The position numbers were made by a program, and so were the translations under genes. Below the pieces are notes generated by a model. That model made no database searches, was not told where the DNA came from, and was given only the letters and a program-made list of their open reading frames with translations. From contig OU342630.1 of assembly GCA_910589415.1 (NCBI GenBank), positions 73,776,186-73,840,185 on the forward strand: a DNA stretch of 64,000 nt, read 5' to 3'. This DNA is from Malachius bipustulatus. Its lineage: Eukaryota; Arthropoda; Insecta; Coleoptera; Melyridae. Each line of letters opens with the position of its first letter. Position 1 is the first letter of the stretch. Shown in pieces: positions 1 through 64,000 of this stretch.

Positions 1-1435
1 CAAACTCTTAGTCATTACATTAAAAAGATAAATAAATAAACTAAGAAGCGGGTGCTTTTGAAATTGAAATAAGTAATGAATTAGTTAAAATACTAATAAA
101 AAAATTTAATTGTTATTTCGATATTTTTAATTTTTATTCTAAATATCGATCTAACTAAATTGTTTATACATTTTTTTTAAATAAATGGCTGTATGTATTT
201 AATATTACCTATTATTATCTATTTTAAAAAATAGATTGGCGTTTGTAATGTTTATCATCAAACTATGCCATAAGTCGATAATAGGTACCTAATGCTTTTT
301 TAAAAGATATTTTTCTAGTACTTATAATACCTAATCGTTGTATTTTTAGACTCTATCCCATAAGAGGTAATGGGTATCCTTTAGGGTCACATGGTAAAAT
401 AATGAAAAAATTCCCATAATCTTTTTTCTTGGAGGCAACCACAGAAATATTATTGCCAATCACACGTGTTGAAATAGCCTTTTTCTGTGGTTGATACACA
501 ATATAAGTACTAGGTATTCCTTTATTTTTTATGTTTTAATAATGTGAATAGAAATTCATTCATATTTTCTTTGTTGTTGTAATTAGGTAATAATTAAGTC
601 AGTATTGTTATCTAAGTCGTTAGTCATTACATTAAATACAGGGTGTTAAGAAAATGACGGATAAACTCTTTAGTACATTTTAGGGGACACTCGGTAGAGC
701 ACGTTAAAAATAATTTTAAAAACTCTGGTCTTCAATTTGGTGGGATAAAAAATGCCAAAGTTAACATTTTACTATCTTTGTTTTTCGTTATTTGCAAAAA
801 CTAGATGATTTTACAGATATAAAAAGGGTACCTTAATCATTATCAATTGAAAAAAATTGCTTAAAATGTATCACTGGCATGGAATTTTTTTTATTTTTGC
901 GACTTAATGAAAGTACAAACTTTTAGAAAAATGTTCTGACTTTTTATATCTGGAAAATTAATCCGGGTGAAAATTTTTCAACGGAATATTTGACATGCGA
1001 AATAGTATCTCAAAATAAAGATAATCCCGCTGCAAAATTTTCCCAGGATTTTTTCGCATCAGAAAAATTATTTTCTGTCTTCTCTACCTACACTAATATT
1101 GGTTCTGCATAAATTTTGTATAAGATCATTTTTGAGCAGAATTCGTTAATAAATAAATTTGATAACACCTAAACAAATTTGACGTAAAAAAAATAGTTTA
1201 CGAGAAACTTGCTAACATTTCTTTAGCTTTTCGCGACGATTTAAATCTCAAATATTTTTCTTTTTGCGGACACAAATCCGCAATGGAGTTTTGAAATACT
1301 ATTTCTGATTCAATAATATCTAAAGATAATCCTGGTGAAAAATCTAAATCTTCACCAGCATTTTTTTCACAGATAAGCTTTTATTCGGTGCCAGAATCAT
1401 AATAACAATAATTATTATTATTTATTGTGCTCGTT
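1..1435. other. AT-rich noncoding stretch, no gene seen
   Basis: No convincing coding region or RNA gene. One orphan TACAGGGTG terminal motif lies at about 637, of the kind that ends the foldback elements elsewhere in the window, so part of this stretch may be a decayed element. I could not pair it with a second end. Confidence 0.5.
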
Positions 1436-1912
1436 TATTCAGAGTTTAGATCTATTTAATTAGCGACTACACAGGGATATCTTAAGCAACTGAAGATACG
1501 ATACGAGGTCGGTTAAATAAGAGAAAAGGTGTGCTATTTTGAGATGGGTGTTTTGCGAAAAACAATTTAAATCTCGATGGATGATTAATAAAACACCAAT
1601 GTTTTAAAAAATTCTACTATACAGGGTCAGAACTATTTAAAGGGCCACTACAGGCTACAGGGATATCCTAAACCATTGAAGATACGAGGTCGGTTAAATT
1701 AGAGAAAAGTTGCGCTATTTTGTGGCCATCTCGAATACTTCAAAACATGCAAGATATTTGTGACCGTTCCTGAAATATCCTTAAAAAAACTGAAAAATCG
1801 AGAAATCTTATTTTCATCATATCTTTTTTGTTATTGGAAATTAATAAATAATTTTTTGTAGGCATACATAAGCCATTATAAGCTATTAATCTGTCGTTTC
1901 AAACAAATTTTA

Positions 1913-2341
1913 AGCCGACTAGATCCCAGAGTTTTCATAGTCAACTTTCGGTTTTCTTATGGCCGCCATATTATTTTTTTATGTCGTTCGATAAGAAAAA
2001 AATAATGGAAACCAAAAATTAATAAACTTTGGAAAATAATAGAAAAAAATGTTTGTTCTTTTTTGTTCTAAAAAAAATACAATTTTTTAGACCGAATATC
2101 ATAGAGAAATTAAAAAACTATAAGGCAAGGCAGTATGACTTTATATTGACCTATTTCAGCGACAAATCTTCTGTTTTTCTTTGAAAAAAGAAGAATAAAA
2201 TTAATTTTTTTCTGAAGTTTATGAATTTTTGGTTTCTATTATTTTTTTCTTATGACATAAGAATGACATAAAAAAATTATTATGGCAGCCATAAGAAAAA
2301 CGAAAGTTGACTATGAAAACTCTGGGATATAATAGTCGGCT
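1913..2341. repeat. Inner hairpin repeat, copy A
   Basis: The arms start AGCCGACTAGATCCCAGAG and end in the reverse complement AGTCGGCT. The arms include CTTATGGCCGCCAT and the run reading ATGTCGTTCGATAAG. A second copy of the same inverted-repeat unit lies at 3509-3925, and a degenerate related piece (CTTATGGCCGCCATATT) is visible at about 29265-29300. Confidence 0.75.
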
Positions 2342-2366
2342 TTGAAAATTTTTTAAACTATGTATA

Positions 2367-3251
2367 TACAGTGTGACCCATTTGTTCTTGAAACACCCTG
2401 TAGAATCTTAATTTATGGTGCGATTTAAAAAAAAGTCTTTTAAATCATAGAGCTTGATAAACTATATTTTGGGAGCAAAAAGCGTCTCATTCCTACAAAA
2501 TCCAGGGCCTACTAGATCAGTGTTTACTTGTAAAATCTCAAAAATTCATATTAGCGATTTTTTTAGAAAAAACTGGGCACGCCACGGGATTCACCAGCCC
2601 TCAAAACGGTACTGTACTAAATTTTACTGAAAATGTCAGAGTGAAAAGGATCTTGTAGTTATTTTAGAAATTCATAATAATACTCCGAATTTTCATAAAT
2701 TAATTTGAAAAAGGTCAAAAGCTATCATAAGTAAAAATTAAAATTAAAAAAGTAAAACAAAAGTTAAAAAAAAAAAATAAAAAAATAAAAAAAAATAATA
2801 AAAATAAATAAATAAATAAATAAATAAAAAATTATAATTAAAAAATTAAAGTACCTACATTATCACCAACTAGACGTACAATTTCTATTTTGTCTCTCTT
2901 GACCTTTTCGAATAAATTAATGAAAAACCGGAGTTCTATTATGAATTTCTAAAATAACTGCAAGATCCTTATTACTCTGACATTTCCAATAAATTTAGTA
3001 CAGTACCGTTTTGAGGACTGGTGAATCCAGTAGCGTGCACAGTTTTTTTCTAAAAAAATGGCTAATATGAATTTTTGAGATTTTACAAGTAATACACTGA
3101 TCTAGTAGGCCTTGGATTTTGTAGGAATGAGACGCTTTTTGCTCCCAAAATATAGTTTATCAAGCTCTATGATTTAAAAGAAATTTCTTTAAAATCGCAC
3201 CATAAATTAAGATTCTACAGGGTGTTTCAAGAACAAATGGGTCACACTGTA
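2367..3251. mobile_element. Palindromic foldback element (CAGTGTGACCC ends)
   Basis: The left arm from 2367 (TACAGTGTGACCCATTTGTT) is the reverse complement of the right arm ending at 3251. The arms are about 230 bp and continue more loosely to the centre. An internal CACCCTGTAGAATC / GATTCTACAGGGTG junction lies about 30 bp inside each end. The core is a low-complexity A/AAAT-rich run at 2765-2830. It separates the two hairpin copies of the surrounding composite. Confidence 0.75.
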
Positions 3252-3508
3252 TGTAGTAGAATTTTTTTAAACATAATCATCCATCACTATATGCAGAGAT
3301 TCTACAAAGTAAGGGTTGAAAACAGAAATTTTAATTTAAATATCCCTAATATTTTGATTAATTCCTGAAAAATCTGAAAATAAAAATTAAAAAAAAACAG
3401 AATTTTTTTTCATCAAATATTTTTTATTATTGAAAATTAAATAATTATTTTTTGTAGGTTAACATAAGTCGTCAAGAGCCATCAATTCGGCACTACAAAA
3501 AATTTTAA

Positions 3509-3925
3509 AGCCGACAAGATCCCAGAGATTTCATAGTCAAGTTTTGCTTTTCTTATGGCCGCCACATTATTTTTTATGTCGTTCGGTATGGAAAAAATAA
3601 TGGAAACCAAAAATTAATAATTTTCAAAAAATAAATTAAAAAAATTTTTGTTCTTTTTTCTCTAAAAAAATACAACTTTTTGGACCGAATACCATAGAGA
3701 AATTTAAAAAACCATGAGGCAAGCACTATGACTTCATATTGACGTATTTCAGCGAGAATTTTTTTGTTTTTCTTCGAAAAAAGAAGAATAAAAATTTTGG
3801 AATTTTTTACCAAAGTTTATTAATTTTTGGTTTCCATTTTTTTTACATCGAACGACATAAAAAATAATATGACGGCCATAAGAAAAACGAAAGTTGACTA
3901 TGAAAACTCTGGGATCTAGTCGGCT
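3509..3925. repeat. Inner hairpin repeat, copy B
   Basis: Second copy of the inverted-repeat unit at 1913-2341: AGCCGAC...GATCCCAGAG at the left and CTCTGGGATCTAGTCGGCT at the right. An open frame on the minus strand here (3574-3813) is low-complexity Phe/Lys-rich translation of the hairpin, not a gene. Confidence 0.7.
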
Positions 3926-4239
3926 TTGAAAATTTTTGAAACGTCGGATGGGTAGCTCTTAGCGACTTACGTAAGCCTACAAAAAAATATTTATTAATTT
4001 CAAATAATAAGAAAGATACGGCAAAAATAAGAATTCTCGATTTTTTTTTTTAGTTTTTCAACACCGACTTTTTTTCAGATTCTTATTAATCATCAAATTG
4101 CGCATCTTTTTCTCTAATTTAACCGACCCTGTATTTTAACGTTTACGGCTGTAGAGATACGCGGATGTAAATAATGATTTTTTTTGCAAAATACACGACA
4201 TCTTTAAATAGCACAACTTTTCTCTAATTTAACCAAAAG

Positions 4240-5036
4240 TCGTTCGATATACCAGAGTCTGGCCATACGAAAAATTGCATTGATGAGATAGGCGCTTAGC
4301 ATTAAAACAATTAAAAAATATGCATTATTTTGCATATTATCCATACAGTGATTTTTTTGATAGTGGCATGAGAATGGTTAAGTACCTATCTAATAAAATC
4401 GTTTTCACGTTTTACTTGATTTGCCTAGATTTAAAGCGCATTTTTAAACAATATTGAATGTAGTCAAGTTCAAGAACTAATGTTTTTCATTTATTTACAA
4501 AGCAAAATGCACAATAAAATATTATTCAATACGAACACTACCATAAAGTATTTTTAAAAGAATGTTGAAGTGGTCTTTCTACTTCAGAGAACGTAATGGG
4601 TGTTTAGGTCCATGCATTCAGTATTCAGATGAATAGAAATAGAAGAATTAGTCATGTCAATAAATACCGCGCCGCTTAAGGAATTTCACAAGGGTTAACA
4701 TTATTATTATAACGGTTTATAGTGTATCCTATACCGTATACTACCAGTTACTGCCACTGGTCTACTGTGAGGGTTTTATTAATTTCTTTGTATGATATAA
4801 TATTTCTTTAGTCCCTAATATTATAATACTGTTTTACCTAACATTCATTTAACTTCCCATTTCATTATTTAAAAATGATTCAGTAATTAAAATGTTTATC
4901 ATTCTTTCTAAATTTGCATCCGGAAATAGAAAGCGAATTTATTTCACTTCATACTGAATTTTAAACGTTAATTTGAATTTTTTCCCTATTGGTACAATAA
5001 CTTACTGCGCAACTACCAGGCATTGTTTATACGTCA
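4240..5036. other. AT-rich stretch, nothing recognised
   Basis: No open reading frame of note, no RNA motif and no clear repeat seen. Confidence 0.4.
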
Positions 5037-5039
5037 TGT

Positions 5040-5730
5040 TAACATGCAACCCGAAGTGGCATATCAATGTTATGGCTTTTTTAAATGGAATGCTCCTATG
5101 TTATTGCATTTTTAGATTGTCTGAGAAGAGAAAATAAGATTGTTTACAGTATGTTATTGCATTTTTAGATTGTCTGAGAAGAGAAAATAAGATTGTTTAC
5201 AGTTGGTGGTTAAATTCAGAAGTTCGTGAGTTATAAACAAGTGAAAATCATCATTTTTGAAGTTCAAGTCCCTGTACAACGAAAACGGCTCTAGATAGAG
5301 AAAAACGGCTTACATGTCCCTAGTTTAACTTGTCATGTACTATCCTAACATGTAGATAAAATGTTTATACAGGGTGATAAAAAATTTGAAAAAATCTGAG
5401 ATCTTTCCACGCGTCGCCAAATAAAAAAAAACAAAGAAAGTACAAATGTTTCTATAAGTACCATAAGATAGTACATAAAAAGTTAAAATAGGGATATGAA
5501 AGCCGTTTTGCTATATCTTGAACCGTTTTCGTTGTACAGGGCCTCGAATTTCAAAAATGGCGTATTGCACTTGTTTATAACTCACAAACTTCTCGATTTA
5601 AACATCAAGTGTAAAAGCCAATCTTATTTTTTCTTCTCAGACAATCTAAAAATGTGATAAAACAGGAGCATTTCATTTGAAAAAACATAACTTTGATATG
5701 CCACTCTCATATTATGGGACATTCTGTATA
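5040..5730. mobile_element. Palindromic foldback element, family 1
   Basis: The left arm (AGTGGCATATCAATGTTATG from 5055) is the reverse complement of the right arm ending in CATTCTG at about 5727. The arms include TTATTGCATTTTTAGATTGT, ACAAGTGAAAATC and the palindromic join CGTTTTCGTTGTACAGGG. An internal TACAGGGTGATAAAAAATTT lies near the centre (5370). The same family occurs at 35068-35702 (two arms) and about 28150-28405 (one arm only). The left terminus has decayed and lacks a clean CAGGGTG. Confidence 0.8.
5097..5202 (+). repeat. Tandem duplication, 2 x 53 bp
   Basis: Two identical 53-base units (5097-5149 and 5150-5202), each running from TATGTTATTGC to TTGTTTACAG, inside the left arm of the foldback element. 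The right arm has only one unit, so the duplication arose after the palindrome formed. Confidence 0.9.
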
Positions 5731-5750
5731 GTCTAAAACAAATTTAAATA

Positions 5751-5845
5751 ATGGCACATTGTGATCCTGTAGTTGAACTTGCAAAAAAAAATTTGAAAAA
5801 ATCAATCGTGTTTGGCTCACAGAGACCGCTGCGAATGAGCTGGGA
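5751..5845 (+). repeat. Dispersed repeat shared with 28.4 kb
   Basis: GTGATCCTGTAGTTGAACTT followed by an A-run and TTTGGCTCACAGAGACCG matches 28436-28525 in the same orientation. In both places it lies immediately after the same foldback arm, so it is probably a flanking part of the same repeat family and not a coding sequence. Confidence 0.6.
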
Positions 5846-6709
5846 CCCCTGTATTGTTTTTTCATGTTATTCAGTTAAAACAATATCTCATAATTTTTGT
5901 TTATTAAAATTTTTTGGAAAAAAAATAAAAATTTTCATCGAATGACGTCAGTATAAATTTTTATATTGAATTCATTGATTGCCTTGTGTTTTTTTATAAC
6001 ACATTCTGGGGGAAAAATATTTTTTTAGCAAAAAAAAAAGTATGTAGGTACTTAGCTAGGTACCCCGCTATGTAAATATAATCCTGTTTAAATAACTCTG
6101 GCACAATTTTAATTTTCTAATGTAAATGTAAGTTTATAATTTGGAGAATGTTTTCATGGTTTCCATGCTGTCAAACAAAGATGACTGTCTATTTATTTAT
6201 TATTTATTAACTTTTATTGATGTGTCAGCTTCCGGTATTCCCGAAATGCCGCCGTCTTGAAAATATTTTTACTAAATTTCTCATGGTAACTTAATTATGT
6301 CTGGAAATTTTTTAATTTATGCTTTAGGACCAATAGTTCCCGAGATATGGCCGCTTCGTACGCTTATAACTGATGACCCTGTATATTAGGACATATTGCT
6401 TTTTTCTTCGACAGTGGTCAAAATTCATCGAAAATCTTCAAGTATGCTCTTTATTAAATAGAAATCCTACCCCTGGTCAATTCATTAGTTTATCGCTTTT
6501 GGAGATATTTGCTTTGAAAAGTTTGATGCATTTTGCTTTTTAATTAATAAAAACTAGAAAACTGATAGAGGTAGGTATAAAATTTAAACAAGAGTACCAT
6601 GCAGTTGTACCTACGTAAAAAGGATGATTTTTAAGCTTCGGTTCATTTTGACCATTGTCGAGCAGAATTATATGGCCTTAATTAACTAAAAGTGTATAAG
6701 TGCAAGCTA

Positions 6710-7735
6710 AACAGCGTGCCACTGAAATGACTTTACAGCTCTCAGAATATTCCTCGGATGAAACTAATTCGATTTAAGTCAACATATCTTAGTCCTGAGC
6801 TGCTTGGTTTGGCCGCTAGGATATCAAGTGTCTGGTCGCAAATGTCAAATCTGAAATGTTTTTTTTATTATAAAAGCTAAACCACTGAAGTGATTTTGAT
6901 GAAATTTGCTAAGACGTTATGGTTTTATGGGACAAAAAGTGCAAAAGGAAAGTTACTCATGACCTTAATTCATTGCCATAGATCATGGGTTTTTACAGTT
7001 CTTAGTCTTTTTTTCAAAGGTCTTACAGTCTTTGAACTTCTACACCAATGGAATTAAATTTTTTTTTTAATACTGAGAGTAGATTAGTGGACTCATTTTC
7101 TACCAAAAAGGAAATCTTGATAAAAAGTCGCCGAATCTTATCGTTTAGAAGATAAATCGCATTTGAATGTTGATTCTTATAGGAAATTTCGTATTTTTTT
7201 TTCATGGGATTTTCTTAATAAAATAATAAAACTAATTCACATTTTAACGTTCAAATGCGATATTTTAAATGCCCAAAACCGATTTTGAATGTCCAAATGC
7301 GATTTTGAATGTCCAAATAATGAAATGTAAATTAATTTTATTATTTGTTGTAAATCAAAAAAATCCCATGAAAAATAAATTCGAATTTTCCTATAAAAAT
7401 CAACATTCAAATGCGTTTATCTTCTATACGATAAAGTTAGGCGACTTTTATAAAGAGGAGGTACCTTTTTTGTATAAAATGAGTCGAGTAATCTACGCTC
7501 GGTATTTAAATATTTTTAATTCCATTAGCGTAGAAGTTCAAAGTGGTGAAACCTAAAAAACCATTATCTACGCCAATGAATTATAACGTCATGAATAATT
7601 TTAGTATTGCACTTTGTGTTCCATAAAACCATAACGTGATACCAAATTTCATCAAAATCACTTCAGCGATTTGGCTTTTATAATTCATAATCTTTTGCTA
7701 GAGAGCTGTAGAGTCATTTCAGGGACACTCTGCAT
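6710..7735. mobile_element. Palindromic foldback element, about 1.0 kb
   Basis: The left end (CACTGAAATGACTTTACAGC at about 6719) pairs with the right end (GAGAGCTGTAGAGTCATTTC at about 7701). Further inside, TTTTGATGAAATTTG / CAAATTTCATCAAAATCAC and TCGCATTTGAATGTTGATT / AATCAACATTCAAATGCG pair in turn. The centre has short direct repeats of TTTGAATGTCCAAATGCGA type (7255-7320). Open frames at 7023-7205 (minus) and 7269-7556 (plus) are mirror-image translations of the arms. Confidence 0.75.
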
Positions 7736-9600
7736 AACTAGCCTCACGTATGAGTTACGTCAAATTGGTTTCAAGTACCTGCTGTCCAATTTTTATAAGA
7801 AGGCTAGGCGTGAACTGCGCATCTTGTGGGCTTTTTAACTGTTCTACCTTACCAGAATAGAAATTGCATCAGTGGCGCGGCGCACGTAATTCTAAATATT
7901 TTAAATGATAAGTGAGTAAGTATTTAAACTAAGTACGATACGAGTTAACCAGCACGCATCACTGAGCTTTTACATACGGCGACGATACTCTTATCATCCT
8001 TATTTGATTGGTTGTTTTTTTAACGCGGACACCGTCTAACTTTGTTGATATTGGACAACAAATATTTTTGGATTCGGCAGTAGTGACGACTAACGTATCT
8101 GCGCACTAACAAATTCTTGTCAAACTCTCGCCTTCTTATAAAATTTGTACTCTACCTATGTTGTTCTTATGGCAGAAAACGTATATTGTGTGTCAATTTT
8201 GGAGTTGATGCCATGAAATTTCGAGAAATTGTTCAAATTTTTTTTAATTACTGAAGTTTCCACTTTTAAACCTTATTATAGCTCTTAAACAAGCGAAATT
8301 GGTATAAGGCATGTTGTACTTTATCATCATTATCTTGATGTCCATTATACTTACCTAAAGATTCAAAAATTTTGGATCGTTCATTCTTCATAAATTACCA
8401 TGCATTGTATGAAAAGAGAAATCCTTACCCATGCACTCATCAAAACACTGCCGGAGCTTCATTTGGTGACGTCGACTAGCAAAAAATGGAATTTTGAAAT
8501 TTAGCCGTATTAAGGACTTAGTCAATAAGTTTCCATGGGAAAAAGTCAAAAAAAAAACATATCTTAGCATTTTCCAAAATATTTTGAGTGCAATATTAAA
8601 TGATATCGTTTATAATAATTAGAAAAATTATTAGGCAAAATAGAAACTAATACTCGTACCAGGAGCGAAATTTTCGGAATACATAATATGCGATGTGATA
8701 ATATGTGAACCCACATATTATTATGAATTGCAGAACAACTAGTTGAAAAATGGCATATTCCTTATAGCATTATTATGAATTGGCTCAGAGTAAAAATTGG
8801 ATGTGCTACAATTATTAGAGCGAGCAGTATGTGCATTAAGAAGAAGTCGTAAACGATGGCGCTCAATTAGTGATTTTTCTGATGGAGCTGGAATACCAAT
8901 ATTTTCGTATTAATTATTATTATTATTATATAGTTGTTATACTTTTATACTGATATAATATTATGTAGATTGACGTCATTATGTATCATCTGTTAAGATG
9001 TGAAAATTATTATAGTTAATATTTCAATAAAATTATATTCATAATATGTGAACCCACAATAATACGCAATGACAATATGCCAAATAACCGAGGCAAATAA
9101 CTGCAATTACATAACGTAAACCAACTAAAATAAAATAGTATCAAAATCAAAATTAATATCAAAATTGCTAAACTCAACGGTCACTTCCGACCTGAGATTA
9201 ATTTAGTTAATTTAATCTAATTCTGACTTGACAATATAATAGAAGAAAATGCGACAATTCAAACGTTCTCCTTATAATCATACGCCACCAGCGGAGATCA
9301 AAGGGTAGCAGTCGAGAGGCGCCCGGCGTCTTAAAACAGGTGGTATGTATTTAGAGATACTTGAGTAGGACTGCCACTATTGTTGTAGATCAATCGCTGC
9401 TGGAGATTCCGTAAACAGAAGAATGCCTAGGACTCAGTAGGCTATTACTGTAAAACTTCGCGCGCCGCCTTTATACTCTTAAAAATAACTGGCAACCCTG
9501 TGGGGATGTCATAACGTCGATGAAATTTTTATGGATGTCATAACGCTGATTCCATAAAAATGTATATCGAATATACAGAGGATGTCAATGTGATAGCAAA
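7736..9600. other. Intervening sequence with a duplicated ATATGTGAACCCACA motif
   Basis: No gene recognised. AATATGTGAACCCACA occurs at about 8702 and again at about 9046 in the same orientation, flanking about 345 bp that may be one repeat unit or a small element. A GC-richer patch lies at about 9285-9330. Nothing else is supported. Confidence 0.4.
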
Positions 9601-9764
9601 AACCAATTTTTTTTTTCGTGTATAGTTCTATTTTTAATGTTGCAATAACTTCCTCACGTCGTGTTTAGAAAGTCATATTTTTCTTTTTCTTTTATTGTCA
9701 CTCTAGAGGGTGGATGCAGAAACGTCGAAATTTTTACCGGATGTCACAAGATACGATGGTCGAC

Positions 9765-11464
9765 TATATATATATTTATATATATATTTATATATATATT
9801 TCTCCAAAATCGCGAAATTTCGATTTTAAAAACGCTCCTGTGGCTTTATCTTTCAAGATTAGTGAATGAAATTTTGGATTCTTGCAAATTTTTGGAATGA
9901 CGTTGGATTTTCGTTGAAAAAATTTCCAAAAGTCCCATCACTTCTACAGGGTGTCCCTTCAAAATTCCAGACATCCGGTTTTTGTCACCTCATTTCAGGT
10001 CGCAGTTTTCAATCTAGGAGACTGAAATTTTTGTGGAAGTAAGATATCCACAAGGAGTGGTCTGGTATTGCACTTGAGCAAAATCGATGTAGCCGTTTCC
10101 AAATGGCGGCCATTTTAATTTTTGGAAAAAGGACTATTTTTTGAACCCCTGTATAAGCTAGATAGAAAAAGAGTTTTATATCAAATTCACAATATTGGAA
10201 GTAAATGACTTGAAATTTAATTTCATGCAACAAAATTTGCATTTTTTTTATTAATAAGCCAGTGGCGTGGGTAGGAAAAGGGTAAAAATGGCTAAATTTC
10301 TCCAACAATTTATGAGCACATTTTTGAAGTAATTAAACTGAAATTTTTACAGTAGACAACTACACTAATAGACTTCAACCCTTGAGAATTTCAAAAAGTA
10401 AATAAGAAAAATGGCGGAGATATTCGATTTTTTTTACATGATGTTTTTTTTAAATTAATTTCTCTAAATTTTTAAAAACGCTCCTGTAGCTTCATCTTTC
10501 AAGATTAATGAACGAAATTTTTTACTCTTATAAACCTTAGGGCTGACGTTTGATTTTCGTAAAAAACATTTTCCTAGAGTTGTGTTACTTCTACAGGATG
10601 TCCCTCCGAATTTCAGAAAAAAAAAAGTCCGTGAGGCACGGTTTCTGGTCGAAGTTTTCAATCTAGAGCGCTGAAATTTTTTTGGTAGTAAGATACCCTC
10701 AAGTAGTCGTCTGGTACTGTATTTGAGTAAAATAGGTAAAGACATTCCAAAATGGCGGCCTTTTCAATTTTTGGAAAATGGTTAGCTTTTGAACCCCTAA
10801 ATAGGCAAGATCAAAAACCTTTAAACAAAATTAACAAGATTGGAATAAACTTATTTGAAATTTGAGCTAATGCAATACAATTTGCATCATTTCTATTAAT
10901 AAGCCAGAGGCGTGGGTAGGAAAAGGGTAAAAATGTCTACATTTCTATAAACATTCGTGAGCTTATTTTTGAAGGAATAGAACGGAAATTTTGATAGTAG
11001 ACAACTATACTAATAGCATTTAACCTTCAAAAATTTCAAGAAGCAAATATAAAAATGGCGGAGATATATTCGAATATTTTTAAATGATGTTTATTCCTCT
11101 AAAATTTCAAACTTTCGGTTTTCAAAACTCTCCTTTCAGTTTTTTTCCGAATTTATTAAAGGTAGTGTAAAAAATAGTATTTTTCAAGTAAAGTTAGCCA
11201 GTGGCGGGCATAGGAAAAGGGACAAAATTGTAAAATTTTGCCAATTTTTTTGATTTTTAAATTTAAAAATTCATTCTAAGGCACGTGTTGAAACGAAATG
11301 AAATGAAATTATCACAGAAAATTTTTCACATTAAAGCACTACGCTAACATGACATGACTATGGAAAATTTCAGAAAGCCAATAATTTAAAAAGCGGTGAA
11401 AATATTCATAATTGAATCGCATAAAAATACACTATTTCTGCGATTGATGCGCAAGAAGGTTTTT
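9765..11464 (+). repeat. 1.7 kb dispersed repeat made of about 640 bp monomers, copy 1
   Basis: Begins in a (TA)n/(TATATATT)n tract (9765-9802). Monomer landmarks recur: AACGCTCCTG at 9831 and again at 10477 (period 646), each followed by the TTCAAGATTA region, an internal CTACAGGGTGTCCC or CTACAGGATGTCCC, then an AAAATGGCGGCC stretch and CAGTGGCGTGGGTAGGAAAA or a close variant. A third, diverged and shortened monomer runs 11095-11464. The same structure is present in reverse complement at 55290-56957. Open frames inside (e.g. 10009-10308, 10464-10745 minus) are not protein-like. Confidence 0.8.
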
Positions 11465-13060
11465 TTTTATTTCAGATACGGATTTTACGACCAAAACTAC
11501 GTAGGATGTGCTCGTTTTTTTTTCGATTCATCAGAGATAGCGCTGTTATAGACGAAATTACTTTTTTTCTTGATTTATTCTAGAACTAAAATGGAACGAA
11601 AATGCCTATGAATCGAGAAAAAAAAATCAGACAAATTCTACTAACTTTTATTACTAAAAATTATTTTATTATTAACAATTTCAAATTCACACACAGCCCC
11701 ACCTATGTATGGAGGAAAGGGGGGAGAAATTTCCTATACGTATAATCAGAAAATAACAAAAGTAGGTTTTATTTAAAATTTCAAAGTTGCCCCACCCCCA
11801 GATGGTCGGGGTAGGGAGTCGAGCTTTATATTATTATCCAGTGAATTTTCGGTCCCCCTTCCAGATAAAGAAGAATAAAGAATTCATTTACCTGCCACTT
11901 TACCATTTTACCTTCCACTCAAAAAGTACTCACCTTATAAGAATTTATTTTGTTTTTCATCTTTTTGAAAAAAATTTGTTAAAAGTTTGTTCTTTCCATG
12001 AGATTAACTTTGAGAACACTAGATCCATCATTTGAATTCTAGCTCTAAAGAAAATAGCGTTTACCTAAACTTAGAAATTACAAAAAACATCATATTTCGA
12101 AAAATATACTAACAAGAGAAAAAATAAAAAGTTTTGCGGAAAAAAAATTCAAAAAAGAATGAAAAACAAGAAAACTTGCGAACCATATATTGCGACTATA
12201 ATTAATTTAATTGTATAATTAAATATCTTCGGATAAACCGACTACCTACCCTTATTATCTACATCATATAATTTGAAAGATGTACACATCACCAAATTAA
12301 ATAAAATCTGAAATAAATACCGAACTAGGTTAATATTTTCTTGACACACCCTTTTGAAGAATCTAGGCTTCACTACGCACACGTTAACACACATTTTGCT
12401 AACCGACCGTATCAATGTCGTTCAGGTATGGTTTCACTTTCTTCGTGCGATATTCATAAATTAATTTCTTTTCCATGTTAGAAGTGTTATCCGTTGATTT
12501 ATATTAATATGTATCAAGGTGAAGATCTACCTTAGGTCAATTTGAATGGAATCTCCATTGCGTAATATTTATTTCAAGGTCACCTGTCTTGGAGAAGAGT
12601 GAAAAATTAACACTAAAAGTCAAGATTATAATATTCCATTAGGTATACAAGTTTAATTAATCTGTCTGATATAAATCCAATTTGTCGTCTGCAATTTTAT
12701 GCAATTAATTGATAAATATGAGGAGAAATTTGATGATTTTTGAAGTATGTTTTAAAGATGTTACAGCATCGACTTTCAGGTGGATTATTTTTTTAAATTT
12801 GATGACAAATTGATTTTGATTATATTTTGTTTGCATATTAATAAATGTCCGCGTTAATTTGTGTTAAACTCTATTAATATACAAAAGTAGTCGGTCTGAT
12901 GTAAATAATAAATTTGCATAAAATTGAATAGCTGAAATTCTATAAGTTTCCGCCTAATTATTTTATAAATCCTGTACTAATATAATTACATAATGCAGTT
13001 CAATTTACCCATTTTTAGTTTAGTTTTTTGAGTGGGTCGGGAATTATTCAAGCCCTACGT
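11465..13060. other. AT-rich stretch, no gene recognised
   Basis: Contains only short open frames. A CCCCACCCCC patch at 11791 and GC-rich bits near 11700 are the only compositional change. Nothing supported. Confidence 0.4.
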
Positions 13061-13072
13061 TTTACGTATATA

Positions 13073-14472
13073 ATACGTAAAGAATGTAAACAATGTAAAG
13101 AAGACACAAAAAATGTAAGTAATAGAAGATAGGCTTATATTGTTTTGGTTTTGTTTTGTTCTTGAATAATAATTACTAATGTTATTTAATGTTTATGTAA
13201 ATTGGAATCCCACCACCCCACACAATAGATTATGATTGACAGAAGTTAAAACTTTTCATTGTTTACATTCTTAATTTTTTGAGATCACCATGTGAATAAA
13301 GGTGTTAAACCGAAAATTTTAAAACCATCTCTATAGGTGAGACATCAAGCTTCCAATTTTTCTCAACAAATCACAAATTTGTGAAACTGGGGTCCAAAAC
13401 TATTGAGTGATTTTGCACTCTTTCTCATCAGCCTGTAGGATTTATTGCAGGTTTTTTAGTTTTTTAGTTTAAATCTCATACTAATACAAGAAAACTAAAA
13501 CCAGAAAAATATAAAGGAATAAAGGAAAAGGCGGCTTATGCGAAAAAAATCTAAATACCTTAGGAATATCGAAAGTTATCCCCGAGCAATATCAAGTAAA
13601 ATTTTGGGACACGACATTATCATTTTTGAGTAGTGTATCTTACGCTATTACAAAAAATTCGGGTGACGGCGTGATCAAACCCACATTGAAAATACGAATT
13701 CACAAAAACACCCTTTCTCTGGTAGACAGTCCGTAACCCCCTAGATCGTTGTTCGTCAAAATTGGTTATACTTTCGCAATTTTTTTTCTAGGAAATTTCA
13801 TATTTTGGAAGACTCAGGTTTTCAAATTACTCTATAGTGCTAATTCTATCTAATTATCATCATATTTTATATTTATAGTAATATCATAAATAGACATTGA
13901 AAAATTCACGGGGGGGGGGGGAGGGTGCTCCAAGTCCTTATCGCCGCTCGCACCTGAGCGTTTTACATTCGTTTCAGCAGACCACTTTTTTTTAAAGCAA
14001 ATGGCTTTACAGGGTGAGAATGTAACCAGGTCTCGTGGAGAGAGATATTCCTTTCCGAATTTTGGGTGTCTGGTTCTTCCCAGAGCTGGGCGATTAAATA
14101 GAACATGTTTTGCTGTTTATTCATCCTCTGGGCGGCACAGGTGACATTCTACGTAATCGGCTAGACCCATCCTGTGTAAGTGGTGGTTCACTTTACAATG
14201 TCCTGTGTATTATAGGCAAGTGATGTGCCGTATAATTTACCTCTATTTTTTACTCGTTTATTTACCAGTAAAAAATTCATTCTTTACATGGACCATTTTT
14301 AAGGTAAAGACTGTTCGGAATGTTAAGAATGTAAAGAATGTAAAGAATGCAAAGTTTTGACTTCTGCCAACCATAATCTTCCAACCACCACCCTTGGTTG
14401 GGTGGTGGAATTCCAATTTCCATATATCCATATATCCAACCCCATTTTCTATTATTGACATTCTTTACGTCT
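13073..14472. mobile_element. Possible element bounded by inverted repeats
   Basis: The left segment (about 13073-13280: TACGTAAAGAATGTAA, then AAATTGGAATCCCACCACCC, then GACAGAAGTTAAAACTTTTC) matches the reverse complement of about 14312-14472 (ACGTAAAGAATGTC, AAATTGGAATTCCACCACCC, GGCAGAAGTCAAAACTTTGC). The arms enclose about 1 kb including a non-LTR retrotransposon fragment and a 12-base G run (13910-13921). It could be a TIR transposon or two inverted copies of one dispersed repeat. Confidence 0.45.
14010..14226 (-). pseudogene. Non-LTR retrotransposon ORF2 C-terminal fragment
   Basis: Read on the minus strand, this translates to a fragment containing HCKVNHHLHRMGLADYVECH followed by LCRPEDE, an in-frame stop, then TAKHVLFNRPALGRTRH. 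That pattern (T/L-G-H-C, then C-x2-C-x(n)-H-x4-C, then P-A-L) is the C-terminal zinc-knuckle-like region of I/R1/Jockey-type ORF2 proteins and resembles the same region at 41048-41260. The last Cys is replaced by Arg and a stop codon interrupts it, so it is dead. Nothing upstream (reverse transcriptase, RNase H) is visible, so it is a short 3' piece. Orientation and family come from motif recognition only. Confidence 0.6.
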
Positions 14473-14474
14473 TA

Positions 14475-16570
14475 TTTTCACTGATACAGTCCGATCGGGG
14501 CCTTAAGGTCTGACGTTTTGAACTCCAGTAGTTTCTTAGCTTTGATCTTATATGGTCATTTAATAAAGGCTTTCAAGTGAGCCAATCGTGGTAGACTTTG
14601 CCAGTACTACCGTACTTTATTCGCTGCCCAAGTATAATTTACCCATAGGTAGGTACCTACTTTTAAAAATAATTTATTTATGTATCTACCTAATTAAATA
14701 AATTTTAATTTTCCTGTTTGAAATATAAAAATATAGTTTGACCCTGTATTTTATTAAGAAAAAAATCCATCTTTTGGCACACAGAGATTGATTTGAACTA
14801 CTACTTTTTACCGATTCGAAAAGAAACTTGTTGAAACTTTGGTGAGTGGCTATGCCAATCCCCACGAAAATTTCTGACAATAATTATGAAAATAGGAAGG
14901 AAGAAAATTGTTTATTTCTTCAAATCAAAGAATTTCTTTCTTTCGGTTTCTTTGGGTGGCATTGCAACGCATGACGGACACCAGATAGACGGATACCAGC
15001 TTCTTATACAAAATTAATATCGATTTGTTTGGAAGATAACATTATTTAATGACGAAATATATAACACGCTCCTCCTGAGATCTGTGTAGATAGTATAATA
15101 TCATAGATCCTTATTAAACACAAAACACCTTTAAAGATTTATGAGAATGCTTAAAAACAAATTACCTTTGTAAATTTTTTTTTGCAACACTCCCATCTAC
15201 GTTAAAACAATAAATAACTTGTAACAATTCTTAACTGTACGTTTAAACGACTTAAGCACCTTGTGAATGTGAAGTAATCATTTGACGAAACGCATTGGGC
15301 CGTAATAAATACAAGTACAAAATCGGCGTAACAGTAGGTATCTTATTAATATTTTATGATGTATTTTCCTCAAGCTGTTGTCTCATTAATTCAAAATTAA
15401 TCATGAATTCATCAATCAGACAGAAAATCAATTGATTCAAAATTTATTCAAAACATCAAAATACTTACGTCCGATATTTATTCAATAATTTCTAACTCAG
15501 TTTTGGATTATAAGGCAAAAGGATACCATAAACTTATCTCTAAACACTGGACCACTAGAAAATCTTGGGTGTCCATAAACTTGCCTCCAGTGTGCAATAA
15601 TTATTATTGTACGTACAGTTATATCATAATAATATACAATAATAATCATGAAGAGATATGAATTGCTATTTGTAATTAATTTTAAAGAAAAAGCAGCATA
15701 AATTTGAACGCCAAATCAGGGCGTTATACACCAATAATTGACTTAATAATGAGGGTGTTATCTTTGTAAAATGGAATTCTATACCCAAAACTTAGGTATA
15801 GTTGGACCAGAGAAATAACGAAACGACTTCTGTCATTTTATCAATTTTTGGATTATTGCAATTTGCAATATTGTTGAAGTCATAAAATATGACAGTTTAA
15901 CAATTATCAGTGGTTATATCTCTTGGTCGACTATATGTATACATCTCTGCTCAAGGGACAAGATAAATTCTCTGGACATTTGATATTTTAGAAATTTCTG
16001 CAGCCTTTTTTAGAAAAATTTATGTTAAAATTGCTCTTTCATGGTACCTAAAGCTAAACACGAAAAAATGAGATTTTCCTTAACGTTTTTAAAGTTTCGT
16101 CAGCATCTTCTTCTAAGTAATATACTAATGTAAACGATATAATGGGTATATTTACATAACTTTCAAAATATTAAAATTTATATTTACTAGAAACTCATCT
16201 TTATCTAATGGACTCAATAATTAAATTATAACTAGGTACAGCATCCAAATCGTGATTGAATTTATATAAACTGCTAATGCATGCATGAGTAAAAAAATAC
16301 ACAAAGTAACATAGCAATGTTATATTACATAACCGAATCGTCCAGATTCGTTCACCTACCTAGATCTTTGCAGACATCAAAATTAATACTTAGTTACCCA
16401 GAAAGACTATAAAATGAACAAACTAAACACAAATCACCTTGAAAGGCATGCTCTGATAATCACAGCCAGTAACGAGTAAATGACCCGAAGAGCAAACATT
16501 ACCTGCCTACACTCGGAAATAAGGAAATTGATTACAGGATTATTAATTATTATTATGTAAAATTCGATGC
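14475..16570. other. AT-rich stretch upstream of the Trp-repeat gene
   Basis: No coding sequence recognised. It may hold distal regulatory sequence of the gene that starts at 16.8 kb, but no motif is strong enough to call. Confidence 0.4.
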
Positions 16571-16599
16571 ATGTATTAGGAAGTGACTATGTATTTTGT

Positions 16600-16800
16600 T
16601 GTAATAATTGAGCCACCCCACTCTGGTGCCGGCAAAGCGAAGAAAGCAAGCATGAGTCCCCCTCTGCATATTGTGCTTCTTCTCATCTCTTGCCATGAGA
16701 CGACAGTTTCGTTGCATTTAAGGGGGAAAGCACGAAGTATGCTATCAATGATGACCCAATATAAAATGTCCAAACTTTGTTTTCAGGCTTAGTGCAATCA
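16600..16800 (+). promoter_or_regulatory. Core promoter of the Trp-repeat gene
   Basis: A perfect TATAAAA lies at 16760-16766. A TTAGTG initiator-like sequence lies 31 bases downstream, with its A at 16791 (a TCAGG alternative has its A at 16785). The predicted 5' UTR to the ATG at 16851 is about 60 bases. The 150 bases upstream are clearly GC-richer than the surroundings and are open in both strands, as is common for a proximal promoter. The transcription start is inferred from spacing. Confidence 0.6.
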
Positions 16801-16850
16801 AAGCGTTTAGACGCACCACAGCCCCTTACCTTGGGGTTCCTTGTATCAAA

Positions 16851-16871
16851 ATGAAGTGTTGGGCGCTATTG
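16851..16871 (+). CDS. Exon 1: start and signal-peptide beginning of the Trp-repeat protein
   Basis: The ATG is preceded by ATCAAA, a good arthropod start context. It encodes seven residues, MKCWALL, followed by the donor GTTAGT at 16872. Spliced in phase 0 to the acceptor before 18247, it gives MKCWALLVAFGCLLQF, a textbook signal peptide split by the intron. The second exon has no methionine of its own before the repeats. The very short first coding exon ending inside the signal sequence is typical of insect cuticle and other secreted-protein genes. The splice is predicted from the sequence. Confidence 0.7.
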
Positions 16872-18246
16872 GTTAGTGTTTTGTAAAATTTAATTTTAAT
16901 TTTTTTATGCAGTGTGATAGTGTGAAGTGCATTTTAAACATATAATAATAGTAAATATGTAGTTTCTGCAATGCATCTTGGATTATTTACCGTACTACAT
17001 GCTCCTAAAATATGACGATATCCTTCTTTATTTTTATCTAAATTTTAAAATCATGCAAAAGTGTTAAAAATTTATTAAATATTGGATTAAGGGGTTATAA
17101 ATCTCTTTTAGATTGGCTTAAAAATAACTTAAATATATCAAAAAATTGTTAATTTTTATTTCACCTAATTTTCGTTTTTTATTGGAAATATACCTACTTA
17201 TGGATTTTATAATAATTATATTTTGAATTTTAGTAGAAATATTTTAATTACATCAATTCTCTCCCAAAAACATCTTTCTTAAAATAAATATGATGATTAA
17301 AAAAATTCAAGGATGAAATTTTTCAATGAAATCAACTATTGAGGAAAAAATAATTTTTTGAGTAGATACTTTCGCTTACAATCGATTAAAAATATAGTGC
17401 TACAAGTGTGAAATAATTTGGAAACATTTTTGGAAATATTATTTTTTATTTTTTTTTTATAATTTTATTTTAATAATTTCATAATAATGTTTTCAAATGC
17501 GGTTATTATAAATTGGGGTTGTTAAAAAAAATGTTTGAATTTAACTATATGACATCATAGTCTTTTATAGCTTCCAGAAAAATAGTTCAAAAAATTTTCC
17601 AAATTAAAAAAATACTTAAAAGTATTTATGATACAGCCCTAGGATGTTAAACGAATTTAAATGTTAATACTGATGTATTAAGATGATAATAAGAGAATGT
17701 TAAAACAGATAAATAAAACTTACATTCTATAAAATAGATCAAAGTTTCTTTTTTATCAGAAACATCTCAATTAATAGCATAAAAAAAAATTAATCAAAAA
17801 AAAATTGTAAGAAGTAATCAAGTAATATTCAAATGAACATGAAACGATTTATTAAATCGAAAAAATATTTGTTGAAGATCAAAAAAAAATCAAATCGAAA
17901 TTAGTTTTTCAAATGTTAATTTTTGAGTACCTCATTCAGTTTATGTTTAATTAGATAAGAGAAAATTACAAATGTGCTCATAAAGATAGTACATGACTGA
18001 TGAAGTCGTTTAATTATCTTTAAAACATAAAGTCATTGTTTGGTTGCACTTCACACAATAATAAGACTTCACGCTATTTAACATTGCAATAAAATAGACC
18101 ACAATAGTAATTGTCATTCGCATAACAATTGTTGTCCATTCTTTAAATGAAAGAGAAAGAGCAACTAGTTTCAAGTAGACAGTTCCTTAGAACAACTGCA
18201 TTATAAAAAAAAACTCCTATTAAAATAATTCTATTCTCTTTTACAG
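16872..18246 (+). other. Predicted intron 1 (1375 bp)
   Basis: The donor is TTG|GTTAGT; the acceptor is a pyrimidine-rich TTCTCTTTTACAG ending at 18246. The intron is strongly AT-rich and has no open frame of interest. The join is phase 0. Confidence 0.65.
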
Positions 18247-19488
18247 GTAGCTTTCGGATGTTTGCTACAATTTTCACCCTCCGAAAGCAACCCAGTCAGT
18301 CTATCGCGGAATAAAAGATCCTTTCATGAGCCAGAAGGGTACTGGAGTAAAAAATTGACCTGGAAAACAGAATGGGTCAAGGTGTGGAAGACCCATAAAA
18401 AGCTAGTCTGGAAACCTGAGTGGAAGAAATCTCAGGTGCCGGTTTGGAAAGAAATCCAGGTCCCTATTTGGAAAGAGATTCAAGTACCCGATTGGAAAAC
18501 AATAACCAAACCAATCTGGAAGGAGACTCAAGTACCTGCTTGGAAGGAAATTCAAGTACCTGATTGGAAAGAAGTTCAAGTTCCAGCATGGAAAGAGATC
18601 AAAGTTCCAGATTGGATAGAAGTCAAAGTACCAGCCTGGAAGGAAATCCAGGTGCCAGACTGGAAAGAAATTCAAGTTCCAGACTGGGTAGAAGTTAAGG
18701 TACCTGACTGGAAAGAGATTCAGGTGCCCGACTGGAAAGAAATACAAGTCCCAGATTGGAAGACAATCTGGAAACCAGTCTGGAAAGAAATTCAAGTTCC
18801 CGCTTGGAAGGAAATTCAAGTACCCGACTACAAGAAAATCTGGGTGCCACAATGGGTCAAGGAAGGAATTCCTGGAGAACACTATCTGGGTAAAGACCAT
18901 CACGGCAACGAATACACTGCACATGACTTATGGAAAAAGAAGCTCATCTGGAAACCAGAATGGAAGAAAACGTGGAGAACAGAAAAGAAACAGATATGGG
19001 TCCCCCAGAAGAAACTAGAATGGGTTCCGGAGAAGAAACAAATCTGGAGGACAGAAAAGAAACAAATTTGGAGAACAGAAAAACAGCAGATTTGGAGAAC
19101 AGAAAAGAAACAAATCTGGAGAACAGAAAAGAAACAAATTTGGAGAACCGAGAAGCAGCAAATTTGGAAATCAGAAAAGAAACAAATCTGGAGGACGGAG
19201 AAGAAACAGTACTGGATCACAAAGAAAGAACAAATCTGGAGAACAGAGAAGAAACAAATCTGGGTCCCCAAGAAGGTGCTGATTTGGAAACAGGAAAAAG
19301 TACAAATATGGAGAACAGAGAAGAAACAAGAATGGGTTACCCACAAGAAACAGGTGTGGAAGGACGTCTGGAAGAAAGTGTGGGTACCAGTATGGAAGTC
19401 TATACAAGTACCAGCGTGGAAGAAGGTATCTGTGCCTGTGTGGACTAAGGTCTGGGTGAAAGTTCATCACCACCACGGATGGGACTGA
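18247..19488 (+). CDS. Exon 2: secreted tryptophan-repeat protein
   Basis: With exon 1 this gives a 420-residue protein; I do not recognise its exact function. Residues 1 to about 17 form a signal peptide. RNKR (28-31) is a furin-type processing site. Residues about 69-210 hold an 8-residue repeat of WKEIQVPD type (variants WKEIQVPA, WVEVKVPD, WIEVKVPA). A non-repetitive linker (about 211-240) contains GIPGEHYLGKDHHGNEY. Residues about 242-382 hold a second 8-residue repeat, IWRTEKKQ. The tail returns to WKxxxVPVW units and ends HHHHGWD. Trp is about 53 of 420 residues, Lys is also very abundant, and there is no Cys after the signal peptide. Alternating polar and nonpolar positions suggest extended beta structure, so a structural extracellular (cuticle, eggshell or silk-like) role is a fair inference. 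Starting at 18262, as a naive frame finder would, uses a TTG and loses the signal peptide. Codon use is GC-richer than the neighbourhood. Open frames on both strands inside are repeat shadows. Confidence 0.9.
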   Translation, partial: VAFGCLLQFSPSESNPVSLSRNKRSFHEPEGYWSKKLTWKTEWVKVWKTHKKLVWKPEWKKSQVPVWKEIQVPIWKEIQVPDWKTITKPIWKETQVPAWKEIQVPDWKEVQVPAWKEIKVPDWIEVKVPAWKEIQVPDWKEIQVPDWVEVKVPDWKEIQVPDWKEIQVPDWKTIWKPVWKEIQVPAWKEIQVPDYKKIWVPQWVKEGIPGEHYLGKDHHGNEYTAHDLWKKKLIWKPEWKKTWRTEKKQIWVPQKKLEWVPEKKQIWRTEKKQIWRTEKQQIWRTEKKQIWRTEKKQIWRTEKQQIWKSEKKQIWRTEKKQYWITKKEQIWRTEKKQIWVPKKVLIWKQEKVQIWRTEKKQEWVTHKKQVWKDVWKKVWVPVWKSIQVPAWKKVSVPVWTKVWVKVHHHHGWD

Positions 19489-19678
19489 TTAAATAATGCT
19501 CAATTTTTTTATGCATAAGATTTCTGTACATAAATCAGACTGTTCTCTAATATGTTGTAAGTACAAACGTTGTATATATCAGACTTTCCAGAGTGAGCTT
19601 ACTTTTGCTAGTTATCCATAAGGTTTATATATGGTAATTAGATAAGTATTGTTATTATTATTTTAAGAATTTTTGTAC

Positions 19679-19684
19679 ATTAAA
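19679..19684 (+). terminator. Likely polyadenylation signal (ATTAAA)
   Basis: ATTAAA lies 191 bases after the stop codon and is the first good polyadenylation hexamer in the 3' flank. The implied 3' UTR is about 210 bases. No canonical AATAAA lies nearer. Confidence 0.45.
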
Positions 19685-19699
19685 CTATTATTATGGCTA

Positions 19700-21400
19700 G
19701 AATATTTTTTTAGACATTAACTTATTGTCTTGTAACAACAAAATCATAATAACGTACCTAAAAATTAAATAGCGGACAGATCGATAAAAATTATCTTTAA
19801 CAACATACAGCCAAATAAGTATCGGCAGGGTGAAAGTATCCTCCTGTTTGGTCATCAGAATACTATTTCATAAAAACTTCGTATCATTAACGAATGTATA
19901 GAAAGCATTATTATTTGCACTTCTATTGTTTTTAATAACAATTCAAATTTAATAACTACAAATGTAACTGTTATAATCTACAAATTCAAACTTCATTGAG
20001 GATGCAAGTTTGATATTTAATTTTTTTTTAATTTGCCTATTAGTATTTTCGTATTGCTATAGTCCCTTTGTGTTTTGATTTTTCTCAGCTTCGGCATAAA
20101 TTATTTTACTTATGAAGAACAAAAAAAGATTTTTCCTCGTCTGCATTCGAATTCTGTCAAATAAAAAAAATAATATTTATATTTGATCGATTGAAATAAA
20201 TTCGAAGTAAAAAAAAAACTAAATAATCGCAGGGGAGTGTATTTATATACCTAAATAGGTGAAAAAAACAATTTAAAAAAAATATTATATATTTCTTGCA
20301 GCGAGGTCACAGTCGTATTGTAAATACAATTCTTTTAGTATATCAGCAGCCAAATCTGAACTAATTTCTTGAACCAAAAAAATTTATTGATTTTGAAAAT
20401 ATTAAATCATTTGAACTAATTTGGAACTCCTTTCAAATCCAGCAAGTTTTTTACGAGACTGCTTTGAATATTAGGAACACTGTGAAAACCTAATGATGGT
20501 TTAACAAACTGTTTTTGAAATTTTTTTTTGTCATATTTGACAATCTACTCATACTAAACCTTCTGCAAAAAAATTATAAAAAATAAAATAAATTAATTAC
20601 TTATGACAAAAACTAATATTTACACCTTTCCTCTGGAAATCTTTATACCATCACCAAAATGATTTGATATAGGTAATAGGAAAAATAATTGCATAAGAAA
20701 AATGACTAGAATAACTATTAATTTAGTCGCTCCACAATAATCTAGAAATGTACTTAGATACAAACTGCAGATCCTTCTAAAACACGATATTATTTTTGTT
20801 TATAATTTCAAATTCTTACAAAAATCTTTCAGACAACTTCAGACAATTATCAACCTTTTCAGAGATTTCGACGTTGTTAAGATTTCAAGTGTGAGGTACT
20901 TCATGAATCAAAGTAACGTAACACCAGTATGAATATCTTGATTTATCGCAGACCTGTAAATCTGCGTGAATATTTACACATCTAGATGCTAATAAATGTC
21001 ACTTAACAGATTTATATCGCCTGGTGGATCGTACATCCAAAATTTATTCAACATTCCTATTTTTTTAAGCTTCAAATCATAATATGGGTAAAAGGTACGT
21101 ATTTATTATAACGTAAACACAAATATCTACATATCCTGTTAGAATTAGAAAACTTAACGTAATACGTACACATAACGTTAAAATTTATTATAATAATTAT
21201 CATTATCTTCTTTTTCGGCTATTATAGGTACCTACTATATTGCAAAATGATTTCTTTAAGATTTAGATTAAACTCCAATATAACATATTCAATGAAGGTA
21301 TTCATTATTATAACAACGATCTCATAAGAACAGAGAACGCGCTAAACCTTTTACCGCATTTCTAACACAAATTACACACAAAGCAAAAATTCAAATGGAA
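19700..21400. other. AT-rich intergenic stretch
   Basis: No gene, RNA or paired repeat seen. Confidence 0.4.
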
Positions 21401-21403
21401 TCT

Positions 21404-21680
21404 GCACTTTCTCCGGGAGATATTGCATAACATGCGACGATAGACGCCGGAGGAGCACCGCCAGGATCCTGCGGCCCACACGTAATAATAATTATTGCTT
21501 TAAGTAATCGGCCTGCACCGAGCATCGAGCCCCCAACGACTTTCTCCAGGTCGGTGGATGACCGTGCATGGCTGCTCCACTCAAGATCAAGGATAGTTAA
21601 TTTAATTGTTTATTGGATGGTAATAGCGGTTGATGCAAAAAACTTGTTATTGAACGGCTGCTTTGCACTCTCACGACATG
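21404..21680. other. GC-richer, non-repetitive block of unknown role
   Basis: Composition changes sharply here (CGGAGGAGCACCGCCAGG, GGCCTGCACCGAGCATCGAG) compared with flanks. The block ends in a TAATTTAATTGTTTATTGGA stretch of homeodomain-site type. It has no long open frame and no repeat partner in the window. A conserved regulatory element or an unrecognised exon are both possible. Confidence 0.35.
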
Positions 21681-21959
21681 CAGTATAATTGTGTTGAGAA
21701 ATTGAATGGCAAGTGCATAATGCAATGCCATTTATCACAGAATATGAAGAAATTACGTGTAGTTCGTCTTACATCCAGAGATAGGAAGGCATAATATAAG
21801 ACATAAACTTGAAGGTAACTGATTGATATACCTAAAGCATTGATTAATTAAACGTCAACGAACTTAGGTGCATTACAAATAAATATTTCGTTAGGCTTTC
21901 TTTTCGACCGTCTTCGTTTAAAACCTAATCTATTGTATTTTGCCTATACCTATATGAGC

Positions 21960-22031
21960 TTTCTCATCTTAATTTGGCCTTTCGGCTGAATGATGGTGTA
22001 CCTAAATAAATAAATAAATAAATAAATAAAA
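21960..22031 (+). repeat. Hairpin plus (AAAT)n tail, possible retrotransposon 3' end
   Basis: TTTGGCCTTTCGGCTGAATG followed by GATGGTGTACCT and seven or so AAAT units (22004-22031). A short hairpin followed by a simple-repeat tail is the usual 3' end of some non-LTR retrotransposons and their SINEs, but no coding part can be recognised upstream. Confidence 0.35.
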
Positions 22032-23130
22032 GATGGTGGTAGAGCGAGCTAGTCATCACAAAATTACAAAATTACAGCTAACTGAATATAAGAAGAGATC
22101 ACTCGAAGAACATCTCTGTGAATATTACAAAGCGCTCGCATTTTTTTGAGATATTGTGGCAAGTTATTGACTTTTATACCAAAGAAATTGGGACTAATTT
22201 GAGCTGTCTTGAATACAGTCTTTGTAACTTCGACCGTTGATTGAAGGAGTCAGGTCTTCGACTGTGTATTTGTAAATACAGCAGCGCGCCCCTGAACCAT
22301 CTTCCATTTCGCATCCCGCCGCCTGACGCCTGTGGACTCCTTCAGGAAACAGGTGCGGTTGGCGATACCGTTATTCCCGTCACAAAACACCCGTACAAAC
22401 AGAGAGGGCACGTTCCTGACCTACTAGGAGATATCGCATCGCTCAGTCAGTCGGCCTTGCCGTCGAAAGCTGATCCAGTGCACTGGTGTTAAATAACTCA
22501 CAGGAGTGGGTTCCTCTAAGGAAGAACCACTTCGGACGAGATCATGTTCGTCTACCTGAAGGAAATCTTACGGGATTTTCCAATGGCAGATAACCTAGGA
22601 CTGGCGAGGGAATAGCGTTGCCCCACAGTATCCACAGACGGTTACTTCCGCTGGTTTACGATTAGATGACGTCGTTCGTTTGACAATCACAACAATTTCT
22701 AAATTTGCTGGATTAGCTTGAGGCGAAAGTTTGCGACTGATTATCCTGGATCAAGAATCCACCCCCCGCTAAATAAATTGAGTGGATCTTTTTCCCAGCA
22801 CATAGCCGAATTTTACCGGTTGGATCGCTGGCATTATGAATGATAGTTTGTTCAATGCACATTAGCATTTCGTTAGATTCGATCGGGCTTACTCTGCGTG
22901 AACCAGTTCAAGCTTCCAAATGAGCTAACTTGCGTCTTGCGTTCACTGGGGTAAGCGGGACAGGGGTGCTCTAAGCCAAGCCAAGTGTGCTGCTTAGAGT
23001 GGGTGTAATTTTAAAATGCGGGAAAAATGTCAGCATCCGGCGCGTTGCTAGCTTAGAATTTATTAAAAAGTAGTTCGAATCCCCTAGTGGTCGAGAGGTC
23101 TATTTTCTCGATTCTTGAAGGGGGTGGACC
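22032..23130. other. GC-richer stretch with an isolated open frame, function unknown
   Basis: The plus-strand frame 22241-22492 (83 residues, e.g. PLNHLPFRIPPPDACG) has no motif I recognise, does not start in a good context, and lacks a paired repeat. The surroundings (22500-23130) stay GC-richer than the window average and hold no frame of length. It could be a decayed mobile element, a noncoding transcript or part of an unspliced gene; I cannot decide. Confidence 0.3.
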
Positions 23131-25018
23131 TCCGGAACTCTTACAGTACTATTCACTGATTGAGGTTGAATAAATTTAAGTGCCTATGCTTGCAGAAAGA
23201 AGATATTACAGCGTTGAATGTAATAATTATCTTCCGCCAATACAATGGGTAATAAATATTTTAATATTGCTATGATGACATGCTACTGCAATTAAATAAA
23301 ACGTCTATGGTTGAGAATAAGTCGGCATACGATATTGATATTATAATATCAATTGAAATTATAGATAAATATTTATGTTATTGACAAATCCTATTAGTTT
23401 ATTAATGCTCGGGTACACTAACGTAATTAAAAATCTTTGAGATAAATAAATAAATATTTTAAAATGCCATGAATTATCAAAATATTGGGCTGATATTGCT
23501 GAAAATAACGTCTACTCCCTTTAAGAAGCGTTAATTAATTGCCAATAAAAGTAAAAGATCATTAAAGATATTGCAAAAGTGCAAAGTACAAAATTGCAAA
23601 CAAAAATTTTGTGAAATATGATTATTAAGTCCTTAGGTAATATGCCAGCCAATCTACAGAAGGAAAATCTATATCACACATTCAAGAAAGTCCTTTAAGC
23701 AGATTACGTTTTAAAAACATTTTTAATAAATGTACCTAAGCATAGGGTTTGATTTCAAACTAACTACATCACACTTCGATTTAACTGTGTGACTTCATGA
23801 TGGAACTATACTCATGGATGGACCAGAAGTAGAATCATTATAATATTGTGAAATACATATGTAGTTTATATGTCATTAAATCTAAGTACATATCGAGTCC
23901 TGCTAGAAGTGAGTATAATGACAAAAACTTCTATTTCTGTTCTAAGAGATAACTTTGATAATATCCAGTACCTATAATAGGCATCGTAATTTTCTCACGT
24001 CAATAACGGCTCCATAGATTATATTTTCTTTGAACGTATATGACCAGTAGAATAGTATACCTACGTCTGATCCGCTACACTAAATATGAAATGTATGAAC
24101 ACCTCCTGAAATAAAAAATAATAAAAGTATTTATTAAATAAGTAATATTATCACCTTTTCTCCTGCAAATTCCGGTTTTTGTTGATCCGATCTTTGGCAA
24201 GAAACCATCGATATAATTTATAATTAAACCTATAAGTATCCGTAATAAGTGTCCTAAAAATTATTTGAAAGATAATATATATAAAGCGAATTGGCACCAA
24301 TACTCATATCAGTAATTAACAGTCTGAACAAACCATGAACAAATTTATAATAGCAGGTTTCTGGTCTAACTCCGCGTTGATATCTCCATCTCCTTCGAGA
24401 TTACTACACACATCACATACATCACGTTGTATTTTGTATTGCATATGCAACGAAAACTGGAAAATGTAAAGTAAAACAGCATTCCATGATATGTAAGTAT
24501 TGTTATTTCACAAAAATATATCGAAATATGTAGGTAGATATTTTGCACAAACTATTAAAACTGCAAAAACAAAATAAATAATTTGAACGTGAAAATTGTT
24601 ACCTATACCTACCCTGTTTATTCATTGAACGCTTTCTTTGAGCTTTGGAGACTTGAGATTCCAATTTTAACTCCAATCCGATTATCATATTATGAACAAA
24701 TGAAAATAGAGCTCTTTTCTTGAATTTCTTTTTGCTGATGTAATAGATCTAGTAGCCCTATAAGAATAATAAATAATAAATTATTATACTCAATGATTTC
24801 ATACCAATTTTTAGAATTCAAACTGTTAGTTCAGCGTGCACGTTTATACGTTAACGTGTTATATAGGTATAGTTAAATTGAGATTATACCTAATATTTTG
24901 ATATTACTGTTACAGCTGTAAATAAGTACCTACTCAGTATTTATAGGTTGTATTTCATTTGCTTACTTTCCACAAGTTAAACGACTTCAGTGTATTTTGT
25001 GCTGCATATAAGTAATAT
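23131..25018. other. AT-rich intergenic stretch
   Basis: No gene recognised. Only short perfect palindromes such as GATATTATAATATC (about 23336) stand out. Confidence 0.4.
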
Positions 25019-25281
25019 GTATACATTTTATGTGTGACTTGCGTGGCCTAGTGGTACTCCGCTGGCTCACGAAGCCATAGATCGCGGGTTCGAAACTCAC
25101 CTCGGCCCGCTTTACTTTTCAGATTCATTTTCGAATGTCTGTGAAAAGTAAAACAAGCGATCGAAGGTTTTAAAGGCAAATATAAATTTAAAAGTGTGTG
25201 TGGCTAAAGAGTTCGTGCTCAAAGCCAATTTACCAGAGTGGAGCGACTATGTCTTACCTACACAGTTAAGACCGATGCTCC

Positions 25282-25316
<35 letters not shown>

Positions 25317-25328
25317 TATACATTTTAT
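25019..25328 (+). mobile_element. tRNA-derived SINE with perfect 13 bp target-site duplication
   Basis: The element body is 25032-25315. Its head has an RNA polymerase III A box (TGGCCTAGTGG) and B box (GGTTCGAAACTC) at tRNA spacing, with a GGC..GCC anticodon-like stem between them. The body is followed by a 3' A-run (about 25 A, 25290-25315). Both ends are bounded by an identical GTATACATTTTAT (25019-25031 and 25316-25328), the target-site duplication left by LINE-driven insertion. A nearly intact A tail and a perfect duplication mean a recent insertion. Transcription would be by polymerase III from the internal promoter. Confidence 0.93.
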
Positions 25329-25539
25329 CAGTTTTAAATTATAATATACAGTGTGTTTCACTTTAAATGGAATCACCTCGATAACTTTTTTTTATGAATT
25401 TAAAAAACTTTTTTCCTTTTTTCCTTTATGAAAAGCTCCCGAAGCTTTTTTCAACGGGTAAACAACATTTTAGTCGTAGCAAATAACTATAGCCTACTGT
25501 GATCAAAAATTAGCGCTGATAATTAGAAACATAATTGGC

Positions 25540-25780
25540 ATTTTTTTCCGGAAAATTTTATTTAAAAACTTGTTTGAAATAACCTCAAACCCCCGAATCT
25601 CGAGTTTTGTTTAAAACAAAAAATCCTCAAAAATTTTTCGAGACTAATATACCTACTTCAGTAGGTACTTGAAAATTTTTTGGGGATTTTTTGTTTTCAA
25701 TCAAACTCGAGATTTGGGGGTTCGAGATTATTTCAAACTTCCTTAAACAAATTTTTCCAGCAAAAAATGCCTATAATATG
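25540..25780. repeat. Short inverted repeat
   Basis: TTTGAAATAACCTCAAACCC ... ACTCGAG-type sequence at about 25573-25640 is reverse-complemented at about 25675-25740 (CTCGAGATTTGGGGGTTCGA, then GATTATTTCAAAC). The arms are about 90 bp around a short centre. An orphan TACAGTGTGTTTCAC lies upstream at about 25347. Probably a MITE-like remnant. Confidence 0.55.
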
Positions 25781-26306
25781 TTTTTTTCAATTTTAAATAG
25801 TCTTGAAGACTTTTTGGAGATTTTTTGTTTTCAACCGTGCAAAAAAATGGACCGCTTCATATTTTTATATTTATTTTTTCATTATTTTTATTGAAATTTT
25901 TGGAATATGAAATTTTTGTTACTTATTTTGAATATTTAGGCTTTTAGTGTACATTTTTGATTTGCATTGATAAAGAACTATCCAGGAACAAAAAAAAAAT
26001 AACGAAAATTATTCTCCTTCAAGTACCTATACTCAATTTTCAAAAAATCTGACACCCGTTTTTTGTGAACCGGAGTGTATGGGCATGTCTTTCGTATAGA
26101 CTCAACTACTGGTTTCAAACACCTAACTTATTCTTATAGATTCAACTCAAACATCCTGAAAAATCAACAACTGACCGTATGATTGGGGGAGCGCTCCCAT
26201 TTGGGGTGATGGTCTGGTGACGTCATACCCCCTCCACTAGCTATCTCCACTACAGCAACGGCCGGTCTCTCGGATGATGTAATGGATTCCTAAATCAGAC
26301 GATAAG

Positions 26307-26582
26307 TCATTTGGATCTGACGACGTATAATGGCGAATAACAAAACCTCCGCAATTTCGTTCCTTCCTCTTGCGTATTGAAATTATTTGGATGTTTATAA
26401 ATTTCAATTGCTTCACGATGTAATCGAGTGTAATAGTGTGAAGTAGTGGACAGCGATTTTCGTTTTTTCAAAGCATATATGCCGTGATCGTCGAAATCTC
26501 TTGTCAGCCGATATAAATTACGAATACCTAGTTCAGAACTGTAATCGATTTTTCCGTAGCTGTCCTGTTCTTCGAGATACAT
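26307..26582 (-). pseudogene. Penelope-like element endonuclease fragment (GIY-YIG region)
   Basis: A 91-residue frame with the block YYTRLHREAIEIYKHPNNFN at residues about 49-68. The LxREAIEIxKHPNNFN motif is characteristic of the C-terminal GIY-YIG-type endonuclease region of Penelope-like retroelements, where it follows the reverse transcriptase. No reverse transcriptase is readable upstream (higher coordinates), and the first 25 residues do not resemble the family, so this is a truncated copy. About 100-200 bases 3' of the frame on the same strand (26160-26280) resemble the usual PLE trailer (a GGTATGACGTCACCAGACC stretch and GGGAGCGCTCCC). Motif recognition is from memory of the family. 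Confidence 0.6.
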
Positions 26583-26802
26583 AAGAGAAAATTTAGTAAT
26601 TTTTCGAGCAGAGGTTTTTATTGACGATTTTTCAAAACGTTTTTTTTAATAGCTTGCCAACTTGATGCTTCTTTTGCGCTTTTAACATGCCCTGGCACTC
26701 CTGGCGCGGAGAATGCTATTAACAAAAACAATATCCTGGGCACGAGAGATTGTTTTTTTTTTTGTTAAAATACTTAACATAGTCAATATGTATAGAATGA
26801 TC

Positions 26803-27223
26803 ATGGGATCGCTCCTTAGGTTGTATGCTGCCTATTTTTCTATTTTTTTCAGAAAACCCCAAGAACGTGGGGTCTAAAATTCCCTATATTCAACCGAAAT
26901 ACGTGTCAGAAAGGGGTGCATTTCACCCCTATATCTCCAATTTCCACCTTCAAATTTAACAGCACTCCACGATTTATGAATCCTTAATGACCATTTGAAC
27001 GATACGTGCAGTTTCATAATAATGGGATCGCTCCTTAGGTTGTATGCTTCCAATTTTTTTCAGCAAAACCCAAGAACGTGGGGTCTAAAATTTCCTATAT
27101 TCAACAGAAATACGTGTCAGAAAAGGGTGCATTTCACCCCTATATCTCCAATTTCCACCTTTTAATTTAACAGCACTTCGCGATTTATGAATCCTTAATG
27201 ACCATTTGAACGATACGTGCAGT
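26803..27223 (+). repeat. Tandem duplication, about 210 bp x 2
   Basis: Unit 1 (26803-27012) and unit 2 (27022-27223) both run from ATGGGATCGCTCCTTAGG to GAACGATACGTGCAGT. They share ACGTGGGGTCTAAAAT, AAATACGTGTCAGAAA and TGCATTTCACCCCTATATCT with scattered differences and small indels. No coding frame. Function unknown. Confidence 0.88.
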
Positions 27224-28149
27224 AAAAATCTGCTGCATGTATTGATAGTTCCTTTTTGTCCTGTTTATAAGGACAAAATCAACAGTCTACTACTGAGTGA
27301 GAGGTGGCGGGAGGGGGGGGGGTGTTATAATAATATAGTTGCCTATTAAGCGAAAAAAAAAAACATAATTCGGCCCTGATCGTAGAGATACCCATTTAAT
27401 TTTTAATACGTAACAGTTCATTTTCAAGAAACCTAATAGCTTCTGAAGATTCCATATCGCGTTCTATTATCTATAAGAAAAAAGCATACCTACCTAATAG
27501 GAAATCTTATTATTATCTGATTAATTTTAAATGGGAAATAGATTTCGTTATTTAATAATCAATATTTTTCAAGCGTATAACGAAAATGGATCTAAATTAG
27601 TAAATCATTACCGATACTCTTTCAGAATAAGATTGGCACACTGTAGCATACTACGATAGAATACAAATGTAGATTGTGAATATGGACTTTCTATAGCGAA
27701 ATATAATAGGCAATTTCACAATGACTGGCATTAAGCGTTTTGAAGTCTGTGTTATCGCTTTATCTATCATCAAATAATCTTTACCGCTAATAAAATTTAT
27801 TGATATGCCTATGACATTATTAATATGCCAAGCTTTTGACTCTATAGACTATTGTGTTCATGACAAGCAATTATAGCACCTGGTCTTACATACGTAATAA
27901 ATACACGTATTATTATTTGTTCACACTGCTCCTCATATTCGTTTCATATTGATTCTGTATTAAGGGATTATTGTTGATGAAAATCATAGTACGTATACCT
28001 GACTATAGTTTTTAGCATAATTTCACGTTGCCTGTCACTTGTGACTCTCTATCATCTCTATTTTAATTCGAAACACAAATTTGCACAAAAAGACAGCAGT
28101 GGCAATTCATATACTATAAAGTGACATTTCACCAACATCATAGAATAGT

Positions 28150-28525
28150 AGACAGAAAATTAAAATAGGAACATGTAAACCGTTTTCCTCTCTCTTGACA
28201 CGTTTTCGTTATACATACAGGGTCTTGAACTTCTAAAATTGCGATTTTTACTTGTTTATAAGTCACAAACTTCTCAATTTAAACACCAGCTGGAAAAACC
28301 AATCTAATTTTTTCTTCTCACATAATCTCAAAATGCAAGAACATAGAGAATTCCATTAAAAAAAGCATAACTTTGATACCTATGCCACTCTCATATGGAA
28401 CACTATCCTGACGAAAATAATTTTAAATTATCGCTATTGTGATCCTGTACTTGAATTTACAAAAAAAATTTGGAAAAATCACTCGTTTGGCTCACAAAGA
28501 CCGACACGAAAAAGCTGTGACAGCT
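28150..28525 (+). repeat. Single arm of foldback family 1 plus flank
   Basis: AACCGTTTTCCTCTCTCTTG..., ACTTGTTTATAAGTCACAAA and CATAACTTTGATACC follow the right arm of the 5.0-5.7 kb palindrome, but no left arm is present. It continues into the GTGATCCTGTACTTGAATTT segment also found at 5.75 kb. It is therefore a half-element, formed by loss of one arm. Confidence 0.65.
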
Positions 28526-29529
28526 TTAGATTTTAATAATAATTATTGTCGTCTGTGTATTGGCAAAAAAAGATTTATTGATCAAATATCAAGTTCAAGT
28601 AACTGTGCAGTGAACTTCTTCCTAACAATTTATTCATTTTTTATACAACTTTCACTATCAAGGACTAGGTCATTTGCTTACTTCTAAAAATATTCTCTTC
28701 AGTCTTCATGTGATGCAATATTATTTACTACAACTAAAATGCATTTCATCTATTAGGTAACGTGACTCGACGCTTTTAACATTGGAGCTTCTGTTGTGAC
28801 TATAATGGCTGAGAATTTCAGTTCAGTGGTTCCTGAATAGATTAATTTATAAACGGATAATTAAAAGAATTGGGAAGTTTTTCATATATTACATAAAGAA
28901 GAAAATGCAAATAGATGTTACGTTATTTTTTGTTTTTCATTTTTGTGGTTATTTGTTTCTCTCTATTAAACTTAATTAATTTATTATTTAAGAATTCTTA
29001 TTGCGTGCTCTTCCTGGTTATTATTTTACGAAACGGTTTTTCTCTCTATAGTAATCCCGCAATAAATTCAAAAATAGCAATCATGCCCTCACATGACTTT
29101 GGATGTGGGATCCATAGAATTGGCATTATTATTAAGACAAACTTGTGAGCTCTGAAAGAAAATTAATGTTTTATGTCCATGAATCATCAAGTGCTATTCA
29201 ATTGACATTTCAAAATTTTCAAAGCCCACCCAATTACCAGGATTTATACAGTAAATTTTTTTCCTTATGGCCGCCATATTGTTTATTCATGTCATTCGAT
29301 GTATAAAAAAAGAAATAAATAAAGAACATAAATTTTTGTTTCATATAAAAAAGAGACATTTTTTACTCGATAGTCAGAAATAGTCAGAAAATGCTATTTT
29401 GAATGTGAAAGATTTTTTGTTTCCCTTAGTTTGTTTTGAATATACCAAATGGCATGTAAAAAGTAGGTATATGCTGACATCCATAACTATGAAAACACAA
29501 CTATTATAACTATGTAACTATTATAACTA

Positions 29530-30074
29530 CAGGGTGATCAGCAACTCGCGCACTCCGAATACAGGGCGATATAAAGCCCATTAAAATTAAGAATATCCTG
29601 CAAAAAAAAATTGAATCCTACGGCTGGTTTTTAAGTTACAGAGTTTACCTCATCCGAGTTTAAAGCTAATATTTTCAATAACCGTGATAAAAATCAATGA
29701 AAAATTCAGATACTGTAATGTAGGTTACTGTAAAAAAATTTTCCACAAAACCTCTTTACAGAGGAATTGAGAATGTCGGAAATTGATGAAATACCTAAAT
29801 CTGAATGAAATTTGAAGTTTGGCAACCGCCTAAACTCAACTTAGAATATAAAATTTTCAAATGTCTTCGTTGCTATGGAAATAAAAATAATAATAATACC
29901 ATCTAACCCGAACTTATTCACATGTTCAGTGCAGTGTTGCCACCTTTTTTTTACAAAAATAGTCATATCTTTGGAAGAAAAGAACTTACAACACTGCAGT
30001 AAGAAAATTTACCACTCTTACAAAGTGAAGTTTACCGCAGCAATCTCGGAGTGCGCGAGTTACTGATCAGCCTG
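29530..30074. mobile_element. MITE, 545 bp, CAGGGTG ends on TA
   Basis: Left end CAGGGTGATCAGCAACTCGC, right end the reverse complement with small changes (GCGAGTTACTGATCAGCCTG). TIRs are about 33 bp (to CGCACTCCGA). TA flanks both sides (29528-29529 and 30075-30076). No transposase. An internal open frame at 29875-30066 is spurious. Confidence 0.85.
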
Positions 30075-30280
30075 TATAAAACAACAATTATCTTGTCGAC
30101 CTGTCACGGCAACTTCTTGACGACTTACGTAACTAAGTCCACATAAAATTATTTATTTATTAGATATCGATACCACAAAGTTATCAACTTTCTATTCTTA
30201 GTTGACCATATTGGAATCAACCCAGAAATGGAGTTCTAGGGTGTAAAAACAAACACATCTTTATTTTTCAGTTTTTCTTA

Positions 30281-30476
30281 CAGGGTATCATAAAAGTTGC
30301 CAACAGTAGCCAATTGTTTTATTTTCATTGGAACAGCCTGTATATTGTTATATTTTCATATTTTCTGAGAAAATTTTATGATAATTGTTTTCACAGTTGA
30401 AGTTTATAACGAGTGATTTATTGGCTGCTGAAACAATTGACTGCTGTTTGATTTATGCAACTTTTATGACATCCTG
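30281..30476. mobile_element. Small MITE, about 196 bp
   Basis: Left end CAGGGTATCATAAAAGTTGC, right end GCAACTTTTATGACATCCTG, with further pairing of CCAATTGTTTT / AAACAATTGA. TA on the left; TC on the right where TA would be expected. Confidence 0.7.
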
Positions 30477-32199
30477 TCTAATAACTGAAAATAATTTGCT
30501 TGCATATTGAACGAGTAATTCTCAGAAACTTTTCAACTTTTGTATTTGACACCATTTTGAAATAGGGGAAACGTTTTATGCGCGATATTCCGCGATATTC
30601 CGCCAGAGTCATGTGCCGTGTATATCTATAAGTAACCATTAAAAAGTTCAAAAGATGCAATTTCTATCACCACTGCTGCATATAAGTATATTATTACACT
30701 CGTGATAGAACATTACATACATCAACAATACAATGGTAGAAAAATAAAGATAAATTAGTGTTATAAAGCTATAAAGTAAACGTGTGAGCTGAATCGTAAA
30801 AATCACTGAATTATATTATTTTAATTGTTAATACTTGTCGCTTAATTCGACAATGAGCACTCAAGTAGCAACTGTGTAAGTAGATTTTCCAGTCCAAAGC
30901 GTTTGTTTTCCAGTGCTTTGATATTTCTATCATAAGTAAAAGTAGTTACGTCAGCTCTGCGAGATATACAGGGTGAGGCGCGAGAACCTTAGGGCATTTT
31001 TATATGGAGAAGTCCTGAGAGTAGAAGTCTAGAAATTTGTACGTGTAAAATTTCGATTTTGACGAGCTGAACTAAAATATTTACAACCCCTCATCATTTC
31101 CGGTTATACCGGAAGTTGCCATCAACTTTCGTATTTTAAATGGGACACCTGTATATTATTACATTTTCAGATTGCCTGAAAAAATTTAATAAAAATGGTG
31201 TTTATAGTTCCATTTTCAAACGAGTGGTTTATGAGTTACAAACAAATGAAAATCGCAATTTTCCATTTTCAAAGCAGCTTAGGTCGAATTGTAGATTCAA
31301 CAAGATAGATGAAAACGGCTTACATGTCTCTATCTTAACTTTTCACGTTGTATCCTATGGTGCTGATGAAATTTTTATACAAAGTGATGAAATATCTGCG
31401 ATTTTCAAAAAAAAAATTAATAAAAACTATTTTTTTTGTAGGTACTCCAGCGTAGTATTCAAAAAGTTAGGATAGGGACATGTAAGCCGTTTTCCGATAT
31501 CTTGACCCGTTTTCAAGCTAAGCTGCTTTGAAAATGGAAAATTGCAATTTTCATCTGTTTATAGGGTATAGTTGCACCAATAAGGGAACAGTCACCAGCG
31601 AAGGAACAATCGCACTTATTTTTAAAGATACCTAATAAGAATTTCTTGGTTGAAACAATTCTCGTCAAATGTTGATATGTAAGGTTGGTACTAATTCTTT
31701 GGTTTCTTAGGTTTGCATCTCTCTTGACCTATAATTTCATCTTACAAAGTGAGTGTAAACTACACCATGCACAACAATGCCTCGTTTTGTGGAAGGAAAA
31801 TTAAGGTAAGAGGTATGCAGCCTAGACTTTACAAGCATGTGGCAAGCTAAAAAATAGCTTTTGAAATTGTATTTTTCTTTTATTTGTTAGAAATTGACTC
31901 TATATTCAGTATGTTATGTGCTTAAAACAATAAGAGTGTCGATATTATATTTATTTTTATAATGTTTCTTCACTGGGATACAAAAATGAACAAATTCTAA
32001 TGAAGGAACAAAGCGTTGCTTCACTGGATTTAATGTCTGTTACATTCTAAACATTGTTTAGGTGTTAAATGGTCTGCTTTATAAGCTTATAACGTACCCT
32101 GCATAGATCAAGTCATAATTAAGCTCCCATCCAGTAAGGGAACATGCTTTATGATGTGTTCCTTTACTAGTTTACTTCTGTTCCTTCGCTAGAAATTCA

Positions 32200-32640
32200 T
32201 TGTTCAGGCTCATAAAATGGAATGTAAAAAACCATATCAGCGTTTTATCTACACCCAAAAAGAAGAGGCTGCGCATATGGTCCATCATAATAGCCTTGGC
32301 CTTAATGCAGCATGCAGCGAAACAATTTGGAGTGGAAAAAATGTTGGATGTGATGTCTGATGCAAAACCTTGTGGTGATAATACTACAAAGAAAGAAAAA
32401 AACAATGGCAGAATAAATGTTTTGTCTAATATTGTGTTAAGACCACATGCCTCTGATGTGTGGGATAAGCATTTACCTATACTGGCCAAAATTAACCACT
32501 AAAAAAGCAAATAAAAGAACAAATAATTGTCCAGTTCCATTTGCAATAACACCTGATGACAAATTGATGAATAAGCATTACATGAAAAAAGATAAAGAAA
32601 GCAACAAAAGGAAAAGAAAATTTAAAGATTAAGAAAACAG
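32200..32640 (+). pseudogene. Possible pogo-type DNA-binding (psq-like helix-turn-helix) remnant
   Basis: The 32200-32502 frame contains ALMQHAAKQFGVEKMLDVMS, resembling the recognition helix of psq-type helix-turn-helix domains (AAKQFGV), where pogo/Tigger transposases bind their ends. The frame ends at 32502 and a second frame (32447-32632) continues with a basic Lys-rich tail, implying a frameshift. There is no ATG at the start and no DDE catalytic domain follows. The frame on the minus strand here (32172-32489) is a shadow. Assignment rests on one short motif plus the TA target site. Confidence 0.4.
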
Positions 32641-32743
32641 AAAACACGGAGGTCGATGGGGTCAGAAGCAAAAAGATAGAAAAATATCAGCAAGCCAGAA
32701 GATGCTGCAAAAAAAATTCAAAAAGTATCTACCAGTAAAAATG

Positions 32744-32829
32744 CCACTGGGACGTTAGGAATAGGTGACCACGTTCTGGTAAAGTATGACGAAAATGTAT
32801 ATCCTGGTATTATTACTGCCTATGTATGA
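32744..32829 (+). pseudogene. Possible C-terminal tail of the same transposase
   Basis: Translates as TLGIGDHVLVKYDENVYPGI followed by ITAYV and a stop. A GD-x-VLVK motif is seen near the C-terminus of several insect pogo-like proteins. It lies in the order expected after the helix-turn-helix remnant, with the catalytic region gone. Confidence 0.35.
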
Positions 32830-34751
32830 CAATTATTATATAATGAATACGAAAATATAAGGGATGAAAAAAACTCCAAGAGGAAACTGGAAGTGACCGA
32901 AAGTAGCAAATCAAATATTGTACAAAAAGACTGATATAATAAAAAAAATCCATAAACCAGTTTCACTAAATTCCAGAGGAATTTTTAAAATTTTTGGGAT
33001 TAACTGAGAGACTGCTGATATTTCTAAGAGAATTTTCTTTCTGTTATTTTTGTTTTCTGTGTTGTTTTTTTTTTATTTCAGTAAAGATTTTAAGTTTTAT
33101 AAATTTTACAGAATAATAAAGTTTATTTTTGTGAATATTTTTTACCCAGATATAATGAATGGAATTCAATTATTTCCATATGTTTCTTTAGTTCCTTTAC
33201 TGGGTTAGCTTTGTTTCTTGAATGGATGTTGCTGTTCCTTCACTGGTGATTTTGGACTTTTTTTACAATTATTTTTCCAGTAATATTTCAGTAAAATAAA
33301 TGCATTTGTTAACACATGCACTTCATATAAAACCCCTTGAGTTGTCTAAACAGAAAGGTACAATGAAAATACAACTTAGCTTAGAGTTTCTAACAACTCA
33401 TAAAGTTCAGTAATCTCTTAATTGTTCCTTCATTGGTGCAATTACCCTAACTCATTAATTGGTCGTTACAAATTTGAACTGTAAACACCATTTTTATTAC
33501 TGTTTTTCAGGCAATCTGAAAATGTAATAATATACAGGGTGTACCATTTAAAAAAAGAAAAATATGGCAACTTCCGGTATAACCGGAAGTGGTGTGGAGT
33601 TGTAAATATTTTTAGTTCAGCTGGTCAAAATCGAAACTATACATTTACAAATTTTTAAACTTCTACTCCCAACACTTCTCCATATAAAAATGCCCTAAGG
33701 TTCTCGCGCTTCACCCTGTACTGTTCTTCAATATTGACTGCCTATTTCGGATGCGTTTTAGTTTCCCATGGAGGTGGGAAAATATACTCCCATTCGTGTG
33801 TTAAGACGATTTTTGTCTCACTCATTATTATACTGTTTGCTTATATTCCTTACAAAGTAATTCACCAAAAATACTTTAATTTTATGTACAGGCGACCGGG
33901 GATGAAAATAACATTTTTTAGTTTATATTTAATTTATCCTAGAGTTTAAGTTAGACGTTTTAACTTTTAACAAAAATATCACGTATTAGACTAACAGCGG
34001 GTTTCTGTGAGCATTTTGAAAGCTAATGTCGGCATTCAATCATTGTTCTTGACATTTTCGTAAAGCCTTTCATACCAAGAGTCACTAAATTTGGCGAATT
34101 ACCACCTAGTGGCCACCTTCTTTAGAAATGGCCACAGAAAACTGCCTGTTAACTTAATGGGCCTTTATAATACTCACTGTAAGTACTCAACTATATTTTT
34201 CAGTCTATATTTTTTGATACCTCTAATCGACGGCACTACAACAAAAAAATATTTTTGCGCGAAGCATGTGTTACTTTCAATTAACCGCAACGTTGGGACA
34301 AAAAAGTATTAACGTTTGAGGTTACCTATCTTAATGCCACTAAAGATTGGCAAAAAAATATATATTAAATATTCTTTGACAACTACAAAGTATAACTAGA
34401 AAAATTCCAAAATTAAAAGTTTAAATTAATAAAAAGAAGTAATTAAGTCGGTATATATAATTAACCTAATAATTAACTACTTGAATAATCTTCACAACAG
34501 ATGATGCAGAAAGAACTCTTCATAGTTATCATTTTCATTTTTCTCGGTAAAAGTTTCCTTTTTTTTTTTGCTGCTTCGGTTTTATTTTGTTTACGGGGTT
34601 TTTCATCGTTTCGTTTGTTGTTCTTTCAATAGAGACTATTTAGGAGCGTCTGCCACACTGCAGTTTTTCCACGTTTTCGTCCTTTGATCGTCCGGTTTTC
34701 TTGACATGCTTTTGGGAATGACTTCAGAACTTCGGGTAAAAATTCAACAAT

Positions 34752-36055
34752 AGACAGGGTGTTTAGTAACTGGCCATCCAAAATGTAACGTCATGTATAA
34801 AATCGTATTTTAAGCATAATACAAAGATTACCTCTTTTCAAGATCAGGCCGCGCTTCTGAAATGGAAAAAAATGGAGACAAGGACTGCTGTGAAAATAGG
34901 TTTTTTTTTTAGTACCTGGATAGCCAAAAACCATTTCATATACAGGGTGATGGGCCACGGTATACGAAACGGAAGATTATGGCCGTGTCTCTGGATTTTA
35001 GGATCTTTTTATTTTTGGAATGGATAGAGACCCGGCAGAGGTACGTTTTAAAATTATATTCATAATGTACAGAGTGTCCCAAAAGCATAAAACATATCAA
35101 AGTTATGTTTTTTTAAATGGAATGCTCCTATGTTATTGCATTTTTAGATTGTCTGAAAAAAGAAAATAAGATTGGCTTTTACAGTTAGTGTTTAAATTCA
35201 GAAGTTTTTGAGTTATAAACAAGTGAAAATCGTCATTTTTCAAGTTTAAGGCCCTGTACAACGAAAACGGCTGAAGATAGAGAAAAACGACTTACATGTC
35301 CCTATTTCAACTTTCTATGTTCTATCCTATGGTATAGAAATATTTGTGCTTTCTTTGATTTTTTTATTTGGCGACGCGTGGAAAAATCTCAGAATTTTTC
35401 AAATTTTTTATCACCCTGTATAAACATTTCATTTACATCGTAGGATAGTACATGAAAAGTTAAAATAGGGACATATAAGCCGTTTTTCTCTATCTTCAGC
35501 CGTTTTCGTTGTACAGGGCCATGAACTTGAAAAATGACGATTTTCACTTGTTTATAACTCAAAAACTTCTGAATTTAAGCACCAACTGTAAAAGCCAATC
35601 TTATTTTCTCTTTTCAGCCAATCTAAAAATGCAATAACATAGGAGCATTCCATTTAAAAAAACATAACTTTGATATGTTTTATGCTTTTGGGACACCCTG
35701 TACATTATGAATATAATTTTAAAACGTACCTCTGCCGGGTCTCTATCCACTCCAAAAATAAAAAGATCCTAAAATCCAGAGACACGGCCATAATCTTCCG
35801 TTTCGTATACCGTGGCCCACCCTGTATAAATTCATATTTTGAGCATAAAAGAAAGAATAACTTTTTTCAAGATTAGATCTCGTTTAGGACATATTTCCAA
35901 AATTGTTGTTCAGTTACTGAATAAAGCATATTTATTTTAGTTTTACATTTTTGAAGGTATTTCCTAAACGAGGCCTCACCTTGAAAAGAGTTATCCTTTC
36001 GTTTATCATGAAAATACGATTTTATACATGGCTCGATTTTGAGTAGATATTAGGT
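34752..36055. mobile_element. Foldback element with a nested palindrome inside
   Basis: The outer left sequence (CAGGGTGTTTAGTAACTGGC at about 34756, then GTATAAAATCGTATTTTAAG) and the outer right sequence (CCTAAACGAGGCCTCACC and GAAAATACGATTTTATACAT up to about 36027) are inverted relatives. They also resemble the direct units at 53.2-53.6 kb. The 886 bp element 34941-35826 is inserted between them. Confidence 0.55.
34941..35826. mobile_element. Foldback element on TA, with family-1 palindrome at its centre
   Basis: Left end TACAGGGTGATGGGCCACGG and right end its complement, each flanked by TA (34939-34940, 35827-35828). Outer arms are about 127 bp (TATACGAAACGGAAGATTAT ... TATTCATAATG). 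The core, 35068-35702, is a full two-armed copy of the 5.0-5.7 kb family, with ends TACAGAGTGTCCCAAAAGCA / CTTTTGGGACACCCTGTA, inserted exactly at the centre of the outer palindrome. Confidence 0.85.
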
Positions 36056-36059
36056 CAAA

Positions 36060-37172
36060 TACCGGGTGTATCAGAGATGTTGGGCCAAACTTGAAGGGGT
36101 GGTTCCTTTCGTATATGTAAGTTAAAAAAATAAGTTTCAGCTCAAAATGACGTTTCGTTCAAAAGATACAGGGTGTCAAAATTTAAAAAAAAACATAACA
36201 GTTTTAGGTTATAACTCGTGTAAATTTAAACCGATTTCGATGAAACTTGACATGAACAATAAGCAAGCTAAAATCTGTAATTTGGTCATTTCAGGTTTTG
36301 TAGATGTCTTCCAGTGGCGTAGATATTCAAGGTTGAAGCCACTTTTTTCTCCCTATATTTTACACCACTGACTTTATTACAAATACTAAAACGTTACTCA
36401 ATAGTTCATGCATTTTAGAACAAAAAAATGTTCCTTAGTTTTTTTCATACGTCGTGCCCTAGTTGAGGTATTTTAATTATCTCAGGTAATGTTGAGATAT
36501 TTACATTGCAGAATTATTAATTTCATCAAGAGTTATCTGACTAGAATTTTTATGCATAAGTAATGTTATTTTAACTGCTTAGTGACATTCATTGCCTGAG
36601 GCAACCTAAAATATCTCGAAAACGGTACGTCGTAAGGAAAAAAACTATAGAATTTTTTTTTCTCTAAAATCCATGGCTATTGAATAACGTTGTGCTTTTT
36701 GCAATAAAGTCAGTGGCGTAAAAAGAAAGAAAAGTGGCCCCAACCCTGAATAATAGATAAGTAGCATTTCTTGAGGAAACTTCAAATATCTCAAAAACGG
36801 TGTGCCATATGAAAAACATTAAAGGATACTTTTTGTTCTAAAATGTATGGATCGTTGAATAACGGTTTTGTGATTGCAATAAACTCAGTGGCGTAAAAGA
36901 TAGAGAGGGAAAATGGGCACCAACCCTGAATATCCACGCCACTGGAAGATGTCTATCAAAAACTGAAATTGCCAAATTAAATAGTTTTGTAGTTTTGTTT
37001 GCTTATTGTGCATGCCAAGTTTCATCAAAATCCGTTTAAATTTACACTTGTTATAACCAAAAAAACTGTTATATTTTGACACCCTGTATATTTTAAACGA
37101 AACTTCTTTTTGAGCTGAAGCTTTTTAACTTACATTTATGAGTTTGGCCCAACATCTCTGATACACCCTGCA
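36060..37172. mobile_element. Palindromic foldback element, 1.1 kb
   Basis: Left end GGGTGTATCAGAGATGTTGG, right end CCAACATCTCTGATACACCC. Inner TACAGGGTGTCAAAAT / ATATTTTGACACCCTGTA pair lies about 105 bp in. The arms contain CCAGTGGCGTAGATATTC / GAATATCCACGCCACTGG. Open frames at 36147-36371 (plus) and 36885-37082 (minus) translate to nearly the same peptide because they are the two arms. Confidence 0.85.
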
Positions 37173-37249
37173 TACACCAAAACGATCTACATATATTATA
37201 AATCGATTCTAGAATAGCTTATTAAATGCACTAAAGCTCAGATCCAAAA

Positions 37250-37396
37250 TAGTAGTCACTACTAACTGACATTACTGAAAAAGCAATTTCCGACAAGCGG
37301 CAACGCAGAAACTGCTGTTAGAGTAAAATTTTCTGTTTGCCGCTTATCCAAAATAGTTTCTTTAGTAATGTCAGTTAGTGACTACTATTTGGATCT
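37250..37396. repeat. Short palindrome, about 147 bp
   Basis: AGATCCAAAATAGTAGTCAC and TAACTGACATTACTGAAA at the left are reverse-complemented by TTTAGTAATGTCAGTTAGTG and ACTACTATTTGGATCT at the right. The arms also share CGACAAGCGGCAA / TTTGCCGCTTATCC. No CAGGGTG ends, so a separate family. Confidence 0.8.
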
Positions 37397-37399
37397 CAG

Positions 37400-38428
37400 C
37401 AATAGAAGCGAGACACAAAAATTTTACTTTTGGAGGAAAATTAACCACCTTTTCCAGTATAGATGGTATAGATGTTACATAAATTGATGGAGGTTAAAAC
37501 GACAATCTCAAAAGGAAGATGGACGTATTTCCCTACTGTATAACTGTTCACAGCGTGTTACTTTATCCGTGTTATGTGGGTGTTACTTTCATCCCCAATA
37601 TTTTCATTACTAAAAAAATGTTATCAAGAACTACTAATGCGGGGGGCGCTCACGCGACTAAGTTTCAACTATTCAGCTACATAATTTAAATTATTGTAAG
37701 AATGTGTCTGGCTAGATATAGTTTAAGACCGATCTCCCTTCATTAAAAAAACTTCTAATATAGGTAGGTAGAATAATCAACTTTTATACATCCCCAATTA
37801 ACTTTATAACATGCACGATCATAAATTTTGTAACTTTTTCCAAATGAAAATGGTTATATCAGTGTATAAATTTGATTCGACAGATAATTAACTTCCTGCA
37901 ACTTCAAACCGCTGGGGCTAATTTTTTGTAGCTCTATACCATCACTTCACTATTCGTTAGTCGAATGGTCGAATTAGTGCGGAGTACCGGAATATTGAGA
38001 AAGCTATCTCTCATGGTAGCGAGAAATAGAATGACCATTATGGTAATATAAAAGCGAAAGTTATTTCGAGTTCGTCTGATCGTTGCTGATATACAGGAAA
38101 AACCTGACCTTTCCGTATTAGTATGCTGACATTACTAACCTCTGCTATAGGAAGTCGTACGCTATGAATTTCTGGATTGCTATTTCAAGACGGATACATT
38201 TCTCTTGACAAATAAAAATTTTCAAATAAGTCGCTATTTATTTCTCTCTGCATTTATATATTACCGCTAAAGGTTAACGTTTGCATCTTAGAATGTAGAA
38301 ATCAAATGTCTGATGTATAGTTTCACTTTTATAAATATTATAGGTAGTAATGGGTGCTGATATCGTGATAATTATATGTAATTATGATCCAGAGGAACTT
38401 CAGAGAATAAATTAAATTAAATGTCATC
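37400..38428. other. AT-rich intergenic stretch
   Basis: No gene or repeat recognised. Confidence 0.4.
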
Positions 38429-39278
38429 TAAACTGCTCAACAAATGAAACGTTACGTGACCAAAATTTTCGAGGGTTCACTAGCTCAATCCATTGTTTAT
38501 CAGTCCGTATGTTTGCAACAACTTCGTACTTCACACAAAGTTTATATAGGGTGGTAAATAAAACAGTTCAAAACCTCAGAAAGTTCTTTTTTTTATTTGA
38601 ACACAAAGATCATGAAGATGAACCTCATATCTCAAAACGGGTTTCGAGTTTTCCGCTTATTTCTTTTATCTACAGGGTGATCTCAAAAAAACTACTTTTT
38701 GGTGTGGCAATCATAACTTTGTTACCCGTGACCCGATTTTCAAAATGTAGGGTCAAATTGGTTTGTTTTGAAAGCAAATTAGCTCTATTTCAAATTTTCC
38801 TTAATACCAGATTTCGGAAGCCATTCAGATTTGGGTTAGTTTTAATACAACCCTGTATTTTAAATTTTTGCCCTTTGTCGATTATCAATCTTGCGTGTTC
38901 TTGTTTGACGCTTAAGCTTTAAAACGAGCCCTACATTTTGAAAATCGGGTCACGGGTAAAAAAGTTATCATTGCCACAGCAAAAAGTAGTTTTTTGAGAA
39001 CACCCTGTAAATAAAATAAATAAGCGGAAAACTCGAAAACCGTTTTGAGATATGAGGTTCATCTTCATGAGCTTTGTGTTGAAATTAAAAAAAAATGTTT
39101 GATCAAATGGCATCAAGCCGAACCTTCTGAGATATTGAAGTGTTTTATTTACCACCCTATATAAACTTTGTGTGAAGTACGAAGTTCTTGCAAACAAACG
39201 GACTGATAAACAAGGGATTGAACTAGTGAACCCTCGAAATAAAAATTTAATTGCTCGAAACAATTGAAGTTTAATCAG

Positions 39279-41260
39279 TGCCACAGTTAGGACCGCCCTG
39301 TATGAGCTGACAGAAAAGATTCAGGACACTCTGGAGTACAAGGAAACGGCCATTTGCGCCTTTCTGGACATAGAAGGAGCATTCGACAACACCTCTTGCG
39401 ATGCTGTCAAGAAAGCCCTAACTAAAAAAGGCATAAACAGTACAACATCCCATTGGATTCAACAAATGCTGTCCACAAGAATAATAATTGGAACCAAAGT
39501 GGGCGATGACACCATCCAGGTGAAAACAACAAAAGGATGCCCACAAGGAGGGGTGTTATCCCCCCTCCTATGAAGCCTGGTAGTAGACGAGCTCCTCGGG
39601 TTACTCACCGAGAACGGCATTACCTGCATCGGGTATACCGATGACATCGTCATCATCGCCAGAGGAAAATTTGAAGGAACACTCTGCGACATAGTACAGA
39701 GGGGGTTAAAGATAACCTTGAAATGGTGTCAGGAAATAGGACTCAACATCAGTCCTACAAAAACTACACTGATACCATTCACAAGAAAAAACAAGCTTCC
39801 AAACCTCAAAACCATCGACTTAAATGGAGTCGAGTTAGAATGGAAGGAAGAAGTAAAATATCTGGGAATAACACTGGATAAGAAGCTAATGTGGAACAAG
39901 CACTTAAGTGCAACAGTAAGTAAGGCCACATCCGTACTCGTGGTGTGCAGGAGAATGGCGGGGAATGCATGGGGTTGTAACCCATCCATTTTACGCTGGA
40001 TGTACACCATGCTAGTGAGACCCATCATCACATACGGAGCGGTCGTCTGGTACAAGAGGACCAAGCTAATAACAGCGAGGAAAACACTCCAGAAGATCCA
40101 GAGACTTGCATGCCTCTGCATCACAGGAGCAATGAGAACATGCCCAACAGCAGCGTTGGAAGTAATTCTAGATCTCACACCACTGCACTTAGTGATTGAG
40201 AGAAGTGCCGCAGAGGCTCAACTCAGAATGTCAAGAATGGGGATCAGGGGGGGACTACGGACCGAGGGGAATCAACCCCTGAACATCTGTAAAAACCTCC
40301 TGATAATGCCAAAAGACAAAACTGTCAAGAAATTCAGCTTCAAGAGAAACTTCATCATGGAACTGTCTACGAAAGAAGAATGGAGCAACACATTCATTCA
40401 CACTTTCAAAAAAGGTACAATAAGATGGTACACAGACGGCTCAAAGGCCACCGAGGGAACTGGGGCAGGAGTATATGGGCCAGGCACCAACTACTCCGAG
40501 CCGATGGGAACATCCCCAAGCATACTTCAAGCGGAACTGTACGCAATAGAAGTATGCGCCCAAATAAACCTCGACAGAAACTATAAAAATAGGGAAATAG
40601 CAATACTGACAGACAGTCAAGCAGCCATAAAGACGCTGAGCTCTCCTATCATCAGCTCAAAAATGGCATGGAACTGCCTACAAAAACTCAATAAACTAGG
40701 CAGAGAGAACAAAATTCACCTCAAATGGATACCAGGACACACTAGGATTGAGGGAAACGAACGTGCCCACTCATTGGCAAGAAAAGGAGCATCGACGCCC
40801 TTTATAGGACCAGAACCATTCTGTAGCCTTGAAGACACGTTTTTCAAGGCAGAACTTCGGAAGGAAGAAGAAAAACTGAGAGAAATCCATTGGAATAACC
40901 TCTCAGGATTGAGACAATCCAAGGAGCTCCTCGGGAACTTTAACCGAGAAAGGTCAAGGAAACTCCTGACCATCAACAAAGGAAGTCTCAGAATACTAAC
41001 AGGATTCCTAACAGGTCATTGCAAGCTCAATGAACACCTGAGGAAACTTGGTACTTATAGAAAAAGATGGCGTTTGCAGACTCTGCAGGGAAGAAAACGA
41101 GACGCCTCGTCACCTATTGATGAACTGCGAAGCCCTAGAACGTGAAAGAAACGATGTTCTGGGCCAACACCAGCTCAACGGGGGGGCTTTGCCCGGCCTT
41201 GATCCCCTTCAAATCCTGAAATTCCTAAGGGAAGCGGAGTTGGAGAGGCTGCTTCAATGA
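39279..41260 (+). pseudogene. ORF2 remnant: reverse transcriptase, RNase H, CCHC tail
   Basis: In frame from 39279: AFLDIEGAFDN (RT motif A), CPQGGVLSPLL, GYTDDIVIIA (motif C, YTDD catalytic pair intact), EVKYLGITLD (thumb-side motif), then RNase H: IRWYTDGSK, LQAELYAIE, ILTDSQAA and GNERAHSLAR. Downstream comes C-x2-C-x(n)-H-x4-C (CRLCREENETPRHLLMNCEA). Three lesions are visible: TGA at 39571-39573 in place of the expected Trp after SPLL; His where RNase H normally has its last Asp (GNERAH for GNERAD, one base, in the CAC codon at about 40769); and a one-base frameshift near 41045-41050 that moves the zinc-knuckle to another frame (41048-41260). The longest intact piece is 39718-41145. The element is dead. 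Other frames here are shadows. Confidence 0.85.
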
Positions 41261-41353
41261 AGGGAATATACTCCAAAGAAGCAGAGAAGAGGGGGCACAA
41301 TAGATCTGTAATAGGTCGCAGCGCATTTGACACCCTCAATATCAATATCAATA
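39279..41353 (+). mobile_element. 5'-truncated I/R1/Jockey-type non-LTR retrotransposon
   Basis: The coding remnant starts directly within the reverse transcriptase domain, so the 5' half is missing, as with most LINE copies. It carries reverse transcriptase, RNase H and a C-terminal zinc-knuckle. The 3' end is TTGACACCCTCAATATCAAT with a short (ATCAAT)n tail ending at about 41353, without a poly-A. It lies in the right half of the broken foldback element and abuts the MITE at 41354. The clade is inferred from the RNase H and the C-terminal CCHC; exact family not determined. Confidence 0.8.
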
Positions 41354-41731
41354 TACAGGGTGTTGATTTTCAAAGCGGGCCATAGGGGATTAGCATTGCG
41401 AAAGTGGTTTTTGGGGATTCCTGCTCGCCGTTTAAACTGACAGAAATGGTTTTGGTATCAAAATGAAGCTAAAATTATTGCGCATAACGCTTTACATCAG
41501 AAATTAATTTAATTTCACGTTGTTTTCCAAAATTCTTCAGTAAAAATTCAAGTAATTGTTAATGTTCAATCACAAAATAGCATGCCTTGCCTAAACAATA
41601 ATGACGTTTCTACGTTTTGACAATTATTTTTGTCCATATTATTAGAATGTAACGTTAAACTAAGCAACATTTACATTTTACAATGCTATACTCTATTCCC
41701 TATGGCCCGTTTTGAAAATCAACACCCTGTA
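41354..41731. mobile_element. MITE, 378 bp, about 36 bp TIRs, TA duplication
   Basis: Left end TACAGGGTGTTGATTTTCAA, right end TTGAAAATCAACACCCTGTA. The TIRs extend through GGGCCATAGGG. TA at 41352-41353 and 41732-41733. Interior unique, no coding capacity. Confidence 0.9.
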
Positions 41732-41775
41732 TAGGGCAAATTTGGTCATGTAACGTTTCATTTGTTGAGAAGTTT

Positions 41776-43600
41776 ATGTTAAAGTTTTTCCTTAGCGCAC
41801 CTCTCAAAATTTTTAGTTAGCTTTAATCATCTTAATGCTGTAACCAGTTCAAGGAAACAGTATAACAGCCATTTATTGATTGGTGTAGTAGGTTTAATTT
41901 TACATCGCTAAGTGAAATAGGTGAACCTAAAAGCTAAATAGAAAAAAATACACTTGCTTGAATGTTAATTCACCGTATCAACGGCACAAACCGCAAGTAT
42001 CTAGGCTCTGTAATATAAATAAACAATATACATATATCTAATACGAATATCGAGATCACAGCTTGAATCGTGCTACTATATGCTTTGTATTATATCTCTA
42101 CTGAAAAATTATAACATGTATCTCATATATGGATGAAAACATGGACGAACATAAAGGTCTGAAAATGGGAACTGAGGAAAAATTAAAAAAGCACCCTGTA
42201 TATTTGCTGTCTCCTAAAGGATGACCTAAAGCAATTTTTTTTGTCTAAAAAAAATTCGAGTTTACAAGTGTTATAATTACCTAATCCTTAGTATTCAAAG
42301 AATGTTTTTTGATGTACTTGACCCAGATCTTTATTATGATCGAAGGGTTTAGAAAACTCTTTTTTAAAATGTCGAGTAAGGTAACTAGCGATAGAATATT
42401 AAATGGAACAGACACAGGTCATCTGTAAAGTTATTCCGTCATACTTGAATGACAGCTTTTGCTGTATCTGAAACTTCACTAACATAATCAAGCTAATCTT
42501 CAAATTATACTATTACCATAATTATTAACAAGAGATATAAACAAGATATTATAGCAGCAGGATCTCATGTCGAAAAGAAATTTGTTCCGAGTAAATTAAA
42601 ATAATGAATTATTTTCTCTTCACTTTTGTATTTGACAGCGCCATATTTCTACCGCGTCTTTATTGTAAGCAATACCTGAAGATAATTTAGTTCTCTTAGC
42701 CTAAAAGGTAAAAAAGACTAAGCAAAACTGATAATATTTTCTAATAGTTTCTTCTTGTTTACGGTTTACTGCTGTAGGAGACTATAATTCACAATATAGG
42801 TAAATCAAGAATTAACTATCCAGAAAGTAAGGAGTACTCACTGGGAGAATAGTACATAGATTTATTTTTTGAAAAACTTGAAAAAAATACTCTGGTGGGG
42901 GGTAAATAGACCACCTAACAAATCAGTTCAAATGCACAAATTCAGCAAGAACACATTTATTTTTTCTTTATTAGTGATGTCCTTTTAATTGGAAGAAAGG
43001 ATAAAATATATTTTTTATTTCATATAGTTCAGTGCAAAATTTTATTTAAAAAAAAAGGTCAAATTTCAATACAAAATACCTACACTTCTCTTATGTTCTT
43101 GTGAAAATACACCATTCTCACTCTCACTATTCTATTTTTAATCTTAATCTGATATGATTACGTTTGAGAACGATGGATCACCTCTTGTAAAACAAAAGGA
43201 GGATTCAACAAGCAAGACGATTGTATCATGTTAGTTTGCTGCATAATTTCCAGGCCAGATACGTTAATAGTAGAGATATAGATCAACATCATTTACAATT
43301 TAGAATTGTTGAACACGACTTTACACAGAAATATAAACAATAGTTTTTTGCAATCTCCACTAACTTCTCACTAAACTTATAAATCTAAATCAAAATAAGA
43401 TAAGGTTGGTTTTCATAATATACCTAATGACAATAAAACTTAAATGATAAATTACTAGGACTTATTGGTACATTTGGAGGCCGTTAGATTTGTAGGTTTT
43501 TGTCATATTATACCTACATTTTTGGGGATCTAAAATATAACAGTTCCATTTTGTTTTTGTTTTTTTGTTTTTTTTTTCTACAACATAATATTCATTTTTA
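41776..43600. other. AT-rich stretch
   Basis: No gene recognised. An orphan GCACCCTGTATATTTG at about 42191 is a solo foldback-type end. Confidence 0.4.
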
Positions 43601-43612
43601 TAATGCTTTATA

Positions 43613-44766
43613 ACTATACCTTATTTAATAACTAGGAGGAGTAAATTTAAATAAACCGCCAAAAAAAGATGCTTCTCATTGGTCAATTCATAGGCAAAAT
43701 TACACCCAGCAAAACTTGTACAGGAAATTGAATCTATGCAACGCTCAACACTACATATACGCTTGTTTTTTTTATTGTTATGTCATTATTGTTTACAATG
43801 TCAGCGTCGAATGTGACACATCAGTTTTATAATCAGTTATTTCCAAAACCCTATAAGTTGTTCTAAATAAGTTCTTTAAAAGTTATTTCAAAACCAAATA
43901 AGTTCTTTTTGAAGCCCATTCAGTTCTTTTTAGAGAACAGACATCCTTTTCAGAAATTTGAAATTATTTTTGGCTTTCCATTTTCATCCTGCAAACGGTT
44001 TCAAGTGCCATTATGGATAATCCTACATCAAGTACAAGTGAGAGGATGTCTCCTCCAAAGAAACGGGAAGAAAAGAGTGTCACCTACAAGATTTTGGAAA
44101 AACTACTCTATATGCGTACTTCACCAATAATTGAAGAACATATATTCCAATCGAACAAGGTGCGGATTTAGACCAAACAGGGACTGCTGTATGCTGTATG
44201 TGATAAAGTTAGTTTCAACAACACACTTTGAATCTGGTCCTACAAAAACTGAAAAATGCTGTTTATAATACCGTTTGAAAAAATTGACTTATCCACAAAT
44301 TATATATTATTAAATGTAAAATAAAAACTTTATCTACGATGTTATGTGTCATATAATACATACATAAAATATATTATTTATATGTTACATTAAATTTCTC
44401 ACATAAACATTGCCTAAAATAAAGTACTTTCAATCAATTTAATATGAATGTTAATAATTATTATCCTTAGTATTCTTCGAAATATCTATAAATTATTCAA
44501 TTTCATTCTATTTATATTCAGAAAATCATTCAGCACTATAATACTGATATATTATGCAAATCACAATGATTTGTGATACTGCTGTAGAGTCTCTCCTGAA
44601 AAGTAGACTTCCTACACCGAAAACAAGTCCTATCTTCCTTATTAATAATTATTGTTTCAATTCAAATTTGCCGCCAAAAAAAATCTGGTGATTTAATCTG
44701 GTGACTTTTAGTGGTGTAAATGATACTTTGCAGTTTACTCCTCCTAGTTATTAAATGAGATATAGT
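43613..44766. mobile_element. TIR element, 1.15 kb, GGAGGAGTAAA ends
   Basis: A 33-base TIR (left 43613-43645, right 44734-44766, 31 of 33 identical; core TTTAATAACTAGGAGGAGTA) bounds a unique 1.1 kb interior with a 52-codon frame and a GCCGCCAAAAAAA direct repeat near both ends. It is unlike the CAGGGTG families. The target duplication is unclear. It may be a deletion derivative of an unidentified DNA transposon. Confidence 0.65.
44013..44171 (+). CDS. Small ORF, 52 residues, inside the TIR element; unknown
   Basis: Starts at ATG 44013 (ATTATGG context) and ends TAG at 44169-44171. The protein begins MDNPTSSTSERMSPPKKREE and is hydrophilic with a basic SPPKKREEK patch that could be a nuclear localisation signal, then a Leu/Ile-rich helix-like second half. 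Reading past the TAG, the frame stays open 19 more codons. A chopped N-terminus of an element-encoded protein is the best guess. I do not recognise the family. The overlapping frame 43909-44130 is a shadow. Confidence 0.3.
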   Translation: MDNPTSSTSERMSPPKKREEKSVTYKILEKLLYMRTSPIIEEHIFQSNKVRI

Positions 44767-45990
44767 ATGGTAAGAGTCACTAAATCATTTCATCTTAGCT
44801 TATATGTTTTCCATATACCAAATACCAGTACTATAGAAGCATATATTGTGTAAGGTTATTTAGAGATCAAAAAGAAAGCCCCACCTTATATGCGTAAAAC
44901 CGAAAAGGGTAAATTATTTGACGTATCGTTTTGGAGCTATTATTATAATTTTAAAAAGTGTTACATAAGAACTCTTGCGAAGAACTATCACTTTCTTTGT
45001 GATATACATCGTTGATAGTTCGAAGGAATGATACATGAGCTTGCGAAGAAAGTTTCTAAGGTTGCAGGAATTGTGAAACGTTTTCTATTGCTTCTCTATG
45101 AAGAAATCAATTTACAGAGGAGTACATATTTTATGGAATAATATGCCAATGAAGGCGAAAAGAATCTATGAAAGTTTTTGCAACAGTCGAATTTGCCTCT
45201 AGGTGATTACTAATTAGAAATAAGGAGCTTATAAATATTTAATCAATCAAAATTCTCTAACTATTCAAAGATCTAATTTGTGCGACATCAAACAGGAACA
45301 TGCCATGAAAATTTTTAATAAATTCTCTAGACAGTTAGTAGACAGGTGTGGGTACCGTCTGATCAAAGATATAATTATACTCATAAAAAATACATATTAC
45401 ACACTTGTAATACATTATATACTTGAAGTGGTTAGTATTCACCGAAACAGTCGTATCAATCGTATTTTAAAAATTAGTAAATTAGGAAATTATCAAATAA
45501 GCAAATTAGCAATAATTGAACTCGAAACTCGTACTAAGTCAAGAGTAAAGCTCATCATCACAACTAACAATGCCGTTAATAAACATAATGTGCTCAGGTA
45601 ATAAATATTATAGATGGTTCTAATTTAGATCCTTGAAAAGTCAAAAGTAACGACAGAATAATATGTGAAGATTATTATTGTATTTTTCTATAATCTTATT
45701 GAATAATATTTCAATTATTAGAGCTTTTTGGATGAATTATGAAGGTTGTTATTCGTAGGTGTTGAATTATAGTTCATAATACCCGGCTCTTGTCCAATCA
45801 CAGCTACTATATAGTAATTCATAATACCCGCTCGTGGACCAATCAAAAGCTGTACATTATTTTGATAAACAGAGCAAAACTGTGAATAGAAACTATAACT
45901 GACATTTCTCAGAATCCTCGCTTGCGCAGTCGGTACTCGGTACTGGAATTTGTTCCGAGAAATAAAATAATTTAAAAAATATTTTGATTA
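44767..45990. other. AT-rich stretch with a short CCAAT-like direct repeat
   Basis: AGTTCATAATACCCGGCTCT and AATTCATAATACCCGCTCGT (about 45771 and 45815) repeat 43 bp apart, each followed by CCAATCA. No gene is evident; the 45278-45601 frame starts with TTG and lacks protein character. Confidence 0.4.
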
Positions 45991-46005
45991 TTTTTTTTTT
46001 ATTCA

Positions 46006-46419
46006 TACAGGGTGGCCCAGCGAAAAGGTACCAGGCCTGATAACTTGAAAACTGAAGATGTACGCGAAAAACGCCGAAACAGGTCGATTTTGTTATCAAA
46101 GTAGGCATATTTTCGTGACAAATTTAACCACCCAAATTCACCCCCTTGGCAGGGGTAGCTACAGGGTGGCCCAAAAAAATGTTATCGTGTTGTAAAGAGA
46201 ATTCAAGTAGCTTTCAAATGATGTATCACTCAATAGCTGTTCCCTATGATGATAACCAAAGGGATAGCTACCCCTGCCAAGGGGGTGAACTTGGGTAGTT
46301 AAATTTGTCACGAAAATATGTCCCCCTCGCTAACAAAATCCACCTGTTTCGGCGTTTTTCGGGTACATCTTCAGTTTTTAAGTTATTAGGCCCGGTACCT
46401 TTTCGCTGGGCCACCTGTA
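46006..46419. mobile_element. Palindromic MITE, 414 bp
   Basis: Left end TACAGGGTGGCCCAGCGAAA, right end TTTCGCTGGGCCACCTGTA (one C lost from CACCCTG). The arms are about 160 bp, through CCCCCTTGGCAGGGGTAGCT / AGCTACCCCTGCCAAGGGGG. A second internal CTACAGGGTGGCCCA lies at 46161. Confidence 0.88.
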
Positions 46420-47415
46420 TAAAAGAGTAGAAAAAGCACAGGTAGCATATTAGATTCGCTATTATGGCCATTATTCACTTTATGATGACATTTTTTGATG
46501 ATACTTTATGATGACTCGCTAAAGCTCATGGCATTATCATCATCTCGTGGATAATGGCTTCATTATCGCTCATATAATATTATATTATTAATTAATACCT
46601 AAATCACTTTCAACAATAATAGTATATTTTTTCCAGCTCTCACTGTAACGTGATAAATAGATTTACAAACAGGTGACTCTGTAAGTGTAAGGGTACAGTT
46701 TTTCTTGAACTTTAAATCATTAATCACATTGTAAGCGTGAAACATCAGAATATAAATAAACAGTTTAATTTTCTTTTACTCGTATTACCTATTTGCACTT
46801 CATACTATTTCTGAGCACTTTTTATTTTACTTCGTCGTGTTTTCAAGAACAACTTAACTGCTATACAGGATGTCCCTAAATACCAGATACATAAGAAAAG
46901 AGGTAAACCTTTGGCTTATTTTATGCCTAAAAGTTCATATAAACATTGGGTCCCCAACTGCTTCGTTACTGATCTACAGGGTGCTAAAATTAGAAACAAA
47001 ATTCTTCTTTGTCTATTCCATTGTTTTTGACATATTTAGCTCTAATTTGGAATGCAGCAGGCTACGCTCCAGGGCTTACTTCATTTGGCATGCCAAATTG
47101 TTGTGATAATCTACAAGGAGATTATGTATTCAGGAGTAGGTATGCCCTAATTTCTCACCGTGAATTTTTTTTCAGTGCCGCTGGTGAATTCTAAAATATA
47201 AAATGAGTCTTCTATTTTGTTTCAAACTTTTTGTTTTTTTGTAGTTATTTTGTATAATATGTGACCGTTATCGAGCAAGAAAATTAAAATTTATTTCCTG
47301 TAATTCGCTAGACGATATTGAAATTTATTAATCGCAACTTGTGTTTCATTACTATGTTCATAAATTAAAGCTTTAAGTTGTAATCTGTCATGTTTAAAAG
47401 GGTTTTAATACTCGC

Positions 47416-48560
47416 TTGTGCTCTTATTGTAACGCAAATTTTATGAATTCGGATATGGCTGTTATGCAGTTCATCTATGGCCTCGCGAATCGAAACGCAA
47501 GAGAAACCAGACGTATTTATATGAAGCGCAATCCTAATAGAATTACACCAAATCAACCAATATTCTCGAATATTCTGAGGCGGCTTGTAATAACTGGAAT
47601 TTTAAATATTAATATCTACCAATACTATCAATAATACAGAAAGACTACGATACGCTCACAGAAGTGGTTCTAAAAATGAAATAGAACATCCATACACTAT
47701 AGCGCCAGAAATATTTCTGAACATTTAAATATTAGTCATCAAGTCATTTGACGTATCTTGCATGATTCTTTGCTGTACGTTTACCACATTCAAAGAAAAC
47801 TTTAGATCCCAATTTTGGTTGTAAAATTCTTTTTACCGATGAACCCAATTTTTCAAGGAATTCTATTACAAATGTTCATAACAACCACATAATTATGTAA
47901 TTATACCACACCATATATTTAATGAGAACTTCTCTTGAAAATGAGCTTCTACAATTCCATTTGGATTTTCTTGAGCTCAATTCTCTTCTTGATATTATGG
48001 GCTCAAGAAAATCCAAATGGAATTGTAGAAGCTCATTTTCAAGAGAAGTTCTCATTAAATATATGGGGTGGTATAATTACATTATTTGTTTGGTCCTTTC
48101 TATTTGCCTGGTCGACTTACTGGTCACGTATACAGGCATTTTTTTCAACTAGAATTGTCTATATTACTGGAAGATTTACCTTTTTACTAAGAATTCAAAT
48201 GTGGTATATGCACGATGGCACCCCAGAACATTTTTCTATTTTGACTCGGGAGTATTTAAATAAAGTGTATGATAACAATTGGATAGGAAGGGATGGACCT
48301 CAGTCATGGCCCCCTAGATTTCTTTCCTAGATTTCTTCCTATGGGGTCATATCAAATCTCTAGTGTAAAAAACACCAGTGAATACCTTTGATGACTTACG
48401 AAATCGGCTGCTGAATGCATTTAAATAAGTAAGAAATACTCATGACATGTTCGAAATACGTCATGATACGTAGTACGAGCGCCAATGAGAGGATGAAAGA
48501 AGATATGCAAAAGGGTTGAAAGAGGTCACTATCAACAATTTTTGTAATGTATTTTTCCTT
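47416..48560 (+). pseudogene. Broken IS630/Tc1/mariner-type transposase
   Basis: Pieces in order: an N-terminal helix-turn-helix region (47416-47634; MNSDMAVMQFIYGLANRNAR then RRIYMKRNPNR); KILFTDEPNF with the first catalytic Asp (codon 47838-47840); AHFQEKFSLNIWGGII; RIQMWYMHDGTPEHF with the second Asp (48214-48216); and NNWIGRDGPQSWPPR, the block just before the third catalytic residue. There a local 13-base duplication (CCTAGATTTCTT twice, about 48310-48337) destroys the third motif and the frame stops at 48330. C-terminal remnants (KNTSEYL, LRNRLLNAFK) follow in other frames to about 48560. A large inverted duplication (47895-48082) interrupts the centre. The gene cannot make transposase. 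Confidence 0.8.
47895..48082. repeat. 82 bp near-perfect inverted duplication inside the transposase
   Basis: Arms 47895-47976 and 48001-48082 are complementary at 81 of 82 positions (mismatch at 47910), separated by 24 bases. The right arm is the sense transposase sequence (NPNGIVEAHFQEKFSLNIWG); the left arm is its antisense copy inserted before it. Open frames 47922-48152 and 47935-48330 partly read through it. Confidence 0.95.
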
Positions 48561-49109
48561 GTTATGTTTATTGATTTTTTTGTATTGTAATTAATCCTAC
48601 AAAGTTCCTACATTCCTATAAAAGACGAATCATTCCAGCTTTATTTTTTAACAGATAGTGCCGACTAAACTGTCATTTATTAATTAAACGACTAAACCGA
48701 GGACAAAACTAAAAAATTTCAATATATCGTCCAGCGAATTACAGAAAATAGTTTTTCTATGTTTTTTTCTTCGATAACGGTCACAGATACACAATAACTA
48801 AGTACAAGAGAACAAAAGATGCGAAACAAAATAGGAGATTCATTTTATTTATATTTTAGAATCCAAAAGCAATGGAGAAGAAAATGGGGGATGACCCCTG
48901 AATAAATATCTCCCTGTCGACTTTCACGCATGCCCAATGATTTAAGCCCTACAACGTAACCAGTATTTTAAATTAAAGTTAACTGTTTCAAAAACTATGG
49001 GAGCTATAAAGAAAAAAAAACTTTTTTTGTACCTAATTCCAATATACCCTGCAAGTAGATCGGTAAAGAAATTGTTGCGGACCCATGTTTATATGAACTT
49101 TTATATAAA

Positions 49110-50040
49110 TAATAAAATAAGTATAATAAGCATAAATTCATAATAAACATAAAAGCCATTCGTAATTTGATCATGGTATGCACTAGTATAGTTAAATGAA
49201 TTATGTTAAAGTTATATTTGAAATGCACCATTGGCAAGCTCTTCCTCCTATGTGACGTGATATTGATGTGATCGGTAGAAAGCACAAAGATTTTTATCAA
49301 TAATAATTTAGGTTTCACCTCGTAAAGATATCAGACCTATAAAATTATTTTACAACTTAAACTAGGTGGGTAGACAGATTATAAATTGATGCAAACTTTA
49401 TTGCCATCAAGTCAAATAAATGTTTTACTTTTGCTAATTTAATACAACCTCAACTGGAGTATCAGTTGCAAGTAATCGGTTAAAATAAAAAAAATTATAA
49501 ATTTGGAACTGTGAAGCGTAAAATATTGAGATTATATATTTTCTTGTCTGGTTAATTAATAATAATTCTAGACTTAGGTCGCTTGACAAGTAGTCATGTG
49601 AAAGTGCTGGGGCGGACGATATTAGGCACGAACTATATTACTACATTGTGTCTTTATATGTCTTGTGATATTATATATCAATAATGAAAGTGGTCATGGG
49701 CGGTGTGTTTGAACAAGATTAACATTAGAACATGTGGAGAATCTAATATATTAGGACATGTACCATGTACCCAATTCTGCGTACCTGTATTATAGTTCTT
49801 GGGTCATAAAAATAGCATCGTGTCATCGTGTATACCGATTACTTGATCGCTCTTACAAACTATTAAGTTATTAATAATTTAGATCATGAAAACTGTTGAA
49901 ATAGTATTAATTAATTAGGTGATAAAAATGTTAATTATTTTGTTACATAAATTTTGATGTCATAGTTAATTTTGGGGATTTTGACTTAATATGCACGTTG
50001 AAGCAAAAATTGTAGAGATGGCCTTACTTTTTTTGAAATA
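49110..50040. other. AT-rich intergenic stretch
   Basis: Nothing recognised. Confidence 0.4.
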
Positions 50041-50043
50041 AGT

Positions 50044-50596
50044 TTTCATTCCTTTCTATCACAAGTCTTGCATCACTTAAGTCTTTAGGTCTTCTCAAAA
50101 TCTTTTCAGCAGATAACATTTTGTTTACATGTTTGTTTCTTATAATTTTATTCATACAATAACTCTTGCCCTCTATAATAATATACACTTAACGTCTCGT
50201 TTCTCGCTTGGTTGAGCCCATCACTTCCTTTTTTACATTGTAACTCTCTTCCTTTGCAGCGTTTTGCTTCCTTTTACAGGAAATGCTTTTAGATTTCCGT
50301 AACCTCTGCCCATATCAGCTTTAGCTACTTCATTGAAAGGGTAATCTCGGCTCTAAGTAATTAGAGTGGTTTGCTCTTATATCCTATATACCTAATCATA
50401 GAGTTTCTTCTGCTTACGGTAGGTATTACTTGTATCATAAGTAAATATCATAAGTATCTATAATTTAAGATTAGAAGAATTTAATAAGTACTTACCTAGA
50501 GTGTTTCTAGCGCTATAGTTTTAAAAATAATGCTTATGAATTATCACAAAATAATAATCAAACAGATGGAAATTAGTGCAAAATTTGTAATCTTCA
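50044..50596 (+). repeat. Large inverted duplication, left arm (553 bp)
   Basis: The reverse complement of 51637-52189 with equal length and only about six visible differences (for example TTTGCTC / TTTGTTC, ATACCTA / ATATCTA, CGGTAGG / CGGTCGG). No terminal motif, no target duplication and no coding content recognised. Confidence 0.93.
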
Positions 50597-51636
50597 TTCT
50601 TGGAGGATATATTCGGTATCCCCCAAACCTTCCAGCGCAGCAGAATTTACCTAAAGTAATAAATAATGCGCATTTCGATTGGTGTTTAATTTTGACCCAC
50701 AAGAAATTTCTTTTTGCCCTCCCTTAGATAGACATTTTTTCTTACGAGGGGGGGGGGGCAATTTTTATATCGGCATGAAGGCGACAAATAGTCTAGGCCC
50801 GGCTCTGCACGGAATTCCGAGTTTAATAAACTCGGAATTCCGACTTTAAACTCGGAATTTTAAAAATAAAACTGGTGTGGCGCTTCTACGCCTTCGTAGG
50901 CTTCCCTATTTATTTAGAGCAAAAAGAGTCTATGGTTTTACTTTGTTTTTATGTTTGACTTAAATTAACAACATATGAATAAGTATACTGGGGTGATTCA
51001 CGATGAAACTGATTTGAAAATTTGCAAAAAGATCATTCCATAAGAATCTACACGCCTAAGATATTTTCAGCCGCTTTCAGTTTTCAATTAGGCCGTTACT
51101 CCCCATCAAATTTGTGATTTTCAATCAAATACTATGAAGATTATTGCATTTGATTCTGCATCAAATAACTTAACTAAATTTGTATGATATACCTTGCTTA
51201 AAAAATTCAATTAAATTTTTGAGCTATAAACTTTTCTTAATCACTTTTATTTATTAATTTAATTTCAAATAAACCCAGTTTACTAATTATTATTATTCAA
51301 CTTTATTATAAACTCAGTCATTGTATTCATAGCTATCTCTATTTTCTTTCATTTAGGTAAGAACACTTTTATTGTATTGAAGCTCTCTGATCTCAATAAG
51401 ATTTTGTCAGTGATCTTTCTTAAGACTCAGATCTATTGCCTTACGTATTTGTTTATTTTTTTTAAATGTCCTTTCTCAGCGTATCTGGGGAATTTTCCTT
51501 TCGCAACTTCGATCTCATGTTGGTTTTGAGGCTTACTGGTTTGTATATGAACTGTGGAGTTTTTTCTGACGCTCAATACTTTTATATCTGCTAATCCTCC
51601 AGTTTAGATTTTAAAGTAATTAGAGGTTTACATAAT
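50597..51636. other. Spacer of the large inverted duplication
   Basis: About 1.04 kb of unique AT-rich sequence containing the AATTCCGAGTTTAA repeat unit at 50812-50900 and a run of about ten G at 50749. No gene seen. Confidence 0.5.
50812..50910 (+). repeat. Dispersed repeat with CCGAGTTTAAACTCGG palindromes, copy 1
   Basis: CTAGGCCCGGCTCTGCACGG just upstream, then palindromic GAATTCCGAGTTTAATAAAC, ACTCGGAATTCCGACTTTAA and ATAAAACTGGTGTGGCGCTT, ending CTACGCCTTCGTAG. The same series is at 53055-53152. Confidence 0.85.
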
Positions 51637-52189
51637 TGAAGATTACAAATTTTGCACTAATTTCCATCTGTTTGATTATTATTTTGTGATAATTCATAAG
51701 CATTATTTTTAAAACTATAGCGCTAGAAACACTCTAGGTAAGTGCTTATTAAATTCTTCTAATCTTAAATTATAGATACTTATGATATTTACTTATGATA
51801 CAAGTAATACCGACCGTAAGCAGAAGAAACTCTATGATTAGATATATAGGATATAAGAACAAACCACTCTAATTACTTAGAGCCGAGATTACCCTTTCAA
51901 TGAAGTAGCTAAAGCTGATATGGGCAGAGGTTACGGAAATCTAAAAGCATTTCCTGTAAAAGGAAGCAAAGCGCTGCAAAGGAAGAGAGTTACAATGTAA
52001 AAAAGGAAGTGATGGGTTCAACCAAGCGAGAAACGAGACGTTAAGTGTATATTATTATAGAGGGCAAGAGTTATTGTATGAATAAAATTACAAGAAACAA
52101 ACATGTAAACAAAATGTTATCTGCTGAAAAGATTTTGAGAAGACCTAAAGACTTAAGTGATGCAAGGCTTGTGATAGAAAGGAATGAAA
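51637..52189 (-). repeat. Large inverted duplication, right arm (553 bp)
   Basis: Partner of 50044-50596. Part of the 52045-52371 open frame (108 residues, MYIIIEGKSY...) lies in this arm. That frame begins with TTA/ATG-poor sequence, has no homologue I know, and is probably not a gene. Confidence 0.93.
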
Positions 52190-53050
52190 GAATGAGGGGG
52201 GATCAAGAGAAAATTTTCGAAAGAACAAATGCGGAAATGTTAATCACACTAAGCAATAACTACATTTATACTGGTATACATTTTTACGTTACGTTTGAAG
52301 GACCACACGGGCCGCCGGACAATACCTATACAAGGTGTTTTGTAATTGAATGTCAATATCTAAAGGGCTGATTTTTGAGTTCATTTTAAGAAGAAAACTT
52401 CATAAGAACGTATGTCCTAAAAGTCTTAACTTTTGAGATACAGAATTAGAAAACTACTTTTATTATCCAACTAGCTGAATCGGGTTCGGCGTTCCTCGGG
52501 TAGTCCGTACAGGCGCCACAACCGTCCTGAGATATTCGGCGCCCGAGGGTCACTGATAATAATGCGCCCTTTTCCATAAGAAAATACATAGGTTGGCTAA
52601 CGCCGCCGAGAACAAGTCAGTGACGACTGATAGATTAACAAAGTTAGTGCAGTATGGATTCTTAACTTAATATGTACTAGTAGACAATATTTGTCAGACT
52701 TCAAAGAAAATACGCCGCAGGCGAAATTATTTTCAATGTTCAAATTTCCCACTAATTAAAAATTTACTCGGATATGAAAACTATAACTAAATGACTAATA
52801 AATAACAAAAAAAAATACTTCAATAAAGAATTGTGTCCCAAAAGGCTTGAGCCCCTGGTCTATACAGCCCTATATTTAGCCCTTTGGTTACAAAGGCCCT
52901 GATCTGAATACATATTATGGAAAAATGCCCAGGACGCTGCACCCCCCCCCCCCCCCCCCACTTCCTTGGGTATACTAATAATTAATCCTATCATGATATT
53001 TTGATATTTTTTCTTATTGTTATGAATTATACATGCACGCATGGCAGACC
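52190..53050. other. Mixed stretch, GC-richer at 52480-52620
   Basis: GGGTTCGGCGTTCCTCGGGT and CTAACGCCGCCGAGAACAAG mark a GC-rich 140 bp patch with no frame or repeat partner in the window. A run of 18 C lies at 52942-52959. Nothing else recognised. Confidence 0.4.
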
Positions 53051-53054
53051 TACT

Positions 53055-53152
53055 AGGCCCGGCCCTGATTCCGAGTTTAAACTCGGAATTCCGAGTTTAA
53101 ACTCGGAATTTTAAAAATAAAACTGGTGTGGTGCTTCTACGCCTTCGTAGCT
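53055..53152 (+). repeat. Dispersed CCGAGTTTAAACTCGG repeat, copy 2
   Basis: CTAGGCCCGGCCCTGATTCC, then two tandem perfect palindromes CCGAGTTTAAACTCGG, AAAACTGGTGTGG and CTACGCCTTCGTAG, in the same order as at 50.8 kb. It has no recognised coding or terminal structure. Confidence 0.85.
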
Positions 53153-53194
53153 TCAATATTTGAGCAAAAATAAATTTACACGCAGATCTCTATG

Positions 53195-53580
53195 CAGGAT
53201 GTTTGGTAACTAGAAAGTCGTTGTACGTAAAAATTTTTATTCTTGCAAATATATAAATAAATGAAAAAAATACTTTTTCACGACGGCCTTAGTTTTACAT
53301 CTTTTGAAATATTTTCTAAACGAGGCCTTACTTTGAGGAAAATTGTTCCCTCTACTATGCTTGAAAAACGATTTTATACAACAGCATGACACTCGATTAT
53401 GGCTGTCCAGTTACTAAAAAAATATATTTTTCACAGCAGCCTTAGTTTTACATTTTTTTTTTAATATTTCCTAAACGCGGCCTGATGTTGGAAATCTTAT
53501 TATGTTTTGTGTGTTTAAAAACCGATTTTATACATGACCTTCGATTTTGGCTGTCCAGTTACCAAACACACTGTATGTTC
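53195..53580 (+). repeat. Two to three tandem units related to the 34.75 kb foldback family
   Basis: GGATGTTTGGTAACTAGAAA at the start, then units that each carry CCTAAACG(A/C)GGCCT, an AAAACGATTTTATACA stretch and GGCTGTCCAGTTACTAAA or GGCTGTCCAGTTACCAAA (53409, 53560). The last ends in CACACTGTATG. This resembles a one-armed, internally repeated version of the outer sequence at 34.75-36.05 kb. Confidence 0.6.
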
Positions 53581-53599
53581 ACACCCCCTGCTCCTAGAG

Positions 53600-55040
53600 C
53601 GCTGCTATCCAATATCTATGTGAAAATACTATACAATTATTATGGTTTAATTTTTTGTTATGGGTATATTAATTTTATTTAGTTAGACCGACAGATAGAC
53701 CAAGCGAAAATTTTTTTAAACCGCACTTGTATTTTGATAATATTACAAATAAATCATATTTTAAATGCTTGATTAAATAATTATAAAGAATCTATATACC
53801 AATTATGTAAATTTATTAAGCTCATAAAAACCCATCGACTATGTAGGTGATTATCAGTTTATTGCAAAAGCTTTTTCTTTTTAATGTGGATGCGAGAAAT
53901 TTTATGAACATCGCTTTTAGATTTAAAACCAGGAAGTCGGACACGCTGTCCATAGCCTATGGTATGAGCGATATTAATAATAATAAAATAGCTCAAAAGT
54001 AAAAAATCAAGAGGTAACTTCCGTAAGAAGTTATTGAAAGTCAGGTTCAAGATTGCCGCTGCTATAACGCAATCAACTCACGTTACATTTAGTGCGTTCG
54101 TTGCCTGGCACATCGCAAAACCATTAGCAATGTTGCCAAATGGAAAAAAATTAATACCATACCAAGAATTTTCTCTAATTCCTCAAACTATACAACGTTG
54201 AGTATATTATACTCATTTTTTCGTGTCCTTTTTCATACATTATTTGGTTTGAAGGTACCTATAATATTAATATTATTATCGACTGTAGTATGGTCAATAT
54301 AACTTTGAAGCTAGAAAATAGTTAGAAAAACAATATTGTCAAATAGACTTATGTAAAACCTAATTTTTTTAACTTTAAAAATATTTTTTTGAAATTAACA
54401 TATTATTTGCTATAACATTAACTTCTTAGTTAGATGTTTTCAAAGTGAAAAATGAACTAGAATTTTACTTCATAAAATCCTTGAAAGTCCAAACGTGATG
54501 TTTTTTAGATATAGAATGTCAAACAAAGATATCTCGAGAACTGTATGAGACAATATTCAGCTCTCATAATAGGTACACACTTTGTGTTTATTAATCCCTT
54601 TGTTTTCACTATAAAATATTTTTTTTATCAAAAAATCAGTCGCGTGGATTTTAGGTGCTTTGTGGGTTTCCACCCCCTAAATTCTACACCAACTTCTACG
54701 CCACTGAGATAAAAAATGCGTTTCTAAGAAGACCTCTAGAATCGCCTATGTTTTCTACTCCAAAAAAGTACTCTTTAGGCCAATAGAGAAAGGAGGAGAA
54801 TCGGCCCCCTGAGGTCTCAGTACAGCGGACTTGTTCTGCCCTCCCAAGAATCCAGAGTCCAGTACTCTTGGTTAGCAGCTCGAAAGTTTCCGAAAAAATG
54901 AGCAATTACGATGAAAAACTCGCTTTGGATATTTCAAAACATGTATCGGAAAATGAAAGGCAATCCTATAATCTCCACCAATAATGTCACATGATAAAAA
55001 AAAATTAATTCTTTTAACAAATGTACAGCTTATATCAATG
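53600..55040. other. AT-rich stretch
   Basis: No gene recognised. Minor open frames (53859-54050, 54696-54905 minus) have no protein character. Confidence 0.4.
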
Positions 55041-55250
55041 TAATGACATGTATGAAAATTGAGTTCTGTGTCTCAACGGTTCCCGAGATATCTTCAAAAA
55101 ACTGGAAAAATTTATTTTTTTGACACCCTTTATCTTAAAGACGGTACGCCTGGGCATATAAGTATGTCAGAAAAAAAGTCTTATGTTTTATGTAGAATCG
55201 TCTCCTTTTCTAGTTACATAATATGCTATTTCCAGGCACCCTGTATATAT
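55041..55250. repeat. Solo foldback-type end
   Basis: TTTGACACCCTTTATCTTAA and a closing CCAGGCACCCTGTATATATG at 55238 are CAGGGTG-type ends in the same orientation, without paired left ends. Likely a truncated element abutting the 1.7 kb repeat. Confidence 0.4.
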
Positions 55251-55289
55251 GTATAAGTATTTTTGATAAAAATAGATCAGAATATATTA

Positions 55290-56957
55290 AAAACCTTCTT
55301 GCGCATCAATCGCATAAATAGTGTATTTTTAAGCGATCCAATTTATAAATATTTTCACCGCTTTTTAAATTGGCTTTCTGAAAATTTCCCTAGTCAGGTC
55401 ATATTAGTGTAGTGGTTAACTGTGAAAATTGCATTTCACTTCGTTTGAAAACGTGCCTTAGAATGGATTTTTAAATTTAACAAAACCAAAATAAATGGTA
55501 AAACTGAACAATTTTGCCCCTTTTCCTTTGCCCGCGACTGGCTGACTTTACCTAAAAAATACTATTTTTTACACTACCTTCAATAGAACTGAAAAAGTGA
55601 AAAGGGAGCTTTGAAAACTGAAAATTGGAAATTTTAGAGGAATAAACATAATTTAAAAATATTCGAATATCTCCGCCATTTTTCTTATTTGCTTCTTGAA
55701 AATTTTCAGAATTAAGGGTTATTAGTATTTATAGTTATCTATTGGAAAAATTTCAGTTCGATTCGTACAAAAATAGAAAAATAGAATAAACGGCTATAGA
55801 AATTTAGCCTTTTTTACCCTTTTCCTACCCATGCCACTGGCTTAATAATAAAAAAATGCAAATTTTATTGCAATAACTCAAATTTCAATAACTATTCTTC
55901 CAATAATGCTAATTTTGCTTAAAAGTTTTTGTTTCTAACTTGCTTATTTAGAGGTTCAAAATCTATCAATTTTTCCTAAAATTTAAAAGGCAGCCATTTT
56001 GGAACGGCTATTCCGATTTTACTCAAGACCGACTACTTGCAGTTATATTACTACAAAAAAAATTTCAGCCCCCTAAATTGAAAACTGCGACCAGAAACCG
56101 TGCCTCATGACCGGTTTTTTTTTGGAAATTTGGAGGGACACCCTGTAAAAGTAACAAAACTTTAGGAAAATTATTTTTACGAAAATCAAACGTCATCTCT
56201 AAGTTTCACAAGAGTAAAAAATTTCGTTCATTAATCTTGAAAGGTGAAGCTACAGGAGCGTTTTTAAAATTTTAGAGAAATAAACATCATGTAAAAAAAA
56301 TTCAAATAACTCCGCCATTTTTGTTATTTACTTCTTGAAATTTTTAAGGGCTGGAGGCTATTAGTATAGTTGCGTACTGTGAAAATTTCAATTTAATTCC
56401 TTCAAAAATGTGCTCATAAATTGTTAGAGAAATTTAGCGATTTTTACCCTTTTCCTACCCACGCCACTGGCTTATTAATAAAAGTAATGCAAATTTTATA
56501 ACATTAAATCAAATTTCAATTAATTTTCCTCCAATCATGTTGATTTAGTTTCAAAGTTATTTTTCCATCTTACTCATACAGGGGTTCAAAAAAAAGCAAT
56601 TTTTCCAAAAATTCAAGTGGCCGCCATTTTGAAACGGCTCGGCCGATTTTGCTCAAGTACAATACCAGACCAGTTCTTATATATATCTTACTCCCACAAA
56701 AATTTCAGTCCCCTAGATTGAAAACTGCGACCTGAAATGAGATGACAAAAACGGGATATGGGGAATTTTGAAAGGACACCCTGTAGAAGTAACGCGACTT
56801 TAGGAATTTTTTTCAACGAAAATCTAACGTCGTTCCAAGGCTTTACAAGGATCCAAAACTTCATTCACTAATCTTGAAAGATAAAGCTACAGGAGCGTTT
56901 TTAAAATCGAAATTTCGCGATTTTGGAGAAATATATAAATATATATATAAATATATA
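55290..56957 (-). repeat. 1.7 kb dispersed repeat of about 640 bp monomers, copy 2
   Basis: Reverse complement of 9765-11464. CAGGAGCGTT occurs at 56253 and 56890 (period 637), with CACCCTGTAGAAGT and ACCCACGCCACTGGCTTATT landmarks. The third monomer is diverged at 55290-55630. It ends in the same TA-rich tract (56926-56957) as copy 1. The two copies differ by many substitutions, so both are old. Confidence 0.8.
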
Positions 56958-57037
56958 TTCAAAATAAATTTAACGGGCATATCGCTCTAACCTAGGGCTT
57001 CCTGAGGCAGACCTGACACACAGAGCCATCCAGTCAT

Positions 57038-57097
57038 CTCGAAGCTGCAGACAACGTTGTTTCGGTCTCTTAGACCTCATCAGTACAGCACATCGAG
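57038..57097 (-). ncRNA. Hammerhead ribozyme, type I (minus strand)
   Basis: Exact reverse complement of the 60-nt ribozyme at 57606-57665, so every conserved position is retained: TCATCAG and TTTC on the plus strand are the core in antisense. RNA made from the minus strand would self-cleave here after the GUC triplet. The loop and stem bases are identical in both copies. Confidence 0.82.
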
Positions 57098-57605
57098 AAA
57101 TAACTAGAGGATGCATGCCAGGCCAGCACAGGAAGCCAACTATATGAATAAAGAGGTGACACGGAACTCCGTGACCTCAATAGTTGGTTGCCATCTACCG
57201 ACGGAGACAAGAACTAAACGGCAGCACGCTACCAGCTTTGTGTCCATCGGGAATAGGCAGCCCACAGTTCGGGGCATTACCATCCGTCGGGCGGTGCTGG
57301 TTAGCTACCGATAGATGTCTCTCGCCAAAGCCCATGGTTATTACAATAATAATGATGATGTTAATGAGCGCAAAGAATTAAAAATTCAAAATAAATTTAA
57401 CGGGCATATCGCTCTAACCTAGGGCTTCCTGAGGCAGATTCCCGGGCTATTCCCGATGGACACAAAGCTGGTAGCGTGCTGCCGTTTAGTTCTTGTCTCC
57501 GTCGGTAGATGGCAACCAACTATTGAGGTCACGGAGTTCCGTGTCACCTCTGTATTCATATAGTTGGCTTCCTGTGCTGGCCTGGCATGCATCCTCTAGT
57601 TATTT

Positions 57606-57665
57606 CTCGATGTGCTGTACTGATGAGGTCTAAGAGACCGAAACAACGTTGTCTGCAGCTTCGAG
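57606..57665 (+). ncRNA. Hammerhead ribozyme, type I (plus strand)
   Basis: A self-cleaving RNA motif. In order: stem I 5' strand CTCGA (57606-57610), internal loop TGT, GCTGTA (57614-57619); core CTGATGA (57620-57626); stem II GGTCT-AAG-AGACC (57627-57639), a perfect 5-bp stem with a 3-nt loop; core GAAA (57640-57643); short stem III C-A / T-G around ACGT (57644-57651); GTC cleavage triplet (57651-57653), cutting after C57653; stem I 3' strand TGCAGC (57654-57659), T, TCGAG (57661-57665). Stem I pairs 6 bp (one G-U) plus 5 bp across an asymmetric internal loop, as in natural fast hammerheads. The very short stem III is like those of metazoan PLE-linked hammerheads, which may work best as dimers. 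All 11 core bases are the consensus ones. Activity is predicted, not shown. Confidence 0.87.
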
Positions 57666-57809
57666 ATGACTGGATGGCTCTGTGTGTCAGGTCTGCCTCA
57701 GGAAGCCCTAGGTTAGAGCGATATGCCCGTTAAATTTATTTTGAATTTTTAATTCTTTGCGCTCATTAACATCATCATTATTATAAATATATATATATAT
57801 ATATATATA

Positions 57810-58310
57810 GATCTTTATATCCTTCCTGAGCCAGTCGAAATTTCATACCATCCTGAACCATGGCTTAAATAAGCAGTTGGAGCCCGTCTCTCGGCGTATA
57901 TTTATTTGTCATTATTCGAATATCATATTTTTGAACATATACATCACGAAAAAAGAAATTTATTTTTTATTATTTTATACAAAAAAAACCGTACCATCCT
58001 GAACCATCATACTTGTGCTGAGCTGAACCACTGTATATATTTTAGATGGTTCATACAATTCTGAACCACGTCTTTTCTCACAACTGGCTATTCACTTTTT
58101 TTGTAAAACGCAGGTTCATGTCGCTCGAAAAACTACTTACCCCATTTTAAAAATTAAAAAAGGTAAATATTTACATCCACGTATCCTAAGCTTCATCAAT
58201 TTTTTCGGGATCGAGGAGCGAAATAGGGATGCTGGGTGGGTAAGAAGCTAAAAACTACTATTGCAAACTAATATATTAATAATGATAATTGTTGGCCATG
58301 GTATACCCAA
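57810..58310. repeat. Stretch with repeated ACCATCCTGAACCAT motif
   Basis: CATACCATCCTGAACCATGG (57846), GTACCATCCTGAACCATCAT (57991), then GATGGTTCATACAATTCTGA with ACCAC (58044) are near copies, the last inverted and loosely matching. No terminal structure or gene seen. Confidence 0.4.
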
Positions 58311-58367
58311 AAAATGATAAATGAAACAAGATTGTAGGTCAATGGGTATAAATTTATTTATAATAGT

Positions 58368-58409
58368 CTGTCAACTAGTTTCGGGCAAGGTCACCCATCT
58401 TCAGGACAG
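58368..58409 (-). ncRNA. Hammerhead-like motif (minus strand)
   Basis: Exact reverse complement of 58989-59030; see that entry. Both arms of the palindrome carry it, so either strand could give the RNA. Confidence 0.5.
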
Positions 58410-58988
58410 TTGTCAGCTTTACAGATCCCCAAAATTCCACTCTAGGGCGAGAATGATAATAAAATAGCAAAAATTTTTCCACTAAGTAAGGTTACAACAC
58501 GTGGGGAAGATATAATGTGGACAAAAAACTCTCAAACTCTCAGTTTTTGAATTAAAAGATTTTTCCAAAGTGGATTAATCGCATTAAAAGTTGAAGACTT
58601 ACATTACAAATGTTTGAATTTACAAATTATATAACTATAAAGGCAAGTTAAACGGCAGAATGTCGTGAAGCGACATTCTCCGGCGGGTGTTCAAGAACGA
58701 CTCTTGAACACCCGCCGGAGAATGTCGCTTCACGACATTCTGCCGTTTAACTTGCCTTTATAGTTATATAATTTGTAAATTCAAACATTTGTAATGTAAG
58801 TCTTCAACTTTTAATGCGATTAATCCACTTTGGAAAAATCTTTTAATTCAAAAACTGAGAGTTTGAGAGTTTTTTGTCCACATTATATCTTCCCCACGTG
58901 TTGTAACCTTACTTAGTGGAAAAATTTTTGCTATTTTATTATCATTCTCGCCCTAGAGTGGAATTTTGGGGATCTGTAAAGCTGACAA

Positions 58989-59030
58989 CTGTCCTGAAGA
59001 TGGGTGACCTTGCCCGAAACTAGTTGACAG
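58989..59030 (+). ncRNA. Hammerhead-like motif (plus strand)
   Basis: Stem I CTGTC / GACAG (58989-58993 with 59026-59030, 5 bp); core CTGAAGA (58994-59000, fits CUGANGA with A7); one extra T (59001); stem II GGG-TGACCTTG-CCC (59002-59015); core GAAA (59016-59019); two-base stem III C-T-A-G (59020-59023); GTT cleavage triplet ending at 59025. It fits a minimal hammerhead except for the extra T between A9 and stem II and the weak stems. It could be a divergent PLE-type ribozyme or a dead relative. Confidence 0.5.
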
Positions 59031-59084
59031 ACTATTATAAATAAATTTATACCCATTGACCTACAATCTTGTTTCATTTAATAT

Positions 59085-60500
59085 ATTAAGGTCACAACTA
59101 AGGCCTCTTTGACTATATTTCTATTTTTTTCTTCATTTTCAGGGCAAGGAATATCTTCGAGATTAACAGTAGCACGATTATTATTTTGAATTTTGCATTT
59201 ATTTTTCATTTGAATTCCAAAAAGCGTGACATTAATCCCTGTATTCTGGATGCGATATGAGAAAGCGGATATAATGCAGGTCCTGCTCCGTAGGCTTCGA
59301 AGCAGTTCGCATTGTCGTCAAGTTGTTACTTCCGAGACTCGGCGTATAGTTATTCGCAATTCTCGCCATGACCGTACTCTGAAAACCTATTTTTAGTGCC
59401 GTTTTTTTTTTTGGCTAACCATGCATTTGCAAAGCAAATGAATACCTTCCTGGTGTTACTATAGATATATTCTCCACCCCTAAAATAGATATAAATAAAG
59501 GAGCACAAACCATCGAGTTTGGAACTTAATTAGCACATAATAAGCAGATAATTCTGATGCAGTTCATTTTTAATATTCCCGGAGTGGGAGGGGGGGGGGG
59601 GCGGGAGTGCAGCTCAACGCAGCTAACAAACTGAACTATCTGAACTCAAAAAGTGTTTCCCAACACGGCTCATTTGAAATTGTTTTTTCAAAGAAAGTGT
59701 TCTAACCTGACCAGAACCTGACCGGTCAGATCATTGACGGGTTAAATATCTTTCCTTTAAAACAATATTATCTAAGTAGACCATATATGCAGTTACATAC
59801 TCGTATAAAATAATACGCCAAAATTAATGCGGCGGTTTTTTGATTTAAATAATTTTATTGCTCTGAGACGTTTGTAACTGACATTAGAAGTAAGAGGAAA
59901 TTTAAGATATTCTGGTCACTGGGTTTTTAATGGCTTCTAATAAAATTTGGTGACCATTGTTCAACTAAATAAAATATGTTATGAATACAATGAGAATTCT
60001 TATTTTGATGTTTTGTTTAATAAATTTAATGGAATTTTAGGGCGCATTTTAAAAATATAATTCAACAATCTGATAGGGTGACTAAATAGAGCAAAGTAAA
60101 TAACAAACAGATTCATAGTTTTAAATCTTCAGAAATACCAATATGTAATATGTACCTAATAGCATCAAGAGGCAGAGGGTAGGTATGAGGATGCCACTAT
60201 TGCCACTAGCCAACTAAAAGGAAAGCAATAAATTAATCCCGGGAGCTGACAGCTATTGATCATAAAATACCACCGTTGTTCCTCTAACAGAAGTAGTTTA
60301 CAAGATCACTTGTAGTACTAGAACTAGACATTGAAAACACTTACCCCCTATATGTTTTTTAATTTTTTGCATGTGAGGTGTGGCTTGACGTCGAGCTACA
60401 CCCCCCCCACCAACCAAATTTCACCGAAACGAGTTTTAGCATAATAATGTGCTCCAAGATTTTTTCAAAATGATTTTGCTCTAACGTAAAAACTAAAAAA
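59085..60500. other. AT-rich stretch with GC-richer patch
   Basis: 59275-59390 is GC-richer (GCAGGTCCTGCTCCGTAGGC) but has no frame or partner. Homopolymers: ten or more G at about 59590 and C at about 60399. No gene recognised. Confidence 0.4.
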
Positions 60501-60502
60501 GA

Positions 60503-60925
60503 TACAGCTCATCGATTATTTATTGGCGGAGAATTCTTGAAAATTGATAAGCAATAAAATTTTTATCGGTATACTCGTGATTCAAAAAAGTCCTATCTAA
60601 ATGTATAGAGAACAGAAATAATTCAACACTTTTGCATGGATCTCCCTGAACATTCGATTTTTTGTTCGCTCTTATCTTTGTGATTGTCTCGATAATGAGT
60701 GTTTATCATTTATTTTAAAACGTTCATCCAATTGCACCTGCCATAGGCGGCGTGGTTGATATTGAATACTCGATTGAATATTATCAGGTGAAAATTAACA
60801 AGATTTTGTCCATAGTGAGAGTTATAAGCATCATTTTTTGCACGCCACTGCCTGAATCAATATTTTTGCTATCTGTCCAGATTAATTCAGAGAATTCTCC
60901 GCCAATAAATAACCGATGAACTGTA
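60503..60925. mobile_element. MITE-like element, about 423 bp
   Basis: The left TACAGCTCATCGATTATTTA and TTGGCGGAGAATTCT pair with the right AGAATTCTCCGCCAATAAAT and AACCGATGAACTGTA. TIRs are about 36 bp. No coding capacity. Target-site duplication not clear. Confidence 0.7.
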
Positions 60926-61020
60926 CGAGACTTTAAAATTCATCCAATGCACGGTGCCGCAATATTAGTATTCTCTATTTAATAAAAAATTTTTAATATT
61001 AAATAGTAAAATTTATTATA

Positions 61021-62218
61021 CAGGGTGTCCCAAAATTCCATGGACATGGAGCAACTACAGATTACTGAGTAAAAAAAAAGTCGCTCGGACCAAGCTTATC
61101 TCTATACCAAAATGCTTCGTTTCTCCGTTAGAGGGCTTCAAAGTGTTTTGAAAATTTTAGTTTTTTTGAAATAGCTCAAAGTCAAAGCTCAAAAGCTGAT
61201 TCCAATTCGATGAAAGTTAGTAGGTAAATTTCTTATTAAAAGTACTAATTTCTGATGTACATGATAATTTTACGGAAACCCGGGAAGGGGTTAAACTACC
61301 CCTACCCTCCATTAAAATCGATCGTAATTGTTGATAGGGTGGCAGGAACGCTGTTCATGTTTTTTTGTTTGAAAGATACATCGTGTTAGCCCATTTTTGG
61401 TCTCCTGCAAAAATCTGTATCTTTCCGAGGTGCTATGTGATAAAATAAATTAGTCGATGGTACCTAACCAAAATTTTATTTCATTCTTTTAATTTGAAAT
61501 AAAATTTTCAATTATTGTCAGGTGATTATTTGATCTAATCTCATAAAAGATGTTTAGTATGGTTCGGTTTTTTTTCAGGTGTTTGCAAACGGTTTTTTTC
61601 AAACGCAGTAAACAGTTTGCAAAACGACGAGGTTCCAAGAAAAGTTAAAATCATTTTTTTGCGCAGGATGGAACTTTCTAGGGTCCAAACCGGCGCCCAC
61701 ATCGAGCATCTTTTATGAGATTAGATCAAATAATCACCTGACAATTGAAAAGTTGATTTCAAATTAAAAGAATGAAATAAAAATTTAGTTATCATCGACT
61801 AATTTATTTTATCACATAGCACCTCGGAAAGATACAGATTTTTGTAAGAGACCAAAAATGGGCTAAAACGATGTATCTTTCAAACAAAAAAACATGAACA
61901 GCGTTCCTGCTACCCTATCAACAATTACGATCGATTTTAATGGAGGGTAGGGGTAGTTTCACCCCTCCAGGGTTTCCATCAAATTATCATGTACATCAGA
62001 AATTAGTACTTTTAATAAGAAATTTACCTACCAAATTTCATCGAATTGGAATCAGCCGACTTTGAGCTATTTCAAAAAACTAAAATTTTCAAAAGACTTT
62101 GAAGCCCTCTAACGGACAAACGGAGCATTTTGGTATAGAGATAAGTTTGGTCCGAGCGACTTTTTTTTACCTCAGTAATCTGTGGTTGCTCCATGTCCAT
62201 GGAATATTGGACACCCTG
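61021..62218. mobile_element. Foldback element, 1.2 kb, TA duplication
   Basis: Left end CAGGGTGTCCCAAAATTCCA, right end CACCCTG preceded by the complement of the left arm; TA at 61019-61020 and 62219-62220. The arms are about 530 bp each (reaching CATCTTTTATGAGATTAGAT at 61693), around a centre of about 150 bp. The arms pair in register from end to end. Open frames inside (62099-62305) are shadows. Confidence 0.88.
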
Positions 62219-62220
62219 TA

Positions 62221-64000
62221 TTTTCGGGTCTGCTTTAGAACCACTGTGTTAAGTACCATTGTTGTAACATCGACAGTTGATAAGTTATGTGAGTCGGCCT
62301 TTTGAAAATCTTCTTCCATATTCGTGTAATTTTATATTTTGTATTAAACTTTTAAATTTCTTAGCAATAATGTGCGCATTTAACGTAAACCACCTCACAC
62401 GACACCGAAGCGGAATGCCTGGTTTACGGCGTTATGCATGAGAACTGTGGGGCGCGGGTCCACCAGATTCAGACAGAGGTAGTGACGTCAAGCCAATAGT
62501 AGAGCGTTCCGCCGATTCAAATTATGTATTAGGATACTGGATACTTACTTTTAAAGGGCTGTATCTCGCAAAAGGGTAAAGATAAAATTAAAATTTTTGC
62601 GCACATATAATGCTATTATTATTCTTAAGTGTTTAAAAGTGGTTATTAAATAACCATTTGTCCACAAAATTTCCACAAACATTGTGGATTTTTTTTGTGG
62701 ATTTTCGAATTATGACTCTAGCAGGTATGTTTGTATTTTCGAGGTTTGTATTTTTAATGTAGTTGTCATCATCAAGTATTATCACAGAAAACTTCAGAAT
62801 CATTTTTCCAATTCTAGGGTCATTTGATACAAACCTTTGCAACATAGTAGTTTATCTCATTTAAATTGACGTGTATAATTAAAATAAACCAGAATCAAAT
62901 CGCATAAATCTAATAATCACAATTTCCATATTTTAATTAACATTTAGGACTGAATTCCTTAAATTATATAATGTAGATAGAGAATTATTGTATTTTTGTA
63001 ATTTTGTACTATGCAGAATGAACCGGTTGTAGTTTATGACCAAGCAAGACCAATATCTGTCAGCTCCAGGGGGATGTTCCGGATATTCGGATATTTATTT
63101 ATTGCTGTTCTAGCCAATGAACAAAGAAAAAAAATCTAGTGGAATACCTATACACGCTCATTGTGTCTTCTAATATTATACTCCCTATATCACATTATTG
63201 TCGCGCTCTAAAATTCCATTAATTTCAGGAATATTTACCTAGGCAAATAAACTAGCATAAAAAAACAACTTATAGTTAAATAGTAGTAATAGTACCGACC
63301 TACCTAATTTTGATTGAAATAAAAACATTATTCGGATTAGCTTATAATTTCTTACAGGAATTCTCACAGATACCTGTATGTACAAAGTAATTTTTGCGAA
63401 AAAAAATTGGGGGAAAGTCTTAATAACGGAACACATTGTCCAGTCGGTAAAGTAAAAAATATAGCAAAAGTTCATAAAAAATCTTACCTAAGATTTTCTT
63501 TCAATAATTGGTAATGAACCGGTTATAGAACATAAATAGACAAAAATTAGTTCTGGGGGTGTGGGGCGTCCCCCCCTTCACCAAAAAAACCCATCCCTTT
63601 GGTTAAAAAAGTATTTTTTTTTTGCTAGTAACTCGTTACCTAATCGTTGGAAAATTAAAAAAAATACGAATTAGAGAAAAGAAGCAGAAAGCTATTATAG
63701 AGTGATTCCAAAAAAAGGTATTTTGTAATTTTTTCGTATACTTAGTTTTAGAGTTATTTAATATTTAAGCAATTGTAAATTTTCTATTTTTGATGCAAAA
63801 GTGGCAGGTCTATCTGCATTCGTTACGAAGTTACAGGCCTAAGAAAATACTGTCTAGTAAATACCAGATTTAACTTTGAAAACCACATAAAACTTATTTT
63901 TTGACCAAATCTTTAGTTTATCATGTGTTTAAAATGTCCTATTCCTTGCTGAATACAAGCTTATGCTCGAAGGCCTATTGCAAAAGTAACAGTTTTCTCG
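62221..64000. other. Terminal stretch, no gene recognised
   Basis: A GC-richer patch at 62375-62515 (GACACCGAAGCGGAATGCCT, GGGGCGCGGGTCCACCAGAT) has no frame or repeat partner here. The rest is AT-rich. Confidence 0.4.

Follow-up and report, generated by a model that had tools for sequence, protein, structure and literature searches.

Among the closest described systems are the metazoan non-LTR retrozymes (Cervera and de la Pena 2020, PMC7229834). Their criteria, as given in the accessible text of that source, include a lack of protein coding, the absence of LTR, PBS and PPT, and target duplications of more than 4 bp, and the same text goes no further than to call Penelope-type elements (PLEs) a strong candidate for their mover, based on common features and co-occurrence. 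The PLEs themselves form the second point of reference. In rotifers their pLTRs are arranged head-to-head, with a 31-bp tail on one of them, according to the accessible parts of PMC3846280. A PLE protein from Anolis acts on both strands, which it cuts and extends; it has a preference for AT-rich DNA and is modelled as a dimer. In vitro no difference in start site was seen between the strands, hammerhead mutants leave insertion unchanged, and the main substrate is unprocessed RNA; the PLE tail of 30-40 bp is said to equal the interval between two reverse-transcription start sites (PMC11167929).

How does a locus from Malachius bipustulatus compare with these systems? In the window, which is the whole analysed stretch of 64,000 nucleotides, we find a mirror-image element with one hammerhead sequence in each arm. 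We consider it likely that its 427-nt unit is a non-coding retrozyme, and that head-to-head arrays of this unit arise when an AT-rich site is cut and each of its 3' ends primes reverse transcription on a one-unit circular RNA, probably through a Penelope-type reverse transcriptase-endonuclease. The initial annotation had proposed a complete type-I hammerhead on the plus strand, and its core letters, three stems and GTC triplet are all found, together with a second copy:

57605-57666, plus strand: type-I hammerhead of the plus arm, from the sequence, a sub-gathering Rfam HH9 match and a descriptor; cleavage predicted after 57653
57605-57610 and 57661-57666, plus strand: outer stem I, TCTCGA with TCGAGA, from the sequence
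57614-57619 and 57654-57659, plus strand: inner stem I, GCTGTA with TGCAGC, from the sequence
57620-57626, plus strand: core CTGATGA, from the sequence
57627-57639, plus strand: stem II, GGTCT AAG AGACC, from the sequence
57640-57643, plus strand: core GAAA, from the sequence
Between GAAA and GTC, plus strand: stem III, ACA with TGT, loop ACGT, from the sequence
57651-57653, plus strand: cleavage triplet GTC, from the sequence
57037-57098, minus strand: identical second hammerhead, in the inverted arm, from Rfam HH9 and the descriptor; minus-strand cleavage predicted after 57050

The cut predicted after 57653, where the initial annotation had also placed it, follows from the GTC triplet at 57651-57653. 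A covariance-model check, suggested along with the annotation and meant to refute it if neither strand gave a hit, does not refute it: in a permissive Rfam search of 55500-59500 the Hammerhead_HH9 model matches both strands, at 57602-57675 (plus) and 57028-57101 (minus), but with 25.1 bits each (E 0.0043) both stay below the gathering score of 52, and no Rfam family reaches its gathering score anywhere in the window. A descriptor asking for the core, a stem I of at least 4 bp, a stem II of at least 3 and a stem III of at least 2, which was written post hoc with the hit already seen, finds two places in the window, both of them the hammerhead copies, and four in 466 dinucleotide-shuffled windows. 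The written-out hammerhead fold has -18.6 kcal/mol, and the unconstrained minimum is another fold with -20.4. Since stem III sits within the 10-nt self-complementary ACAACGUUGU, cleavage as a dimer would suit this ribozyme. A scan of viral contigs with the hammerhead pattern gave 0 matches.

A second subfamily (L047 8050-9901, beside L045) provides an independent view of the ribozyme. Its unit of 422 nt, also arranged head-to-head, is identical in 364 of 429 aligned columns (85%), and the longest run unchanged between the two, 107 nt, spans the whole hammerhead while the rest diverges. On the strength of this run and the shuffled windows we reject an accidental hammerhead, as had been argued from the letters. 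When the unit is folded as a circle, both partners differ between the subfamilies in four of the predicted pairs (none or one with the partners slid) and 18 pairs are broken; in this comparison of two sequences the changed pairs weakly favour the predicted circle fold.

Both hammerheads lie within 56957-57784, which self-comparison identifies as a mirror-image element built of the 427-nt unit. Counting unit position 1 as the base after the predicted cut, its parts are the following:

56931-56958, no strand: left TA-rich target flank, the terminus of a repeat also present at 9768-11464
56957-57438, minus strand: minus arm, one full 427-nt unit and 55 nt of direct repeat, from BLAST to the unit and self-comparison
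57439-57446, no strand: head-to-head junction TTCCCGGG, filler or microhomology, including the palindrome CCCGGG
57447-57784, plus strand: plus arm of 338 nt, with its inner end at unit position 221 and its outer end at 131
57747-57784, plus strand: the 'tail', unit positions 94-131, present in the plus arm only and recurring in the outer ends of 31 of 32 loci
57782-57820, no strand: right TA-rich target flank, from the sequence

The unit length follows from the minus arm, in which a stretch of 55 bases is found again, equally oriented, 427 nt further on. This arm ends on the outside at unit position 93, without the tail, and on the inside at 39, and it equals the plus arm at 299 of 300 common positions. 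TA runs at the flanks keep the target duplication from being fixed. The unit has a GC content of 47.8%, and as a circle it has a minimum free energy of -149.3 kcal/mol, compared with -119.6 +/- 5.7 in 100 shuffles (z -5.3). No open reading frame of at least 80 aa occurs in the mirror-image element, which hence carries no reverse transcriptase and GIY-YIG frame of that size. The repeat at 9768-11464 and 55289-56958 consists of internal tandem units of about 640 bp and terminates in TA repeats; many retrozyme insertions sit in TA runs and have flanking sequence similar to it.

While the initial annotation was right about the identity of the hammerhead and its non-chance nature, it had missed that an identical copy lies on the minus strand, that the two form a mirror-image element built of a 427-nt unit, and that relatives occur elsewhere in the genome. 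Its suggestion of possible small circular RNAs from this locus appears less likely than it supposed: there is a single complete hammerhead per strand, so that no unit could be released by two cuts from one transcript, and each hammerhead has its antisense within the same transcript, which makes the window locus a less likely source of circles. Tandem arrays elsewhere in the genome, with up to 28 units per arm, are plausible circle sources.

The element shares many traits with metazoan non-LTR retrozymes as they are described in the accessible text of PMC7229834: short tandem repeats with a type-I hammerhead, a GC content below 50%, strongly self-paired RNA and the presence of PLEs in the same genome. 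Its weak stem III, with a two-pair stem and a palindromic tetraloop, is like that reported there for one axolotl family. The 427-nt unit is slightly above the RNAs of about 170-400 nt reported there and inside the range of the 150-450 bp repeats. Head-to-head order and two fixed outer ends are not mentioned for metazoan retrozymes in the accessible part of that source, and self-cleaved linear and circular RNAs are described there from tissue, whereas for the present element they are predicted. With plant LTR retrozymes (accessible text of PMC4918200) it shares a non-coding nature, a hammerhead and a circular RNA intermediate, the latter being predicted here; the plant elements differ in having type III hammerheads, LTRs with PBS and PPT, and 4-bp target duplications, as far as described in the available portions of PMC7229834 and PMC7761336.

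The likeness to PLEs lies in the architecture. Inverted repeats in head-to-head order of which one side bears a tail of 30-40 nt, seen here in 31 of the 32 loci where both ends are visible, AT-rich targets, tandem copies and a hammerhead motif upstream of the reverse-transcription starts are all PLE traits according to PMC11167929 and the accessible text of PMC3846280. Unlike PLEs, the unit contains no reverse transcriptase or endonuclease frame, and its arms reach up to 28 monomer laps; judged by eye, stem II is preceded by an unpaired base in the three hammerhead-like motifs seen in the PLE stretches read (L054, L055, L057), but not in the retrozyme. Because it lacks a reverse transcriptase-endonuclease frame, we file the element as a variant of the animal retrozymes that works like a PLE insertion, and not as a PLE itself. 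In the literature covered, with few subscription papers and including the accessible parts of PMC4918200, PMC11722881, PMC7761336 and PMC7229834, we found no earlier description of head-to-head retrozyme arrays.

To what extent is the window element typical of its family? A search of the genome (544 Mb, 52 contigs) with a 381-base query gave at least 398 matches to the unit, which is a lower bound, and a 127-base query gave 41. We read 36 loci, namely the window and every other locus among the matches listed by the two queries. Within this set 33 loci are head-to-head, three are one-armed (L012, L015, L031) and none is tail-to-tail, and on the head-to-head count we reject a plain one-way tandem satellite. 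Arms measure 0.37 to 28.2 units, and the longest locus has 28.16 and 28.23. Both outer ends are seen in 32 two-armed loci, the plus arm of L050+51 extending past the stretch analysed, and in 31 of these 32, among the matches listed, one falls at unit positions 127-137 (around 131) and the other at 81-99 (around 95). Within the unit these fixed end points are about 36 nt apart, and the end with the tail lies on the left in 14 of the 31 loci from the matches listed and on the right in 17. This step resembles the PLE 'tail'. The exception, L029 (C13 45447500-45453000), has symmetric outer ends (136/136). With flanks that are palindromic too, L029 may have been inserted into a palindrome or may represent a true inversion at the DNA level.

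Inner ends are scattered, with loose clusters near 40 and 215 and position 8 as the one nearest to the cut. At the junctions the arms overlap by up to 11 bases or are separated by up to 27 bases of filler; L018+19 has a small nested inversion instead. TA runs flank both sides in 31 of the 36 loci among the matches listed. Target duplications could be read as 12 bp in L014 (TAAAATAAGATA) and as about 5 bp with microhomology in L024; the remaining loci lie wholly or partly in TA runs, which make the duplication unreadable.

Variants within the arrays carry information on the templates. Relative to the window unit, 44 substitutions are fixed at their locus, and 43 of these are present in 80% or more of the units of each arm. 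A further 70 are partial; every one of them is confined to a single arm, and 0 are shared by the two. The count covers 315 units; L029, one-armed loci, indels and unit positions 78-100 were left out, and 228T was set aside in L023, whose entire arms are distinct. Two partial substitutions of L029 are common to both arms, as is, ambiguously, one T insertion within the AT run of L037. A single haplotype occupies both arms of every insertion except L023, whose minus arm has 228T and a T insertion and whose plus arm has 210T in 11 of 11 units, so that two templates likely met at one cut. All-or-none variants are the expected outcome of a single circular monomer copied lap upon lap, a test that is weaker if most partial variants post-date insertion.

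Arm lengths within a locus are correlated as well (Spearman 0.71). The two arms agree within one unit in 23 of 32 pairs, compared with a permutation mean of 9.4 and with 0 of 20,000 permutations reaching 23. Ten of 31 loci are near-palindromes, in which the arms differ by 6-58 nt and the tail arm is the longer one (permutation mean 1.0, highest 6); one of them has 12 kb per arm. In seven of these ten, each arm holds unit sequence that is absent from the other, in six of them at least 13 nt at the inner end. Near-equal arms that nevertheless hold private sequence lead us to infer that the two copyings were coupled on one circle. A one-lap window fits 20 of the 31 loci (permutation mean 5.8) when set post hoc to -60 to 391 nt, the model's own window being -36 to 391. 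The one-lap rule is a tendency and not a law, and the 11 loci outside may stem from two circles or from a later change in unit number.

These observations can be combined into the following scheme. Transcripts of the arrays would cut themselves at their hammerheads, and a host ligase would close the monomers into RNA circles. A PLE enzyme, plausibly as a dimer, would then cut both strands of AT-rich DNA, and each 3' end of the target would start at its own site on the circle, one near 131 and the other near 95. Reverse transcription would run round the circle for up to 28 laps, until the two antisense tails are united head-to-head by an end-joining reaction that uses microhomology or leaves a few filler bases. 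With one circle for both ends the copies would tend to keep no more than a lap apart, while with two circles, as may be the case in L023, they need not. The boldest form of this scheme has two coupled Penelope-type reverse transcriptases, one per 3' end, following each other round the same ribozyme-made circle without overtaking and writing palindromic satellite arrays of up to 28 laps in one event; we put it forward tentatively, at a little short of an even chance. Several observations count against the general scheme. The Anolis in-vitro data do not predict one start of each kind on a ribozyme-made 427-nt circle, 11 of the 31 loci break the one-lap rule, and L029 does not fit, as its ends are symmetric, its flanks palindromic and two of its partial variants common to the arms.

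Could the arrays have arisen in another way? If transcription of an existing array supplied a long linear multimer as the template, in place of a circle, and both target ends primed on it and ran to its 5' end, the common end would give near-equal arms without any coupling, and the preference of PLE insertion for unprocessed RNA in vitro (PMC11167929) would be accommodated. Unit variants of the source array should then appear in both arms, which 0 of 70 partial substitutions do, and in the near-palindromes the inner ends are spread over the unit and correspond neither to one start nor to the ribozyme cut, so that we regard a linear template as unlikely. A second possibility, which we judge quite unlikely, is that one arm was made first and the other is its DNA copy, the second strand being synthesised by snap-back or from a hairpin, so that a palindrome would form around a small loop. 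Self-priming on an antisense template has been suggested for PLE inverted repeats (accessible text of PMC3846280), and both the ten near-palindromes, up to 12 kb per arm, and the palindromic flanks and mirrored partial variants of L029 would suit it. The different haplotypes in the arms of L023 are hard to square with such copying, the unmirrored partial substitutions speak against it, weakly if most arose after insertion, and, given the private unit sequence in each arm of seven of ten near-palindromes, we reject it as the general mechanism.

The remaining alternatives concern the enzyme and the data. Arrays could be two-ended and yet be the work of a LINE through L1-like twin priming: LINEs or PLEs are both left possible in the accessible text of PMC7229834, the genome holds LINE-type open reading frames (39574-41145, RVT_1 and RNase H), and the polarity of the window element also fits. 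The fixed pairing of outer ends at a distance of 36 nt, the AT-rich targets and the common head-to-head rule are traits of PLEs, and they make a LINE very unlikely; for the window alone, L1-type twin priming is a weak explanation. Fold-back reads, finally, are a known source of false palindromes, and assembly or library artefacts around an ordinary satellite could in this way yield mirror-image arrays, just as sub-threshold Rfam scores could belong to a chance hammerhead; the palindromic flanks of L029 point in this direction. The left and right flanks of the loci differ, however, the asymmetric ends recur in 31 of 32 loci, variants are not mirrored between arms, and the ribozyme is unchanged between two diverged subfamilies, all of which renders artefact or chance extremely improbable.

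If true, the boldest reading, with coupled reverse transcriptases, would identify the machinery that moves animal retrozymes as well as a new birth route of satellite DNA. Dozens of insertions resemble PLEs in their end points, polarity and targets, and the genome has many PLE-type open reading frames, which makes the mover of animal retrozymes directly testable by biochemistry. The arm-length tendency, the all-or-none variants and L023 bear on the extension of both strands by PLEs in vivo and on circles as templates, and they offer a way in which mirror-image satellite arrays could originate in a single step.

PLE-type frames are indeed abundant in this genome. A profile search with PF01541 (GIY-YIG) gave 150 matches with a score, and many of these fall within tandemly arrayed open reading frames of 823-855 aa. 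Adjacent matches of the same score within 10 kb are oriented minus-plus in 19 cases and plus-minus in none (23 and 2 at any score), where equal E-values were taken as one PLE family. In an array at 60.8 Mb of C2 two rows (E 1.0e-5 and 1.8e-5) were labelled like their neighbours, and two lone rows received labels of their own; these four relabelled rows affect plus-plus pairs only, or none. On C11 of G000, an 84 kb contig, the GIY-YIG matches listed form one PLE array, six minus followed by 18 plus, with a period of about 3327 bp, that takes up most of the contig. From the architecture, the retrozyme unit may well share the PLE machinery. A comparison of the unit with five PLE inter-ORF stretches found no significant similarity outside the expected start-site regions (best E 0.019), which counts against this link.

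A PLE-derived insertion also occurs in the window itself, 0.5 kb from the retrozyme element:

58280-59078, no strand: PLE-derived head-to-head palindrome, a separate insertion

It has a tail of about 40 nt on the left arm only, an 11-bp duplication (TAATATATTAA) at 58269-58279 and 59079-59089, and hammerhead-like CTGAAGA...CGAAAC motifs from 58404 (minus) and 58994 (plus). Over 266 and 261 nt it is 99.2% identical to PLE inter-ORF DNA (L056, C6), and the family behind it has an 823-aa GIY-YIG frame elsewhere in the genome. An Rfam mir-248 match at 58651-58747 was rejected as a microRNA; it is the centre of this palindrome.

Other parts of the window contain further repeats. An inverted pair (91%) at 46005-46420 has CTGAAGATG...CGAAAC motifs that recall degenerate hammerheads. 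At 39574-41145 the LINE-type fragment with RVT_1 and RNase H contains a 523-aa open frame. For a reverse transcriptase fragment of the window the best named matches are insect proteins (56% Episyrphus, 53% Anthonomus). A 419-aa open frame at 18229-19488 (plus) consists of tandem repeats based on 24 bp, with VPDWKEIQ- and RTEKKQIW-like motifs.
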